Notes under the pieces: model-generated | Seen by the model: the letters and a program-made list of their open reading frames with translations, nothing else | The model's database searches: none | Told to the model about the DNA's origin: nothing | In this document: positions 1 to 64,000 of the stretch, in pieces | Numbering within the stretch: position 1 is the first letter of the stretch | Layout of the letters: each line of letters begins with the position of its first letter | Translations under genes and position numbers: made by a program | NCBI RefSeq assembly: GCF_002934625.1 | Contig: NZ_PTJD01000006.1 | Span: 1-64,000 of the forward strand | From: Kineococcus xinjiangensis | GTDB lineage: Bacteria; Actinomycetota; Actinomycetes; Actinomycetales; Kineococcaceae | DNA length: 64,000 nt | Reading direction: 5' to 3'

Positions 1-285
1 CCAACCAGACGATTGATGGACGGGGATAAATCGATTTGGCATCGACATTCGGCACGCTGTTGAGTTCTCAAACATCGGACGCACACCCCGACCCCCACCC
101 CACCAAGGGCAGACGACGAAGGGGCAACCTTCACACTCTAACCGATCCTCCGGGCGTTGGAGTTGTGACTCGCGCCACATCCTCCGAACCGGTGACCGGC
201 TCCTCCAACCTTAGCAGGTCTTCGGGCCGCCCTCGGCGGACTCGGCCGCCCCTTCCGGGCCGGCTCCGTCCCCCTCTCGGCGACA
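1..285 (-). other. rRNA operon 5' leader (16S leader; 16S gene beyond left edge)
   Basis: Read on the minus strand, positions 71-51 give TTGAGAACTCAACAGCGTGCC, the element widely conserved in actinobacterial 16S leaders and linked to rRNA processing. It is followed by the AT-richer leader block at 40-1 (GCCAAATCGATTTATCCCCG). The element lies where a leftward rRNA operon would start, and no protein gene fits here. The stretch 72-290 is GC-rich with only promoter-like motifs. An open frame on the plus strand (36-290) has no RBS or recognisable protein and is not a gene. The 16S gene itself is outside the window, so the assignment rests on the leader alone. Confidence 0.75.
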
Positions 286-291
286 GGTAGA

Positions 292-321
292 ACGTTAACC
301 GGCTGGCTTCCCGACGGTCAA
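292..321 (-). promoter_or_regulatory. Probable rRNA operon promoter
   Basis: On the minus strand TTGACC (321-316) is separated by 18 bases from TAACGT (297-292), a good match to a housekeeping sigma-70 promoter, placed upstream of the rRNA leader and just past the tyrS terminator. A second TANNNT box, TAGAGT (140-135), lies further downstream but lacks a convincing -35, so it could be a second start or chance. Confidence 0.6.
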
Positions 322-339
322 ATCCTCCCCACGGTGGAT

Positions 340-370
340 GCGGATCCCGCTGCAGGGCAGCGGGATCCGC
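340..370 (-). terminator. Intrinsic terminator after tyrS
   Basis: A perfect 14-base inverted repeat (340-353 and 357-370) with a 3-base loop begins 13 bases beyond the tyrS stop codon. There is no T-run, as is usual in high-GC actinobacteria. It separates tyrS from the rRNA promoter. Confidence 0.75.
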
Positions 371-382
371 GCTCCGGTGCCC

Positions 383-1645
383 TCAGGGAGCGAGCCGCAC
401 CGAGGCCAGGGCCTTGCGGCCGCGGCGCAGGACGGCGTAGCGACCGTGCAGGAGCGGGAAGTCGGCCAGTCGGGCGTCCTCGGCGTCCACCTTCACGTTG
501 CTCACGTAGGCGCCGCCCTCCTTGATCGTGCGGCGCGCCGCGGAGCGGCTCGGTGCCAGCCCGGCCGCGACGAAGAGGTCGACGACCTCCACGTCGGCCA
601 CCGAGGCCTGCGCGGACGGCAGCTCCGCGAGGGAGTCGCGCAGGGTGCGCTCGTCGAGGGCTGCGAGGTCGGAGCGGCCGAAGAGGGCCTGCGAGGCCGC
701 CTCGACCGCACGAGCGGTGTCCTCGCCGTGCACCAGCGCGGTGACGTCGTGGGCCAGCGCCCGCTGGGCCGCCCGCGCCGCCGGGGCCTCCGCCGCCTGG
801 CGGGCGAGGTCCTCGATCTCCTCGCGGCCGCGGAAGCTGAAGGCGCGCAGGTAGCCCGCCACGGTGGCGTCCTCCGCGTTGAGCCAGAACTGGAAGAAGG
901 CGTAGGGCGAGGTCAGCTCCGGGTCCAGCCAGACCGCCCCCGACTCCGTCTTGCCGAACTTCGTGCCGTCGGCCTTGGTGAGCAGCGGTGTCGCCAGCGC
1001 GTGCACGTGCGCCCCGTCCACCCGGCGGATCAGCTCGCAGCCGGCGGTGATGTTGCCCCACTGGTCGCTGCCGCCCAGCTGCAGCGCGCAGCCGTGCAGG
1101 CGGCTCAGCTGGAGGTAGTCGTTGCTCTGCAGGAGCACGTAGCTGAACTCGGTGTAGCTGATGCCGGTGGAGGCCAGCCGGGTGGCGACGGCCTCGCGGT
1201 CCAGCATGCGGTTGACGCTGAAGTGCTTGCCGACGTCACGCAGGAACTCGATCGCGGAGAGCCCCTGCGTCCAGTCCAGGTTGTTCACCATCGTCGCGGC
1301 GGCGGGCCCGTCGAAGTCGAGGAACGGCGCGATCTGCGCCTGCAGGCGGCCGACCCAGCCGGCCACCGTCTCCGGGTCGTTCATGGTCCGCTCGGCGGTG
1401 GGCCGAGGGTCACCGATCAGCCCGGTCGCGCCGCCGACCAGGGCCAGCGGGCGGTGCCCGGCCTGCTGCAGCCGCCGGGCGGTGAGGACCTGCACCAGGT
1501 GGCCGACGTGGAGGCTGGGCGCCGTGGGGTCGAAGCCGACGTAGAAGGTGACCGGGCCGCTCGCGAGCGCCTCGCGCAGCGCGACCTCGTCGGTGGAGTG
1601 CGCCACCAGACCGCGCCACTGCAGTTCGTCCCAGACGTCGCTCAC
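383..1645 (-). CDS. tyrS: Tyrosyl-tRNA synthetase
   Basis: Cytoplasmic class I aminoacyl-tRNA synthetase that charges tRNA(Tyr). The 420-residue protein has the HIGH-type motif as HVGH at residues 46-49, the tyrosine pocket GGSDQWGN at 191-198 and the KMSKS-type loop KFGKT at 229-233. A C-terminal S4 RNA-binding domain covers about residues 355-420. Length is normal for the bacterial TyrS family. The GTG start follows the DNA glycosylase stop by 73 bases, so tyrS may be read through from the arginine operon. A strong hairpin follows the stop codon. This position, last gene after argH, is common in actinobacteria. Confidence 0.97.
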   Translation of the reverse strand: MSDVWDELQWRGLVAHSTDEVALREALASGPVTFYVGFDPTAPSLHVGHLVQVLTARRLQQAGHRPLALVGGATGLIGDPRPTAERTMNDPETVAGWVGRLQAQIAPFLDFDGPAAATMVNNLDWTQGLSAIEFLRDVGKHFSVNRMLDREAVATRLASTGISYTEFSYVLLQSNDYLQLSRLHGCALQLGGSDQWGNITAGCELIRRVDGAHVHALATPLLTKADGTKFGKTESGAVWLDPELTSPYAFFQFWLNAEDATVAGYLRAFSFRGREEIEDLARQAAEAPAARAAQRALAHDVTALVHGEDTARAVEAASQALFGRSDLAALDERTLRDSLAELPSAQASVADVEVVDLFVAAGLAPSRSAARRTIKEGGAYVSNVKVDAEDARLADFPLLHGRYAVLRRGRKALASVRLAP

Positions 1646-1718
1646 AGCTCGTCCGCTCCTTCGGTCACCACCGGCACGGCCGGCGGGGCGGCCCTCGCCC
1701 GCGGGACAGCCTGCCCGA

Positions 1719-3896
<2,178 letters not shown>

Positions 3897-3970
3897 GTGC
3901 GGCTCCTTCTCGTGGGGGACGTCCTGCATTCTCGGCCCGCGGCGCGCCCGCGAGCGCCGCGGGGTGCACC

Positions 3971-10004
<6,034 letters not shown>

Positions 10005-10025
10005 CGGATCGGTTTGCGGCGGCGC

Positions 10026-10871
10026 TCAGCCCAGCGGGTCCGACGGGCCGTACGGGCGCACCAGCAGGCGCCGCGCCCCCTCGGGCAGGCCCGCCGAGGC
10101 GGCGGCGCGCAACGCCTGCGGGGTGTCCACCCCCGCGCGCACGAACCCGCCCGAGAAGGCGTCCAGCTCACCGCGCGCGATGGACAGCAGCAGCTCCGCC
10201 ACCGCCTCCCCCGGCGTCCACTCCATCCGCCCCCGGTGCTGCGACATGCCCTCGCTCATGGCGGTGCGCACCACCCCCGGCGACATCTCGAACGAGCGCA
10301 GACCCCGGTCGAAGCCCGCCAGGTGGATGCCACCCGCGATCCGGAACAACCCCGCCTTGCCCGTGCAGTAGCCGGTGTGGATCTCCCGGTCCTGGGCGCC
10401 GGCGCCGGAGCTGAGGTCGACGACCCTGCCACCGCCGCGCTCCAGCATCCCCGGCACCACCGCCCGGGCCAGCAGGAAGGAGGCGCGCAGCGTCGTGGAG
10501 ACCACGTGCCACCACTCCTCCGGGTCGGCCTCCCAGACGGGGACCTCCTCCTGCTCGATCACCCCGGCGTTGTTGACCAGCAGGTCGACGCCGCCGATGC
10601 GCTCCTCCACCGCCGAGACCGCGGCCGCGACCTGGCCGGCGTCGGTGACGTCCGCGACCGCGACCGCGACGGGAGCACCCGCGGCGGCGACCGCGGCCCG
10701 CGTCGCCTCCAGGCGCCCGGCGTCCCGGCCGAGCAGGCCCACGGCCAGCCCCGCCTCGGCCAGCGCGACGGAGAGGATGCGCCCGATCCCGCCGGACGCC
10801 CCGGTGACCAGCGCGGTGCGGGCCGGCGGGACGACGCCCGGCCCTGCGGCCCCCTCGTGGAGCTCAGGCAC
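10026..10871 (-). CDS. Short-chain dehydrogenase/reductase
   Basis: NAD(P)-dependent oxidoreductase of the SDR superfamily, substrate unknown. The 281-residue protein has the cofactor motif TGASGGIG (about residues 23-30), NNAG near 99 and the catalytic YxxxK as YCTGK after the SSGAGAQ segment. The C-terminal third is extended relative to minimal SDRs. The GTG start overlaps the pheT stop by 8 bases, so it is probably co-transcribed with pheST. The arginine operon begins just downstream on the same strand. Nothing links it to either pathway by sequence. Confidence 0.85.
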   Translation of the reverse strand: MPELHEGAAGPGVVPPARTALVTGASGGIGRILSVALAEAGLAVGLLGRDAGRLEATRAAVAAAGAPVAVAVADVTDAGQVAAAVSAVEERIGGVDLLVNNAGVIEQEEVPVWEADPEEWWHVVSTTLRASFLLARAVVPGMLERGGGRVVDLSSGAGAQDREIHTGYCTGKAGLFRIAGGIHLAGFDRGLRSFEMSPGVVRTAMSEGMSQHRGRMEWTPGEAVAELLLSIARGELDAFSGGFVRAGVDTPQALRAAASAGLPEGARRLLVRPYGPSDPLG

Positions 10872-13421
10872 GCTGCACCGCCCCCGTGCGCCGCGCCGCC
10901 TCCTCCACCGCGGCCTCCCGCGCCGCGCTGGCCTCCTCGGCCGTCAGGGTCCGCTCCGCCCGGAACCGCAGGCCGAAGGCCAGCGAGCGGCGCCCCTCCC
11001 CCACCTGCTCGCCGGTGTAGACGTCGAACAGCCGCACGTCCTCCAGCAGCTCGCCGCCACCGGCCCGCAGCGCCGCCTCGACCTCCGCCGCCGGCACGGC
11101 CGCGTCCACCACGAGCGAGACGTCCTGCAGCGCGGGCGGGAACGAGGACACCGCCGGGGCGGGCACCGCCGCCGGCGCCGCCGCGACCAGGGCGTCGAGG
11201 TCGAGCTCCAGGGCGCAGGTGCGGGCGGGCAGCTCCAGGGCCGCCACCGCCCGGGGGTGCAGCTCGCCCGCGAACCCCAGCTCCACACCGTCGGCCGTGC
11301 TCAGTCGGGCGCAGCGCCCCGGGTGCCACGGCGCCACGTCCGCCGCGGCCACCACCAGCTCCACACCCACGGCCGACGCCGCGGCGCGCGCCAGCTCCAC
11401 GGCGTCGGCCCACGTCACCGGCTCCGAGGCCCGCTGCCAGCCGCCGGCCTCCAGACCCGGGCCGCGGCGCGCACCGGCAAGCAGCGCCCCGACGTGGCTC
11501 GGCTGCGCGGGCACCGCCGCGAGCAGCGCCGCCAGCTCCTCCCCGCCCGGCCGCGCGTCGACGCCGGGGACCGGAGCCCGCCCGCGACCCGGCTCGGGCA
11601 GCGTCACCGCCCCGACCTCGAACAGCGCCACGTCACGGGTGCCCCGGCTGACGTTGCGGCGAAGCACCTCCGTCAGCGAGGCGAGCACGCTGGTGCGCAT
11701 CAGCGGCTGCTCCTCCGACAGCGGGTTGACCAGCCGCAGCGCGTGCCGTCGCGGGTCGTCCGCCGGCAGGCCCATCGCGTCGTGCAGGGCGGAGGAGACG
11801 AACGGGTACGACAGCACCTCCACCGCGCCGGCGTCGGCGAGCGCCCGCGCCACGGAGCGGCGCGCGCGCTGCGCCCGCGTCAGGCCCCGGCCCGCCGGGG
11901 CCGGCGGCAGCAGCGAGGGGATGGCGTCGTAGCCGCGCAGCCGCGCGACCTCCTCGACCAGGTCGACCGGCTGGCGCAGGTCCGGGCGCCACGACGGGGG
12001 CCGCACCACCAGCGCGCCGTCCCCGGCCCCGGAGACCTCGCAGCCGATCTCGGTGAGGACGTCGCGGATCTCGGCCTCCCCGTACCCGACGCCGACCAGC
12101 CGGGCCGGCAGGTCCAGCGGCAGCCGCACCTCCGGCTCCCAGCCGTGCTCGTCGACGTCCACGCCACCGGCGGCCGTACCGCCGCCGTGCTCCACGAGCA
12201 GGCGCACCGCCAGCTCCGCCGCGGCCGGGGGCAGTTCCGGGTCCACGCCCCGCTCGAACCGGCGCGCCGCCTCCGAGGACAGCTTGTGCCGCCTGGCGGT
12301 GCGCGCGATCGACACCTGGTCGAAGTGGGCGGCCTCCACGAGCAGATCCGTGGTGCCCTCCCCGACCTCGCTGTCCGCGCCGCCCATGACACCGGCCAGT
12401 CCCAGCACGCGGCTGCCGTCCGGCGTCTCGTCGGTGATGAGGAGGTCCTCCGGCGAGAGCACCCGCTCGGTGCCGTCCAAGGTCTTGAGCCGCTCCCCCG
12501 CGCGTGCACGGCGCACCACGACGTCACCGCGGACCGCGTCGCGGTCGTAGGCGTGCAGCGGCTGGCCCGTCGCGAGCATCACGTAGTTGGTGACGTCCAC
12601 GGGCAGCGACACCGGGCGCATGCCCGCCTGCCGCAGCCGCCGCTGCATCCACTGCGGGGACGCGGCGGTGGGATCGACACCGGTCACGAGGCGGGTGACG
12701 AAGCGGTCGCAGCCGGGGCGCCCGCGCAGGGGTGCCTCGTCGGCCAGCCGCACGGCGGGGCCCTGCCCGCCCCCGGCCGCCGGCACCCGCACGTCGGCGG
12801 GGTCGCGCAGGGCCTGCGCCACGGGTCGCCCCGTCGCGTGCGCGTACTCCCGGGCCACGCCCCGGATGCTGAAGCAGTAGCCGCGGTCGGGGGTGACGTT
12901 GACCTCGACGGTCTCCTCGTCCAGGCCGAGCAGCGCCAGCGCGTCGGTGCCCGGAGCCGGGACGTCCCCACCGAGCAGCCGCTCCAGCACGATGATCCCG
13001 GCGTGGTCCTCACCCAGGCCCAGCTCCCGCGCCGAGCAGATCATGCCGTCGGAGACGTGGCCGTACGTCTTGCGCGCGCTGATGGGGAAGGGCCCCGGCA
13101 GCACCGCGCCCGGCAGCGCGACCACGACGGAGTCGCCCGCGGCGAAGTTGTGCGCCCCGCAGACGATCCCGCGGCCGCCCCCAGCGCCCGACCCGTCGCC
13201 GTCGCCGACGTCGACGTGGCACCAGTTGATCGTCTTGCCGTTCTTCTGCGGCTCGGGGGTGACGTCGAGGACGCGGCCGACGACGACGGGGCCGGTGACG
13301 CCCGAGCGGTGCACGGCCTCCTCCTCCAGGCCCACCCGCACGAGGGCCGCGGCCACCTCATCGGCGCCGTGGCCCTCGACGAGGTCGACGTGCTCGGCCA
13401 GCCAGGGAAGCGGGACGCGCA

Positions 13422-13422
<1 letters not shown>
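10864..13422 (-). CDS. pheT: Phenylalanyl-tRNA synthetase beta chain
   Basis: Large subunit of the alpha2beta2 PheRS. The 852-residue protein shows the N-terminal tRNA-binding OB-fold (about 40-150), then the B3/B4 editing region with RFVTRLVTG, the B5 domain, a degenerate class II core, and a C-terminal anticodon-binding FDX-ACB domain (about 760-852, with FPPALQDVSLVVD). The ATG shares one base with the pheS stop (TGATG), so the two subunits are translated in a coupled way. Confidence 0.97.
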
Positions 13423-15786
<2,364 letters not shown>

Positions 15787-15820
15787 GGCCCGCAGGCTAG
15801 CCGCCGCGGCGGTGGCCCGC

Positions 15821-16687
15821 TCAGCGCCGCCGCTGGGCCCGGGCGCTGGCGTAGAGGCAGACGGTGGCCGCCGTCGCCAGGTTGAGGCTCTCCGCACGCC
15901 CGTGGACGGGCACCCGCACGACCGCGTCGGCGGCTTCCCGCTCGTCCGCGGAGAGCCCCTGCGCCTCGTTGCCGAAGAGCCACGCCGTGGGCCGGCGCAG
16001 GTCCGGCGCCCCAGCGGGGACGTCCCCGGCGGCCGCGGCGTCGAGGAGGTCGTCGAGGTCGTGCTCCCCGTCGCCGGAGGCCGCCAGCACGGTGCACCCG
16101 GCATCGCGCACGGCCGCCAGGACCTCCACCAGCGGGGCGCCCGAGACGACGGGGAGGTGGAAGAGGCTGCCGGCGGTGGAGCGGACGCACTTGGGGTTGT
16201 GGACGTCGACGCTGTCGGCGCTGAGGACCACCGCGCCGGCCCCGGCGGCGTCGGCCGCGCGCAGGACGGTCCCGGCGTTGCCGGGGTCGCGGACCCTGCT
16301 GAGCACCGCGACGAGGCGCGGGGCGGCGGCCAGGGCCTGCGGGAGCGGCACGGTGACCAGCGAGCAGACGGCGAGGAGACCCTGCGGTGTCACGGTCTCG
16401 GACATCGCCGCGAGGACCTCGTCGCTGACCTCGTGCACGCGCACCCCGCCGCGGTGGGCGACGTCGACGATGCCGGCGTGCCTCTCCAGCGCGGCGGAGG
16501 TGACGTAGAGGTCGTGCACCCGGCGGGCGCCGGAGCGAGACACCTCGTGGGCCTCCGCCTGGGCGGCGACCGCTTCACGCACGGCCTGCGGGCCCTCCGC
16601 GAGGAAGCGCCCCGCGCGCTGGCGCACGGAGCGCCCGGCCAGCGCCCGCACCGACCGCACCCGCTCGGAGCGCGGGTTGGTCAGCAC
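15821..16687 (-). CDS. rRNA 2'-O-methyltransferase, TrmH/SpoU (SPOUT) family
   Basis: Predicted S-adenosylmethionine-dependent RNA ribose methyltransferase. The 288-residue protein (GTG at 16687, MLTNPRSERVRSVRAL) has an N-terminal substrate-binding domain and the C-terminal SPOUT knot with motif 1 VRDPGNAGTVLRAADAAG, motif 2 WLFGNEAQGLS and motif 3 PVHGRAESLNLATAATV. This is typical of the 23S rRNA enzymes encoded after rplT in actinobacteria. Target nucleotide cannot be read from sequence. It begins 83 bases after rplT and is probably in the same transcript. Confidence 0.9.
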   Translation of the reverse strand: MLTNPRSERVRSVRALAGRSVRQRAGRFLAEGPQAVREAVAAQAEAHEVSRSGARRVHDLYVTSAALERHAGIVDVAHRGGVRVHEVSDEVLAAMSETVTPQGLLAVCSLVTVPLPQALAAAPRLVAVLSRVRDPGNAGTVLRAADAAGAGAVVLSADSVDVHNPKCVRSTAGSLFHLPVVSGAPLVEVLAAVRDAGCTVLAASGDGEHDLDDLLDAAAAGDVPAGAPDLRRPTAWLFGNEAQGLSADEREAADAVVRVPVHGRAESLNLATAATVCLYASARAQRRR

Positions 16688-16770
16688 GGCGCCGTCCGGG
16701 CGCTCGGTGTGCGGTCCCGGCCCCCGGCCACCGGCGGGTGACCTGGGGGCGCGGGGACCGGAGGGCGTGC

Positions 16771-17157
16771 TCAGGCCGCGGACTCCGCAGCGGCCGGGGT
16801 CGCCGGCAGGGCGGCGCGCGCAGCGGCCACGAGGGCGGCGAAGGCGGGCGCGTCGTTGACCGCGAGGTCGGCGAGCATGCGGCGGTCGACCTCGATGCCC
16901 GCGGCCTTCAGGCCCTGGATGAAGCGGTTGTACGTCATGCCCTCGGCGCGGGCGGCGGCGTTGATCCGCTGGATCCACAGCTGGCGGAAGTCGCCCTTGC
17001 GCGCCTTGCGGTCGCGGTAGGCGTAGACGAGGGAGTGGGTGACCTGCTCCTTCGCCTTGCGGTACAGCCGCGAGCGCTGGCCGCGGTAACCGCTGGCCTG
17101 CTCGAGGACGACGCGGCGCTTCTTCTGGGCGTTGACCGCCCGCTTCACGCGTGCCAC
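16771..17157 (-). CDS. rplT: 50S ribosomal protein L20 (bL20)
   Basis: Ribosomal large-subunit protein needed for early 50S assembly. The 128-residue sequence starts [20 protein letters not shown] and contains [16 protein letters not shown] and [21 protein letters not shown], all strongly conserved. A short Ala-rich tail (about residues 112-128) extends beyond the usual end. Third gene of the infC-rpmI-rplT operon. Confidence 0.98.
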
Positions 17158-17225
17158 TGGTAGTGCTCCTTGCTGTCGGTGCGCGGCCGGGGGCCGCGGT
17201 GGATCTGGACGGGGCTGGGCTCAGC

Positions 17226-17420
17226 TCAGCGGGCGAGCATCTTCTTGATCTTCTTGGCGTCCGCGGGCGAGGCCACCGCGTCCATGCTCAGACGGCGGGT
17301 GCGGGAGGAGGGCTTGTGCTCGAGCAGGTGCCGCTTGCCAGCGCGCTCGCGCAGCACCTTGCCGCCACCGCTGATGCGGAAGCGCTTCTTGGCACCGCTG
17401 TGCGTCTTCATCTTGGGCAC
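17226..17420 (-). CDS. rpmI: 50S ribosomal protein L35 (bL35)
   Basis: Small 64-residue basic ribosomal protein beginning [21 protein letters not shown], the canonical bL35 start, with the conserved [14 protein letters not shown] core. ATG start preceded by AGGAGAG on the coding strand. It lies 94 bases after infC and 68 before rplT, the standard order. Confidence 0.98.
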
Positions 17421-17514
17421 GTTGCTCTCCTGAGGTTCTCGGTGGTGCAGAGGTGAACGTCCACCGCGCGCGAGCGCGGTGGACGGTGGGTCTGCGCGGT
17501 TCCCGGCGACCGGG

Positions 17515-18231
17515 TCAGGCGCTGGTGGTCTCCTGGGCGGCGGGGACCGTCTCGTTCCCGCCCTCGGGTGTCGCGGCCTGCTCGGCCTCGACGGGCTGCG
17601 CGTCCGCGGGCGCTGCGTCCGCGGGCGCTGCGTCGACGGGCTCGGCGTCCTGCGCGGAGACCGACGCCTTCGCAGCGTCCTCCTCCTCCTTGCGGCGCTT
17701 GTTCTCCGCCTTGGCCTCGGCCTTCTTCTTGTGCGGTCCGATGACCATCACCATGTTGCGGCCGTCGAGCCGGGGCAGGCTCTCGACGCTGCCGAGCTCG
17801 GCGACGTCCTCGGCGAGGCGCTGGAGCAGGCGCTGGCCCATCTCGGGGCGCGACTGCTCGCGACCACGGAACATGATCATGACCTTGACCTTGTCGCCCG
17901 CGGAGAGGAACCGCTCGACGTGCCCCTTCTTCGTGGCGTAGTCGTGCGGGTCGATCTTCAGGCGGAAGCGGATCTCCTTGAGGATCGTGTTCGCCTGGTT
18001 CTTGCGGGCTTCGCGGGCCTTCATGTCGGACTCGTACTTGAACTTGCCGAAGTCCATGAGCTTGCAGACGGGGGGGCGGGCCGTGGGAGCCACCTCGACC
18101 AGGTCGAGGTCGGCCTCCTGGGCCAGCCGCAGCGCGTCCTCGACGCGCACGATCCCGACCTGCTCCCCGTTGGGGCCCACGAGCCGCACCTCGGGAACAC
18201 GGATGCGGTCGTTGATGCGGGGCTCGCTGAT
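17515..18231 (-). CDS. infC: Translation initiation factor IF-3
   Basis: Binds the 30S subunit and polices start-codon choice. IF3 homology starts at [19 protein letters not shown], and the codon for that Ile is ATC at 18231, preceded by GAGGAG with a 6-base spacer. No ATG, GTG or TTG is well placed. The nearest upstream in-frame GTG lies within the attenuator hairpin. A rare start codon is expected because IF3 represses its own gene through non-standard starts in other bacteria. The 238-residue product has both IF3 domains and a ~65-residue charged then Ala/Pro/Glu-rich tail, partly encoded by 15-base tandem repeats. Confidence 0.93.
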
Positions 18232-18275
18232 GTGCTGCTCCTCACTCGCCGTCGTGGTCCGCCGGACACGGGAAA

Positions 18276-18305
18276 GGCCCCCGTGCACGGACGCGCACGG
18301 AGGCC
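18276..18305 (-). promoter_or_regulatory. Attenuator-like hairpin in the infC leader
   Basis: The minus-strand RNA forms an 11-pair stem (18305-18295 with 18286-18276, one U-G pair) with an 8-base loop, followed directly by UUU. It ends 44 bases before the ATC start of infC. The shape is that of an intrinsic terminator inside a leader, consistent with attenuation of the infC-rpmI-rplT operon. Confidence 0.6.
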
Positions 18306-18493
18306 TGCCTGATCCGGCGACGCTCGGGTACGGCGTCGCCAACTCCCCTCGCGGGGAGGGACCGGGACCCGGGAACGTCGCGCGTCACCGGGTGGGAGGA
18401 GGCCTCCGCTTCGCGTTCCGGCGCCTCGCCCGCGCAGCGCTCGAGGCGCATGCCGCTGACTGGTGCCGGTCGGTCACCTGACAGGGTAGCAGG

Positions 18494-18886
18494 ATGCAGT
18501 CCGACAGCTTCCCCGACGGTCCCCCCGGCGACCTCCCCGGCGAGGGGGGCGACCCCGCCGACACGGCGGTGCGCGACATCGCCGACGTCCCCTCGGCGCA
18601 GATCATCACCACTGCCGCCGTGCACCTCATGAGCGCCGCCGCGGTCAAGTGCGGCCTCGCGGAGGACGCCGACACCGAGGCCCACCTGGACCTCGCCGAG
18701 GCCCGCATCCTCATCAACGCCCTGGCCGGGCTGGTCACCGCGGCGGCCCCCGACGTCGGCGGCACGCACGCCCGGGCCCTGCGCGACGGCCTGCGGACGC
18801 TGCAGCTGGCCTTCCGCGAGGCGTCGACGCACCCGGACCCGCCGGGCAAGGGCCCCGGCGAGCGGCTGACCGGAAGCGTGGTCTGA
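18494..18886 (+). CDS. DUF1844 family protein
   Basis: Conserved protein of unknown function. The 130-residue sequence has the DUF1844 core DVPSAQIITTAAVHLMSAAAVKCGL then DLAEARILINALAGLVTAA, a short all-helical region found next to infC in many actinobacteria. Flanks are acidic and Gly/Pro-rich and probably disordered. It is transcribed away from infC. Its upstream sequence has CAGGGT six bases before the ATG, so it may be leaderless. A GC-rich repeat and hairpin follow it. Confidence 0.85.
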   Translation: MQSDSFPDGPPGDLPGEGGDPADTAVRDIADVPSAQIITTAAVHLMSAAAVKCGLAEDADTEAHLDLAEARILINALAGLVTAAAPDVGGTHARALRDGLRTLQLAFREASTHPDPPGKGPGERLTGSVV

Positions 18887-18900
18887 CCGGCAGCACGGTC

Positions 18901-18957
18901 TGACCGGGCGCCGGCCGCGGGACCGGGCGCCGGCCGCGGGACCGGGCGCTCGCCCGG
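18901..18957. terminator. GC-rich direct repeat and hairpin between convergent genes
   Basis: A 19-base unit (GACCGGGCGCCGGCCGCGG) occurs twice in direct tandem from 18902, and a third partial copy runs into the inverted repeat CCGGGCG/CGCCCGG (18942-18957, 2-base loop). It lies between the ends of the convergent DUF1844 and MFS genes, so it may act as a two-way terminator. Confidence 0.45.
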
Positions 18958-18967
18958 CCCCGCGGTC

Positions 18968-20278
18968 TCAGCCCCGGCCCCGGCGGGAGCGGGCCAGCAG
19001 GACGCCGCCCGCCCCCGCGAGCGCGCCGACGGCACCGGCGGCGGCGAAGCCCGCCCAGCCGCCCGCCGCGTCGATCGCGAAACCCGCCAGGGGGGCCCCG
19101 ACCGCCGTACCGACCGTGATGGCGCTGCCGTGCCAGCCCATCAGCTGACCGCGGCGCTCCTCCGCCGCCGCGGAGCTGACGGCCTCCACCGTGGCGCTGA
19201 TCGCGGGCGCGCACAGCAGCCCCGCCCCGAAGAGCGCTGCGCACAGCAGCAGCGGAGTGCCGGCCAGCCCCACCGGCGCCGTCAGCAGCCCCAGCCCGGC
19301 GAGCAGCACGGCGGGCGACGCCCCGCGCGGCAGCACCCCGTAGACGAGGCCGCCCACGACCGAGCCGGCCGCCCACAGCGCCAGCGCCGCAGCGATCCAG
19401 CCGCTCTCCCCCTGCTCCCTCAGGACCGCCACCAGTGCCACGTCCGTCGCCCCGAGCACCACGGAGACGACCGCCGCGCAGCCCAGACCGAGCGCCAGCG
19501 CCAGCGTGGGCGGGACCCCCGGCAGCGGCTCGTGCCCCGGCACCGGTGCGGCCGCCGACACGGCCTCCCCGCCAGCCCCGCCGCCCGCAGCCCCGCCGCC
19601 CGCGGCGCCGCGGCGCCGCGCCGCCGCGGCCGCCGTCACCGGCGGGTCCAGCGCCATCAGCAGCAGCCCCGAGAGCACCGAGGCGGCACCCACCGCGAGC
19701 AGCGTCGCGCCGGAGGAGGCGCGCACCACGAGCACCGTCGCCAGCGCCGGGCCGAGGACGAAGGACAGCTCCACCCCCACGGAGTCCAGCGCGAAGGCGG
19801 TGCGCCGCTGCCCCGCGGGGACGAGCACCGTCAGGGACTGGCGCACCACCGGGAACACCGGCAGCGCCAGCAGCCCGCCCACCGCCGCGGCCACCAGGAG
19901 CATCGGGTAGTCCAGCCACGGCGCCACGCCCCACACCGCGCCCTGCGCCAGCACCGACGGCACCAGGGCCCGGCGCAGCCCCACCCGGTCCACGGCGCGG
20001 CCCCGCCAGGGCCCGCTGACGGCGGCCCCCACCGTCGCGACCGCCGCGACGAGCGCCGCCTCCCCGTAGCCGCGGCCGAGGGTCTCCACCACGTGCAGGA
20101 CGAGGACGATGCCGAGCGCCAGCTGCGGCATGCGCGCCAGGACCGCCACCGCCTCCAGCGCGGCCACGCCGGGCAGGGACAGCACCGCCCGGTAGGGAGT
20201 CACGACACCGGCGAGGACGCCCCCGCGCGGACCGCGCCGGGCGCGACCGGCGGGGGCACCGGGGCGGTCGTCGAGCAC
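18968..20278 (-). CDS. Major facilitator superfamily transporter
   Basis: Probable secondary transporter or drug efflux pump, substrate unknown. The 436-residue protein has about 12 hydrophobic helices in two blocks of six, separated by an Ala/Gly-rich cytoplasmic loop at about 215-250. A loop 2-3 motif resembling the MFS A-motif is present as GRAVDRVGLRRAL (about 95-107), and a second half-repeat includes LPRGASPAVLL. Starts with GTG. No neighbour indicates a substrate, and it may be co-transcribed with nothing, since a hairpin precedes it after sseB. Confidence 0.82.
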   Translation of the reverse strand: MLDDRPGAPAGRARRGPRGGVLAGVVTPYRAVLSLPGVAALEAVAVLARMPQLALGIVLVLHVVETLGRGYGEAALVAAVATVGAAVSGPWRGRAVDRVGLRRALVPSVLAQGAVWGVAPWLDYPMLLVAAAVGGLLALPVFPVVRQSLTVLVPAGQRRTAFALDSVGVELSFVLGPALATVLVVRASSGATLLAVGAASVLSGLLLMALDPPVTAAAAARRRGAAGGGAAGGGAGGEAVSAAAPVPGHEPLPGVPPTLALALGLGCAAVVSVVLGATDVALVAVLREQGESGWIAAALALWAAGSVVGGLVYGVLPRGASPAVLLAGLGLLTAPVGLAGTPLLLCAALFGAGLLCAPAISATVEAVSSAAAEERRGQLMGWHGSAITVGTAVGAPLAGFAIDAAGGWAGFAAAGAVGALAGAGGVLLARSRRGRG

Positions 20279-20321
20279 CCGCCGATGCTCCCACGGGGCG
20301 CGGCGGCTCCCCTGCGAGCAG

Positions 20322-20376
20322 GACCCGTCAGCCGGGGGCCCGCCGGGGGTCGCCCGGGGGCCGCGGCGGACGGGTC
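20322..20376 (-). terminator. Probable terminator after the SseB-like gene
   Basis: Inverted repeat GACCCGTC (20322-20329) and GACGGGTC (20369-20376) encloses a very GC-rich segment that can fold further. It overlaps the stop codon of the SseB-like gene on the minus strand. Confidence 0.4.
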
Positions 20377-21157
20377 AGGCCTGGACGAGCCGCAGCTCCA
20401 GCGACGAGGCGCGTTCGGCCACGACCCGCGAGGCCGCCAGCCGTTCCCCCGCCTGCGCGGTCACGGCCGAGAGCGCCTCGCGGTCCAGGCCGGGAACCAG
20501 GCCCAGCACCAGCCGCAGCTCCGCCCGCTCCCCCGCCTCCACGGCGACCGAGCGCACCGCCGGGAGGTCCGCCACCGCCGCCCTCGCCGCGGAGGCGACC
20601 TCCTCGTCGAAGGGCGCCGGCGTCCACGTCCCCTGCCGCGCCAGCGCCTCCACCGCCGGACGCGGCACCACGAAGCGCACCGGGCCCGCCGGGTCCAGCA
20701 CGAGCGCCTCGCAGCGCTCCTGCACCCCGGACAGGGCCGCGCGGGCCGCCTCCACCGGCACCGGCCGCGCGTCCGCCCGCCAGGCCGCCAGGCGCTCCAG
20801 CCCCGTGAACAGCGGCAGGGCGCGGCGGCCGTCGTCGCGGGTCAGCAGGGCCAGCGCCATGTCGGCGCTCTTGTCGCCGGCCGGACCCGCGGCCACGACC
20901 TCCGCCTCCCCCAGGACGGCGACGACGGGGGCGAACACCCGCGTGCCCGCGAGGGCGGCCACCACCTCGGCAGCGGCGCGCAGGCGGGCCGCTGCGTCGA
21001 CGGGGTCGACCGCGGCCCAGCGCGCCAGGGCGGCGTCCACCGCCGGTGCCGGGGAGCCGTCGTCACCGGCGAAGGGGTTCGGCGCCAGGGTGCGGCCGGC
21101 CCACGGCACTCCGGCGGAGTCCGCCTGCCGACGCTCGGGCCCGGAGGAGCCGCTCAC
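20375..21157 (-). CDS. SseB family protein
   Basis: Conserved protein with an SseB N-terminal domain (about 75-165, including ALALLTRDDGRRALPLFTGLERLAAW) and an SseB-type C-terminal region. Function is not established; the name comes from enteric proteins with enhanced-serine-sensitivity phenotypes. The 260-residue product starts 4 bases inside the RidA-like gene, so it is translationally coupled to it. It ends the histidine-linked operon here. The conserved FTG and AW motifs make the family call firm, the role not. Confidence 0.82.
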   Translation of the reverse strand: MSGSSGPERRQADSAGVPWAGRTLAPNPFAGDDGSPAPAVDAALARWAAVDPVDAAARLRAAAEVVAALAGTRVFAPVVAVLGEAEVVAAGPAGDKSADMALALLTRDDGRRALPLFTGLERLAAWRADARPVPVEAARAALSGVQERCEALVLDPAGPVRFVVPRPAVEALARQGTWTPAPFDEEVASAARAAVADLPAVRSVAVEAGERAELRLVLGLVPGLDREALSAVTAQAGERLAASRVVAERASSLELRLVQA

Positions 21158-21552
21158 GCCGGGACGACGGCTTCCACCTCGACCTCGACGAGCATCCGCT
21201 CGTCGACGAGCCCGGACACCAGCAGCATGCTGGCCGCCGGGCGGGCGGCGCCGAGGCGCTCACCGTGCGCCAGTCCCACCGCGTCGCAGTGCTCGCGCCC
21301 GACGACGTACATGCGGGTGCGCACTGCGTGCTCGAGACCGCTGCCCGCCTCCCGCAGCGCCGCCTCCGCGACGCCGAGGGCGATGAGGGTCTGCCCCCGC
21401 GCGTCCCCCACGGCCTGCACCTGACCGTCGACGACGGCGGTGCAACCGCTGACGAGGACGCGCGCCGCCCCGCCCGGCACCAGCACGGCCCGGGAGTAGC
21501 CGTAGGCCGCCTCCCACGGTCCTCCCGAGGAGATCCGCCGCACTCCGCTCAC
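21154..21552 (-). CDS. RidA/YjgF-YER057c-UK114 family protein
   Basis: Likely enamine/imine deaminase or related small trimeric protein. The 132-residue sequence shows [18 protein letters not shown] near the start, the RTRMYVVG strand with the key Arg and the C-terminal [24 protein letters not shown] typical of the family. GTG start overlaps the priA stop by 4 bases. RidA relatives in amino-acid operons usually clear reactive intermediates; here that would be histidine/tryptophan synthesis, but this is inferred from position only. Confidence 0.87.
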
Positions 21553-22322
21553 GGGCGGCCCGCCACGTCCAGGGCCTCCGGCAGCGTGAACGCCCCGGCG
21601 TAGAGGGCCTTGCCGACGATGGCGCCCTCCACGCCGATCCCGACGAGCTCCCGCAGCGCGCGCAGGTCGTCGAGGCTGGAGATGCCGCCGCTGGCGACCA
21701 CGGGGGCGTCGGTGCGGGCGCAGACCTCCCGCAGCAGGTCGGTGTTCGGCCCGCGCAGCGTGCCGTCCTTGGTGACGTCGGTGACGACGTAGCGGGAGCA
21801 GCCGTCGGCGTCGAGCCGGGCGAGGACGTCGAACAGCTCGCCGCCCTCCTTCGTCCAGCCGCGGGCGGCGAGGGTGGTGCCGCGCACGTCGAGGCCGACG
21901 GCGATGCGGTCGCCGTGCTCGGCGATGACGCGGCGGGTCCACTCCGGGTCCTCCAGCGCGGCGGTGCCGAGGTTGACGCGGCGGCAGCCGGTGGCCAGGG
22001 CGGCCGCGAGGGACTCGTCGTCGCGGATGCCGCCGGACAGCTCCACGGCGATGTCGAGGCGGCCGACGACCTCGGCGAGCAGCACGCGGTTGGAGCCGCG
22101 GCCGAAGGCGGCGTCGAGGTCGACGAGGTGCACCCACTCCGCCCCGGCCTCCTGCCAGGCGAGGGCGGCGGCCAGCGGCTCGCCGTAGGAGGTCTCGCTG
22201 CCGGCCTCGCCCTGGACGAGGCGCACCGCCTGGCCGTCGGCGACGTCGACGGCCGGCAGCAGCTCCAGCCGGGCGGGGGTCTGCGGGGTGGTGGGCGGTG
22301 CGGGCTGGGAAGCGTCGGTCAC
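21549..22322 (-). CDS. priA: Phosphoribosyl isomerase A (HisA/PriA)
   Basis: (beta/alpha)8-barrel isomerase converting ProFAR to PRFAR in histidine synthesis. In actinobacteria the same enzyme often also does the TrpF step of tryptophan synthesis. The 257-residue protein has [18 protein letters not shown], the phosphate motif ELSGGIRDD and the second catalytic Asp in [15 protein letters not shown]. The choice between HisA only and bifunctional PriA is by lineage. GTG start at 22322; TAGGCT lies 8 bases before it, so it may have its own leaderless transcript despite lying after hisH. Confidence 0.93.
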
Positions 22323-22330
22323 GGGCGGAC

Positions 22331-22336
22331 AGCCTA
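22331..22336 (-). promoter_or_regulatory. Candidate -10 box for leaderless priA
   Basis: TAGGCT on the minus strand ends 8 bases before the priA GTG. The same GTAGGCTGTC string precedes the LON-domain gene at 27659-27668. No RBS is seen before priA, and there is no clear -35. Confidence 0.4.
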
Positions 22337-22423
22337 CGAGGCTCCCGGTGCGGTTCCGACGCCACGCTCGCCCCCGCACCGCGGCACCCCGGTGCGCGGT
22401 CCCGCGCCGGGGTGCCGCGCCGC

Positions 22424-23086
22424 TCAGGCGGAGCGCAGGGAGCGCACCCAGTTGCGCAGCAGTTCCGCGCCGGCGTCGCCGGACTTCTCCGGGTGGAACT
22501 GGGTCGCCGACAGTGGCCCGTTCTCCACGGCCGCGACGAACGGCGCGCCGTGCTCCGCCCACGTCACCAGCGGCGGCGTCATCCGTCCGCCGGTGGTGTC
22601 GACCATCTCCCAGCGCTGCACGCCGTAGGAGTGCACGAAGTAGAAGCGCTCGTCGGCGATGCCCTCGAAGAGGACGGAACCCGCGGGCGCCTCCACCGTG
22701 CTCCAGCCCATGTGCGGCACCACGGGCGCGGGCAGGCGCTCCGCGGTGCCCGGCCACTCCCCCAGCCCCTCCGCGTCGCCCGCCCCGGGCTCCGTCGACG
22801 CCTCGAACATCACCTGCAGGCCGACGCAGATGCCCAGCACAGGGCGGCCACCGGCGAGGCGGCGCTCCACGGCCCGGTCGCCGTGCACCTCGCGCAGCGC
22901 CCGCGCCACGGCCGCGAACGCACCGACGCCCGGCACGACGAGGCCGTCGGCGTCCATCGCCCGGCGCAGGTCCGCGGTCAGCTCGACGTCGGCCCCGGCC
23001 CGCTCCAGCGCCCGCACCGCGGAGCGCACGTTGCCGGAGCCGTAGTCGAGGACGACGACGTCCGGCTTCGAGGCGGTGCTGCTCAC
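22424..23086 (-). CDS. hisH: Imidazole glycerol phosphate synthase glutaminase subunit HisH
   Basis: Class I glutamine amidotransferase that supplies ammonia to HisF. The 220-residue protein begins [22 protein letters not shown], has the nucleophile Cys in [14 protein letters not shown] (near residue 86) and the His-Glu pair in QFHPEKS. Its partner hisF is not in this window. The GTG start overlaps the hisB stop by 4 bases. About 100 bases separate it from priA, an unusual break in this operon. Confidence 0.96.
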
Positions 23087-23712
23087 AGCGCCCCCTTGGT
23101 GCTCGGCACGCCCTGCACCCGCGGGTCGGCCTCCACGGCGTAGCGCAGCGCCCGGGCCAGCGCCTTGAACTGCGCCTCCACGATGTGGTGCGGGTCGCGG
23201 CCCGCGAGGACCCGCACGTGCAGGCAGATCTGGGCGTGGAAGGCGAAGCTCTCCAGCAGGTGCCGGGTCATGGAACCGGTGAAGTGCCCGCCGATGAGGT
23301 GGTACTCCTGCCCGGGCGGCTCGCCGGTGTGGACGCAGTAGGGACGGCCGGAGACGTCGACCACCACGTGGGCCAGCGCCTCGTCGAGCGGCACGGTGGC
23401 GTCGGCGAAGCGGCGGATGCCCGACTTGTCGCCGAGGGCCTGCCGGAACGCCTGCCCGAGGACGATGGCGGTGTCCTCGACGGTGTGGTGGACGTCGATC
23501 TCGGTGTCGCCGCTGGCGCGGACCGTCAGGTCCATCAGGGAGTGCTTGCCCAGGGCGGTGAGCATGTGGTCGTAGAACGGCACCGTCGTGGAGATGTCCG
23601 TCCGGCCGGTCCCGTCCAGGTCGAGCTCGACCAGCACGGTGGACTCCGACGTGGTCCGCTCCAGGCGCGCGCTGCGCCGCCGGGGGGCGGTGGGGGTGGT
23701 GTCCGTGCTCAT
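23083..23712 (-). CDS. hisB: Imidazoleglycerol-phosphate dehydratase
   Basis: Mn-dependent dehydratase of the sixth histidine step. The 209-residue monofunctional enzyme has [18 protein letters not shown] and the two metal-binding clusters [11 protein letters not shown] and [17 protein letters not shown]. No phosphatase domain is fused, unlike the enteric form. The ATG overlaps the hisC stop (ATGA). Confidence 0.97.
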
Positions 23713-24860
23713 CGTGCGGGAACCTCCTCGTGGACCTCGTCGAGTGCGTCGCGGAACGCGCGCATCTCCTCCTCCGTGCCGACGCTGACGCGCAGCCACC
23801 CCTCCGGGCCCGTCTCGCGGATCAGGACCCCGCGCTCCAGCATTCCCCGCCACACCGCGTGCCGGTCGGCGAAACGGCCGAACAGGACGAAGTTCGCGTC
23901 GGACGTCGGAGCGTCGAACCCCTTGCCGCGCAGCCACTCCACGGTCTCGTCGCGGCGGCCGCGCAGTTCGTGCACGCGCCCGAGGAGTTCGGTGGAGTGC
24001 CGCAGGGCCGCCCGCGCCACCGCCTGGGTCACGGCGGAGAGGTGGTACGGCAGCCGCACGATGCGCAGGGCGTCCACGAACGCCGGAGCCGCTGCGAGGT
24101 AGCCGACCCGCGCCCCGGCCAGGGAGAAGGCCTTGCTCATGGTGCGGCTGACCGCCAGGTGCCCGTGGCGCGGCAGCAGTTCCAGCGCGCTCGGCACCCC
24201 GGCGCGGCGGAACTCCGCGTACGCCTCGTCGACGACGACCACCCCGTCGGTGACCGCCTCGGCGACCGCGTCGACCACCTCCAGCGGCAGGGCGGTCCCC
24301 GTGGGGTTGTTCGGGCTGGTCAGCAGCACGACGGAGGGCCGGTGCTCGGCGATCATCGCGCGGGCGTGGTCCACGTCCAGGGTGAAGTCGTCCTCGCGGC
24401 GGCCCGCGACCCAGCCTGTCAGGGAGTCGCGCGCGTACTCGGGGTACATCGAGTACGTCGGCGCGAAGCTCAGCGCGGTGCGGCCGGGTCCGCCGAAGGC
24501 CTGCATCACGTGCAGCATGACCTCGTTGGAGCCGTTGGCGGCCCAGATCTGCTCCGGCCCCAGCTGCACCCCGGACTCCTGCGCCAGGAAGGCGGCGAAG
24601 TCCGCGCGCAGGGCGAGGAAGTCGCGGTCGGGGTAGCGGTTGAGCCCGGCGGCGGCCTCCGCGACGGCCGAGGCGATGTCGGCGACGACGGCGGGCGAGG
24701 GGGCGTGCGGGTTCTCGTTGACGTTGAGCAGCACGGGCACGTCCAGCTGCGGCGCACCGTAGGGGTGCTCACCGCGGATGCCGTCGCGCAGCGGGAGGTC
24801 GTCGAGGGTCGGGGCCCCCGCGGCGTCGCTCGGGAGGCGGGTTGCGGGCTCGGCGGTCAC
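23709..24860 (-). CDS. hisC: Histidinol-phosphate aminotransferase
   Basis: PLP-dependent class I/II aminotransferase of histidine synthesis. The 383-residue protein has [12 protein letters not shown] near the start, the PLP lysine in [17 protein letters not shown], the SPNNPTGT motif and [10 protein letters not shown]. The GTG at 24860 gives a normal length; longer upstream frame is not family-like. A 32-base gap separates it from the unknown gene upstream. Confidence 0.96.
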
Positions 24861-24892
24861 GCCCCGAGTGTCCCAGACGCGCGCGGCGCGAC

Positions 24893-25336
24893 TCAGCCCC
24901 GCCGTCGGCTGCGCGCCAGCGACCACGCCGCCCGCCAGCGGGGGCCCTCCCCGCCGTCACGGGTGCCGGGGACCTCGGCGGGGTCCAGCCGGCCCAGCAG
25001 CAACCGCTGCACGGCGTCCGGCCAGACCGACAGCAGCAGCCCCGCCTTGGGGTCCTCCTGGCGCCGCCCGCCGCGCCAGCGCTGGGCGGTGACGGCACCG
25101 GCGGCGGAGGTGAGCACGACGACGTCCGCGCCCTGCACGAGCGTCGACAGCTTCGCCGCCGCCGCCTCCGCGTCCGCCGGCGCGGCGGGCAGCAGGACGC
25201 AGCCGGCGCCCTCGACGGGAACCACCCGCCCGCGCACCCGGGCCAGCGTGCAGACCGCGGAGAGGCGCTCGGCGCCCTCCACCGGCACGACGAGCACCGA
25301 GCGGGACGGCTCGGCGGCCTCGCCCCCGCCGGTCAC
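24893..25336 (-). CDS. Conserved hypothetical protein between hisD and hisC
   Basis: A 147-residue protein I do not recognise. It has two similar beta-rich strings ([12 protein letters not shown] and [13 protein letters not shown]), a helical stretch and a Trp/Arg-rich C-terminal third ([15 protein letters not shown] then [15 protein letters not shown]). No membrane segment or signal peptide. GTG start overlaps the hisD stop by 4 bases, so it is translated with hisD and ahead of hisC. The position suggests a role tied to histidine synthesis, but the sequence shows no catalytic motif. Confidence 0.75.
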
Positions 25337-26667
25337 GGGGCGGGGAAGCGGGCCGAGACGGCCTCGCCGTGGGCGGGCAGGTCCTCGGCCTGCGCCAGTG
25401 CCAGCACGTGCGGCGCCACCTCGCGCAGGGCGGCCTCGTCGTACTCCACGACGTGGATGCCGCGCAGGAACGTCTGCACGCTCAGCCCGCCGGTGTGGCA
25501 GGCGCTGCCGCCGGTGGGGAGGATGTGGTTGGACCCGGCGCAGTAGTCGCCCAGGGAGACCGGCGCGTGCGGGCCGACGAAGACGGCCCCGGCGTTGCGG
25601 ACCCGCGCCGCGACGTCGCGGGCGTCGGCCGTCTGGATCTCCAGGTGCTCGGCGGCGTAGGCGTTGACGACGGCGAGCCCGGCCTCGACGTCGTCGACCA
25701 GCACGATCGCCGACTGCCGGCCGGACAGGGCCGCGCGGATGCGCTCGGAGTGCTTCGTCGCGGCGACGCGCGCCTGCAGCTCCCGCTCCACCGCGGCGGC
25801 CAGCGCCTCGGAGGGGGTGACGAGCACCGCCGCGGCGAGGACGTCGTGCTCCGCCTGGCTGATCAGGTCCGCGGCGACGTGGCCGGCGTCGGCGGTGTCG
25901 TCGGCGAGCACCGCGATGTCCGTGGGACCGGCCTCCGCGTCGATGCCGACGATGCCCTGCACCAGCCGCTTGGCGGCGGCGACGTAGACGTTGCCCGGGC
26001 CGGTGACCACGTCGACGGGGGCGACGACGAGCTCCCCCGCCTCGTCGCGCGCGCCGTGGGCGAACATCGCGATGGCCTGGGCGCCGCCGACGGCGTAGAC
26101 CTCCGCCACGCCGAGCAGGGCGCAGGCGGCGAGGATCGTCGGGTGCGGCAGGCCGCCGAAGTCGCGCTGCGCGGGGCTGGTCACCGCGATCGACTCGACC
26201 CCGGCCTCCTGGGCGGGCACGACGTTCATGACGACGCTGCTCGGGTAGACCGCCAGCCCGCCCGGCACGTACAGCCCGACGCGGCCCACCGGCACCCAGC
26301 GCTCCGTGACCGTGCCGCCGGGCACGACCTGCGTCGTGGCGTCCTGGCGGCGCAGACTGCGCTGCACCAGGCGGACCCGGCGGATCGTCTCCTCCAGGGC
26401 GGCGCGCACCTGCGGGTCGAGGCCGTCGAGGGCGTCGGCGAGCGCCTGCGCGGGCACCCGCACGGACGCCAGCGCCACACCGTCGAAGCGCTCGGTGTAC
26501 TCCAGCACCGCCGCCGTGCCGCGCTCGCGGACGGCCTCGCAGATGGGCCGCACCTTCTCGAGGGCCTCGGCGACGTCCAGGTCGGCCCGAGGCACCGCTG
26601 CGCGCAGGGTCGCGGGGTCCAGGGGCGCGCCGCGCAGGTCGATGCGGCGGATGGGGGCGGTGGTCAC
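25333..26667 (-). CDS. hisD: Histidinol dehydrogenase
   Basis: Zn-dependent NAD enzyme that oxidises histidinol to histidine in two steps. The 444-residue protein has [18 protein letters not shown], the [19 protein letters not shown] segment, SQAEHD with zinc/catalytic residues, and the C-terminal [21 protein letters not shown]. The GTG start is preceded by TACCAT 7 bases upstream rather than an RBS, so the operon probably starts with a leaderless mRNA. Only 37 bases separate it from phzF. Confidence 0.97.
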
Positions 26668-26674
26668 GGCCTCG

Positions 26675-26680
26675 ATGGTA
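26675..26680 (-). promoter_or_regulatory. Candidate -10 box for leaderless hisD
   Basis: TACCAT on the minus strand ends 7 bases before the hisD GTG, in the 37-base gap after the PhzF-like gene. No RBS is present between them and no consensus -35 is seen. Confidence 0.45.
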
Positions 26681-26704
26681 CGGGGGCGCGAGCCGGCCGC
26701 CGGC

Positions 26705-27565
26705 TCAGCGGGGGCCCGCGGCCAGCTCGCCGTCGAGCACGGTCACCGCGCGCCCGGCCAGCTCCACCCGCTCCCCCAGCACGCGCACCGCGAGCCGCCC
26801 GCCGCGGCGGGAGACCTGGTGGAACTCCAGCTCGGTGCGCCCGAGCCGCTGCGCCCAGAACGGACCCAGGGCGCAGTGGGCGCTGCCGGTGACGGGGTCC
26901 TCGGGAACCCCGACGCGCGGGCAGAAGACGCGCGAGACCGCGTCAGGGACGCCCCCGGCGTCGGGGGCGTCCCCGCCCAGGACGACGTCCTCGGCGAGGG
27001 GGCGGCGCTCCACCGCGGCCGTGACGATGACGCAGCGGGCGTCGACCGCGGCCAGCGCGGCCGTGTCGGCGGACAGGGCCCGCACGTGCCCCTCGTCGGA
27101 GATCCGCACCACGACGTCGATCCCGTTGGACTCCACCTCCTCCGGGTGCACGCCGAGCGCCGCCTCCAGGTGCTCGACGAGCGGGCCGGTCAGCTCCGGG
27201 CTCAGCGGGGAGGTGGGCTGCGCGGGGAAGTCGAGCCGCACCGTGCCGTCCGCGGCCACCTGCGCGCGCAGCTCACCGCTGCGGGTGACGAAGGAGTAGG
27301 GCCCGGCCACGCCGTCGGAGTGCAGCGCGTGGGCCGTGGCGAGCGTCGCGTGCCCGCACAGGTCGACCTCGGTGGTGGGGGTGAACCAGCGCAGGTCCCA
27401 GCGGCCCGGCCCCGTGGGGACCGCGAACGCCGTCTCCGACAGGTTCAGCTCCGCCGCGACGCTGCTCATCCACGCCTGGGGAGCGGGCTCCTCGAGCAGG
27501 CAGACGCCCGCAGGGTTGCCGGCGAAGGGCCGGTCGGTGAAGGCGTCGATGATCCGCAGTCGCAC
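26705..27565 (-). CDS. PhzF family epimerase/isomerase-like protein
   Basis: Member of the PhzF/diaminopimelate-epimerase-like fold, reaction unknown. The 286-residue protein opens [23 protein letters not shown], has the conserved catalytic Glu in [10 protein letters not shown] (near residue 40), [14 protein letters not shown] in the first half and [15 protein letters not shown] in the second, all family hallmarks. I prefer the GTG at 27565 over one three codons upstream, because the upstream one lies inside TAGGGT, a -10 box 7 bases before the chosen start. No phenazine genes are nearby, so the name reflects fold only. Confidence 0.9.
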
Positions 27566-27572
27566 GGCCGCC

Positions 27573-27578
27573 ACCCTA
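27573..27578 (-). promoter_or_regulatory. Candidate -10 box for leaderless phzF-like gene
   Basis: TAGGGT on the minus strand ends 7 bases before the preferred GTG start at 27565. It is 82 bases from the divergent -10 box of the LON-domain gene. Confidence 0.45.
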
Positions 27579-27659
27579 GGAGCGCCCGCGGCGGGGCGCA
27601 GCGTGGAGGGGCGCAGCGGGGCACTGCAGCCGGCGCCCGGGGCGCGGGCCGGTGGACCG

Positions 27660-27665
27660 TAGGCT
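27660..27665 (+). promoter_or_regulatory. Candidate -10 box for leaderless LON-domain gene
   Basis: TAGGCT ends 6 bases before the GTG at 27672. It sits in the 106-base divergent gap facing the phzF-like gene. No RBS is visible. Confidence 0.4.
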
Positions 27666-27671
27666 GTCGCG

Positions 27672-28346
27672 GTGGCCCGGCGACTGCCCCTCTTCCCCCT
27701 CGGAACGGTCCTGTTCCCCGGCCTCGTGCTGCCCCTGAACGTCTTCGAGCCGCGCTACCGGGCCCTCGTGGCCGACCTCGTCGCCGACGCGGGCGAGGAA
27801 CCGCGCGGCTTCGGGGTGGTCGCCGTCCGGGCGGGGCACGAGGTCGGCGAGGGCGGCGTGCACTCCATGCACTCCGTCGGCTGCGTCGCCCAGCTGCGGG
27901 AGGTCACCGAGCTGGACGACGGCCGCTACGAGATCATCACCGTCGGCACGTCCCGGTTCCGGGTCACGGCCATCGACGAGGACGCCGGCACCCCGTACCT
28001 GACGGCGCTCGTGGAGCCCTACGGGCAGGACCCGGGCGCCGAGGACGAGGACGACCCGGCGGCGCACCTGCTGGCCACCTCGGTGCAGCACCGCTTCGCC
28101 CGTTACCGCGACGCCCTCGACATCGGCGGCACGGGGGCGCCCGACGACCCCTCGGTGCTGTCCTACCTCGTGGCCGCGGCGATGGTCCTGCCGACGCAGG
28201 AGCGGCAGCGGTTGCTGGAGGAGCCCGACACCTGCAGCCGGCTGCGCTCGGAGCTGGAGCTGCTGCGGCGGGAGCTGGGCATCGTCGAGGCCCTGCACGC
28301 GGTCCCGGCGACGGACCTGCCGCAGCTGCCCGACACCTACAACTGA
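27672..28346 (+). CDS. LON N-terminal substrate-binding domain protein
   Basis: Stand-alone LON-SB domain protein without ATPase or protease parts. The 224-residue sequence begins RLPLFPLGTVLFPGLVLPLNVFEPRYRALV, the classical family start, followed by GFGVVAVRAGHEVG and the VGCVAQLREVTELDDGRYEIITVGTSRFRV strand region. Residues 130-215 form the helical part. Homologs are widespread in actinobacteria near the histidine genes; the function, perhaps protein binding, is not established. Confidence 0.9.
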   Translation: MARRLPLFPLGTVLFPGLVLPLNVFEPRYRALVADLVADAGEEPRGFGVVAVRAGHEVGEGGVHSMHSVGCVAQLREVTELDDGRYEIITVGTSRFRVTAIDEDAGTPYLTALVEPYGQDPGAEDEDDPAAHLLATSVQHRFARYRDALDIGGTGAPDDPSVLSYLVAAAMVLPTQERQRLLEEPDTCSRLRSELELLRRELGIVEALHAVPATDLPQLPDTYN

Positions 28347-28381
28347 CGGCACCCGGAAGCGCCGGGGTGGGGAGAGCGGTC

Positions 28382-28885
28382 ATGGGCAGGAAGGCCGAGA
28401 AGGGGGCGACCCCCGCGGTGCGCGCCGCCGCGGCCGCCGGCGTCGGGCACCGGCTGCACGCCTACGAGCACGCCGACGGGGAGACCGACTTCGGGGCCGA
28501 GGCCGTCCGCGCCATGGCGGGGCTCGCGGGCGCCCGGCCGGAGCAGATCTTCAAGACCCTGCTGGCGGACCTCGACGGCCGCCTCGTCGTCGCGGTGCTG
28601 CCGGTGCCGTGGCGCCTGGACCTGAAGGCGCTCGCCGCGGCGGCGGGTGGCAAGCGCGCCACGATGGCCGATCCGGCGCGCGCCGAGCGCAGCAGCGGCT
28701 ACGTCGTGGGGGGCATCAGCCCGCTGGGGCAGCGCACCGCTCTGCCCACGGTGCTCGACGCCAGCGCGCTGGAGTGGCCGACGATCTGCGTCAGCGCGGG
28801 ACGGCGCGGCCTGGAGATCGAGCTGGCGCCCGCCGACCTGGCCCGCGTCACCGCGGCGGTGGTGGCGGAGGTGGGCCGGGACTGA
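28382..28885 (+). CDS. ybaK: YbaK/EbsC-type aminoacyl-tRNA deacylase
   Basis: Predicted trans-editing enzyme that hydrolyses mischarged tRNA, in this subgroup usually Cys-tRNA(Pro). The 167-residue protein has the INS-domain pattern: EQIFKTLLADLDGRLVVAVLPV with the key Lys, LKALAAAAGGKRATMADPA, then the GYVVGGISPLGQ loop that is the hallmark of YbaK. The ATG at 28382 is preceded by GGGGAG. It follows the LON gene by 35 bases on the same strand and converges on the next gene. Confidence 0.9.
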   Translation: MGRKAEKGATPAVRAAAAAGVGHRLHAYEHADGETDFGAEAVRAMAGLAGARPEQIFKTLLADLDGRLVVAVLPVPWRLDLKALAAAAGGKRATMADPARAERSSGYVVGGISPLGQRTALPTVLDASALEWPTICVSAGRRGLEIELAPADLARVTAAVVAEVGRD

Positions 28886-28900
28886 CGGGGCGGCCCACCT
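28869..28900. terminator. Two-way terminator between convergent genes
   Basis: Inverted repeat AGGTGGGCC (28869-28877) and GGCCCACCT (28892-28900) with a 14-base loop. The YbaK stop codon is in the loop and the stop codon of the minus-strand gene touches the right arm. Confidence 0.6.
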
Positions 28901-29487
28901 CAGGCACGCAGGCCCTCGTCGAGCGTCTCGGCGATCTCCGCCAGGAGCGCCAGGCGCTGCTCGACGAGCGCCACGACGTCCGTGGGGCTGTTCAGCAGGC
29001 TGCTCCACAGCAGTTCGTCGCCGGTCGCGGTGAGGAACTCCCCGGGACCGAGGCCGCGCCCTCCCGCGGACCGCGGGGGGAGGCCGGCGAGGAACGCGGG
29101 GACCGGACCAGAGAGCGCGGCCAGATCGCCCCGGGAGCCGGTGGTCACGCTCCAGTGCGGCGATCCCACCGGCCGGCTCACCTCCAGGGAGAGCACCAGC
29201 ACGACGTCGTCGCGGAAGCGGACCCCGAGGCGCCCGTGCGGGCCGCGCGGCGAGACGAGCAGGGAGGCGGCCAGGACGGCGCGCAGTCCGCGCCGCCCGG
29301 CCACCGCGAGCTCGGTGCCGACCGCGGCCCCCGCGGGGCACTGCGGCACGGGGAAGCGGGAGGCCGGGTCGAGCAGCGGGAGGATCGACCAGGCGTGCTC
29401 CCCGGCGAGGTGCCGGAGGGCGCTCAGCCGCTGGTCGCGCCACCTGCGCCACGCGGCGCGGTTCGCGAGCACCGCCACGGGCATCAC
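28900..29487 (-). CDS. Hypothetical protein
   Basis: A 195-residue protein of no recognised family. It begins MMPVAVLANRAAWRRWRDQRL, has a predicted mixed alpha/beta middle with GVRFRDDVVLVLSLEVSRPVG, and ends with a helical stretch (DVVALVEQRLALLAEIAETLDEGL) that could form a coiled coil. No signal peptide or membrane helix. It converges on ybaK and shares the terminator. It marks the left edge of the polysaccharide region and may belong to either side. The coding call rests on the long frame and consistent third-position GC. Confidence 0.6.
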   Translation of the reverse strand: MMPVAVLANRAAWRRWRDQRLSALRHLAGEHAWSILPLLDPASRFPVPQCPAGAAVGTELAVAGRRGLRAVLAASLLVSPRGPHGRLGVRFRDDVVLVLSLEVSRPVGSPHWSVTTGSRGDLAALSGPVPAFLAGLPPRSAGGRGLGPGEFLTATGDELLWSSLLNSPTDVVALVEQRLALLAEIAETLDEGLRA

Positions 29488-29512
29488 GCGACCCCGCAGG
29501 CGCGGGCGGGAG

Positions 29513-29570
29513 CCGGCCGACGCCGGGCATCAGCGCGCCTCGAGGGCGCGGCGCGACGCGCGTCGGCCGG
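29513..29570 (-). terminator. Long inverted repeat downstream of a glycosyltransferase gene
   Basis: CCGGCCGACGC (29513-29523) pairs with GCGTCGGCCGG (29560-29570) around a 36-base GC-rich loop that can itself fold. It lies in the 150-base gap after the DPM1-like glycosyltransferase gene and could end its transcript. Confidence 0.4.
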
Positions 29571-29637
29571 AGCACGGGCGACCTCCCGCCTTCCACGCGG
29601 CCCGGGTGGGCAGGTGGTGGAGGCGGTCACGGGCGCC

Positions 29638-30528
29638 TCAGCGCAGGTTGGCTTCGAGCGTGGAGTCCCGCACGTCCACGACCTCGGGCGCCGCAGCGGC
29701 CACGGGGGCCGCGGCGCGCGCCAGCAGGGCGCGCCGGCCCTGGGACGGGATGCGGGCGGGCAGCTGCACGCCGGGACGGCAGCGCTCGACGATCAGGGCG
29801 GTCAGCACGCGGAAGCCGTCGCGGAAGGTGTTGAGGTTGCTCTCGCCGTGGAGGCGGTCGAACTCGAAGCTGGGCACCTCGCGGATCGCCAGCTTGGCCT
29901 TGGCGATCCGGGTGTTGATGAGCGTCTCGATCTCGAAGCCGTCGCCCCAGCGCTTCTCGTCGACACGCTCACCGGAGGCGTCGAGCTCCAGGGCGGGCAG
30001 GCAGTCGACCCAGAAGGCGTTGTAGCCGTAGCAGAGGTCGCTGTAGCGGGTCCCGAAGAGGATGTTGGCCGTGGTGTTGAGGAACCAGTTGCCGGCCTTG
30101 CGCAGGCGGGTGATGTCGCTGCTGCCGCCGCCGGGGGCGAAGCGGGTGCCCTTGGCGAAGTCGGCACCGGAGGTGAGGGCCGCGACGAACCTGGGGATCT
30201 CGCGGGGGTCGGCGGAGCCGTCCGCGTCGAGCATGACGACGATGTCGCCGGTGACGGCGGCGAAGCCGCAGGCCATGGCGTTGCCCTTGCCGCGACGGTT
30301 CTGCAGCACGATGCGCACGTCGGGGCGCAGCGCCCGGGCGGTCTCGATGGTGCCGTCACTGCTGCGCCCGTCCACGACCACGACCTCGTGGATGTCCTCG
30401 GGGATCAGCGCGAACACGTGCGGCAGGTTCGCCGCCTCGTTGTAGGTCGGAACCACGATGCTGACCCTCGGCGCGGCCGAAGCGGCGCCGGGACCGTCAC
30501 TGACGTCCACGATGTTGCGTTCGGTCAT
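29638..30528 (-). CDS. GT2 glycosyltransferase, dolichol-phosphate-mannosyltransferase-like
   Basis: Probable inverting sugar transferase using a nucleotide sugar; the polyprenyl-phosphate acceptor is an inference from the DPM1-like subfamily. The 296-residue protein has the GT2 start VSIVVPTYNEAANLP (22-36), VVVDGRSSDGT (51-60) and the metal-binding DAD at 101-103 (VVMLDADGSADP). It ends with GDGFEIETLINTRI and FDRLHGESNLNTFRDG. No C-terminal membrane helices, so it is the soluble type. ATG at 30528 is preceded by GGGGGAAG; upstream frame is not GT-like. Divergent from the next GT gene, with its own promoter. Confidence 0.9.
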   Translation of the reverse strand: MTERNIVDVSDGPGAASAAPRVSIVVPTYNEAANLPHVFALIPEDIHEVVVVDGRSSDGTIETARALRPDVRIVLQNRRGKGNAMACGFAAVTGDIVVMLDADGSADPREIPRFVAALTSGADFAKGTRFAPGGGSSDITRLRKAGNWFLNTTANILFGTRYSDLCYGYNAFWVDCLPALELDASGERVDEKRWGDGFEIETLINTRIAKAKLAIREVPSFEFDRLHGESNLNTFRDGFRVLTALIVERCRPGVQLPARIPSQGRRALLARAAAPVAAAAPEVVDVRDSTLEANLR

Positions 30529-30670
30529 GCTTCCCCCAGGTGTCGCTGCTGCTCGGCCATCCCCACCCGAGCGCAGCCGGACCCCCAGGTCGGCAGACCT
30601 CCCTGCACTCGGTCCAGCAAGACCCGCTCGAGGGTCGCTCACACCGACGTGAGGCCGAGAATGTGTTGGA

Positions 30671-30700
30671 ACCGTAACGGCGGGCGCGGTGATGCGTCAA
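30671..30700 (-). promoter_or_regulatory. Promoter for the DPM1-like glycosyltransferase gene
   Basis: TTGACG (30700-30695) and TACGGT (30676-30671) on the minus strand are separated by 18 bases, a good sigma-70 match. The predicted leader is about 135 bases. The surrounding stretch 30690-30740 is clearly richer in A and T than its neighbours. The rest of the 423-base gap between the divergent GT genes holds no gene. Confidence 0.6.
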
Positions 30701-30738
30701 ATGGGTGACGGAGCAATTTCGACCGTTTTGCTTGACGC
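30694..30738. repeat. Inverted repeat with facing TTGACG boxes
   Basis: GCGTCAA (30694-30700) and TTGACGC (30732-30738) form a perfect 7-base inverted repeat 31 bases apart. The left arm contains the minus-strand -35 box and the right arm is a TTGACG on the plus strand. The right-hand box lacks a good -10, so the dyad may instead be a regulator site between the divergent genes. Confidence 0.4.
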
Positions 30739-30856
30739 GACGGCGCGTCTCGTGCTGGCGCGCAGCGCCCCTCGAGGCCGGCGGAGCAGGGTCCCGGAGT
30801 CCCCGCCGGGGGCACGGTAGCGGCACCGACCGACCGCCGAGCACGCAGGGTGACCT

Positions 30857-30885
30857 CGACACTCCTCGGCCGTCACGGCATAGTC
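30857..30885 (+). promoter_or_regulatory. Candidate promoter for the plus-strand GT genes
   Basis: TCGACA (30857-30862) and CATAGT (30880-30885) with a 17-base spacer lie 66 bases before the ATG at 30952. GAGAGG then provides an RBS just ahead of that ATG. Confidence 0.45.
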
Positions 30886-30951
30886 CACCCCCGAAGACCG
30901 CAGTGAGACGTCCCGGCGACCGCGGGGCGCCATCCCCTCCCGAGAGGTGAC

Positions 30952-31956
30952 ATGCCGACGCAGCCCGGAGCGCACCCGGCCACCGCCGACGAGAACGCTC
31001 CCGCTCCGGCGTGCAGTGTCGTCATCGCCGCGCACGACGAGGGCCGCTGGCCCCTGCTGGAGCGCGCGGTCCGCTCGGCGCTCGAGCAGGACGGCGTAGC
31101 CGTGCAGCTCGTCGTCGCGATCGACAACAACCGCGCCCTCCTCGACCGGGCGCGCGCCGAGCTGGCCGGCGCCACGGTCGTCCTCAACGAGGGTCAGCGG
31201 GGAGCCTCCACGACCCGCAACGCCGGGGCCGCGGCGGCCACGGGCGAGTACCTGGCGTTCCTCGACGACGACGCAGCGGCCACCGACGCGACCTGGCTGC
31301 GGCGGCTCCTCCAGCCGCTGGTCTCCGACCCGGCGGTCTGCGGCGTCGGCGGCGGGGTGCTGCCGGACTGGCACACCGGCCGCCCGCCGTGGTTCCCCAT
31401 GGAGTTCGGCTGGGTCGTGGGCGCCTCCTACACGGGGATGCCGGAGTCCGCCGCTCCCGTGCGCAACGTGTGGAGCGAGAACATGGCCGTCCGCTCCGCC
31501 GACTTCCGCGCCGTCGGCGGCTTCGACGAGGGCTTCGGGAAGGTCGGCGAGGCCTCGCGCCCCGAGGACACGGAGCTGTGCATGCGCGTGCAGGCCGCCG
31601 CGGGGGGCCACTGGCTCTACGCACCGGACGCGCTGGTGGTGCACGCGGTCCCGGCGGAGCGCTCGACCGTCTCCTTCTTCCTGCGGCGCTGCTGGATGGA
31701 GGGGATCGGCAAGGCCGGGCTCGCCCGGATCGCCGGTGAGCAGGAGAGCCTCACCGCGGAACGCGCCTACACCACCCGGGTGCTGCCGGCCGGGATGCTC
31801 CGCGGCGCCGCGGAGGCGGTGCGCGGGGACCTGTGGGGGCTCGCGCGCTCGGCGCTGATCGTGGCCGGCACGGTCGTGGCGGGCTCGGGCTTCGTGGTGG
31901 AGCGCCGGCGGATCGGGCGCCGCTCCACCCGCCGGCCCGCGCTCGCCGCGCGCTGA
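30952..31956 (+). CDS. GT2 family glycosyltransferase
   Basis: Probable cytoplasmic-face sugar transferase for a surface polysaccharide. The 334-residue protein has CSVVIAAHDEG at 21-31, the conserved QRGASTTRNAGAAAATGEYLAFLDDD with the DDD metal site at 105-107 and EDTELCMRVQAAGG-type acceptor motif (RPEDTELCMRV near 203). A C-terminal hydrophobic segment around 290-312 may anchor it to the membrane. It is the first of two plus-strand GT genes; the next starts 10 bases after its stop, so they form an operon. Donor and acceptor sugars cannot be told from sequence. Confidence 0.9.
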   Translation: MPTQPGAHPATADENAPAPACSVVIAAHDEGRWPLLERAVRSALEQDGVAVQLVVAIDNNRALLDRARAELAGATVVLNEGQRGASTTRNAGAAAATGEYLAFLDDDAAATDATWLRRLLQPLVSDPAVCGVGGGVLPDWHTGRPPWFPMEFGWVVGASYTGMPESAAPVRNVWSENMAVRSADFRAVGGFDEGFGKVGEASRPEDTELCMRVQAAAGGHWLYAPDALVVHAVPAERSTVSFFLRRCWMEGIGKAGLARIAGEQESLTAERAYTTRVLPAGMLRGAAEAVRGDLWGLARSALIVAGTVVAGSGFVVERRRIGRRSTRRPALAAR

Positions 31957-31966
31957 GGAGGCGACC

Positions 31967-33409
31967 ATGACCGGCACTGAGCTCCCCACCGCCCAGGCCC
32001 GCCCCCGGGACGCGTCGCGGGCGGGTCGCCTGATCGGCGTCCCGGCCGCCTTCGAGCCGGCCCGCATCGTCGAGGTCGACGTCTCGCAGCCGCTGCCGGC
32101 CGTCGCGGCGGCCGAGGCGGGCGAGCCCCAGCCGGTGTGCGTGGTCGTGCGCCTGTGCGGGCAGCCCGTCGGGATGGTCCTGCTCCCGGGTCCGTGCGCA
32201 CCGGCCGCGCTGGCGGAGGCCGTCGACGGCGAGCTGCGGCCCGCGCTCGCCGACCTCGCGCCCGCCCACGGCCTCGCGCCGACGGCGCTGACGGCGAGCG
32301 GGCTCCCCCACCCGTCCTGTCCCGTGCGGGACCACCGCGAGGCGGTGCGTGGCAGCGGGCCCCGGATCACGGTCGTCGTCTGCACCCGCGAGCGGCCGGA
32401 GTCGCTGCAGCGGTGCCTCGACAGCATCGCGGCGCTCGACTACCACGACCTGGAGATCCTGGTCGTGGACAACGCCCCGCGCACCGAGGCGACGCGCGAG
32501 CTGTGCGCCGCCGCCGCGCGCTCCGTCCCGCTGCGGTACGTGCGGGAACCCGCTGCGGGCCTCTCCCGCGCCCGGAACACGGCGATCCGCGAGGCCTCCG
32601 GGGAGGTCATCGCCTTCCTCGACGACGACGAGCGCGCGGACCCGGACTGGCTGGTGGCCCTCGCCGCCGAGTTCCAGGACCCCCGGGTGGGTGTCGTCTC
32701 GGGGCTGGTGCTCCCCGCGGAGCTCCAGACGCAGGCGCAGGCCATGTTCGAGACGTTCGGCGGCCACAGCAAGGGCCGCGGCTTCGCCCGCGACGTCTTC
32801 GACGAGGACTACCAGCGCCGGGTCCAGTCACCGCTCTACCCGCGCCCCGCGTTCGGCGTCGGCGCGAACATGGCCTTCCGGGTGGGGGCCCTGCACGCGA
32901 TCGACGGGTTCGACCCCCACCTCGGCGCGGGCTCCCCCACGAAGGGCGCCGAGGACACCGCCGCCATCACCGAGGTCATGCTGGCCGGCTGGACCGCCGT
33001 GTACGCCCCCGACGCCGTCACGTGGCACTACCACCGCCGTGACGACAACGCGCTGCACGAGCAGCTGGACGGGTACCAGCGCGGGCTGGGCGCCTTCTAC
33101 GTCTCCCTGCTGCGGCGCAGGCCCTCCAGAGCGCTGGCCATGCTGAAGCTGCCGCTGCTCGCCTTCGCCGACACCCGGTCGGCATCCGCCGCCGGCGCAT
33201 CCACGGGGGCCGACGCACCCGCGGGAGCGGCCGACGCCGCAGCCGCCGGGGCGCCCGACGCCGCGCGCTCGCCGACGTCACCGGCGAGCCTGCTGCAGAT
33301 CGCCCGCGGTGCGGGGATCTACCTGCGCGCCGCCGCGCGCGAGCCGCGGGGCCCTCGGCTGGTCAGCGCTGCAGGCTCTCGATCCGCACCGAGTCGACGT
33401 AGACGCTGA
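31967..33409 (+). CDS. GT2 family glycosyltransferase with extra N-terminal domain
   Basis: The 480-residue protein carries a GT2 domain from about 132 (ITVVVCTRERPESLQRCLDS) with the DDD metal site at 219-221 (IAFLDDDERADPDWL). A glycine-rich acceptor loop and KGAEDTAAITEVMLAGW follow. Residues 1-125 form a separate domain I cannot name, containing ARIVEVDVSQPLP and VVRLCGQPVGMVLLP. An Ala-rich linker (about 404-432) precedes the basic C-terminus. ATG preceded by AGGAGG. Its last 47 bases overlap the convergent GH16 gene, so either the tail or the overlap is unusual. Confidence 0.88.
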   Translation: MTGTELPTAQARPRDASRAGRLIGVPAAFEPARIVEVDVSQPLPAVAAAEAGEPQPVCVVVRLCGQPVGMVLLPGPCAPAALAEAVDGELRPALADLAPAHGLAPTALTASGLPHPSCPVRDHREAVRGSGPRITVVVCTRERPESLQRCLDSIAALDYHDLEILVVDNAPRTEATRELCAAAARSVPLRYVREPAAGLSRARNTAIREASGEVIAFLDDDERADPDWLVALAAEFQDPRVGVVSGLVLPAELQTQAQAMFETFGGHSKGRGFARDVFDEDYQRRVQSPLYPRPAFGVGANMAFRVGALHAIDGFDPHLGAGSPTKGAEDTAAITEVMLAGWTAVYAPDAVTWHYHRRDDNALHEQLDGYQRGLGAFYVSLLRRRPSRALAMLKLPLLAFADTRSASAAGASTGADAPAGAADAAAAGAPDAARSPTSPASLLQIARGAGIYLRAAAREPRGPRLVSAAGSRSAPSRRRR

Positions 33410-34199
33410 CCTGCGAGGGGGTCGAGTCCGCGACGGGACGGAACCAGGTCGTGCCCTTGACCCAGGGTTCCGTCTGCAGCGCCAGGCGCATGGGCTGGCC
33501 GGGCACCCGGGCGTCGGCGACCGTGGCCCAGACCCGGCCGTCGATCAGGTACTTGATCTGACCGGGGGTCCACTCCACCGCGTAGTCGTGCCACTGGGTG
33601 GAGTCGATCGCCGTCTCGTGGTGCACCCTCTTGCCGTCCGCGAAGTGCGCGGTGGACGACATCATCCGGCGGTCGGCGCCGTTGTCCTCGGCGAAGTCGA
33701 TCTCCGGCGGCCACCTGTTGTCGCCGGGCCAGAGCAGGGCGACCATCGTCACGCCCTGACCGCGCTCCGCCCGCGCCCGCACGGTCCAGCGCCCGTAGGC
33801 CAGGGTGGTGCGCTGCCCGACCCCCGCGCCGCGCCAGATCCCGTCCGGCCCCTTCCGCGAGGTCAGGACGAGAGCGCCGTCCGCGATCCGCACCGCCGTG
33901 GAGTCGAACTCCGCGCCGGACGCCTTCGAGACACCGCCGTAGCGCCACCACAGGCGGTCGTCGAACCTGCCGCCGAAGTCCTCCACGAGGACGGGGCGCC
34001 ACCTGTGCGCTGACGCCACCGCAGATGTCCGCTTCTTCCTCGTGGCGAGCTTGCGGACGGGAAGGTCCGCGGCCGCCTGGGGCACCGCGGTCGTGCGCGC
34101 GGGGACGGGCGCCGCGGCGGCGCTCACCCAGCTCGCCGACGCGAGCAGGAGCGACAGCGCGGCAGCGGCCGCGGCGCGCCGGGTGAAGGAGGTGTGCAC
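33363..34199 (-). CDS. Secreted GH16 glycoside hydrolase (no malectin domain)
   Basis: Predicted secreted endo-glycanase of the beta-jelly-roll family 16. The 278-residue protein has a signal peptide (basic MHTSFTRRAA, hydrophobic 9-22, likely cleavage near 29 after Ala) and a ~40-residue basic linker. The GH16 domain runs from 68 to the end with the catalytic EIDFAE at 166-171 (nucleophile Glu166, acid/base Glu171). It is paralogous to the two plus-strand GH16 genes but lacks their malectin domains. Substrate is likely a beta-1,3 or beta-1,4 glucan or galactan, from family knowledge. GTG start. Confidence 0.9.
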   Translation of the reverse strand: MHTSFTRRAAAAAALSLLLASASWVSAAAAPVPARTTAVPQAAADLPVRKLATRKKRTSAVASAHRWRPVLVEDFGGRFDDRLWWRYGGVSKASGAEFDSTAVRIADGALVLTSRKGPDGIWRGAGVGQRTTLAYGRWTVRARAERGQGVTMVALLWPGDNRWPPEIDFAEDNGADRRMMSSTAHFADGKRVHHETAIDSTQWHDYAVEWTPGQIKYLIDGRVWATVADARVPGQPMRLALQTEPWVKGTTWFRPVADSTPSQVSVYVDSVRIESLQR

Positions 34200-34283
34200 G
34201 CACCCCCATCGACGACCCCCGGAGGCCTCTTGAGGATCATGGTGTCCGGCCCGCCCGGACGGAGCAGCCCGGCCGGGACGTCG

Positions 34284-35174
34284 TCACCGTGCGTTGCGCA
34301 GGGCGACCAGGCGGCCCACCCGCTGGACTCCGAACATGGCGACCGACAGGGCTGCGACCGACGCGTCGACCTGCCGCCGGCGCACCGCCTGCGCCGTCTG
34401 CGCGAGCGTGGCCAGCGCCCCGCCGCGCGGCGCGGCCGCCCCGGCGACGGGCGCGGCGGCGGCAGGCCCCACCATGTGGCCCGCGGGCTCCGCCCCGTAC
34501 CGGTCGAGCTCCACGGACGACTTGCCGTAGCGGTACCACTGCTCGACGAGGTCGCGGAGGCGGTCCCGCGGCTGCCAGTGGACCAGCGTGCGCCTGTCGA
34601 TGCCCAACCGGCCGAGGCCGGCCTGCTGGATCCGCCAGCACAGGTCGGCGTCCCCGCCGCTGCGCACGGGACGGAATCCACCGACCTCGCGGAACGCCGA
34701 GGCCAGCACCCCGAGGTTGCACGTCGGGTAGTACGGCAGCCGGCTGCCGCCGGTGGTGGCCTCCAGGCGGAACGGCTGCTGGTGGGCGGCGACGCGGCTG
34801 GCCAGCGACCGGCCGCCGACCGCCTCCACCACGGAGCAGCTGAGCGCGGTGCCGGGCTCGGCGAGCAGACGCCGGTGCGCGTCCAGCCAGCCGGGCAGGG
34901 GCCTGCAGCGGACGTCGAGGAAGACGAGGTGGTCGGCGGTCGACGCGGTGGCCGCCTCCTGCCGCGCCGCGTACGGGCCCCGCGGCTGCGCCGAGGAGAG
35001 CACGCGCGCACCGGCGCGGCGGGCGACCTCCGCGGTGTCGTCGGTGCTGGCGTCGTCGACCACGACGATCGAGTCGCCCCCGGCCAGCTGGGGGCGGACC
35101 CGCTCGAGGCAGGCCCCGAGGAGCCCGGCGGCATTGCGGACGGGGATGATCACGTCGATGGACCGGTCGGTCAC
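34284..35174 (-). CDS. GT2 family glycosyltransferase
   Basis: Probable sugar transferase of 296 residues. It has IDVIIPVRNAAGLLG at the start, VVVDDASTDDTAEVARRAGA near 37-56 and HLVFLDVRCRPLPGWLDAH, where DVR takes the place of the usual DXD metal motif. It also has GGDADLCWRIQQAGLGRL as the acceptor-side motif. A weak hydrophobic stretch near the C-terminus could touch the membrane. GTG start at 35174 has AGGAGG 9 bases upstream, just after the flippase stop, so it is the third gene of the minus-strand membrane protein-flippase-GT operon. Confidence 0.88.
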   Translation of the reverse strand: MTDRSIDVIIPVRNAAGLLGACLERVRPQLAGGDSIVVVDDASTDDTAEVARRAGARVLSSAQPRGPYAARQEAATASTADHLVFLDVRCRPLPGWLDAHRRLLAEPGTALSCSVVEAVGGRSLASRVAAHQQPFRLEATTGGSRLPYYPTCNLGVLASAFREVGGFRPVRSGGDADLCWRIQQAGLGRLGIDRRTLVHWQPRDRLRDLVEQWYRYGKSSVELDRYGAEPAGHMVGPAAAAPVAGAAAPRGGALATLAQTAQAVRRRQVDASVAALSVAMFGVQRVGRLVALRNAR

Positions 35175-35187
35175 TGGTCGTGTCCTC

Positions 35188-36558
35188 CTAGCGGGCGCGA
35201 CGGGCACGGACGAACGAGACGACGTCCCGGACGTCACTGGGACGCGGGACGACCATGCGGAGCACGGACAGCCCGAAGAGGTGCCGGGCGAAGAGCAGGC
35301 ACAGGACGGACATGACCGCGTAGGTCACGCAGCTCACCACCGCGGCGCCGACCCCGCCGAAGACCGGGACGAGCACGAAGATGAGCGCCACGTTGATCAC
35401 GCAGGCGATCGCCAGGGCCGCGCTGCGCAGGCCGGGCCGGTTGCGCGCCAGGAGGATGGCGCCGAGCGTCGAGCCCGGGGTGTTGAGCACCGCGGCCAGG
35501 AGCAGCAGCTGCAGCATCGGGGTCGCCTCCGCGAACTCCTCCCCGAACGCCAGGCGCACCAGGTAGGGCGCCACCAGCGCCAGTCCGGCGGAGACGCACG
35601 CCGTGGCCAGCAGGGTCAGCCGCGCCGCCTGCTCGGCCCGCCGGTCGTCGCGGTCCTTGGCGTCGGCCGCCGTGATGACCTCGCGGGTGGCGGAGCTGAC
35701 GACGAAGGGGATCTCCCCGATGGCGACGGCGGCGGCGTACAGCCCGAGCTCGCGGGCACCGACCAGCGGCGCCATGAGCACCTGGTCGATCCGGGCCACG
35801 ATGATCCCGCTGAGCCCACCCGCCCACGTCTTGGTCCCGTACCTGAGGAGCAGCCCCGAGGCGTTGGGGGTCGGGGCCGTCGACGGCTCGGCCCGCAGGC
35901 GGCGGAGGAAGCGGACGTAGACGAGGCCGCCCAGGATCGGGCACCCCAGATAGACGGCGGTGGCGACGGGCAGGGTCAGGACACCGCTCAGGGCGAAGAC
36001 GACGACCAGGACCAGCCGCGCGCCGTTGTTGAGGTACTTCTCGCCGTTGACGAGACCCCACCGGTTGCGCCCCGCCGCCACCCCGCGGATGGCACCGACG
36101 GCCAGCGCGCCGGGCAGGGACAGACCGCCGTAGGCGATCAGCTGCGTGACCTCCGGCTCGCCGCTGCTGATGACGGGGGCGAGGAGGAACAGCAGCCCGG
36201 CCATCAGCACGCCGATGCCGATCGACATCATCACCACCTGCCGCAGCGCCACCCGGGTGTGCATGCGGGCGCTGGCGACGAAGTAGGTGGCCGCCTCCGG
36301 AAGCCCCACGGTCGCGGCGAGGGTCAGCAGGAGGGTGGGGGCGGTGATGGCCGCGAACTCGCCGCGCCCGGTGACGCCGAGCGCCTGGGCGAGGACGGGT
36401 GCGGTGATGATGCCGATGAGCGGGCTCGCCAGGTTGCCGGCGACCGTCCCCGCGACGTCCCGCATGAAGGAGCGGGGACGCGGCGCCTCGGGGGCCTGCG
36501 CCGGCGCCTCCGCGGGCTCCCCGTCGCGCTCGCCGCCGTGCTGAGCCGTGCCCGTCAC
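35188..36558 (-). CDS. Oligosaccharide flippase (MOP/Wzx-like)
   Basis: Predicted lipid-linked oligosaccharide flippase of the polysaccharide-transport branch of the MOP superfamily. The 456-residue protein has 12-14 hydrophobic helices starting at about residue 35 (MRDVAGTVAGNLASPLIGIITAPVLAQALG). Typical features are the ALGVTGRGEFAAI motif after helix 1, GVAAGRNRWGLVNGEKYLNNGARL in the middle and GAILLARNRPGLRSAALAI late. The Pro/Glu-rich first 30 residues are cytoplasmic. GTG start overlaps the stop of the polytopic membrane protein gene by 4 bases, so the two are translated together. Confidence 0.87.
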   Translation of the reverse strand: MTGTAQHGGERDGEPAEAPAQAPEAPRPRSFMRDVAGTVAGNLASPLIGIITAPVLAQALGVTGRGEFAAITAPTLLLTLAATVGLPEAATYFVASARMHTRVALRQVVMMSIGIGVLMAGLLFLLAPVISSGEPEVTQLIAYGGLSLPGALAVGAIRGVAAGRNRWGLVNGEKYLNNGARLVLVVVFALSGVLTLPVATAVYLGCPILGGLVYVRFLRRLRAEPSTAPTPNASGLLLRYGTKTWAGGLSGIIVARIDQVLMAPLVGARELGLYAAAVAIGEIPFVVSSATREVITAADAKDRDDRRAEQAARLTLLATACVSAGLALVAPYLVRLAFGEEFAEATPMLQLLLLAAVLNTPGSTLGAILLARNRPGLRSAALAIACVINVALIFVLVPVFGGVGAAVVSCVTYAVMSVLCLLFARHLFGLSVLRMVVPRPSDVRDVVSFVRARRAR

Positions 36559-38777
36559 GAGCGCAGGACCTGCCAGACCGATGCGCCGTCCTGCCGGAAG
36601 ACGAGGCGCAGGCCCGGCTGCTGGTCGAGCTCCCGCTGCAGCGCGTAGAAGCGCTCCGGCTGCATCGCGCCGAAGTACTCCAGGTAGCCCGCCTGGCTGG
36701 GCGTGGCCACGAGGTACGGGTTGCCCTCCTGGGTCCGCAGGTACTCGACGACGGCGGCCGCGTCGGGGCTGCTCTGGAACTCCTCGGACACGAACGCGGT
36801 CGGGCTCGTCTCCGACTGGAGGGGGTAGTCGAGGTAGCGCTCGTCGATGCGGCTCGGGGAGTTGGGGGCCAGGCCGATCATCTCGGTGCCCGGGGCCGCG
36901 TTGGCGTAGAACCACTCGGCCGCCGCGACGTCGGCGGGCACCACCCGGTTCACCCGCTCCTGGCCCAGGTACGCGGGCAGGAAGAGCGCCGTCAGCACGG
37001 CCGCCCCCGCCACCGTCGCGACGGGGCGCAGGCCGGCACCGAGGCGCTCGAGGCCGGCGACGGCGGCCCGGGCCACGGAGAAGGCGAGGAACGGCAGCGC
37101 GTACAGGTAGGTGCGGAGCTGGCCCTCGCCGCCGTAGTCCTGCGCCAGGAGCACGAGCGCCGGGGCGAAGGCACCGACGAGCGCGATCCGCGACGCCACG
37201 GAGCGCCGGCCGGTGAGCAGGGCCCAGCCGCCGCCCACCGCGAACATGCCGAAGTAGAGGACGTAGACGGTGGCCCGGCGGAAGACCACCCCCTCCATCG
37301 GCTCGTAGCGCGAGAGCACGTCCGCGGAGGAGCCGTCGAGCGGGTTGAAGCTGAACAGCGAGTACGGGCTCTGCGCGAGGTATGGCCACGCGAGCGCGAG
37401 CCAGGCCACCTCCAGGACCGCGAAGGCGACGACCAGCCACCACGCCCGCCAGCGCAGGAGCGCGGTCAGGACGAAGAGGACGAGCAGGACGACCACCGGC
37501 GTGAGCTGGTGCGTCGTCATCGTGCCGATCCAGATCAGCGCGGCACCGGCGGCGAGCAGCGCCCGCTCGCGGCCGGAGCTGCTGCTGTCGCGGTGGAGGG
37601 CCCCGCCCGCGCGGTGGGCGCGGACCAGGACCGCGATGAGCACGATGCCGAGGAAGAAGGCGAGCGGCTGCGGCGCGAAGTAGTCCTGCCCCACCCAGAT
37701 CGTCAGCGCGAAGACGAGCGTGGCCAGCCGGACGGTGCGGGCGTCGCGGGTCAGCGACCGCGCCAGGTACCACACCGCCGACGCGTTGAGGATCTCGAAG
37801 AAGGGCGGTGCCCAGCGGGCCGCGGTGCGGACGTCGAGCGAGGCCGCGGACGTGAACCACTCGGCCGCCGCGAAGAATCCGGGCCAGTTGTAGTAGATGT
37901 CGCGCAGGCGGGGCAGTTCGTTCGCGGCGCGGATGTACTCCACGACGCCGATGTGCTTGAACGTCCAGGTGTAGCGCGGCATGTCGTACGCGACGGCGGG
38001 CGTCGCGTGCAGGATGAGGACGATGCCCGCGATCGCGGCCCAGAAGGCCCCGCGGTGCCTCGCCGGGTGCAGGGCGGTCACCGCCGCGACGGCGACGCAG
38101 ATCGCCAGGGCGACGTACCAGAGGAGCGGCACCGCGGCGAGGAGGCCGTAGCCGTTGAGCCGGTCCAGGTCCACGCCGCCGAGGGACAGCGCCCACAGGG
38201 CGAGCGCAACGGCCACGCCCACCGCGCCTGCCCACGTCGTCCACCGCGCCGTCGGGCCACCGCGGCCGTCGGCGGCGGCACCGGCCCCGCCGGGTGCGGG
38301 ACGGACCTCGCGCGGCGGGGCGCCGTCGTGGTGCGCGGTGTCGAGGTGGGGGGCGTCGTGGTGCGCGGCGCCGCCCACGCCGACCGCCTGGCGGGCCGCC
38401 ACCGGGCGCAGGGCGGCGTGGTCACCGTGCGGCGCCTCCCCTGCCGCGTCCGGCGAGGGGCGGCGCAGGAGGACGGCCGCAGCGGCGGCCAGGGCCGTCC
38501 CGAGGGTGATCGCCGCGGGTGCGTCCAGGCCGAGCGCGATGGCCAGCTGGGACAGCGCGGCGAGCCCGGCCAGCCCGAGCGCGGCGTTGACCGCTCCGGG
38601 GAGGAGGTGGTCGTTGCGGCCGCCCGCGACGTAGCGCACGGCGGCGCCGAGCAGCCACGCCCAGAACGCCGCGACGGCGACCGCCCGCAGGGGCGCTGGG
38701 GCTGGCAGGACCAGCGAGAGGGCGACCAGGCCGAGAGCGGTCGCCACGGCGAGGCGCGGCCACGAGCTGGGGGTCAT
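36555..38777 (-). CDS. Large polytopic membrane protein (polymerase or GT-C candidate)
   Basis: A 740-residue integral membrane protein with about 13-15 predicted helices. After the fourth helix a His/Asp-rich hydrophilic loop (about 115-180, with HGDH, AAHHDAPHLDTAHHD) precedes further helices. The motifs YDMPRYTWTFKHIGVVEYIR and DIYYNWPGFFAAAEWF resemble the acidic extracytoplasmic loops of GT-C enzymes. The last ~125 residues are soluble (AAEWFYANAAPGTEMIGLAPNSP onward) and should face outside. I cannot place it in a named family; Wzy-like polymerase or GT-C transferase are the main options. First gene of the minus-strand operon with the flippase and a GT. Confidence 0.75.
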   Translation of the reverse strand: MTPSSWPRLAVATALGLVALSLVLPAPAPLRAVAVAAFWAWLLGAAVRYVAGGRNDHLLPGAVNAALGLAGLAALSQLAIALGLDAPAAITLGTALAAAAAVLLRRPSPDAAGEAPHGDHAALRPVAARQAVGVGGAAHHDAPHLDTAHHDGAPPREVRPAPGGAGAAADGRGGPTARWTTWAGAVGVAVALALWALSLGGVDLDRLNGYGLLAAVPLLWYVALAICVAVAAVTALHPARHRGAFWAAIAGIVLILHATPAVAYDMPRYTWTFKHIGVVEYIRAANELPRLRDIYYNWPGFFAAAEWFTSAASLDVRTAARWAPPFFEILNASAVWYLARSLTRDARTVRLATLVFALTIWVGQDYFAPQPLAFFLGIVLIAVLVRAHRAGGALHRDSSSSGRERALLAAGAALIWIGTMTTHQLTPVVVLLVLFVLTALLRWRAWWLVVAFAVLEVAWLALAWPYLAQSPYSLFSFNPLDGSSADVLSRYEPMEGVVFRRATVYVLYFGMFAVGGGWALLTGRRSVASRIALVGAFAPALVLLAQDYGGEGQLRTYLYALPFLAFSVARAAVAGLERLGAGLRPVATVAGAAVLTALFLPAYLGQERVNRVVPADVAAAEWFYANAAPGTEMIGLAPNSPSRIDERYLDYPLQSETSPTAFVSEEFQSSPDAAAVVEYLRTQEGNPYLVATPSQAGYLEYFGAMQPERFYALQRELDQQPGLRLVFRQDGASVWQVLRS

Positions 38778-38835
38778 CGGTCAAGGCTCCCGTCATGCTG
38801 TCGCCCGGACAGCAGGGTGCAGTCCCGGCGCCCAG

Positions 38836-38894
38836 GGTCAGCGTGCTGACCTCGGGCCCGGGCTGCGCTGCCGGGCTGCCGGTCCACGGACCGG
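38836..38894 (-). repeat. Two 16-base dyads in the leader of the membrane protein gene
   Basis: GGTCAGC/GCTGACC (38836-38851) and CCGGTCC/GGACCGG (38879-38894) are both 7-base perfect inverted repeats with 2-base loops, 27 bases apart. They lie 59-117 bases upstream of the start of the 740-residue membrane protein gene, in a 427-base divergent gap (38778-39204). They could be operators or leader RNA hairpins. The rest of the gap shows only the -10 box near 39192. Confidence 0.35.
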
Positions 38895-39191
38895 GCCTGC
38901 TCGTTCTGTGGGCTCGTCGACTGCGGTGAAGCGGCCCCGATTGTGGCACGAGCCCGGCGCCCGGCCCGAAGGCCCATGATCGTGTCGAGGCGCCGGGCCA
39001 CCGCCGAGACCGCGTGGCACCGTCGCTACGGTCCGCAACACCCGCGCTCCGTTCGGGTGAAGCTGTTCGAGCGAGGCCGACTCCCCCACCGTCCCCCGAG
39101 AGCACGAATCACGCTCGCCGATCACGAAACGGCCTCCCCGGGTCCCGTCGAACCGGTCCACAAGCCGTCCGGGGGGCGGTTCTCCGGCGGG

Positions 39192-39197
39192 TACGCT
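39192..39197 (+). promoter_or_regulatory. Candidate -10 box for a leaderless GT gene
   Basis: TACGCT ends 7 bases before the ATG at 39205. There is no RBS in the gap. The -35 region is GC-rich and not recognisable. Confidence 0.45.
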
Positions 39198-39204
39198 CGC
39201 GTCC

Positions 39205-39996
39205 ATGCTGAACGGCCTCATCTGCGTCATCGCCGCCTACGGGGAGGTGCCGATGACGCAGAGCGTCGTGCGCGCGTGCTCGCTGGAGCTGGCGCCCGGC
39301 CACACGGTCGTCGTCGACAACAAGGGCGACTACGAGGCCATCGGCGACGAAGTCGTCCTGTCCCGCGGGCAGAAGCTCGGCTGGCTGGGCGGATCGAACG
39401 TCGGGATGGCGCACGCCTTCGAGGTGCTGCACGCGTCGGCCGTCGTCCTGATGAACAACGACGTCACGCTCTCCCGCGGCTTCTTCGCCGGCATGGCAGC
39501 CGCCGCCGCCAGCTCCGAGCAGGTCGGGGTGGTCGCCCCCTGCTACGACGACAGCTTCAAGAGCCAGCACCGGTACTGGACGGGCCCGGCGGCGCGGTTC
39601 CCCGCCCAGCAGCGCGACGAGGAGGTCCGCCTCGTCGACGGGACGAGCATGCTCATCACCCGGCGCTGCCACGAGCTGGTCGGGCCGCTCGACGCGCTGC
39701 ACTTCGGCCGCTACGGCTGGGGCGCGACAGCCGACTACTGCGCCCGGACCTCCGCGGTCGGCCTGAAGGTCCTCGTGACCCGCAGGGCGTACCTGAACCA
39801 CGCGCGGGCCGTGACGGCGGGTGCGCTGTCCAACCGCTACTACAGCGACGCCGAGGCGGAGATGGAAGCCGGGCTCTGCGCGAAGTACGGCCCGGACTGG
39901 CGCCACAGCCTCGGCTACGGGCGCGACGGGTCCGGAACGGGCACGCTGCTCGACAGGGCCTACTACGCCGTCCGCCGCCTGAGCAGGCGGTGCTGA
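39205..39996 (+). CDS. GT2-like glycosyltransferase
   Basis: Probable sugar transferase of 263 residues, short for GT2. It has LICVIAAYGE at the N-terminus, HTVVVDNKGDYEAI, the loop LGWLGGSNVGMAHAFEVL and VVLMNNDVTLSRGF, where NND plays the role of DXD as in rhamnosyltransferase-like GT2 enzymes. It also has FGRYGWGATADYCARTSAVGLKVLV for the acceptor side. The ATG appears leaderless. Its stop is followed 4 bases later by the GTG/ATG region of the malectin-GH16 gene, so these are co-transcribed, tying a transferase to a hydrolase. Confidence 0.82.
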   Translation: MLNGLICVIAAYGEVPMTQSVVRACSLELAPGHTVVVDNKGDYEAIGDEVVLSRGQKLGWLGGSNVGMAHAFEVLHASAVVLMNNDVTLSRGFFAGMAAAAASSEQVGVVAPCYDDSFKSQHRYWTGPAARFPAQQRDEEVRLVDGTSMLITRRCHELVGPLDALHFGRYGWGATADYCARTSAVGLKVLVTRRAYLNHARAVTAGALSNRYYSDAEAEMEAGLCAKYGPDWRHSLGYGRDGSGTGTLLDRAYYAVRRLSRRC

Positions 39997-40000
39997 GCGG

Positions 40001-41416
40001 ATGCCGGAGGCACCGCGGGGACAGACGCCGGCGCGCTCGGGCGAGGAGGACGACGAGCAGCGGTCGCTCCGGGGAACCGGCGCGGACCGCGACGCCTCCC
40101 CCGATGCCGGCACGGCCCCCCCGGAGTCCGCGGCCCGGTCCATGACCCCTCCGGACCGCGGGGCGGTGACGCGCGAGGGCTCCGCCCCGCGCCCGTCCCG
40201 CTGGATCCTCGCGGCGATCGCGGTCGCCGCGGTCGCCGCGCTGGTGATCGCCCTCGTGGTGGGCCGCGGCGGCGAGGATCCGCCCGCCGGTGTGGACCCG
40301 GGCGTCGAGGACCCCCGCATCGCGATCAACGCCGGGGGCGAGGAGGTCACCGCCGGGGACCTCTCCTACGGGGCCGACGCCCACGCCGAGGGCGGGCGCA
40401 CGTCCAGCGCGACGGTGTCGAGCGACCGGGAGGACGCCGAGGTCTTCTCCGATGTCCGCGTGGGGGCGACGGGCTACAGCGTGCCCGTTCCCGACGGGAC
40501 GTACGAGGTCACGTTCCAGACGCTGGAGAACTACTGGACCGAGCCCGGCCGGCGCGTCTTCGACGTCACGCTGGAGGGGCTCGAGGTCCTCGCCGACTTC
40601 GACCCGTTCCTGGCGGCCGGTGGCAAGGACGAACCGATCACCCGCACCCTCCGCACCACCGTGACCGACGGCAGCATCGACCTGGAGTTCGACGCGGACC
40701 AGGACCAGTCGATCATCGCCGGCCTCGTCGTCACTCCCCAGGACGGCGGGCTGGCGCGGACCGCGGGCACCGCCTGGGAGCAGGTCTTCTTCGACGACTT
40801 CGGCTCGGGCCTCGACGACGAGCACTGGTGGCGCTACGGCGGAATCGCCACCGCCTCGGGCTCCCCCTACTCCCAGGAGGGCGTCGAGGTCGTCGACGGG
40901 AACCTGGTCCTGACCTCCCGCAGGGGTGCCGACGGCGTCTGGCGCGGCGCCGGTGTCGGCTCGCGCCTGAACCAGACGTACGGACGCTGGACGGTGCGCG
41001 CGCGCGGAGAGCGCGGCCACGGGATCACGATGGTCTTCCTGCTGTGGCCGACCATCGGGAACTGGCCGCCGGAGATCGACTTCGCCGAGGACAACGCCGA
41101 GGACCGGGACATGATGTCGGCCACGGTGCACTTCGAGAACGGCGTCAAGGTCCACCACGAGCGGGAGATCGACTCCACCCAGTGGCACGACTACACCGTG
41201 GAGTGGACCCCCGGCGAGACCCGCTTCCTGATCGACGGTGAGCTCTGGGCCACCGTGGTGGACGGGCGCGTGCCCTCGGAGCCGATGCGCCTGGGCCTGC
41301 AGTCGGAGGCGTGGCTGGAGGGCACGGACTTCTTCCACCCGATCGACGAGACCACCCCCGCCGAGGTCCGGGTCTTCATCGACTCCGTCACCGTCGAGAC
41401 CCGCGCGGGCTCCTGA
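40001..41416 (+). CDS. Membrane-anchored malectin-GH16 glycoside hydrolase
   Basis: The 471-residue protein has a 66-residue acidic, disordered cytoplasmic tail, one transmembrane helix (about 68-88), a malectin-type sugar-binding domain (106-246: IAINAGGEE, TYEVTFQTLENYW, RRVFDVTLEG) and a GH16 domain (262-468). The catalytic EIDFAE is at 358-363. Topology should be a type II anchor with both domains outside. Malectin binds gluco-oligosaccharides in eukaryotes, so a glucan-like ligand is plausible but inferred. It follows the GT gene by 4 bases and precedes the two-malectin paralog by 274 bases. Confidence 0.9.
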   Translation: MPEAPRGQTPARSGEEDDEQRSLRGTGADRDASPDAGTAPPESAARSMTPPDRGAVTREGSAPRPSRWILAAIAVAAVAALVIALVVGRGGEDPPAGVDPGVEDPRIAINAGGEEVTAGDLSYGADAHAEGGRTSSATVSSDREDAEVFSDVRVGATGYSVPVPDGTYEVTFQTLENYWTEPGRRVFDVTLEGLEVLADFDPFLAAGGKDEPITRTLRTTVTDGSIDLEFDADQDQSIIAGLVVTPQDGGLARTAGTAWEQVFFDDFGSGLDDEHWWRYGGIATASGSPYSQEGVEVVDGNLVLTSRRGADGVWRGAGVGSRLNQTYGRWTVRARGERGHGITMVFLLWPTIGNWPPEIDFAEDNAEDRDMMSATVHFENGVKVHHEREIDSTQWHDYTVEWTPGETRFLIDGELWATVVDGRVPSEPMRLGLQSEAWLEGTDFFHPIDETTPAEVRVFIDSVTVETRAGS

Positions 41417-41690
41417 CCGGCGCCCGCCGGGCGGCGGGCGGCGGTCCTCGACCTTCCCCGAGCGGTTGGACCACCCGCTCCGGGGCCCGCACAGCGCCCT
41501 GGACCGGCCCTCTCGTCACACGGAGTCATGGCCGAAAGGTGCGCATCCTCCCGTTCGGCGGAATTGGCCCCGCGAATAGCAGCCCTGAGTTTTCCGGGAG
41601 AGTCCTTCGAGTGCCTTCGCTCAAGAGCGGCATGAGCCGGGACGAGGAATGTAGGGAAGGGTCCCCCGGTCTCTCACGAAACGGTCCATC

Positions 41691-43355
41691 ATGCGCTTGC
41701 TCGGTTTCTTCACCACGGCGGTGGCCACCACCGTCGCCACTTCCTGCTTGATCGTCCAGCCGGTCGCAGCCACCACCAGCACGAGCGGCCCCATCGCCCT
41801 CAACGCCGGTGGCGGGGCCGTCACCGCCTCGGGTGTCGCCTACTCCGCAGACGCCTTCAACCTCGGCGGCTGGGGCTCTACCGCGACGCTTCCCACGGGC
41901 ACCACCGACGCCGCCGTGCACTCGAAGGTGCGGGTCGGCTCGAGCGGCTACAGCGTCCCCGTGACCAACGGCACGTACCACGTCACGCTCCAGACGGTGG
42001 AGAACTACTGGACCGAGGCCGGCAAGCGGGTCTTCGACGTGAACCTCGAGGGCAAGCAGGTCCTCGCGGCCTTCGACCCGTTCGCCGCGGCGGGCGGGAA
42101 GGGCGTGCCGATCAACCGCACGTTCGAGGTGAGCGTGGCCGACGGGAAGCTCGACCTCGGGCTGAAGGCCATCGTCAACAACACCATCGTCTCCGGCCTG
42201 GTCATCGCCCCGTACACCCCGGCCCCGACGACCGGCTCCACCGAGGACGTCAACTCCACGATCGCGGTCAACACCGGCGGCGGGTTCACCACCACCTCCG
42301 GCATCACGTACATGGCCGACAGCTACGGCAACGGCGGACGCAACGCCACCGCCGCGGTCCCGGCCGGCACCACCGACTTCGAGGTCTACTCCAAGATTCG
42401 CGTCGGATCGACCGGTTACACGGTGCCCGTGACCAACGGCACCTACGAGGTCCGGTTCCAGACGCTGGAGAACTACTGGAGCGCCCCCGGCAAGCGTGTC
42501 TTCGACGTCAGCCTGGAGGGCAAGCCCGTCCTGACCGCGTTCGACCCCTTCGTCGCGGCCGGCGCCAAGAACACGCCGATCACCCGCACCTTCGAGGTCG
42601 GCGTCACCGACGGCTGGCTGAACCTCGGCCTGCACAGCCGCATCGACTCCACCGTGATCGCCGGCCTCGTCGTCATCCCGAAGGTGGCCGCCGGGACCGC
42701 CCCCGCGCCCTCCACGTTCAAGCTGCAGTCCTTCGAGGGCTTCGACAGCACCCTCAACGACACCATGTGGTGGCGCTACGGCGGTGTGGCCACCGCCTCC
42801 GGCTCCCCCTACGCCTCCTCCGGTGTCAGCGTCACCGGCGGCAACCTGGTCCTGACCTCCCGCAAGGGCACTGACGGTGTCTGGCGCGGCGCCGGTGTCG
42901 GTCACCGCGTGAACCAGACCTACGGGCGCTGGACGATGCGGGCCCGCGCCGAGAAGGGCCGCGGGATCACCATGGTGGCGCTGCTCTGGCCGACCGCCGG
43001 CGGCTGGCCGCCGGAGATCGACTTCGCCGAGGACAACGGCGGCGACCGCGACATGATGTCGGCCACGGCCCACTTCGCCGACCACACCCGCAAGCACTCC
43101 GAGACGGCGATCGACTCCACCCAGTGGCACGACTACGCCGTCGAGTGGACCCCCGGTCAGATCAAGTACCTGATCGACGGCAAGGTGTGGGCGGCCGTCG
43201 CCGACTCGCGGGTCCCGAGCCAGGCCATGCGCCTGGGCATCCAGTCGGAGGCGTGGGTCAAGGGCACGAACTGGATCTACCCGATCGACGCGACCACCCC
43301 CAGCCAGGTCCGCATCTACGTGGACTCCGTGAAGGTCGAGACGTTCCTCGGCTGA
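41691..43355 (+). CDS. Secreted GH16 hydrolase with two malectin domains
   Basis: The 554-residue protein has a signal peptide (MRLLGFFTTAVATTVATSCL, cleavage probably near Ala27) and two malectin-type domains (about 34-175 and 187-332). Each domain carries the NGTY and ENYW motifs and the (K/R)RVFDV-type strand. A GH16 domain (345-552) follows, with EIDFAE at 442-447. The Cys at 19 lies within the hydrophobic core and is not a convincing lipobox. It shares the IDSTQWHDY and VEWTPGQIKYLIDGK blocks with the other two GH16 proteins. The 274-base upstream gap shows no convincing promoter. A strong terminator follows it. Confidence 0.92.
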   Translation: MRLLGFFTTAVATTVATSCLIVQPVAATTSTSGPIALNAGGGAVTASGVAYSADAFNLGGWGSTATLPTGTTDAAVHSKVRVGSSGYSVPVTNGTYHVTLQTVENYWTEAGKRVFDVNLEGKQVLAAFDPFAAAGGKGVPINRTFEVSVADGKLDLGLKAIVNNTIVSGLVIAPYTPAPTTGSTEDVNSTIAVNTGGGFTTTSGITYMADSYGNGGRNATAAVPAGTTDFEVYSKIRVGSTGYTVPVTNGTYEVRFQTLENYWSAPGKRVFDVSLEGKPVLTAFDPFVAAGAKNTPITRTFEVGVTDGWLNLGLHSRIDSTVIAGLVVIPKVAAGTAPAPSTFKLQSFEGFDSTLNDTMWWRYGGVATASGSPYASSGVSVTGGNLVLTSRKGTDGVWRGAGVGHRVNQTYGRWTMRARAEKGRGITMVALLWPTAGGWPPEIDFAEDNGGDRDMMSATAHFADHTRKHSETAIDSTQWHDYAVEWTPGQIKYLIDGKVWAAVADSRVPSQAMRLGIQSEAWVKGTNWIYPIDATTPSQVRIYVDSVKVETFLG

Positions 43356-43438
43356 TGACCTGCCGGTGATCCACCGCCGCACCGGCCTCCGCTGACGCCC
43401 CGCCCCCCGCGGGACGGCAGCGGGGCCGCTGCGGCGAC

Positions 43439-43483
43439 GACGGCCAGGGTGTGAGCAGCAGCGCTGCTCACACCCTGGCCGTC
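43439..43483. terminator. Strong bidirectional terminator (21-bp perfect hairpin)
   Basis: A perfect 21-base inverted repeat (43439-43459 and 43463-43483) with a 3-base loop lies 84 bases after the stop of the GH16 gene and 79 bases from the end of the convergent membrane protein gene. It marks the right end of the polysaccharide region. Confidence 0.85.
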
Positions 43484-43501
43484 TCCGTTCCCGCCGGCAC
43501 C

Positions 43502-43559
43502 CCGCACCGGTTCGAACCCCGCACGACTGCGAACACCGCACGGTTTCGAATCCCGTACG
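43502..43559. repeat. Pair of 24-base direct repeats around TTCGAA
   Basis: Two copies at 43502-43525 and 43536-43559 match at 20 of 24 positions and share CCGCAC, TTCGAA and CCCG. They lie between the strong terminator and the end of the membrane protein gene. The core looks like a tRNA T-loop, but no tRNA fold is possible. Confidence 0.4.
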
Positions 43560-43561
43560 GT

Positions 43562-44074
43562 TCAGGTCTCGCGCGGCGCCTCCAGTTCGTCCTGCGCCCT
43601 CCGCGACCGGGACCCCTCCTGCACCCACTCCGCGACGGACTCGCCGAACGTCCGCACGAACACCACGCCGACCAGCAGCAGCGGCCAGGACAGCGCCACG
43701 CCCCAGGCGCGCGGCAGCACCCGCTGCCCGTCGACGCCGGCGGGCAGCAGTGCCGCGGTGGCCACGGCGAGGGCCGCTCCCAGGAGTGCACCCAGCACCG
43801 CGGCGGCCAGCGTGCGCAGCGGCCGGGTGCCGGGGCGGCGCAGCACACGCAGCGCGGCGGCGGAGCCGAGCAGTCCGCCGAGGACGGCCAGGGCCCCGTC
43901 GCGGGCCGCGTCGAGGGATCCCCGGGTCAGGTGCGGCTCGCCGCCCAGCCAGCCGGGGGGGTCGTGCGTGATCGCCCACCAGGCCGCTCCGACGAGCGGT
44001 CCCGCGCCCACCTGCACCAGGAGGACGGTGCGGGCCGCGCGCGCCGGACGGGCCACCCGGGCGCGCCGCATCAC
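43562..44074 (-). CDS. Hypothetical membrane protein downstream of dnaE
   Basis: A 170-residue protein with about four hydrophobic helices (near 17-36, 62-80, 85-110 and 125-145), a basic N-terminus MMRRARVARPARAARTV and a hydrophilic tail. I do not recognise the family. It starts 19 bases after the dnaE stop on the same strand, so it is probably the last gene of that transcript. No motif suggests function. The conserved HDPPGW loop between helices 1 and 2 faces out or in depending on topology, which the basic N-terminus predicts to be cytoplasm first. Confidence 0.65.
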   Translation of the reverse strand: MMRRARVARPARAARTVLLVQVGAGPLVGAAWWAITHDPPGWLGGEPHLTRGSLDAARDGALAVLGGLLGSAAALRVLRRPGTRPLRTLAAAVLGALLGAALAVATAALLPAGVDGQRVLPRAWGVALSWPLLLVGVVFVRTFGESVAEWVQEGSRSRRAQDELEAPRET

Positions 44075-44093
44075 CGGTCCCCCGCCGGGTGCA

Positions 44094-47000
44094 TCACACC
44101 AGGCACGAGGGTCCGAGGAGGGCCTTCAGGTCCCCGAAGAGCGCCGGCGAGGGGGTCACGCGCAACCCGTCGTCGAGGCGCATCAGGGTGGTCCTGGCCC
44201 TGCCGCCGTTGCCGCCGGAGAGCAGCTGCAACCGCACCTCCGTGCCGCCGGGATGGGTGCGCAGCACGTCGCGCAGCTTCTCCACCATCGGCGGGATGCA
44301 CCGGGTGACGGGCATCGCGATCGTCACGGGCAGACCGTCCCCGGCCGTGTTGAGGTCGGGGATGGTCAGCTCGGAGCCGTAGATCGTCGGGACCTCGTCG
44401 CGGCGGTTGAGCCGCCCCTTGACGATGCAGACGAGGTCCTCGGCGAGCATCGGGGCGACCGCGGCGTACGTGGCGGGGAAGAACAGCACCTCGATGGCGC
44501 CCTCGAGGTCCTCCACCGTCACGATCGCCCAGGGGCTGCCCTGCTTGGTCAGCTTGCGCTGCAGGCCGGTGATCATGCCCGCGATGGTGAGCTGCGAGCC
44601 GTCCGGGCGGGACTCGTCGGCCATCAGCTGCGCGATCGAGCAGTCCGACGCCTGCGTCAGCAGCCGCTCCAGGCCGAAGAGGGGGTGGTCGGAGACGTAG
44701 AGGCCCAGCATCTGCCGCTCGTGCGCGAGCAGCTCGGCCTTGTCCCACTCGGGCAGGTCGGGGATCTCCACGGAGAAGCCGCTCGTGTCGGCCCCGGAGT
44801 CCCCGCCGAGGCCCGCGAACAGGTCGAACTGGCCGATGGCCTCGTTGCGCTTGACGTCGACGACCGCGTCCACGGCGTCCTCGTGCCGGGCGACGAGCGC
44901 GCGGCGGCGGTGCCCCAGGGAGTCGAACGCACCCGCCTTGATGAGGGACTCGATCGTCCGCTTGTTGCAGACGACCGCCGGGACCTTGGTGAGGAAGTCG
45001 GGGAAGGACTCGTAGCGGCCCTTCTCCTCCCGCGCCGCGACGATCGCGTCGACGACGTTGGCGCCGACGTTGCGGATCGCGGTCAGGCCGAAGCGGACGT
45101 CGGTGCCAACAGGCGTGAAGTTCGCGGCGGACTCGTTGACGTCCGGCGGCAGGACCTTGATGCCCATGCGCCGGCACTCGTTGAGGTAGAGCGCCGACTT
45201 GTCCTTGTCGTCGCGCACGCTCGTGAGCACCGCGGCCATGTACTCCGCGGGGTAGTTGGCCTTGAGGTAGGCCGTCCAGTACGAGACCAGCCCGTAGGCG
45301 GCGGAGTGCGCCTTGTTGAACGCGTAGTCGGAGAAGGGGACGAGGATGTCCCACAGCGTCTTGACGGCCGCGGCGGAGAAGCCGTTCTCCTTCATGCCGG
45401 CCTCGAAGCCGACGTACTCGGCGTCGAGCACCTCGCGCTTCTTCTTGCCCATGGCGCGCCGGAGCAGGTCGGCCTTGCCGAGGGAGTACCCGGCGACCTT
45501 CTGCGCGATGGCCATGACCTGCTCCTGGTACACGATCAGGCCGTAGGTCGTGCCGAGGATCTCCTTCAGCGGCTCCTCGAGCTCCGGGTGGATGGGCGTG
45601 ATGGGCTGCTGGCCGTTCTTGCGCAGCGCGTAGTTCGTGTGCGAGCCCGCACCCATGGGGCCGGGGCGGTAGAGCGCACCGACGGCGGAGATGTCCTCGA
45701 AGTTGTCCGGGCGCATCAGCCGCAGCAGCGAGCGCATCGGCCCGCCGTCGAACTGGAACACCCCGAGGGTGTCACCGCGACCGAGCAGCTCGTAGGTCGC
45801 CGGGTCGTCGAGTTCGAGGGCGTCGAGGTCGACGGGGTCCTTGCCGTTGGCGACGACGTTCTTCAGGGCGTCGTCGAGGATCGTCAAGTTGCGCAGGCCG
45901 AGGAAGTCCATCTTGACCAGCCCGAGCGTCTCGCACGTCGGGTAGTCGAACTGCGTGATGATGGCGCCGTCCTGCTCCCGGCGCATGATCGGGATCAGGT
46001 CGATCAGCGGGTCCGACGACATGATGACACCGGCGGCGTGCACCCCCCACTGCCGCTTCAGGCCCTCCAGGCCGCGCGCGGTGTCGACGACCCGCACCAC
46101 CTCGGGATCGTTCTTGTACAGCTCGCGGAACTCCCCCGCCTCGGAGTACCGCTTGTGGTTCGGGTCGAAGATCCCCGCGAGCGGGATGTCCTTGCCCATG
46201 ACGGCCGGCGGCATCGTCTTGGTGATGCGGTCGCCCATGGAGAAGGGGAAGCCGAGGACGCGGGAGGCGTCCTTGACGGCCTGCTTCGCCTTGATCGTGC
46301 CGTAGGTGACGATCTGTGCCACCCGGTCGTCGCCGTACTTCTGCACGACGTACTGGATGACCTCACCGCGCCGGCGCTCGTCGAAGTCGACGTCGAAGTC
46401 CGGCATGGACATGCGCTCGGGGTTGAGGAACCGCTCGAAGATCAGCCCGTGGCGCAGCGGGTCCAGATCGGTGATCTTCATGGCGTAGGCGGCCATCGAC
46501 CCGGCACCGGAGCCGCGGCCCGGGCCGACGCGGATCCCGTTGCGCTTGGACCAGTTGATGAAGTCGGCGACGACGAGGAAGTAGCCGGCGTAGCCCTTGG
46601 ACGTGATGACCTCGATCTCGAAGTCCGCCTGCTTGCGGACGTCGTCGGGGATGCCCGCCGGGAACCGCTCGGCCAGACCCGTCCAGACCTCCTTGATGAA
46701 CCACGACGTCTCGTCCTCCCCCTCCGGGCAGGGGAAGCGCGGCATGTAGGCGCCGGTGGACTCGCTGAACTCCACCGCACAGCGCTCGGCGATGAGGAGG
46801 GTGTTGTCGCACGCCTCGGGGAAGTCCCGCCACAGCTCCCGCATCTCCTGCGGGCTCTTGAGGTAGAAGTCGTCGGAGTCGAACTTGAAGCGCTTCGGGT
46901 CCGCCAGCGTCGAGCCCGACTGCACGCACAGCAGCGCCGCGTGCGCGGTGGCGTCCTCGGCCCGGGTGTAGTGCAGGTCGTTCGTCGCGATCAGCGGCAG

Positions 47001-47645
47001 GTCGAGGTCCTTGGCGAGCTTGAGCAGGTCGTCGCGGATGCGGCGCTCGATGTCGAGGCCGTGGTCCATCAACTCGCAGAAGTAGTTCTCCCGGCCGAAG
47101 ATGTCGCGGAAGTCCGCCGCCGCCCGGACGGCCTCGTCGTACTGGCCGAGCCGCAGCCGGGTCTGGACCTCCCCGGAGGGGCAGCCGGTCGTGGCGATGA
47201 TGCCCTTGCCGTAGGTGGAGAGCAGCTCCCGGTCCATGCGGGGCTTGTAGAAGTGCCCCTCCAGGCTGGCGAGGGAGGCCATCTTGAACAGGTTGTGCAT
47301 GCCGGTCGTGTCGCTGGCCAGCATCGTGATGTGGGTGTACGCGCCGCCGCCGGAGACGTCGTCACCGGAGGTCGAGCGCTCGTCGCCCCACTTGACGCGG
47401 GTGCGGTCCTTGCGGGCCGTGCCCGGCGTCAGGTATGCCTCGACCCCGATGATCGGCTTGACCCCGTGCTTCTTGGCCGACTTCCAGAAGTCGTAGGCGC
47501 CGAAGACGAAGCCGTGGTCGGTGGTCGCCACCGCGGGCATGCCCATCCGGGCGGCCTCCGCGAAGAGGTCGTCCACCTTCGCCGCGCCGTCCAGCATGGA
47601 GTACTCGGTGTGGACGTGCAGGTGCACGAACGACGACTCGGGCAT
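44094..47645 (-). CDS. dnaE: DNA polymerase III alpha subunit
   Basis: Catalytic subunit of the replicative polymerase. The 1183-residue protein has the N-terminal PHP domain (SFVHLHVHTEYSMLDG, TTDHG), the Pol III palm/fingers with PDFDVDFDERRR near residue 400 carrying two catalytic Asp residues, GVHAAGVIMS, helix-hairpin-helix then an OB-fold near 990-1080. Length fits DnaE1, not PolC. The ATG at 47645 is 12 bases after GAGGAGG, a longer spacer than usual. TAGGAT further upstream is the best -10 candidate. No second polymerase gene is nearby. Confidence 0.97.
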   Translation of the reverse strand: MPESSFVHLHVHTEYSMLDGAAKVDDLFAEAARMGMPAVATTDHGFVFGAYDFWKSAKKHGVKPIIGVEAYLTPGTARKDRTRVKWGDERSTSGDDVSGGGAYTHITMLASDTTGMHNLFKMASLASLEGHFYKPRMDRELLSTYGKGIIATTGCPSGEVQTRLRLGQYDEAVRAAADFRDIFGRENYFCELMDHGLDIERRIRDDLLKLAKDLDLPLIATNDLHYTRAEDATAHAALLCVQSGSTLADPKRFKFDSDDFYLKSPQEMRELWRDFPEACDNTLLIAERCAVEFSESTGAYMPRFPCPEGEDETSWFIKEVWTGLAERFPAGIPDDVRKQADFEIEVITSKGYAGYFLVVADFINWSKRNGIRVGPGRGSGAGSMAAYAMKITDLDPLRHGLIFERFLNPERMSMPDFDVDFDERRRGEVIQYVVQKYGDDRVAQIVTYGTIKAKQAVKDASRVLGFPFSMGDRITKTMPPAVMGKDIPLAGIFDPNHKRYSEAGEFRELYKNDPEVVRVVDTARGLEGLKRQWGVHAAGVIMSSDPLIDLIPIMRREQDGAIITQFDYPTCETLGLVKMDFLGLRNLTILDDALKNVVANGKDPVDLDALELDDPATYELLGRGDTLGVFQFDGGPMRSLLRLMRPDNFEDISAVGALYRPGPMGAGSHTNYALRKNGQQPITPIHPELEEPLKEILGTTYGLIVYQEQVMAIAQKVAGYSLGKADLLRRAMGKKKREVLDAEYVGFEAGMKENGFSAAAVKTLWDILVPFSDYAFNKAHSAAYGLVSYWTAYLKANYPAEYMAAVLTSVRDDKDKSALYLNECRRMGIKVLPPDVNESAANFTPVGTDVRFGLTAIRNVGANVVDAIVAAREEKGRYESFPDFLTKVPAVVCNKRTIESLIKAGAFDSLGHRRRALVARHEDAVDAVVDVKRNEAIGQFDLFAGLGGDSGADTSGFSVEIPDLPEWDKAELLAHERQMLGLYVSDHPLFGLERLLTQASDCSIAQLMADESRPDGSQLTIAGMITGLQRKLTKQGSPWAIVTVEDLEGAIEVLFFPATYAAVAPMLAEDLVCIVKGRLNRRDEVPTIYGSELTIPDLNTAGDGLPVTIAMPVTRCIPPMVEKLRDVLRTHPGGTEVRLQLLSGGNGGRARTTLMRLDDGLRVTPSPALFGDLKALLGPSCLV

Positions 47646-47803
47646 GGGTGGGCTGCGCCTCCTCGGATGTTCATGGTGCTGGGTGGTGCTGTGCGGTGGC
47701 GCGGGCCGGCCCTGCTCGGGCACCGATCCGACGGCGTCGATCCTAGGCGCCGGATCCGACACCGGCCGGGAGGCGGCGCCGGTCGTGCGCGGCCGCGGGA
47801 GCC

Positions 47804-48727
47804 TCAGCCGGCGAGGCGCTCCAGCGCCGCCGCGAGATCGCCGGGGTAGTCGCTCTCGAACTCCACGTGCGCTCCCGTGCCCGGGTGCTCGAAGCCGAGC
47901 CGGACGGCGTGCAGCCACTGCCGCTGCAGGCCCAGGCGCGCCGCGAGCACGGGGTCCGCACCGTAGGTCAGGTCCCCCACGCAGGGGTGGCGCAGGCTGG
48001 CGAAGTGCACGCGGATCTGGTGGGTGCGGCCGGTCTCGAGGTGCACCTCGACCAGCGCCGCCCCGCGGAAGGCCTCGAGCACCTCGTAGTGCGTGATGCT
48101 CGGCTTGCCGGCCGCGGTGACGGCGAACTTGAAGGCGGCGCCCGGGTGCCGCCCGATCGGCGCGTCGATGGTGCCGCGCAGCGGATCGGGATGGCCCTGC
48201 ACCACCGAGTGGTAGACCTTGTCGACGGTGCGCTCCTTGAAGGCCCGCTTGAGCACCGTGTAGGCGTACTCGCTCTTCGCCACGACCATCAGGCCGGACG
48301 TGCCCACGTCGAGGCGGTGGACGACACCCTGCCGCTCGGCGGCCCCGGACGTGGAGATCCGGTACCCGGCGCCGGCCAGGCCCCCCACGACGGTCGGGCC
48401 GGTCCAGCCCGGGCTGGGGTGCGCGGCCACACCGACCGGCTTGTCGACCACGACGATGTCGTCGTCGTCGTGCACGATCCGCAGCCCCGGCACCGGCTCG
48501 GCCACCACCACCGGCGCGGCCGCCGGGTCGGGCACCTCCACCTCCAGCCAGGCGCCTGCCCGCACGCGGTCCGACTTGCCCGCCGCCCGCCCGTCGAGGC
48601 GCACGAGCCCGGCCTCGGCCAGCTCGGCGACGCGGCTGCGGGAGAGGCCCAGCAGGCGGGAGAGTGCCGCGTCGACGCGCTCCCCCTCCAGGCCGTCCGG
48701 CACGGGAAGACTGCGCAGCTCAGGCAT
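47804..48727 (-). CDS. rluD: 23S rRNA pseudouridine synthase, RluD family
   Basis: RNA pseudouridine synthase of 307 residues. It has an N-terminal S4 domain (about 13-70: [25 protein letters not shown]), the catalytic motif [19 protein letters not shown] with the essential Asp near 139, and [28 protein letters not shown]. Closest to RluA/RluD enzymes that modify 23S rRNA; the exact site is inferred. Start overlaps the lspA stop by 8 bases, so it is coupled with lspA, a pairing common across bacteria. Confidence 0.94.
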
Positions 48728-49325
48728 CGGAGCCCCCTCGCCGGGTCTGCTCGCCGGCCTGCCCGTCGGGCTCCTCCGCGCCCTCCCGCGTGCCGTCGAG
48801 CCGGTGCCCGCGAACGCCGAGGACGCCGATGAGGACCGCCGCGGAGACGACGCACATGTCGGCCACGTTGAAGATCGGCCAGTGCGGCAGCTCCAGGAAG
48901 TCGACGACGTGCCCGCGGCCTACGCCGGGCGCCCGCAGCAGGCGGTCGGTCAGGTTGCCCAGCACGCCGGCCAGCAGCAGCCCGAGCGCGACCGCCCAGC
49001 CGCGGCTGCGCACGCGGGTCAGCAGGACCACCACGACGACGGCCGCCACCACGGCGATGAGGGTGAAGAGCCAGGTCAGGTTCTCGGCGAAACTGAATGC
49101 GGCCCCCGGGTTGCGGATGAGCCGCAGCTGCAGCAGCTCCCCGACGAGCGGCTGCTGACGGCCGGGCACCAGGTGGGCCACCGCCAGCGACTTGGTGACC
49201 TGGTCGAGCGGGTAGAGGAGGGCGACCAGGGCTGCGGCCACGGGCCAGCGGCGCCGGGTGTCGACGGCGGTGGTGTCCCGGTCACCGGGCGGCGTCTCGG
49301 ACGGGGGCGGGGCGGGAGCGCTCAT
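48720..49325 (-). CDS. lspA: Lipoprotein signal peptidase (signal peptidase II)
   Basis: Inner-membrane aspartyl protease that cleaves prolipoprotein signal peptides after diacylglyceryl transfer. The 201-residue protein has four membrane helices from about residue 27. Conserved motifs are [26 protein letters not shown] with one catalytic Asp, and [22 protein letters not shown] with the second. The hydrophilic N-terminal 25 residues and the acidic C-terminal tail of ~35 residues are extra. It lies 91 bases after the DksA-like gene. Confidence 0.97.
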
Positions 49326-49416
49326 CGGAGGAGGAGTCTCCCACGCCGATCCGCCGCCGCGGTCCGGGCGCGCCCGGAGGGGCGGTGCCGTCCCGCGGCG
49401 GAACGGGTCCTCGCCG

Positions 49417-49899
49417 TCAGCGCCGCTCGCTGCGCGACTTGCAGCCGATGCAGAGGGTCGCGCGCGGGAACGCCTGCAGACGCGCCTTGCCCACCGCGTT
49501 GCCGCACGACTCGCAGACGCCGTAGGTGCCGTTGTCGAGGCGCTCCAGGGCGCGCTCGGTCTGCTCGAGCAGGTCGCGCTCGTTGTTGGCGATGGTCATC
49601 TCGTGCTCGCGACCGGACGTGGCCGCGCCGTGGTCGACCTGGTCGTCACCGGCACCCTGACCGCCGGAGGCGACGAGCGCGCTGAACGCCAGCGAGGCGC
49701 GGTGCAGCTGCACCGACAGCCGCTCGACCTCCTCCACCAGCGCCGCGCGCTGCTCCCGCAGCTCCGCGTCGGTCCAGGCCAGCTCCGTGTCCCTGGTCGG
49801 CGGTCGCGGTGCGGGCCTGCGGCGGGCGCTCGGGCGCTCGCTGTGCCGGACCGGCACCTCGGCGACGCTCGTGGCGCCCTGCACGACTCCGTGTGCCAT
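49417..49899 (-). CDS. DksA/TraR C4-type zinc-finger protein
   Basis: Probable RNA polymerase-binding or related regulator. The 160-residue protein has a coiled-coil-like middle (ELREQRAALVEEVERLSVQLHRASLAF, about 46-75) and the C-terminal C4 zinc finger CESCGNAVGKARLQAFPRATLCIGC (about 129-153), the DksA/TraR signature. The ~40-residue Arg/Pro-rich N-terminus is not part of the family. Its position between lspA and wag31 is standard in actinobacteria. Whether it binds the polymerase secondary channel is untested here; the DXXDXA tip motif of DksA is not evident. Confidence 0.88.
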   Translation of the reverse strand: MAHGVVQGATSVAEVPVRHSERPSARRRPAPRPPTRDTELAWTDAELREQRAALVEEVERLSVQLHRASLAFSALVASGGQGAGDDQVDHGAATSGREHEMTIANNERDLLEQTERALERLDNGTYGVCESCGNAVGKARLQAFPRATLCIGCKSRSERR

Positions 49900-49937
49900 G
49901 AGTCCCCCTCAGCTGTTCACCCGACGTAGTGACGGGA

Positions 49938-49967
49938 ACAGTAGAGAACGTCACCCTCTGTGAGCAA
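49938..49967 (-). promoter_or_regulatory. Promoter of the DksA/TraR-like gene in an AT-rich patch
   Basis: TTGCTC (49967-49962) and TACTGT (49943-49938) on the minus strand, 18 bases apart, lie 38 bases before the gene. The sequence further upstream (49968-50003) is strikingly AT-rich for this genome and could act as an UP element. Confidence 0.55.
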
Positions 49968-50007
49968 CTCGAAATCGTGATTGCAGAGAGAAAAGTTCTG
50001 TACACGC

Positions 50008-50042
50008 ACAGCGACGCCCCGCGCGGTGCGGGGCGTCGCTGT
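50008..50042 (-). terminator. Terminator after wag31
   Basis: A perfect 15-base inverted repeat (50008-50022 and 50028-50042) with a 5-base loop sits 43 bases beyond the wag31 stop on the minus strand, separating it from the DksA/TraR-like gene. Confidence 0.8.
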
Positions 50043-50085
50043 CAGAAGCGTCGGTCGGTGGCCGGTGAGACGCCGGCCCCGCCGG

Positions 50086-50766
50086 TCAGGACCTGTCGCC
50101 CGCCGGGCCCTCCGAGACGACCGGAGCCTGGCGCCGGAGCTGGTCGAGCTGGGTCTGGAAGTACTCGCCGAGGCGGGCACGCGACTCCTGCTCGAAGCTG
50201 CGCAGGTGGTCGATGGCCGTCTCGAGGTCCATGCGCTCCGACTGCAGCAGCCCGAGCGTGTGCTCGCGCTCCTCCGTGGCCTCGGAGACCAGCCGCTCCG
50301 CGGCGCTGCGCGCCTCCGAGACGATGCGGTCGCGCTGCGTCTCGGCCTCGTGCACGTACTCGTCGTGCAGTCGCTGCGCCAGGGCGAGCATGCCCGCCGC
50401 CTGCTCCACCGCCCCCGCTCCGGGCGCAGGCTGCTGCGGAGCCCCCTGCTGGACCGCGGGCTGCGACGGGGCGGGCTCGGAGGGTGCGTCAGGCTCCTCC
50501 GCCCCGGACACCTCCTCGGATCCGCCCGTGGGCCCGTCCCCGGCACCGGCGTCCCCGGAGGCCGCCTCCAGCGTCCGGTCGAGCTCGGCGATGCGCGCCT
50601 CCGACTGGCGCAGCTTCTCGCGCAGGTCGTCGTTCTCGGCGTTGAGGCGGCGGAGCTCCTCCACCACCTCGTCGAGGAAGTCGTCGACCTCCTCCTGCGC
50701 ATACCCCTCGCGGACACGGGTGGCGTTGAAGCGCTTGTTGACGACGTCCTCGGGAGTCAACGGCAT
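50086..50766 (-). CDS. wag31: DivIVA/Wag31 polar growth protein
   Basis: Coiled-coil scaffold that marks poles and directs wall synthesis in actinobacteria. The 226-residue protein has the DivIVA N-terminal membrane-binding region LTPEDVVNKRFNATRVREGYAQEEVDDFLDEVVEELRRL. A first coiled coil runs to about 68, then a Pro/Gln/Glu-rich linker (about 70-120) and a second coiled coil (about 122-215). The ATG start has GAGGTG upstream. TAGCGT at 50823-50818 is a possible -10 box. A terminator follows the gene. Confidence 0.95.
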   Translation of the reverse strand: MPLTPEDVVNKRFNATRVREGYAQEEVDDFLDEVVEELRRLNAENDDLREKLRQSEARIAELDRTLEAASGDAGAGDGPTGGSEEVSGAEEPDAPSEPAPSQPAVQQGAPQQPAPGAGAVEQAAGMLALAQRLHDEYVHEAETQRDRIVSEARSAAERLVSEATEEREHTLGLLQSERMDLETAIDHLRSFEQESRARLGEYFQTQLDQLRRQAPVVSEGPAGDRS

Positions 50767-50893
50767 CGTGCATCCACCTCGCGACAGGCCGGCCCCGACA
50801 GCCGGTTCGGAAGGATCACGCTAGTCCACGAGTCCCGCAGGGGCGATCTCGACGCGCGGTCTCGTGTTGCGCAGAGCAACCGGAAGGCGACGG

Positions 50894-51184
50894 CTAGTAG
50901 CGCGCCGGATTGGTGAAGGTGAGCAGCATGTAGCTCAGGAAGAAGAGCACCAGGAAGCCCAGGTCCAGGCTCACCGGCCCGAGCCGCACGGGCGGCAGCA
51001 CCTTGCGCAGCGCACGCAGCGGCGGGTCGGTCACCGTGTAGACCGACTCAGCCACCACGAGCACCACACCCCGGGGGCGGAACTCCCGCGACAGCGCCTG
51101 GACCCAGTCGAGGATCAGGCGGCCGATGAGGGTCAAGAAGAAGACCAGGACCACGAAGTGCGCGATCGCGAGAACAGCGTCCAC
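50894..51184 (-). CDS. YggT family membrane protein
   Basis: Small membrane protein of 96 residues with two helices (about 5-27 and 72-92) and the conserved middle YTVTDPPLRALRKVLPPVRLGPVSLDLG. YggT sits between sepF and divIVA across Gram-positive bacteria and is thought to support division or membrane organisation, but its molecular role is unknown. The GTG at 51184 is preferred over an upstream start because the family begins with this hydrophobic helix. Confidence 0.9.
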   Translation of the reverse strand: MDAVLAIAHFVVLVFFLTLIGRLILDWVQALSREFRPRGVVLVVAESVYTVTDPPLRALRKVLPPVRLGPVSLDLGFLVLFFLSYMLLTFTNPARY

Positions 51185-51283
51185 CCGGTCATCCTCCCCG
51201 ATGTCGGCTCGTGCCGTCGTCCGCCCCAACGTCCCGGCGGCCGCAGGGGTTCCGGTGCCCGGCCGCGCCCGGCGCCGAGCGCA

Positions 51284-51832
51284 TCAGGACTGGTTGAAGA
51301 AGGTGCGCTCCTGCGGGCGCTCCTCCTCGTGCGCGGACACCTCGACGTTCTGCGGGGACAGCAGGAAGACCTTGCTCGTCACCCGCTCGATCGAGCCGTG
51401 CAGCCCGAAGACGAGGCCGGCCGAGAAGTCGACCAGACGCTTGGCGTCGGAGTCGTCCATGTCCGTGAGGTTCATGATCACGGGAACCCCCTGGCGGAAG
51501 CTCTCGCCGATCGTCTTCGCCTCGTTGTACGTACGGGGGTGGATCGTCGTGATCCGGTGCAGCTCCGGAGCGCTCGACTGAGGCACCACCTGCGCCACCT
51601 GCCTCCTGATCGGGGTCACCTGGGACGGACCGCTCTCCGGCCGCAGCTCGGCGACCGTGCGGTGCTCCGGAACGCTGCGGAACTCGTGCGAACCCCGGGG
51701 CTCCGGGGCGCTGCGGTGCTCCGGGAGCGCGGTCTTGCGCTGCGGCTCGTCCTCGACGAGCTCCTCGGCGTCGTACCGGTCGTCCTCGGCCAGGCCGAGG
51801 TAGACCATCGTCTTGCGCAGCGCGCCGGCCAT
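51284..51832 (-). CDS. sepF: Cell division protein SepF
   Basis: FtsZ membrane anchor in bacteria lacking FtsA. The 182-residue protein has the N-terminal amphipathic helix ([18 protein letters not shown]), an acidic/variable linker (about 25-90) and the C-terminal SepF domain with [52 protein letters not shown], followed by [12 protein letters not shown]. Length is normal for actinobacteria. ATG preceded by GAGGAG. It has an 87-base gap to yggS that may contain its own promoter. Confidence 0.97.
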
Positions 51833-51919
51833 CGCTTGCTCCTCGAAGTCGTCGACGTGGGCGCGCCGGCCCTCCGGGCTCGACCGGCACCACCGCTCGG
51901 GGTCGGACAGAGGGTGACG

Positions 51920-52627
51920 TTACCGTGCGGCGGGGCGGGGGCCGAGGATCGCGCCGCCGACACGCACGAGAGTCGCCCCGTGCGCCACGGCCTGCTCCAG
52001 GTCGCCGCTCATGCCCGCCGAGACCTCCACCGCACCCGGGTGGTCGCCGCGCACCCGCTCGGCCAGCGCCCGCAGCCGCGCGAACGCCCGGTCCGGCTCC
52101 TCCCCCAGCGGGGCCACGGCCATCACCCCCAGCAACCGCAGCCCGGCCGTGCCGGCCACCGCGTCCGCCAGGGCCGGCACGTCGTCCGGCGCCGCGCCCC
52201 CGCGACCGCTCGCGCCCGGAGCGGCCGCGTCGAGGCACACCTGCACGAAGCAGCCGACCTGCCGGCCCGCCCCGGTCGCCGCGCGGCCCAGCGGCCCCAC
52301 GAGGCGCAGGCGGTCCAGCGAGTGGACCGCGTCGGCGTAGCGGGCCACGGAGCGCGCCTTGTTCGTCTGCACCTGGCCCACGAAGTGCCAGCGCAGGCCC
52401 AGCCCGGCGCACTCGGCCGCCTTCGCCGCCGCCTCCTGGTCGCGGCTCTCCCCGACGTCCTCCACTCCCAGCCCGGCGAGCAGGCGCACGTCCGAGGCGG
52501 GGAAGAACTTCGTCACGACGACCAGCCGGACGCCGCCGGGCGGGCGCCCGCAGGCGCGCTCCGCCGCACCGATGCGCCCGCGGACCGCGGCGAGGCGGTC
52601 GGCGAGCTCCTGCGCGCGCCCGCTCAC
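51920..52627 (-). CDS. yggS: PLP homeostasis protein (YggS/PLPBP)
   Basis: PLP-binding protein of the alanine racemase-like fold that helps manage free pyridoxal phosphate. The 235-residue protein has LVVVTKFFPASDVRLLAGLG with the PLP lysine (near 39), GESRDQEAAAKA and WHFVGQVQTNKARSVARYADAVHSLDR, and GVMAVAPLGEEPDRAFARLR. GTG start overlaps the pgeF stop by 4 bases. Confidence 0.96.
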   Translation of the reverse strand: MSGRAQELADRLAAVRGRIGAAERACGRPPGGVRLVVVTKFFPASDVRLLAGLGVEDVGESRDQEAAAKAAECAGLGLRWHFVGQVQTNKARSVARYADAVHSLDRLRLVGPLGRAATGAGRQVGCFVQVCLDAAAPGASGRGGAAPDDVPALADAVAGTAGLRLLGVMAVAPLGEEPDRAFARLRALAERVRGDHPGAVEVSAGMSGDLEQAVAHGATLVRVGGAILGPRPAAR

Positions 52628-53403
52628 CGCTGCCCCGGCCCCGCGGCCGCGGGCCCGGCGACGACGACGCCGGCGAAGCGACCGGTGCGCCCGTCGCGCC
52701 GGTAGGAGAAGAACCGGCCGTCCTCCGCCGTGCAGCCGGGAACGCGCCGCACCTCGACCCCCAGGGCCAGCAGCTGCGACGTCACACCCGCCACGACGTC
52801 CACGGCCGGGGTGCCGTGGCGCGTGACCGCACGGGCGGCCGGCACCCGCGCCGAGACGTCCTCGCGCATCGCCGCGGGCACCTCGTAGCAGCCTCCGCAG
52901 ACCGCGGGGCCGGTCACCGCCTGCACGCTGCGGGCCCCCAGGTCACGCAGGGCGGCGACCACCGCGGGCACCACGCCCGCGACCATGCCCGGGCGCCCCG
53001 CGTGCGCCACGCCGACCAGCCCGGCGGCCGGGTCCGCCAGCAGCACCGGCACGCAGTCGGCGACCACCACGCCCAGGGCGATGCCAGGGCGGTCGGTGAC
53101 GAGGGCGTCGACCTCCAGCCCGGAGCCGCCCAGCGGCCCTGGCGGCGCCTCGCGGACGTGGGCCACCTCGGCGCCGTGCACCTGGCGCGGGATGACGAGG
53201 GCCGAGGCCCCGAGCGCCCTGCGCACGGCCTCCCTGTTCGCGCCGACGACGGCCGGGTCGTCACCGACGTGGTCGCCGAGGTTGAGGCCGGCGAACGGAG
53301 CGGCGCCCCCACCACCCGAGCGGGTGGTGAAGGCGCCGCGCACGTTGCCGGGGAACCCCGCCGGGAGGAGGTCGAGCCCTCCCGCCGCAGCCCCTCCCGT
53401 CAC
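52624..53403 (-). CDS. pgeF: Peptidoglycan editing factor PgeF (YfiH/laccase-domain)
   Basis: Member of the YfiH family, which in E. coli removes wrongly incorporated L-Ser from peptidoglycan precursors and has purine nucleosidase-type activity in others. The 259-residue protein has [10 protein letters not shown], the zinc-ligand pattern [13 protein letters not shown] and [13 protein letters not shown] and a Cys-rich CGGCYEVP, all family features. GTG start overlaps the ftsZ stop by 4 bases, the usual place for this gene. Confidence 0.93.
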
Positions 53404-54815
53404 TTCAGGAAGTCGGGGACGTCCAGGTCCTCCTCGTCGCGGCGGCCCCGCACCGGGCGCCGGCTCGCGGCGGAGGAGTCGTGGGGCAGCTCGATGACCC
53501 GCGGGACCTGCACCTGCTCCGGCGCCGGACGCGCCGGCTGCGGCTCCTCGCGCGGCAGCTCGATGTGCTGCTGCGGGTGGCTCGGAGCGTACGTCTGCGG
53601 GTCGGGCGAGTAGGGCGAGCGCTGCTGCTGGGCGTACTGCGGGGCGGGCGCCTGCTGGTAGGCCGGCTGCTGCGGGGCCACCGGCTGCGGAGCCGGCGCC
53701 TGCTGGTAGGCCGGCTGCTGCGGGGCCTCGTAGCGCGGCTGGGCGGGCGCCTCCTGCACCTGCTGCTGCGGCACGGGCTGGGGGGCCGGGCGGGAGGGGG
53801 GCACGGCGCTGCCGGTCACCCGCGGCGCGGCCTGGCCCAGCCCGCGCTCGTCGCGGCGGCGGGCGGGGGTGCCGCTGTCGAAGCCGGCGGCGATGACCGT
53901 GACGCGCACCTCGTCGCCGAGGGCGTCGTCGATGACCGCGCCGAAGATGATGTTGGCCTCCGGGTGGGCGGCCTCCTGCACCAGCCGGGCCGCCTCGTTG
54001 ATCTCGTAGAGACCGAGGTCGGAGCCGCCCTGGATGGACAGCAGCACGCCGTGCGCCCCGTCGATGCTCGCCTCGAGCAGCGGGGAGCTGATGGCGCTCT
54101 CGGCCGCCTGCACGGCGCGGTCGTCGCCGCGGGCCGAGCCGATGCCCATGAGGGCGCTTCCCGCACCCTGCATGACCGACTTCACGTCGGCGAAGTCCAG
54201 GTTGATGAGACCCGGGGTGGTGATCAGGTCGGTGATGCCCTGGACGCCGGAGAGCAGCACCTGGTCGGCGGACTTGAACGCGTCGAGGATGCTGACCTGC
54301 TTGTCGCTGATCGACAGCAGCCGGTCGTTGGGGATGACGATCAGGGTGTCGACCTCGTCGCGCAGCTCGGCGATGCCGGACTCCGCGGAGTTGGCGCGAC
54401 GGCGGCCCTCGAAGGTGAACGGGCGCGTCACGACGCCGATGGTCAGGGCACCGAGGGAACGGGCGATGCGCGCGACGACGGGCGCTCCACCGGTTCCGGT
54501 GCCGCCGCCCTCACCGGCGGTGACGAAGACCATGTCGGCCCCCTTGAGGACCTCCTCGATCTCCTCGGCGTGGTCCTCGGCGGCCTTGCGGCCCACCTCC
54601 GGGTCGGCGCCGGCGCCGAGACCGCGGGTGAGCTCGCGGCCGACGTCGAGCTTGACGTCGGCGTCGCTCATGAGGAGCGCCTGGGCGTCGGTGTTGACGG
54701 CGATGAACTCGACACCCTTCAGGCCGACCTCGATCATCCGGTTGACCGCGTTCACCCCGCCGCCGCCGACGCCGACGACCTTGATGACTGCCAGGTAGTT
54801 CTGCGGAGCTGCCAC
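53400..54815 (-). CDS. ftsZ: Cell division protein FtsZ
   Basis: Tubulin-like GTPase that forms the division ring. The 471-residue protein has the globular GTPase with the signature [12 protein letters not shown] (101-112), NLDFADVKS in the T7 loop and ends near residue 318. The linker to ~455 is Gln/Pro/Ala-rich with tandem [13 protein letters not shown] units, about twice the common linker length. The conserved C-terminal peptide DLDVPDFLK is present. The ATG start lies 142 bases after the predicted transcription start. pgeF is overlapped by 4 bases. Confidence 0.98.
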
Positions 54816-54918
54816 GTGGAGTGCCTCTCGCCTCTCTCAGCTGATGTCTGTCCGGGACCGCGGGCCCGGGAGGCCGACTGCGCCTCCCCGGCCGGGGCGA
54901 TCCCGTGATGAACCTTCA

Positions 54919-54933
54919 CCCTCAGGTCGAGGG
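54919..54933 (-). promoter_or_regulatory. Conserved-looking hairpin in the ftsZ leader
   Basis: CCCTC/GAGGG with a 5-base loop lies about 104 bases before the ftsZ ATG, next to the palindrome GTTAACGTTAT (54933-54942). A similar short dyad precedes ftsZ in other actinobacteria as far as I recall. The 317-base gap (54816-55132) otherwise holds the promoter. Confidence 0.35.
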
Positions 54934-54963
54934 TTAACGTTATGTCATCGTTTCGCTCGGGTG

Positions 54964-54993
54964 ACCGTAGAAGTCGGAGTGCACTGCGTGCAA
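54964..54993 (-). promoter_or_regulatory. Probable ftsZ promoter
   Basis: TTGCAC (54993-54988) and TACGGT (54969-54964) on the minus strand are 18 bases apart, giving a leader of about 142 bases. ftsZ therefore can be transcribed separately from the wall genes upstream. Confidence 0.6.
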
Positions 54994-55132
54994 CTGCCGA
55001 TCCGGCGTGTCGTCGCGGGGAGACCCCACTGGAAGCGGTAATGACCCACGTGCCACACTAGGTCACGAGCCGTGTCCTCACGATTCCCACCCGTGACCGG
55101 ACGCAACGCTCGACCAGACCTTGAGAGTCCCC

Positions 55133-56176
55133 TCAGGAGGACCGGACCGCCGGGTGGTCGGGCGCCGAGACGTCCAGCCGCTCCGCATCCCGGGTCGCCT
55201 CGGAGCGCAGCAGCACCGCCAGCACCTCCGCCTTGCGCGCCCCCCGCTCGGGGCTCCCCCAGTGCACCGTCGTCCCGCTGCGCAGCGTCAGCACCACCGA
55301 GTCCCGCGACCGCGCCCCGGTGCTTCCCACCTCGGCCCGCAGCTCCCGCGGCAGACCCCCCAGCACCTCCAGCACTGACCGCAGGGTCGCCCGGCCGGCC
55401 GTCGCCAGGTCCACGTCGACCAGCGGCACCGCGGCGGGCACGGTCTCCGACACCGCCAGCACCGTGCCCTCCTCGTCCACGACGCGGAACCGGCCGTCAC
55501 CGTTGGGCACCGCCGCCACCGCTCGCCGCTCCTGCACCCGCACGACCAGCCCGTCGGGCCAGTTCCGCTCCACCCGGACCTGCGCCACCAGGGGCAGCGC
55601 CGCCACCTCCGCCGCCAGGGCCGAGACGTCCACGCGCAGCAACTGCTCGCCGCGGCGGCGCTCCGCCAGCGCCAGGACGTCGCCCACCGGCACCCGCTCC
55701 GTCCCCGTCACCCGCACCTCCCGGACGGCGAAGGCCGGCACGGTCACGAGCAGCCACACCAGCACCCCGGCCAGCACCGCGACCACCGCGAGAGCGGCCA
55801 GCAGCCGGCCCCGCCAGCCCAGCGGACGCCACCGGGGACGCCGGCGCAGCGAGGACCCCGCCGCCCGGGCGACCGCGATGCTCCCCGCCCCGCGGCGCGA
55901 CCGCGTCGCGGGACTGCCCGCACCCGCCGCCCGCTCGCTGCGACGGCGCTGGGCGCTGCCGCCCGTCGGGCGCGGCGCCAGCGGGGACGGGGGCGCCCCC
56001 GCCCGCCCGCCCGCCTGCGAGGCACCGGAGCGCTCCCGTGCCGCTGCTGCGGGCCTCCTCCCCGGCCGGCCCGCCGCAGCGGCTGTCCTCGCGCCACCGG
56101 AGGGCTGCGGGACGGCCCCCTCCGGCGCCTGCGCGCCCCCCGGCGGGGTCCGCGGGGGCGTGGGGCGACGGTTCAC
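55133..56176 (-). CDS. ftsQ: Cell division protein FtsQ
   Basis: Bitopic division protein that links FtsB/FtsL with the ring. The 347-residue protein has a long disordered Arg/Pro/Ala-rich cytoplasmic tail (about 1-118), one membrane helix (about 122-146: LLAALAVVAVLAGVLVWLLVTVP) and a POTRA domain starting at FAVREVRVTGTERVP. The FtsQ beta domain follows (VRVERNWPDGLVVRVQERRAVA then AVRV-type strands). GTG start overlaps murC by 4 bases. Confidence 0.95.
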   Translation of the reverse strand: MNRRPTPPRTPPGGAQAPEGAVPQPSGGARTAAAAGRPGRRPAAAARERSGASQAGGRAGAPPSPLAPRPTGGSAQRRRSERAAGAGSPATRSRRGAGSIAVARAAGSSLRRRPRWRPLGWRGRLLAALAVVAVLAGVLVWLLVTVPAFAVREVRVTGTERVPVGDVLALAERRRGEQLLRVDVSALAAEVAALPLVAQVRVERNWPDGLVVRVQERRAVAAVPNGDGRFRVVDEEGTVLAVSETVPAAVPLVDVDLATAGRATLRSVLEVLGGLPRELRAEVGSTGARSRDSVVLTLRSGTTVHWGSPERGARKAEVLAVLLRSEATRDAERLDVSAPDHPAVRSS

Positions 56177-57594
56177 GGCCGCGCCCCGAGCGCGTCGAGC
56201 AGCCGGGGCCCGAGGTCCGTCACGTCACCCGCTCCCAGGGTCAGCACCACGTCGCCCGCCCGCGCCCGCCCGGCCAGGCGCGCCACGGCGGCCCCCCGGT
56301 CCGGCTCGTAGGCGACCGCGGCGGCGGGCAGCGCGACGGCGGACGCCACCAGCGCACCCGTCACGGCCGGGTCGGGGTCCTCCCGCGCGACGTAGACGTC
56401 GAGGACGACCACCTCGTCGGCCAGCGCCAGGGCCGCCCCGAAGTCCGCGGCGAAGATGCGCGTGCGGCTCACCAGGTGCGGCTGGAAGACGGCCAGCACC
56501 CGGCCACCCCCGGCCACCTCGCGGGCCGCGCGCAGCACGGCCCGGACCTCCGTCGGGTGGTGGGCGTAGTCGTCCACGACGCGCACGCCCGCCACCTCGC
56601 CCCGCAGCTCGAAGCGACGACGTGCCCCTCCGAACGTGGCGAGCCCCGCGAGGGCCTCCCCCGCCGCCGCGCCGAGCTCCACCGCCGCCGTCAGGGCGGC
56701 CGCCGCGTTGAGCGCGTTGTGCTCGCCCGGCACCCGCAACCGCAGCTCCCCCAGGCTGCCGGCAGCGGTGACGACCTCGGCGCGCACGCCCCCGCCCTCG
56801 GCGGTCAGCCCCAGCAGCCGGACGTCCGCTCCCTCGGCGCTGCCGTAGGTGCGGACCCGGACGCCCTCGGACCGGGCGAGCTCCGCCAGCCGCGCCGCCC
56901 CGGGGTCGTCGGCGCACGCCACGAGGACCCCGCCCGGCACGATCCGCCGGGTGAAGGCCGCGAACGCCTCCTCCACCGCCTCCGCCGTCCCGTAGTGGTC
57001 CAGGTGGTCCGGCTCCACGTTCGTAACGACCGCGACGGCCGGGGAGTACGCCAGGAAGGAGCCGTCGGACTCGTCCGCCTCCGCCACGAACACGTCCCCG
57101 CCGCCGTCGCGGGCTCCGCGGCCCTGCTGCGGCTGCCCAGGGGTCAGCTCCCCGCCGATGGCGTAGGAGGGGTCCAGACCGGCCTCCTGCAGGGCCACCG
57201 CGAGCATCGAGGACGTCGTCGTCTTCCCGTGCGTGCCGGCGACCGCCGCGGCCCGACGCCCCGCCATCAGCGCCGCGAGGGCCTGCGAGCGGTGCAGCAC
57301 CGCCAGGTCCCGGCGGCGGGCCTCGGCCAGCTCCGGGTTGGCCTCGCGCACCGCCGTGCTGACGACCACGGTGTCGGCGTCGCCGAGGTGCTCTGCGGCG
57401 TGGCCGACCTCCACGCGGGCGCCCGCCGCCCGCAAGTCCGCCAGCACCGCCGAGTCCCGGGCGTCGCTGCCGGAGACGGGGATCCCGCGCGCCAGCAGCA
57501 GCCGGGCGATGCCCGACATCCCGGCCCCGCCGATCCCGACGAAGTGCACGCGCCCGAGGGAGCCCAGCGCGTCCGGCCGCACGTCCGCGCTCAC
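56173..57594 (-). CDS. murC: UDP-N-acetylmuramate-L-alanine ligase
   Basis: ATP-dependent Mur ligase adding the first peptide residue to UDP-MurNAc. The 473-residue protein has the Rossmann start HFVGIGGAGMSGIARLLLARG, the P-loop AVAGTHGKTTTSSML, EADESDGSFL and NVEPDHLDHYG in the central domain, and VVDDYAHHPTEVRAVL in the C-terminal domain. GTG start overlaps the murG stop by 4 bases. Confidence 0.97.
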   Translation of the reverse strand: MSADVRPDALGSLGRVHFVGIGGAGMSGIARLLLARGIPVSGSDARDSAVLADLRAAGARVEVGHAAEHLGDADTVVVSTAVREANPELAEARRRDLAVLHRSQALAALMAGRRAAAVAGTHGKTTTSSMLAVALQEAGLDPSYAIGGELTPGQPQQGRGARDGGGDVFVAEADESDGSFLAYSPAVAVVTNVEPDHLDHYGTAEAVEEAFAAFTRRIVPGGVLVACADDPGAARLAELARSEGVRVRTYGSAEGADVRLLGLTAEGGGVRAEVVTAAGSLGELRLRVPGEHNALNAAAALTAAVELGAAAGEALAGLATFGGARRRFELRGEVAGVRVVDDYAHHPTEVRAVLRAAREVAGGGRVLAVFQPHLVSRTRIFAADFGAALALADEVVVLDVYVAREDPDPAVTGALVASAVALPAAAVAYEPDRGAAVARLAGRARAGDVVLTLGAGDVTDLGPRLLDALGARP

Positions 57595-58715
57595 GCGCCC
57601 GCCCCTCCGCCGGCCGCGGCGCGCTCCACCAGGTCGGCCAGTCGCTCGTCGCCGTCGTGCACGCCGAAGCGCGCCGCCACGGCGGCGGCCTCCTGCAGCC
57701 GCTGCGGGCTGCCCAGCAGCGGCAGCAGCTCGCGCCGCACCCAGTCCGCGTCCAGGGCGGCGTCCTCGACGAGCAGCCCACCGCCGGCCCGCACCACCGG
57801 CTCGGCGTTGCGGCGCTGCTCCCCGTTGCCGATCGGCAGCGGCACGTACACCGCGGGCAGGCCCAGGGCCGTCAGCTCGCTCACCGTCCCCGCACCGCTG
57901 CGGCAGGCCACGAGGTCGGCGGCGGCGTAGGCCAGGTGCATGGCGTCGACGTAGTCGCGCACGACGTACTGGCCCCGGTAGCGGCCCGGGTCCAGCTCCG
58001 GCAGCGGCACCGTCTTGCCCCGGCCGCTGACGTGCAGCACCTGCGCCCCCGTGGCCAGCAGCTCCCGCGCCGCCGAGCCCAGCACCTCGTTGAGCCGCTG
58101 GGCGCCCAGGGAGCCGCCCGTCACGAGCAGCGTGGGGCGGGCCGGGTCCAGCCCCAGCTCCTCCCGCGCCGCGCGCCGGCGCAGCTCGCGGTCCGGGGCT
58201 GCGGCCAGCTCCCGGATCTCCGCCCGCAGCGGCATGCCGACGTGCACGGCCCCGCGCAGGGGCGTGCCCTCGAACGTCACCGCCACGTGCGGGGTGAGCC
58301 GCGCGCCGAGGCGGTTGGCAATCCCCGGCAGGGAGTTCTGCTCGTGCACCACCACCGGCACCCGGCGGCGGCGCGCCGCGAGGTACGCCGGGGTCGCGAC
58401 GTAGCCACCGAAGCCCACGACGACGTCGGCGTCGATCCGCTCGATCGCGCGCTCGGCGGCCAGCACCGCCGCGCGCAGCCGCCCGGGCAGGCGCAGCAGG
58501 TCGGGCGACGGACGGCGCGGCAGCGGGACGCGGGGCACCACAGCCAGCTCGTAGCCGCGCTGCGGCACCAGCCGGGACTCCAGCCCCTCGGTGGTGCCGA
58601 GCGCCAGCACCCGGGTGGCGAGATCGCGACGACGCAGGCAGTCGGCCGTCGACAGCAGCGGCGCGACGTGCCCGGCGGTGCCGCCGCCGGCGAGCAGGAC
58701 GGACAGGCCGCTCAC
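57591..58715 (-). CDS. murG: UDP-GlcNAc:lipid I N-acetylglucosamine transferase
   Basis: GT28 glycosyltransferase that makes lipid II at the inner membrane face. The 374-residue protein has VLLAGGGTAGHVAPLL near the start, VVGFGGYVATPAYLAA, VVHEQNSLPGIANRL and the C-domain motifs VTGGSLGAQRLN and CRSGAGTVSELTALGLPAVYVPLP. GTG overlaps the ftsW stop. Confidence 0.97.
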   Translation of the reverse strand: MSGLSVLLAGGGTAGHVAPLLSTADCLRRRDLATRVLALGTTEGLESRLVPQRGYELAVVPRVPLPRRPSPDLLRLPGRLRAAVLAAERAIERIDADVVVGFGGYVATPAYLAARRRRVPVVVHEQNSLPGIANRLGARLTPHVAVTFEGTPLRGAVHVGMPLRAEIRELAAAPDRELRRRAAREELGLDPARPTLLVTGGSLGAQRLNEVLGSAARELLATGAQVLHVSGRGKTVPLPELDPGRYRGQYVVRDYVDAMHLAYAAADLVACRSGAGTVSELTALGLPAVYVPLPIGNGEQRRNAEPVVRAGGGLLVEDAALDADWVRRELLPLLGSPQRLQEAAAVAARFGVHDGDERLADLVERAAAGGGAGA

Positions 58716-60196
58716 CGCTGCTTCCCACCGGGGGCCGGGCTCCGCCGCCGCGCCTGCGGAGCCGTCTTCGGGGACTTCCTCACGGGGTTCTCGGCCTTCG
58801 CGCTCTTCGCCGGGGTGCCCCCGGCGGTTCGGGTGGGGCTCTGGGTGGGACGGGGAGCCCGGGTGCTGCCGGACGCGGGGCGGCGCGCACCGGAGCCGGC
58901 CTCCCGGGGGCGCGGCAGCACGGCCAGGGAGCGGCGCACGACCGACGGGCGCGTGCGCAGCGCCTCCGCGGCACCGGGCTCGGAGCGCGCGAACGCCAGC
59001 AGCACGCCGATGGCGGCCAGCACCATCACCAGCGCGGAACCGCCGCGGGAGATCAGCGGCAGCGGCACGCCGATGACCGGGAGCAGGTCCAGGACGACGC
59101 CGATGTTGACCATCGCCTGCCCGAGGATCCAGGTCATGATGCCGGCGGTGGCCAGCTTCACGAACATGTCCTCCGAGCGGCGCGCCAGGCGCAGGCAGGC
59201 CAGTCCGAGGACGGCGAACAGCAGCAGCACCACCAGCGTGCCGGGCAGGCCGAGCTCCTCGCCGATGATCGCGAAGATGTAGTCGTTGTCGGCCTCGGGC
59301 AGCCACTGCCACTTCTCCCGGCTGGCACCGAGCCCAACGCCCCACCAGCCGCCGGAGGCCAGGGCGTACTGGCCGTGCACGGGCTGCCACGCGTAGCCCT
59401 GCAGGTCGGCGCCCTGCACGGGCGTCCCGTCGAGCCACTGCGCCACGCGCCGCCGTCGGTTGTCGCTGACGGCGATCAGCAACACCGCGATGGCGGCACC
59501 GGCGGTACCGGCGAGCGCGAAGAACCGGAGCGGCACGCCGGCGACCCAGAGCATCCCCGCGACGATCATCATCATGACCATGGCGGTGCCCAGGTCGCGG
59601 CCGAGCAGCACCAACCCGACGGTCGTCGCCGCCGTGGGCAGCAGTGCCAGGACCAGGTGCCGCCACTCGTGCAACTGGTGCTGCTTGCGGACGAGGACGA
59701 GGGCGCAGCTGAGCACCAGGGCGAGCTTCAGCGCCTCCGACGGCTGCCCGGTGAAGGGACCGATGCGGATCCAGTTGAGGTTGCCCTTGACCGGCACGCC
59801 GATGCCGGGAACGAAGACCAGCAGCTGCAACCCGATCCCGGCCACCAGCAGCGGCAGGGCCAGCCGCTTCCAGCGCTGCACGCCCACCCGGCTGGCGACC
59901 AGCAGGGCGACGACGCCCACGACCGCGAACAGCGCCTGGTTCTGGAAGCCCGCGAAGACCGACTTGCCGTCCGCGAGCGACTTCACGCTCGAGCTGGACA
60001 GCACCATGACGAGGCCGATGACCACCAGCAGCGCCGTCGTGGCCAGGACCACGTAGTGGGTGGCGAGCGGGCTGTCCATGCGCCCGGCGTAGGAGCGCAG
60101 CCACGACAGCGCTCCCCCTGCGGCGGCGCGACCGGACCCGGCGATCTCCCCGGCCGTGCGCCGGGGGGGAACCGCGGCGCCCCCGCTGGCCGTCAC
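58712..60196 (-). CDS. ftsW: Peptidoglycan glycosyltransferase FtsW (SEDS family)
   Basis: Septal SEDS polymerase with about ten membrane helices. The 494-residue protein has LNWIRIGPFTGQPSEALKLALVL with the catalytic-region residues, LLGRDLGTAMVMMMI, GVGLGASREKWQWLPEADNDYIFAIIGEELG and VNIGVVLDLLPVIGVPLPLISRGGSALV. A ~100-residue Arg/Pro/Ser-rich C-terminal tail is cytoplasmic and unusually long. GTG overlaps the murD stop by 4 bases. Confidence 0.96.
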   Translation of the reverse strand: MTASGGAAVPPRRTAGEIAGSGRAAAGGALSWLRSYAGRMDSPLATHYVVLATTALLVVIGLVMVLSSSSVKSLADGKSVFAGFQNQALFAVVGVVALLVASRVGVQRWKRLALPLLVAGIGLQLLVFVPGIGVPVKGNLNWIRIGPFTGQPSEALKLALVLSCALVLVRKQHQLHEWRHLVLALLPTAATTVGLVLLGRDLGTAMVMMMIVAGMLWVAGVPLRFFALAGTAGAAIAVLLIAVSDNRRRRVAQWLDGTPVQGADLQGYAWQPVHGQYALASGGWWGVGLGASREKWQWLPEADNDYIFAIIGEELGLPGTLVVLLLFAVLGLACLRLARRSEDMFVKLATAGIMTWILGQAMVNIGVVLDLLPVIGVPLPLISRGGSALVMVLAAIGVLLAFARSEPGAAEALRTRPSVVRRSLAVLPRPREAGSGARRPASGSTRAPRPTQSPTRTAGGTPAKSAKAENPVRKSPKTAPQARRRSPAPGGKQR

Positions 60197-61749
60197 CGCT
60201 GTCCCCGGCGGCGCACGGCCGCGGCGAAGGCCCGCCCCCGGTGGGAGTAGGAGGTGAACTGGTCCATCGACGCGCACGCCGGCGCGAGCAGCACCGTGTC
60301 ACCGGGCTGCGCGAGGGCGGCGGCGCGCTCCACGACGGCGTCCATCAGCGAGTCCGGCAGCTGCTCCGGCGAGGCCTCCACGCCCCCAGTCTGCGGCGGC
60401 TCCACGGTCACCACCGGCACATCCGGCGCGTGTCGGGCCAGGGCCGCGGCGATCTCGTCGCGGTCGCGGCCGATGAGGACCGCGGCGCGCAGGCGGGAGG
60501 CGTGCGCGGCGACGAGGTCGTCGAAACGGGCGCCCTTGGCGAGACCGCCGGCGATCCAGACGATCGAGCCGAACGCCGCCAACGAGGCCGCGGCGGCGTG
60601 GGCGTTGGTGGCCTTGGAGTCGTCGACCCAGCGGACACCGCCCGCCTCGGCGACCTGCTCGACCCGGTGCGGCTGGGGGCGGAAGCCGCGCAGGCCGTCG
60701 CGCACCGCCGTGGGCGCCACCCCCGCGGCGCGGGCGAGCGCCGCGGCCGCCAGGGCGTTGTCGACTGTGTGCGGCGGCACGGGGGCGCCGTCGCGGGAGA
60801 GGTCGGCCAGGGTTCCCAGCTCGGCCGCGCTGGTGCGCCGCTCCGCCACGAAGGCGCGGTCGGCGAGGACGTCCTCGACGAGGCCGAGCATGCCCACCGA
60901 CGGGGTGCCGCGGGTGGTGCCGACGGCCCGGCAGCCCTCCTCGACCTCGGCCGCGCGCACGAGCTCCTCCGTGCGCGGGTCGGCCGTGGAGTACACGCAG
61001 GCCAGGCGGGTGTTCTCGTAGACCCGGCCCTTGGCGCCGGCGTAGGCGTCCAGGGAGCCGTGCCAGTCCAGGTGGTCGGGGGCGATGTTGAGGCACGCGC
61101 TGGCCAGCGGCCGCAGCGACGCCTCCGCGTCCGTCGACAGCCAGTGCAGCTGGAAGCTGGACAGCTCCACCGCGAGCACCTCGTAGGCGTCGGGGTGGCG
61201 CATGGCCTCGATCAGGGGGGTGCCGACGTTGCCCGCCGCCGCCGCCCGCAGCCCGCCCGCGCGCAGGACGGCCGCCGTCATCTCCACCGTCGTGGTCTTG
61301 CCGTTGGTGCCCGTCAGCGTCAGCCAGGACGCCGCGCCGGCCTCCGGCCGCAGCCGCCACGCCAGCTCCACGTCGCCCCACACCGGCACCCCGGCCAGGG
61401 CGGCGCCGACGAGGAGGTCGGCGTCGGGGCGCCAGCCGGGCGAGGTGACGACGAGGTCGTAGCCGTCCCAGCCGCCGGGGGCCTCGCCGAGGGAGGCGGG
61501 CCCGAGGTGGACGCGACCGCCGAGCACCTCCAGCAGCTGCGCCTTCTCGCGCTCCGCCTCGCCCTCGCGGGCGTCGACCACGACCACCTCTGCGTCGTGC
61601 TCCAGGAGGGCGTCGGCGGCGGCGAAGCCGGACACGGCGATGCCGGTGACGAGGACGCGCAGCCCGGCCCAGTCCGAGGCCGCGGACCTGAGGCGGCGCA
61701 CCCGCTCGGTGTCCGCGGCGCGCGGCGCGGACAGCGGCCCGCCGCTCAC
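60193..61749 (-). CDS. murD: UDP-N-acetylmuramoylalanine-D-glutamate ligase
   Basis: Mur ligase adding D-Glu to UDP-MurNAc-L-Ala. The 518-residue protein has [20 protein letters not shown] at the N-terminus, P-loop [24 protein letters not shown] and the carbamylated-lysine region, then [35 protein letters not shown] in the C-domain. It is about 60 residues longer than many MurD proteins, mostly in surface loops. GTG start overlaps mraY. Confidence 0.96.
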
Positions 61750-62831
61750 GAGCCGACCACCCACTCGGCGTAGAAGACGCCGAGGCCGAGGGAGACGAAC
61801 AGCCCCGCGATGATCCAGAACCGGATGACGATGGTGACCTCGCCCCACCCGGCCAGTTCGAAGTGGTGCTGCAGCGGGGCCATCCGGAACACCCGTTTGC
61901 GGGTGAGCTTGAAGGAGGCCACCTGGATCATCACCGACAGGGTGATGATCACGAACAGGCCGCCCAGCAGCACGAGGAGCAGCTGCGTGCGGCTGAGGAT
62001 CGCCAGCGCCGCCAGGGCCCCGCCGAGCGCGAGGGAGCCCGTGTCCCCCATGAAGATCTTCGCCGGGGAGGCGTTCCACCACAGGAAGCCGAAGCAGGCG
62101 CCGAGCAGCGCCGCGGCCACGACCGCGAGGTCGCGGGGGTCGCGCACCTCGTAGCAGCCGCGCGCCTGGTCGGGGATCAGGCAGTTCTGGTTCGACTGGA
62201 ACGTCCCGATGAGGACGTAGGCGGCGAAGACCATCGTGCAGGCGCCGGTGGCGAGGCCGTCGAGGCCGTCGGTGAGGTTCACCCCGTTGCTGGTGCCCGC
62301 GATCATGATCAGGGCCCAGAGGACGAAGAGCCCCGTGCCGACGTACGTGCCTGCCTCGGCGAAGTCCAGCAGGGAGATGTCGCGCAGGAAGGAGATCTCC
62401 GTCGAGGCGGGCGTGCGGCCGGAGTCGGAGGGGAAGCGCAGCGCCAGCACGGCGAAGACCACGCCCACCAGGACCTGGCCGATCACCTTCGGCCCCGCCC
62501 GCAGGCCGAGACTCCGCTGCTTGGAGATCTTGATGAAGTCGTCGAGGAAGCCGACGACGCCCAGGCCCGTCATCAGGAACAGCACGAGCAGCCCCGAGGC
62601 GGTCGGCGGCCGCTGCGTCACCAGGTGCGCCACCGCGTAGGCACCCAGCGTCGAGAGGATGATGACCGCGCCGCCCATCGTGGGCGTGCCGCGCTTGGTG
62701 TGGTGGCTCGTGGGCCCGTCGTCGCGGACGAACTGCCCGTAGCCGCGGTGCACGAGCCAGCGGATGTACAGCGGCGTCCCGAAGAGCGCCAGGACGAGGG
62801 ACACCGCCGCAGCGATGAGGACGGTCCTCAC
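61746..62831 (-). CDS. mraY: Phospho-N-acetylmuramoyl-pentapeptide transferase
   Basis: Integral membrane enzyme that makes lipid I. The 361-residue protein has ten helices, with [22 protein letters not shown] early, [17 protein letters not shown] with catalytic Asp residues, [17 protein letters not shown] and the C-terminal [17 protein letters not shown]. Start overlaps the murF stop by 4 bases. Confidence 0.97.
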
Positions 62832-64000
62832 GGAGTCGCCACCAGCCTCTCCGCGAGGGCGGCGAGCCCCGCACCGTTGGACGACTTCACGAGGACCACG
62901 TCACCGGGACGCAGCTCGGCGCTGAGGAAGTCCCAGGCCGCGGCGACGTCGGGCACGAAGGCCGCCTCGTCCCCCCAGGACCCCTCCATCACCGCCCCCG
63001 TGAACACCGGGCGCGCCCCCGTCCCCACGGCCAGCAGCCGCGAGACGTCCAGGCGCACCGCGAGGCGGCCCACGGAGTCGTGCTCGTCGCGGGAGGCCTC
63101 GCCCAGCTCGAGCATCTCCCCCAGCACCGCCCAGCTGCGCCGGCCCTCCGCCATCGCGACGAGCGCCTTCAGCGCCGCGCGCACGGAGTCCGGGTTGGCG
63201 TTGTAGGCGTCGTTGACGACGGTCACCCCGTCGGGGCGCTGCACCACCTGCATGCGGCCCGGGCTGGCCGCCTCCGCCGCGGACAGCGCCGCGGCGACGT
63301 CCGCCAGCGGGACGCCCAGCCCGAGGGCCGCGGTCGCCGCCGCCAGCGCGTTGGAGACCTGGTGCTCCCCGTGCAGGCGCAGCGCGACGTCGGCCTCCCC
63401 GGCGGTGCCCGGCCCGGACTGCAGCGTGCTGAGCAGCCGGAAGCGGGCGCGGGCCGCGCCGTCGAGCTGCACGTCGACGGCGCGCACGTCCACGCCCTCG
63501 CCGCGCCCGTGCGTCAGGACCCGCGCGCGGGTGCGCTCGCGCATCGCGAGGACCCGGGCGTCGTCGGCGTTGAGCACCGCCAGCCCGTCCGGGGCCAGCG
63601 CCTCCACCAGCTCGCCCTTGGCCCGGGCCGTCGTCTCCACCGAGCCGAACTCCCCGGCGTGGGCGGCGCCGACGTTGAGCACGACGCCGACCTGCGGCGG
63701 GGCGATCTCGCACAGGGAGCGGATGTGCCCGAGGCCGCGCGCCCCCATCTCCACGACGAGGTGCTCGACGGTGGGGTCGGTCTGCAGCACGGTGAGCGGC
63801 GCGCCGATCTCGTTGTTGTAGGAGCCGCGCGGCGCCACGACGGGCCCGCGCACGGCCAGCACGGCCCGCAGCAGGTCCTTCGTCGTCGTCTTGCCCGCCG
63901 AGCCGGTGACCCCGACCACGGTGGGCCGCCCCGCCTCGCGCAGCCACTCCAGGACCCCGCGGGCGAGCCGGCCGAGCGCGGCGACGCAGTCGTCGGCGAG
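62828..64000 (-). CDS. murF: UDP-N-acetylmuramoyl-tripeptide-D-alanyl-D-alanine ligase (partial, N-terminus beyond right edge)
   Basis: Mur ligase that adds D-Ala-D-Ala to UDP-MurNAc-tripeptide. The visible C-terminal ~390 residues remain open to the right edge, so the N-terminus is missing. The P-loop [20 protein letters not shown] is encoded near 63910, then [28 protein letters not shown] and [18 protein letters not shown] follow, all typical of MurF. In this orientation it is the first dcw gene of the window. Confidence 0.96.

Follow-up and report, generated by a model that had tools for sequence, protein, structure and literature searches.

GH16 paralogues with zero, one and two malectin domains at a putative exopolysaccharide locus of Kineococcus xinjiangensis

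RESULTS

Organization of the locus

Three GH16 genes, here called g33, g40 and g41, lie at the ends of two divergently oriented runs of genes (Table 1). The runs belong to a putative polysaccharide-assembly locus that contains GT2 glycosyltransferases, a flippase and a GT-C-like protein and is situated between hisD and dnaE. The window is the whole stretch of DNA that was analysed (64,000 nucleotides of contig NZ_PTJD01000006.1), and the GC content of the DNA is 75%. All three GH16 frames reported in a first-pass annotation were recovered by open reading frame and Pfam analysis. The two gene runs are separated by a divergent gap of 427 bp, and the spacing of 4 bp between the transferase gene starting at 39205 and g40 is operon-like. 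No promoter or terminator was found in a scan of positions 38700–43700.

Table 1. Genes and domains at the locus (positions in the window)
Feature	Position	Strand	Evidence and remarks
GT2 glycosyltransferase	29638..30642	-	Pfam; kept in sister loci
GT2 glycosyltransferase	30952..31956	+	Pfam
GT2 glycosyltransferase	31967..33409	+	Pfam; 3' end overlaps g33 3' end, tail to tail
g33, GH16 without binding module	33363..34199	-	Pfam GH16 63.3 bits, E 2.5e-17; signal-like N-terminus; 3'-most gene of the minus-strand run GT-C-like/flippase/GT2/GH16
GT2 glycosyltransferase	34284..35237	-	Pfam; 84 bp upstream of g33
Polysaccharide flippase, Wzx-like	35188..36555	-	Pfam PF01943, 64.1 bits; start approximate
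740-residue helix-rich membrane protein, GT-C-like	36555..38777	-	Fold matches, low-confidence model
Probable GT2-like transferase	39205..39996	+	Weak NCBIfam rhamnosyltransferase match, 21.9 bits (cut-off 200.55); opens the plus-strand run
g40, N-terminal anchor, one malectin, GH16	40001..41416	+	Pfam malectin 70.3 bits, E 2.4e-19; GH16 56.7 bits, E 2.7e-15
g40 single membrane helix, residues 69-87	40205..40261	+	Mean hydropathy 3.17
g40 malectin domain	40301..40756	+	Pfam and fold matches
g40 GH16 domain, EIDFAE	40760..41413	+	Pfam and fold matches
g41, secreted, two malectins, GH16	41691..43355	+	Pfam malectin 157.2 bits, E 4.8e-46, over two stretches; GH16 58.6 bits, E 6.9e-16; signal-like N-terminus
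g41 malectin domain 1	41775..42230	+
g41 malectin domain 2	42243..42698	+
g41 GH16 domain	42702..43352	+	Inside 42701-43366, the stretch with 90.1% DNA identity to the paralogue on contig C4

The kinds of genes present suggest that the locus makes an exopolysaccharide (EPS). The transferase that opens the plus-strand run matched no Pfam family, and the GT-C-like protein matched none in Pfam or NCBIfam. The model of the latter had a pLDDT of 55.5, and its eight best fold matches were proteins which we take to be GT-C enzymes; judging from this model, it is possibly a polymerase or a lipid-linked-sugar transferase. A classical Wzy was rejected in view of the missing family match and of these fold matches.

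Domain composition of the three enzymes

The GH16 scores of all three window proteins (56.7–63.3 bits) exceeded the Pfam cut-off of 22 bits. The malectin scores of g40 and g41 likewise exceeded the cut-off of 23 bits, and the individual malectin stretches (n = 3) scored 73.3–86.7 bits; the earlier count of zero, one and two malectin (CBM57) domains in g33, g40 and g41 was thus borne out by Pfam. The hexapeptide EIDFAE was present in all four GH16 paralogues (the three window enzymes and a copy on contig C4, described below) and conforms to the GH16 catalytic motif, given as EXDXXE or EXDXE in the available text of Viborg 2019. Both EIDFAE and the block IDSTQWHDY, which the first-pass annotation had described as common to the three enzymes, were found in 3/3 of them. 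In a hydropathy scan g40 alone had a strong membrane helix, a single one preceded by 68 N-terminal residues; g33 and g41 exhibited N-terminal signal-peptide-like stretches only, the signal peptides being assessed by eye. This agrees with the previous assignment of one membrane-anchored and two secreted enzymes. Pairwise identities were 58.5–65.9% among the GH16 domains of g33, g40 and g41 and 54.0–58.7% among the malectin units of the window, in both cases far above chance.

Predicted folds and the malectin sugar site

Fold comparisons were made with the model of g40. Its predicted GH16 fold matched 3iln with a Z of 22.6 (rmsd of 2.5 over 205 residues); laminarinases, carrageenases and mucin O-glycanases tied at Z of about 21–22.6, and the structures listed were mainly hydrolases. 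The closest solved relatives by sequence were β-1,3-glucanases (E about 1e-6). The predicted malectin fold of g40 (model residues 1–154) matched 6d8g with a Z of 20.6 (rmsd of 2.2 over 148 residues), and the ectodomains of FER and ANX1 were also among the Foldseek matches. The putative malectin region of g40 is thus predicted to have a malectin fold; an unrelated fold, which would have spoken against the first-pass proposal, was not observed for this protein.

Animal malectin contacts diglucose through Y67, Y89, Y116, F117 and D186. In all three window units Y67 was replaced by Ala, Y89 by Val and F117 by Trp, and Y116 was kept; the register was deduced from the Tyr-Phe pair and its spacing, and D186 falls outside the aligned part. 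Poplar malectins likewise keep just two of the five contact residues. The altered contacts matter for the question of the ligand but leave the assignment to the malectin family untouched. The parallel that had been drawn with eukaryotic malectin of the endoplasmic reticulum is weak because these diglucose-contact residues are replaced.

Common descent and exchange of front modules

A fourth GH16 paralogue was found on contig C4 of the same genome (Pfam GH16 59.8 bits), with NPCBM in place of malectin. In a tree of 48 GH16 domains, from which loci repeating the same genes had been removed (one gene is still present twice), the four paralogues formed one genome-specific clade with a support of 100/100, within which g41 and the C4 paralogue were paired (100/98). 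This single clade ruled out unrelated look-alike enzymes, and placement of the three window domains in distant clades, the outcome that would have spoken against the first-pass proposal, was not observed. The malectin units of the window also formed one clade (100/99) in a separate tree of 30 domains, from which one stretch repeating another locus had been removed. A simple internal duplication of the g41 malectins was not supported: the best tree pairs unit 2 with the g40 unit (94/57), yet a sister pair was not rejected (AU p = 0.417).

The GH16 domain of the C4 paralogue was 84.8% identical to that of g41. At the DNA level the two genes were 90.1% identical over the catalytic domain, and this likeness ended 11 bases beyond it; therefore the front modules have been swapped. 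The earlier suggestion of duplication followed by gain or loss of malectin units holds with regard to common descent and module change, but it has to be widened because the fourth copy bears NPCBM. The sequences support an origin of the GH16 set by duplication, in the course of which binding modules were gained, lost or swapped.

No transferase was found among the seven sizeable neighbours of the C4 paralogue that were run against Pfam. A fifth, distant GH16 lies on contig C3. The front parts of related GH16 copies varied, being NPCBM, fn3, TIG or a part with no Pfam domain, and multi-copy GH16 clades of their own were seen in three genomes (the present one, G064 and G633). The fusion of malectin with GH16 is not exclusive to this genome, as a malectin fusion with a distant GH16 occurs in G051.

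Comparison with sister genomes

The site of the locus, with hisD and a LON-like gene on one side and dnaE, a rluD-like gene and lspA on the other, was the same in G078, where a single contig was read in two stretches, as in the present genome, and in G092 the locus adjoins hisD/LON. All three window enzymes thus belong to a locus with GT2 and flippase neighbours that occupies the same site in sister genomes.

The GT-C-like protein was found in 6 of 12 family genomes (the present one included), and these six were the genomes with at least two Pfam GH16 matches at E 0.001; the six others had 0–1 GH16 each, two of them holding one (Fisher two-sided p = 0.0022, kinship ignored). In G032 one of the two GH16 matches fell under the Pfam cut-off (20.3 versus 22 bits), and both matched the GH16 profile of the window (E of 6.1e-18 and 3.6e-13); with the cut-off enforced, the split was 5/6 versus 0/6. 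In each of the six genomes, 2–4 GH16 genes lay within 15 kb of the GT-C-like gene. For G064 the results of profile and Pfam were joined, because Pfam misses one of its three locus GH16s.

Malectin genes in eight sister genomes adjoin a Wzz-like gene and at least two predicted GT2 genes. Two of these eight loci contributed to the Wzz and GT2 profiles; excluding them, this arrangement was observed at 6/6 loci versus 0/18 same-family controls (p = 7.4e-6, kinship ignored). At 7 of the 8 loci Pfam gave a GH26 match that was weak but exceeded the cut-off, and the present genome gave no match to the GH26 part of these sister malectin-GH26 proteins. Of 22 malectin stretches, 14 had a match to our own GT2 profile, which like those for Wzx and Wzz was built from few sequences. 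Among the 14 stretches from outside the family the number with a match was 6, and among 20 control stretches, picked by round numbers and several of them from one genome, it was 2; the malectin hits G051:C146, G010:C224, G061 and G089 were left out of this count. The link of malectin to polysaccharide genes is weaker outside the family. Across the order, malectin was seen on varied proteins, including GH26 enzymes and beta-helix-like ones. In the wide genome searches at most 7–15 candidates per genome were scored, so that the counts are lower bounds, and the malectin profile favours relatives of the window units, so that other malectin proteins may escape it.

DISCUSSION

It is proposed, with a probability of roughly 0.6, that the GH16 enzymes of the window are endo-glycanases processing the cell's own EPS, with malectin and NPCBM as targeting modules. 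The GT2 enzymes, the flippase and the GT-C-like protein would make and export the polymer, and the GH16 enzymes would act on it beyond the cytoplasmic membrane, their cuts determining the chain length and the amount released. One catalytic domain was copied several times and given different front modules. The enzymes differ mainly in these sugar-gripping modules, so that each probably has its own place at which it trims the slime of the cell or sets it free. With a signal peptide and no module, g33 may be a free enzyme; g40, with its membrane helix and one malectin, may be held at the export site; and g41, with a signal peptide and two malectins, would probably adhere to finished polymer. The front module of the fourth copy is NPCBM. 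Malectin itself would grip the cell's own polymer, and it is plausible that the set acts on one polymer at three places.

Judging from the neighbouring genes, the substrate is more likely to be EPS made by the cell itself than external β-glucans or β-galactans. Foraging on such environmental polymers, in which malectin and NPCBM would simply bind the substrate as such modules ordinarily do, would suit the β-1,3-glucanases found as nearest solved relatives by sequence, the variety of malectin-bearing proteins in the order and the position of the C4 copy outside a polysaccharide locus. Nevertheless, we regard it as unlikely, given that the three window genes sit within a synthesis and export locus, that at least two GH16 matches were present in all six genomes with the GT-C-like protein and in none of the six without it, and that no sugar importer was found among the ten locus proteins run against Pfam (two of which matched no family).

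It might also be supposed that some or all of the enzymes re-join chains, comparably to plant XETs or fungal GH16 chitin-glucan transferases, and that newly made EPS is thereby attached to the envelope by the anchored copy. According to the available text of Viborg 2019, GH16 includes such enzymes, and g40 is membrane-anchored; set against the mainly hydrolytic enzymes among the fold matches, this appears rather improbable. We give very little weight to the remaining possibility that GH16 copies multiply and acquire front domains as modules of little functional meaning. The many different front parts of related copies and the separate multi-copy clades of three genomes would be expected from such neutral shuffling, but the catalytic motif is intact in 4/4 copies, and the NG86 dN/dS was below 1 in 6/6 pairs of the four paralogues (0.39–0.76, the upper values being just mildly low).

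A broader and more tentative idea can also be put forward. Malectin in this family might serve to recognize the cell's own polysaccharide and be gained by the glycanase of a polymer locus, whether that is a GH16 enzyme, as here, or a GH26 enzyme, as in the sisters. Where along the export path the EPS is cut (membrane, matrix or medium) might then be tuned by how many malectins, and what kind of anchor, the copies of one catalytic domain carry. Most of what is known about malectin concerns the quality control of glycoproteins in eukaryotes and the sensing of the cell wall in plants. Its repeated occurrence on predicted glycanases beside polysaccharide-assembly genes would give it a concrete role in bacteria, that of binding a polymer made by the cell itself. 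Because one catalytic domain is combined with zero, one or two malectins or with NPCBM and is anchored or free, the paralogues offer a natural experiment on module function.

By analogy with PrmQ and ExoK, the proposed mechanism would be one known in outline from other bacteria. PrmQ of Sphingomonas is an exported GH16 enzyme in a cluster with GT2s and a flippase, like the window locus; deletion of prmQ in the promonan cluster leads to rugose colonies, and the authors propose that PrmQ cuts promonan (PMC11340318). The gene table of that cluster has one GH16, beside a GH10, in contrast to the three paralogues with zero, one and two malectins and the NPCBM-bearing fourth copy described here. The two systems are likened by description and gene context. 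ExoK and ExsH of Sinorhizobium meliloti yield low-molecular-weight forms of the bacterium's own EPS, as proposed here, and when both are lost no low-molecular-weight succinoglycan is detectable (PMC4916376). The window enzymes are not ExoK, because they scored 26.4–32 bits against NCBIfam NF052392, far under its cut-off of 350; and, unlike g40 and g41, ExoK and ExsH are described without malectin in the available text of PMC4916376.

The GH16 laminarinases (3iln, 6jhj and others) share the fold and family of g40, most of them at about 20–24% identity, a likeness which does not fix the substrate. Residues 710–886 of the Bacteroides uniformis β-glucuronidase chain 6d8g, which we take to be a malectin domain, have the Pfam family in common with the window malectins and the fold in common with the g40 model, and malectin similarity was also found in the related GH2 entries 8dhl and 6ed1. 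The diglucose site of animal malectin is kept only in part in the window units. The sister malectin-GH26 proteins, with GH26 rather than GH16 and at a different locus from that of the window, resemble g40 and g41 in that malectin is joined to a predicted glycanase encoded among polysaccharide genes.

Architecture and descent of the GH16 enzymes

Three GH16 genes with zero, one and two malectin domains and differing cell placement (g33, g40 and g41, see table) had been described by the first-pass annotation; the genes proved to be real, and their domains and N-termini agreed with that description. The motifs EIDFAE and IDSTQWHDY, said to be common to the three, were present in all of them. Pairwise identities were 58.5, 64.1 and 65.9% among the GH16 domains, and 54.0, 54.7 and 58.7% among the three malectin units. 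It was also observed that g33 and the neighbouring GT2 gene 31967-33409(+) lie tail to tail and share 47 bases at their 3' ends.

Positions and architecture of the GH16 genes and the GT2 genes near them
Feature	Position	Strand	Architecture
GT2	29638	-	
GT2	30952	+	
GT2	31967	+	
g33	33363-34199	-	signal-peptide-like N-terminus, GH16 alone
g40	40001-41416	+	membrane helix (residues 69-87), one malectin, GH16
g41	41691-43355	+	signal-like N-terminus, two malectins, GH16
Fifth GH16	contig C3:37288-37635 (L107:8806-9747)	+	Pfam GH16 match

A search of the window's own genome revealed a fourth close copy on contig C4, with a signal-like N-terminus, an NPCBM domain (132.3 bits) and a GH16 domain (59.8 bits) that was 84.8% identical to that of g41. 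A tree of 48 GH16 domains, drawn from this genome and others, placed the four close copies in one clade (support 100/100), in which the g41 and C4 copies paired (100/98). In a tree of 30 malectin domains the three window units likewise formed one clade (100/99), and their nearest neighbour was a unit from another family of the same order (96/89). Because each set formed a single clade and was not scattered over distant ones, the common descent proposed by the first-pass annotation was borne out.

The DNA of g41 and the C4 copy was 90.1% identical over 667 columns, from the linker (42701) to 43366, 11 bases past the stop codon; no second DNA match between the g41 gene region and the C4 stretch was found at E 1e-3. 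The restriction of DNA identity to 42701-43366 shows that the front module was exchanged while the catalytic domain moved or stayed. The fifth GH16 of this genome was distant (31% identity to g33), and nothing else in the 19-kb stretch around it matched the polysaccharide genes of the window. All three Pfam malectin matches of the genome lay inside the window.

The window-type GH16 clade was rare: at E ≤ 1e-30 it was found in at least 2 of the 198 genomes searched in the order and at least 12 of 394 in the class, and at E ≤ 1e-25 in at least 3 of 396 in the phylum. Each figure includes the window's genome and is a minimum, since only a few candidates per genome were scored.

Predicted fold and the malectin ligand site

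The g40 protein was modelled without its anchor (377 residues, 14-row alignment; pLDDT 80.4, pTM 0.65). Residues 1-154 of the model resembled residues 710-886 of the 6d8g chain, a Bacteroides beta-glucuronidase (Z 20.6, 148 residues, rmsd 2.2), a region which we take to be a malectin domain; in related GH2 entries the malectin similarity was seen by sequence. Foldseek matches included the ectodomains of the plant receptors FER and ANX1. The model thus indicates a malectin fold, as the first-pass annotation had supposed, and not an unrelated domain. The second half resembled GH16 enzymes (3iln: Z 22.6, 205 residues, rmsd 2.5), but laminarinases, kappa-carrageenases and mucin O-glycanases were tied, so the fold gave no substrate reading.

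Malectin is named CBM57 in CAZy, and the diglucose contacts of the Xenopus protein are listed as Y67, Y89, Y116, F117 and D186 in a paper on malectins of poplar (PMC7783096). The register was set by the adjacent Tyr-Phe pair in a profile alignment with solved malectins, from which spacing gives the Tyr expected at 67 and 89 of the solved chain; D186 lay beyond the aligned part. In all three window units Y67 was replaced by Ala, Y89 by Val and F117 by Trp, and Y116 was kept. As the site is kept only in part, diglucose binding by these units should not be assumed.

The predicted polysaccharide locus and its counterparts in the family

The locus opens with the three GT2 genes of the table. Its minus-strand run consists of the gene for a GT-C-like membrane protein (38777-36555), followed by a flippase gene, a GT2 gene and g33, which starts 84 bases after the upstream transferase. 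The plus-strand run begins with a probable transferase gene (39205), which precedes g40 by 4 bases, and g41 follows. A gap of 427 bases separates these two divergent runs. One flank of the locus carries hisD, a PhzF-like gene and a LON-domain gene; the other carries dnaE, rluD-like, lspA, ftsZ, ftsW-like, mraY-like and Mur-ligase genes.

Neither Pfam nor NCBIfam gave a family for the GT-C-like protein. Its model, built from six sequences, was poor (pLDDT 55.5, pTM 0.63); the eight top-ranked fold matches, of which three reached E ≤ 0.001 and the first 7.7e-5, comprised DPY19, AftA, ArnT, PglB and archaeal oligosaccharyltransferase, presumably all GT-C membrane transferases. The protein could act as a polymerase or transfer lipid-linked sugars, which we regard as a lead only.

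The GT-C-like protein was present in 6 of 12 family genomes sampled, the window's included. Pfam GH16 counts (E 0.001) were 5 in the window's genome, 4 in G064, 2 in G032 (one under the Pfam cut-off, both matching the window's GH16 profile), 3 in G092, 4 in G134 and 5 in G078, against 0, 0, 1, 1, 0 and 0 in the six genomes without it (Fisher two-sided p = 0.0022, kinship ignored). In each of the six genomes with the GT-C-like gene, two to four GH16 genes lay no more than 15 kb away from it; in G032 the contig of the GH16s carries just a piece of the GT-C-like gene at its end, and the larger part is on another contig. The position between hisD/LON and dnaE/rluD-like/lspA was found again in G078, and its hisD/LON side in G092. 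The GH16s of the sister loci nevertheless belong to other clades, at about 30-39% identity. The site retains GH16 genes, but the enzymes themselves have diverged or been exchanged; such turnover would be expected if a glycanase must fit a changing polymer.

One GH16 at the locus of each of two sister genomes (L037:16498-17334(-) and L040:2740-3660(-)) had EIDFPD, in which Asp replaces the acid/base Glu; other GH16s at both loci retain a final Glu. The EIDFPD proteins are possibly non-catalytic binding proteins or altered enzymes. In G064, a single open frame (L036:6862-9222(-)) matches the 30952 glycosyltransferase in one half and the 31967 one in another, a possible fused transferase.

Malectin genes in other genomes

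Malectin was matched at E 1e-12 in at least 21 of 248 genomes of the order, the window's counted. Eight other genomes of the family had it, and a Wzz-like gene with at least two GT2 matches was found in all eight stretches. Two of these had contributed to the profiles; among the six independent ones, Wzz-like and GT2 genes stood beside malectin in 6/6, versus 0/18 family controls (p = 7.4e-6, kinship ignored). Seven of the eight proteins also had a weak Pfam GH26 match (22.6-28.2 bits, cut-off 20.2), and the eighth (L117) matched malectin alone; no match to the GH26 part of a sister protein was found in the window's genome. More broadly, a GT2 match accompanied 14 of 22 malectin stretches tested versus 2 of 20 controls, both from G034, whose own malectin genes had no GT2 match nearby.

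In another family of the order, malectin is joined to a distant, laminarinase-like GH16 (G051, L120:7737-9257(-)), on a short contig that also holds two GT2 matches. This is an independent fusion of the same two domains. Malectin with a long region that looked beta-helix-like by eye was seen in L119:8763-10283(-), L121:1017-2690(+) and L122:3922-5469(+); the first two had no Pfam match besides malectin, and the third contains the malectin closest to the window units.

Comparison with known systems

From their context, we infer that the enzymes form a modular set of paralogous glycanases of an exopolysaccharide (EPS) locus. Deletion of Sphingomonas prmQ, a GH16 gene of the promonan EPS cluster, gave dry, rugose colonies, and PrmQ is predicted by its authors to cleave promonan as the polymer is secreted (PMC11340318). 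Low-molecular-weight succinoglycan was undetectable in a Sinorhizobium double mutant lacking ExoK and ExsH (PMC4916376). In full-text searches of the literature covered, no paper combined malectin with exopolysaccharide and polysaccharide biosynthesis, nor did any join the malectin domain to exopolysaccharide, glycosyltransferase and Actinobacteria; among the papers listed for malectin with GH16 and bacteria, such an enzyme series was absent from titles and abstract openings. Glycanases acting on the locus's own polymer are an already known kind at EPS loci; what is new here is the series of malectin and NPCBM modules on one catalytic domain, with one copy membrane-anchored.
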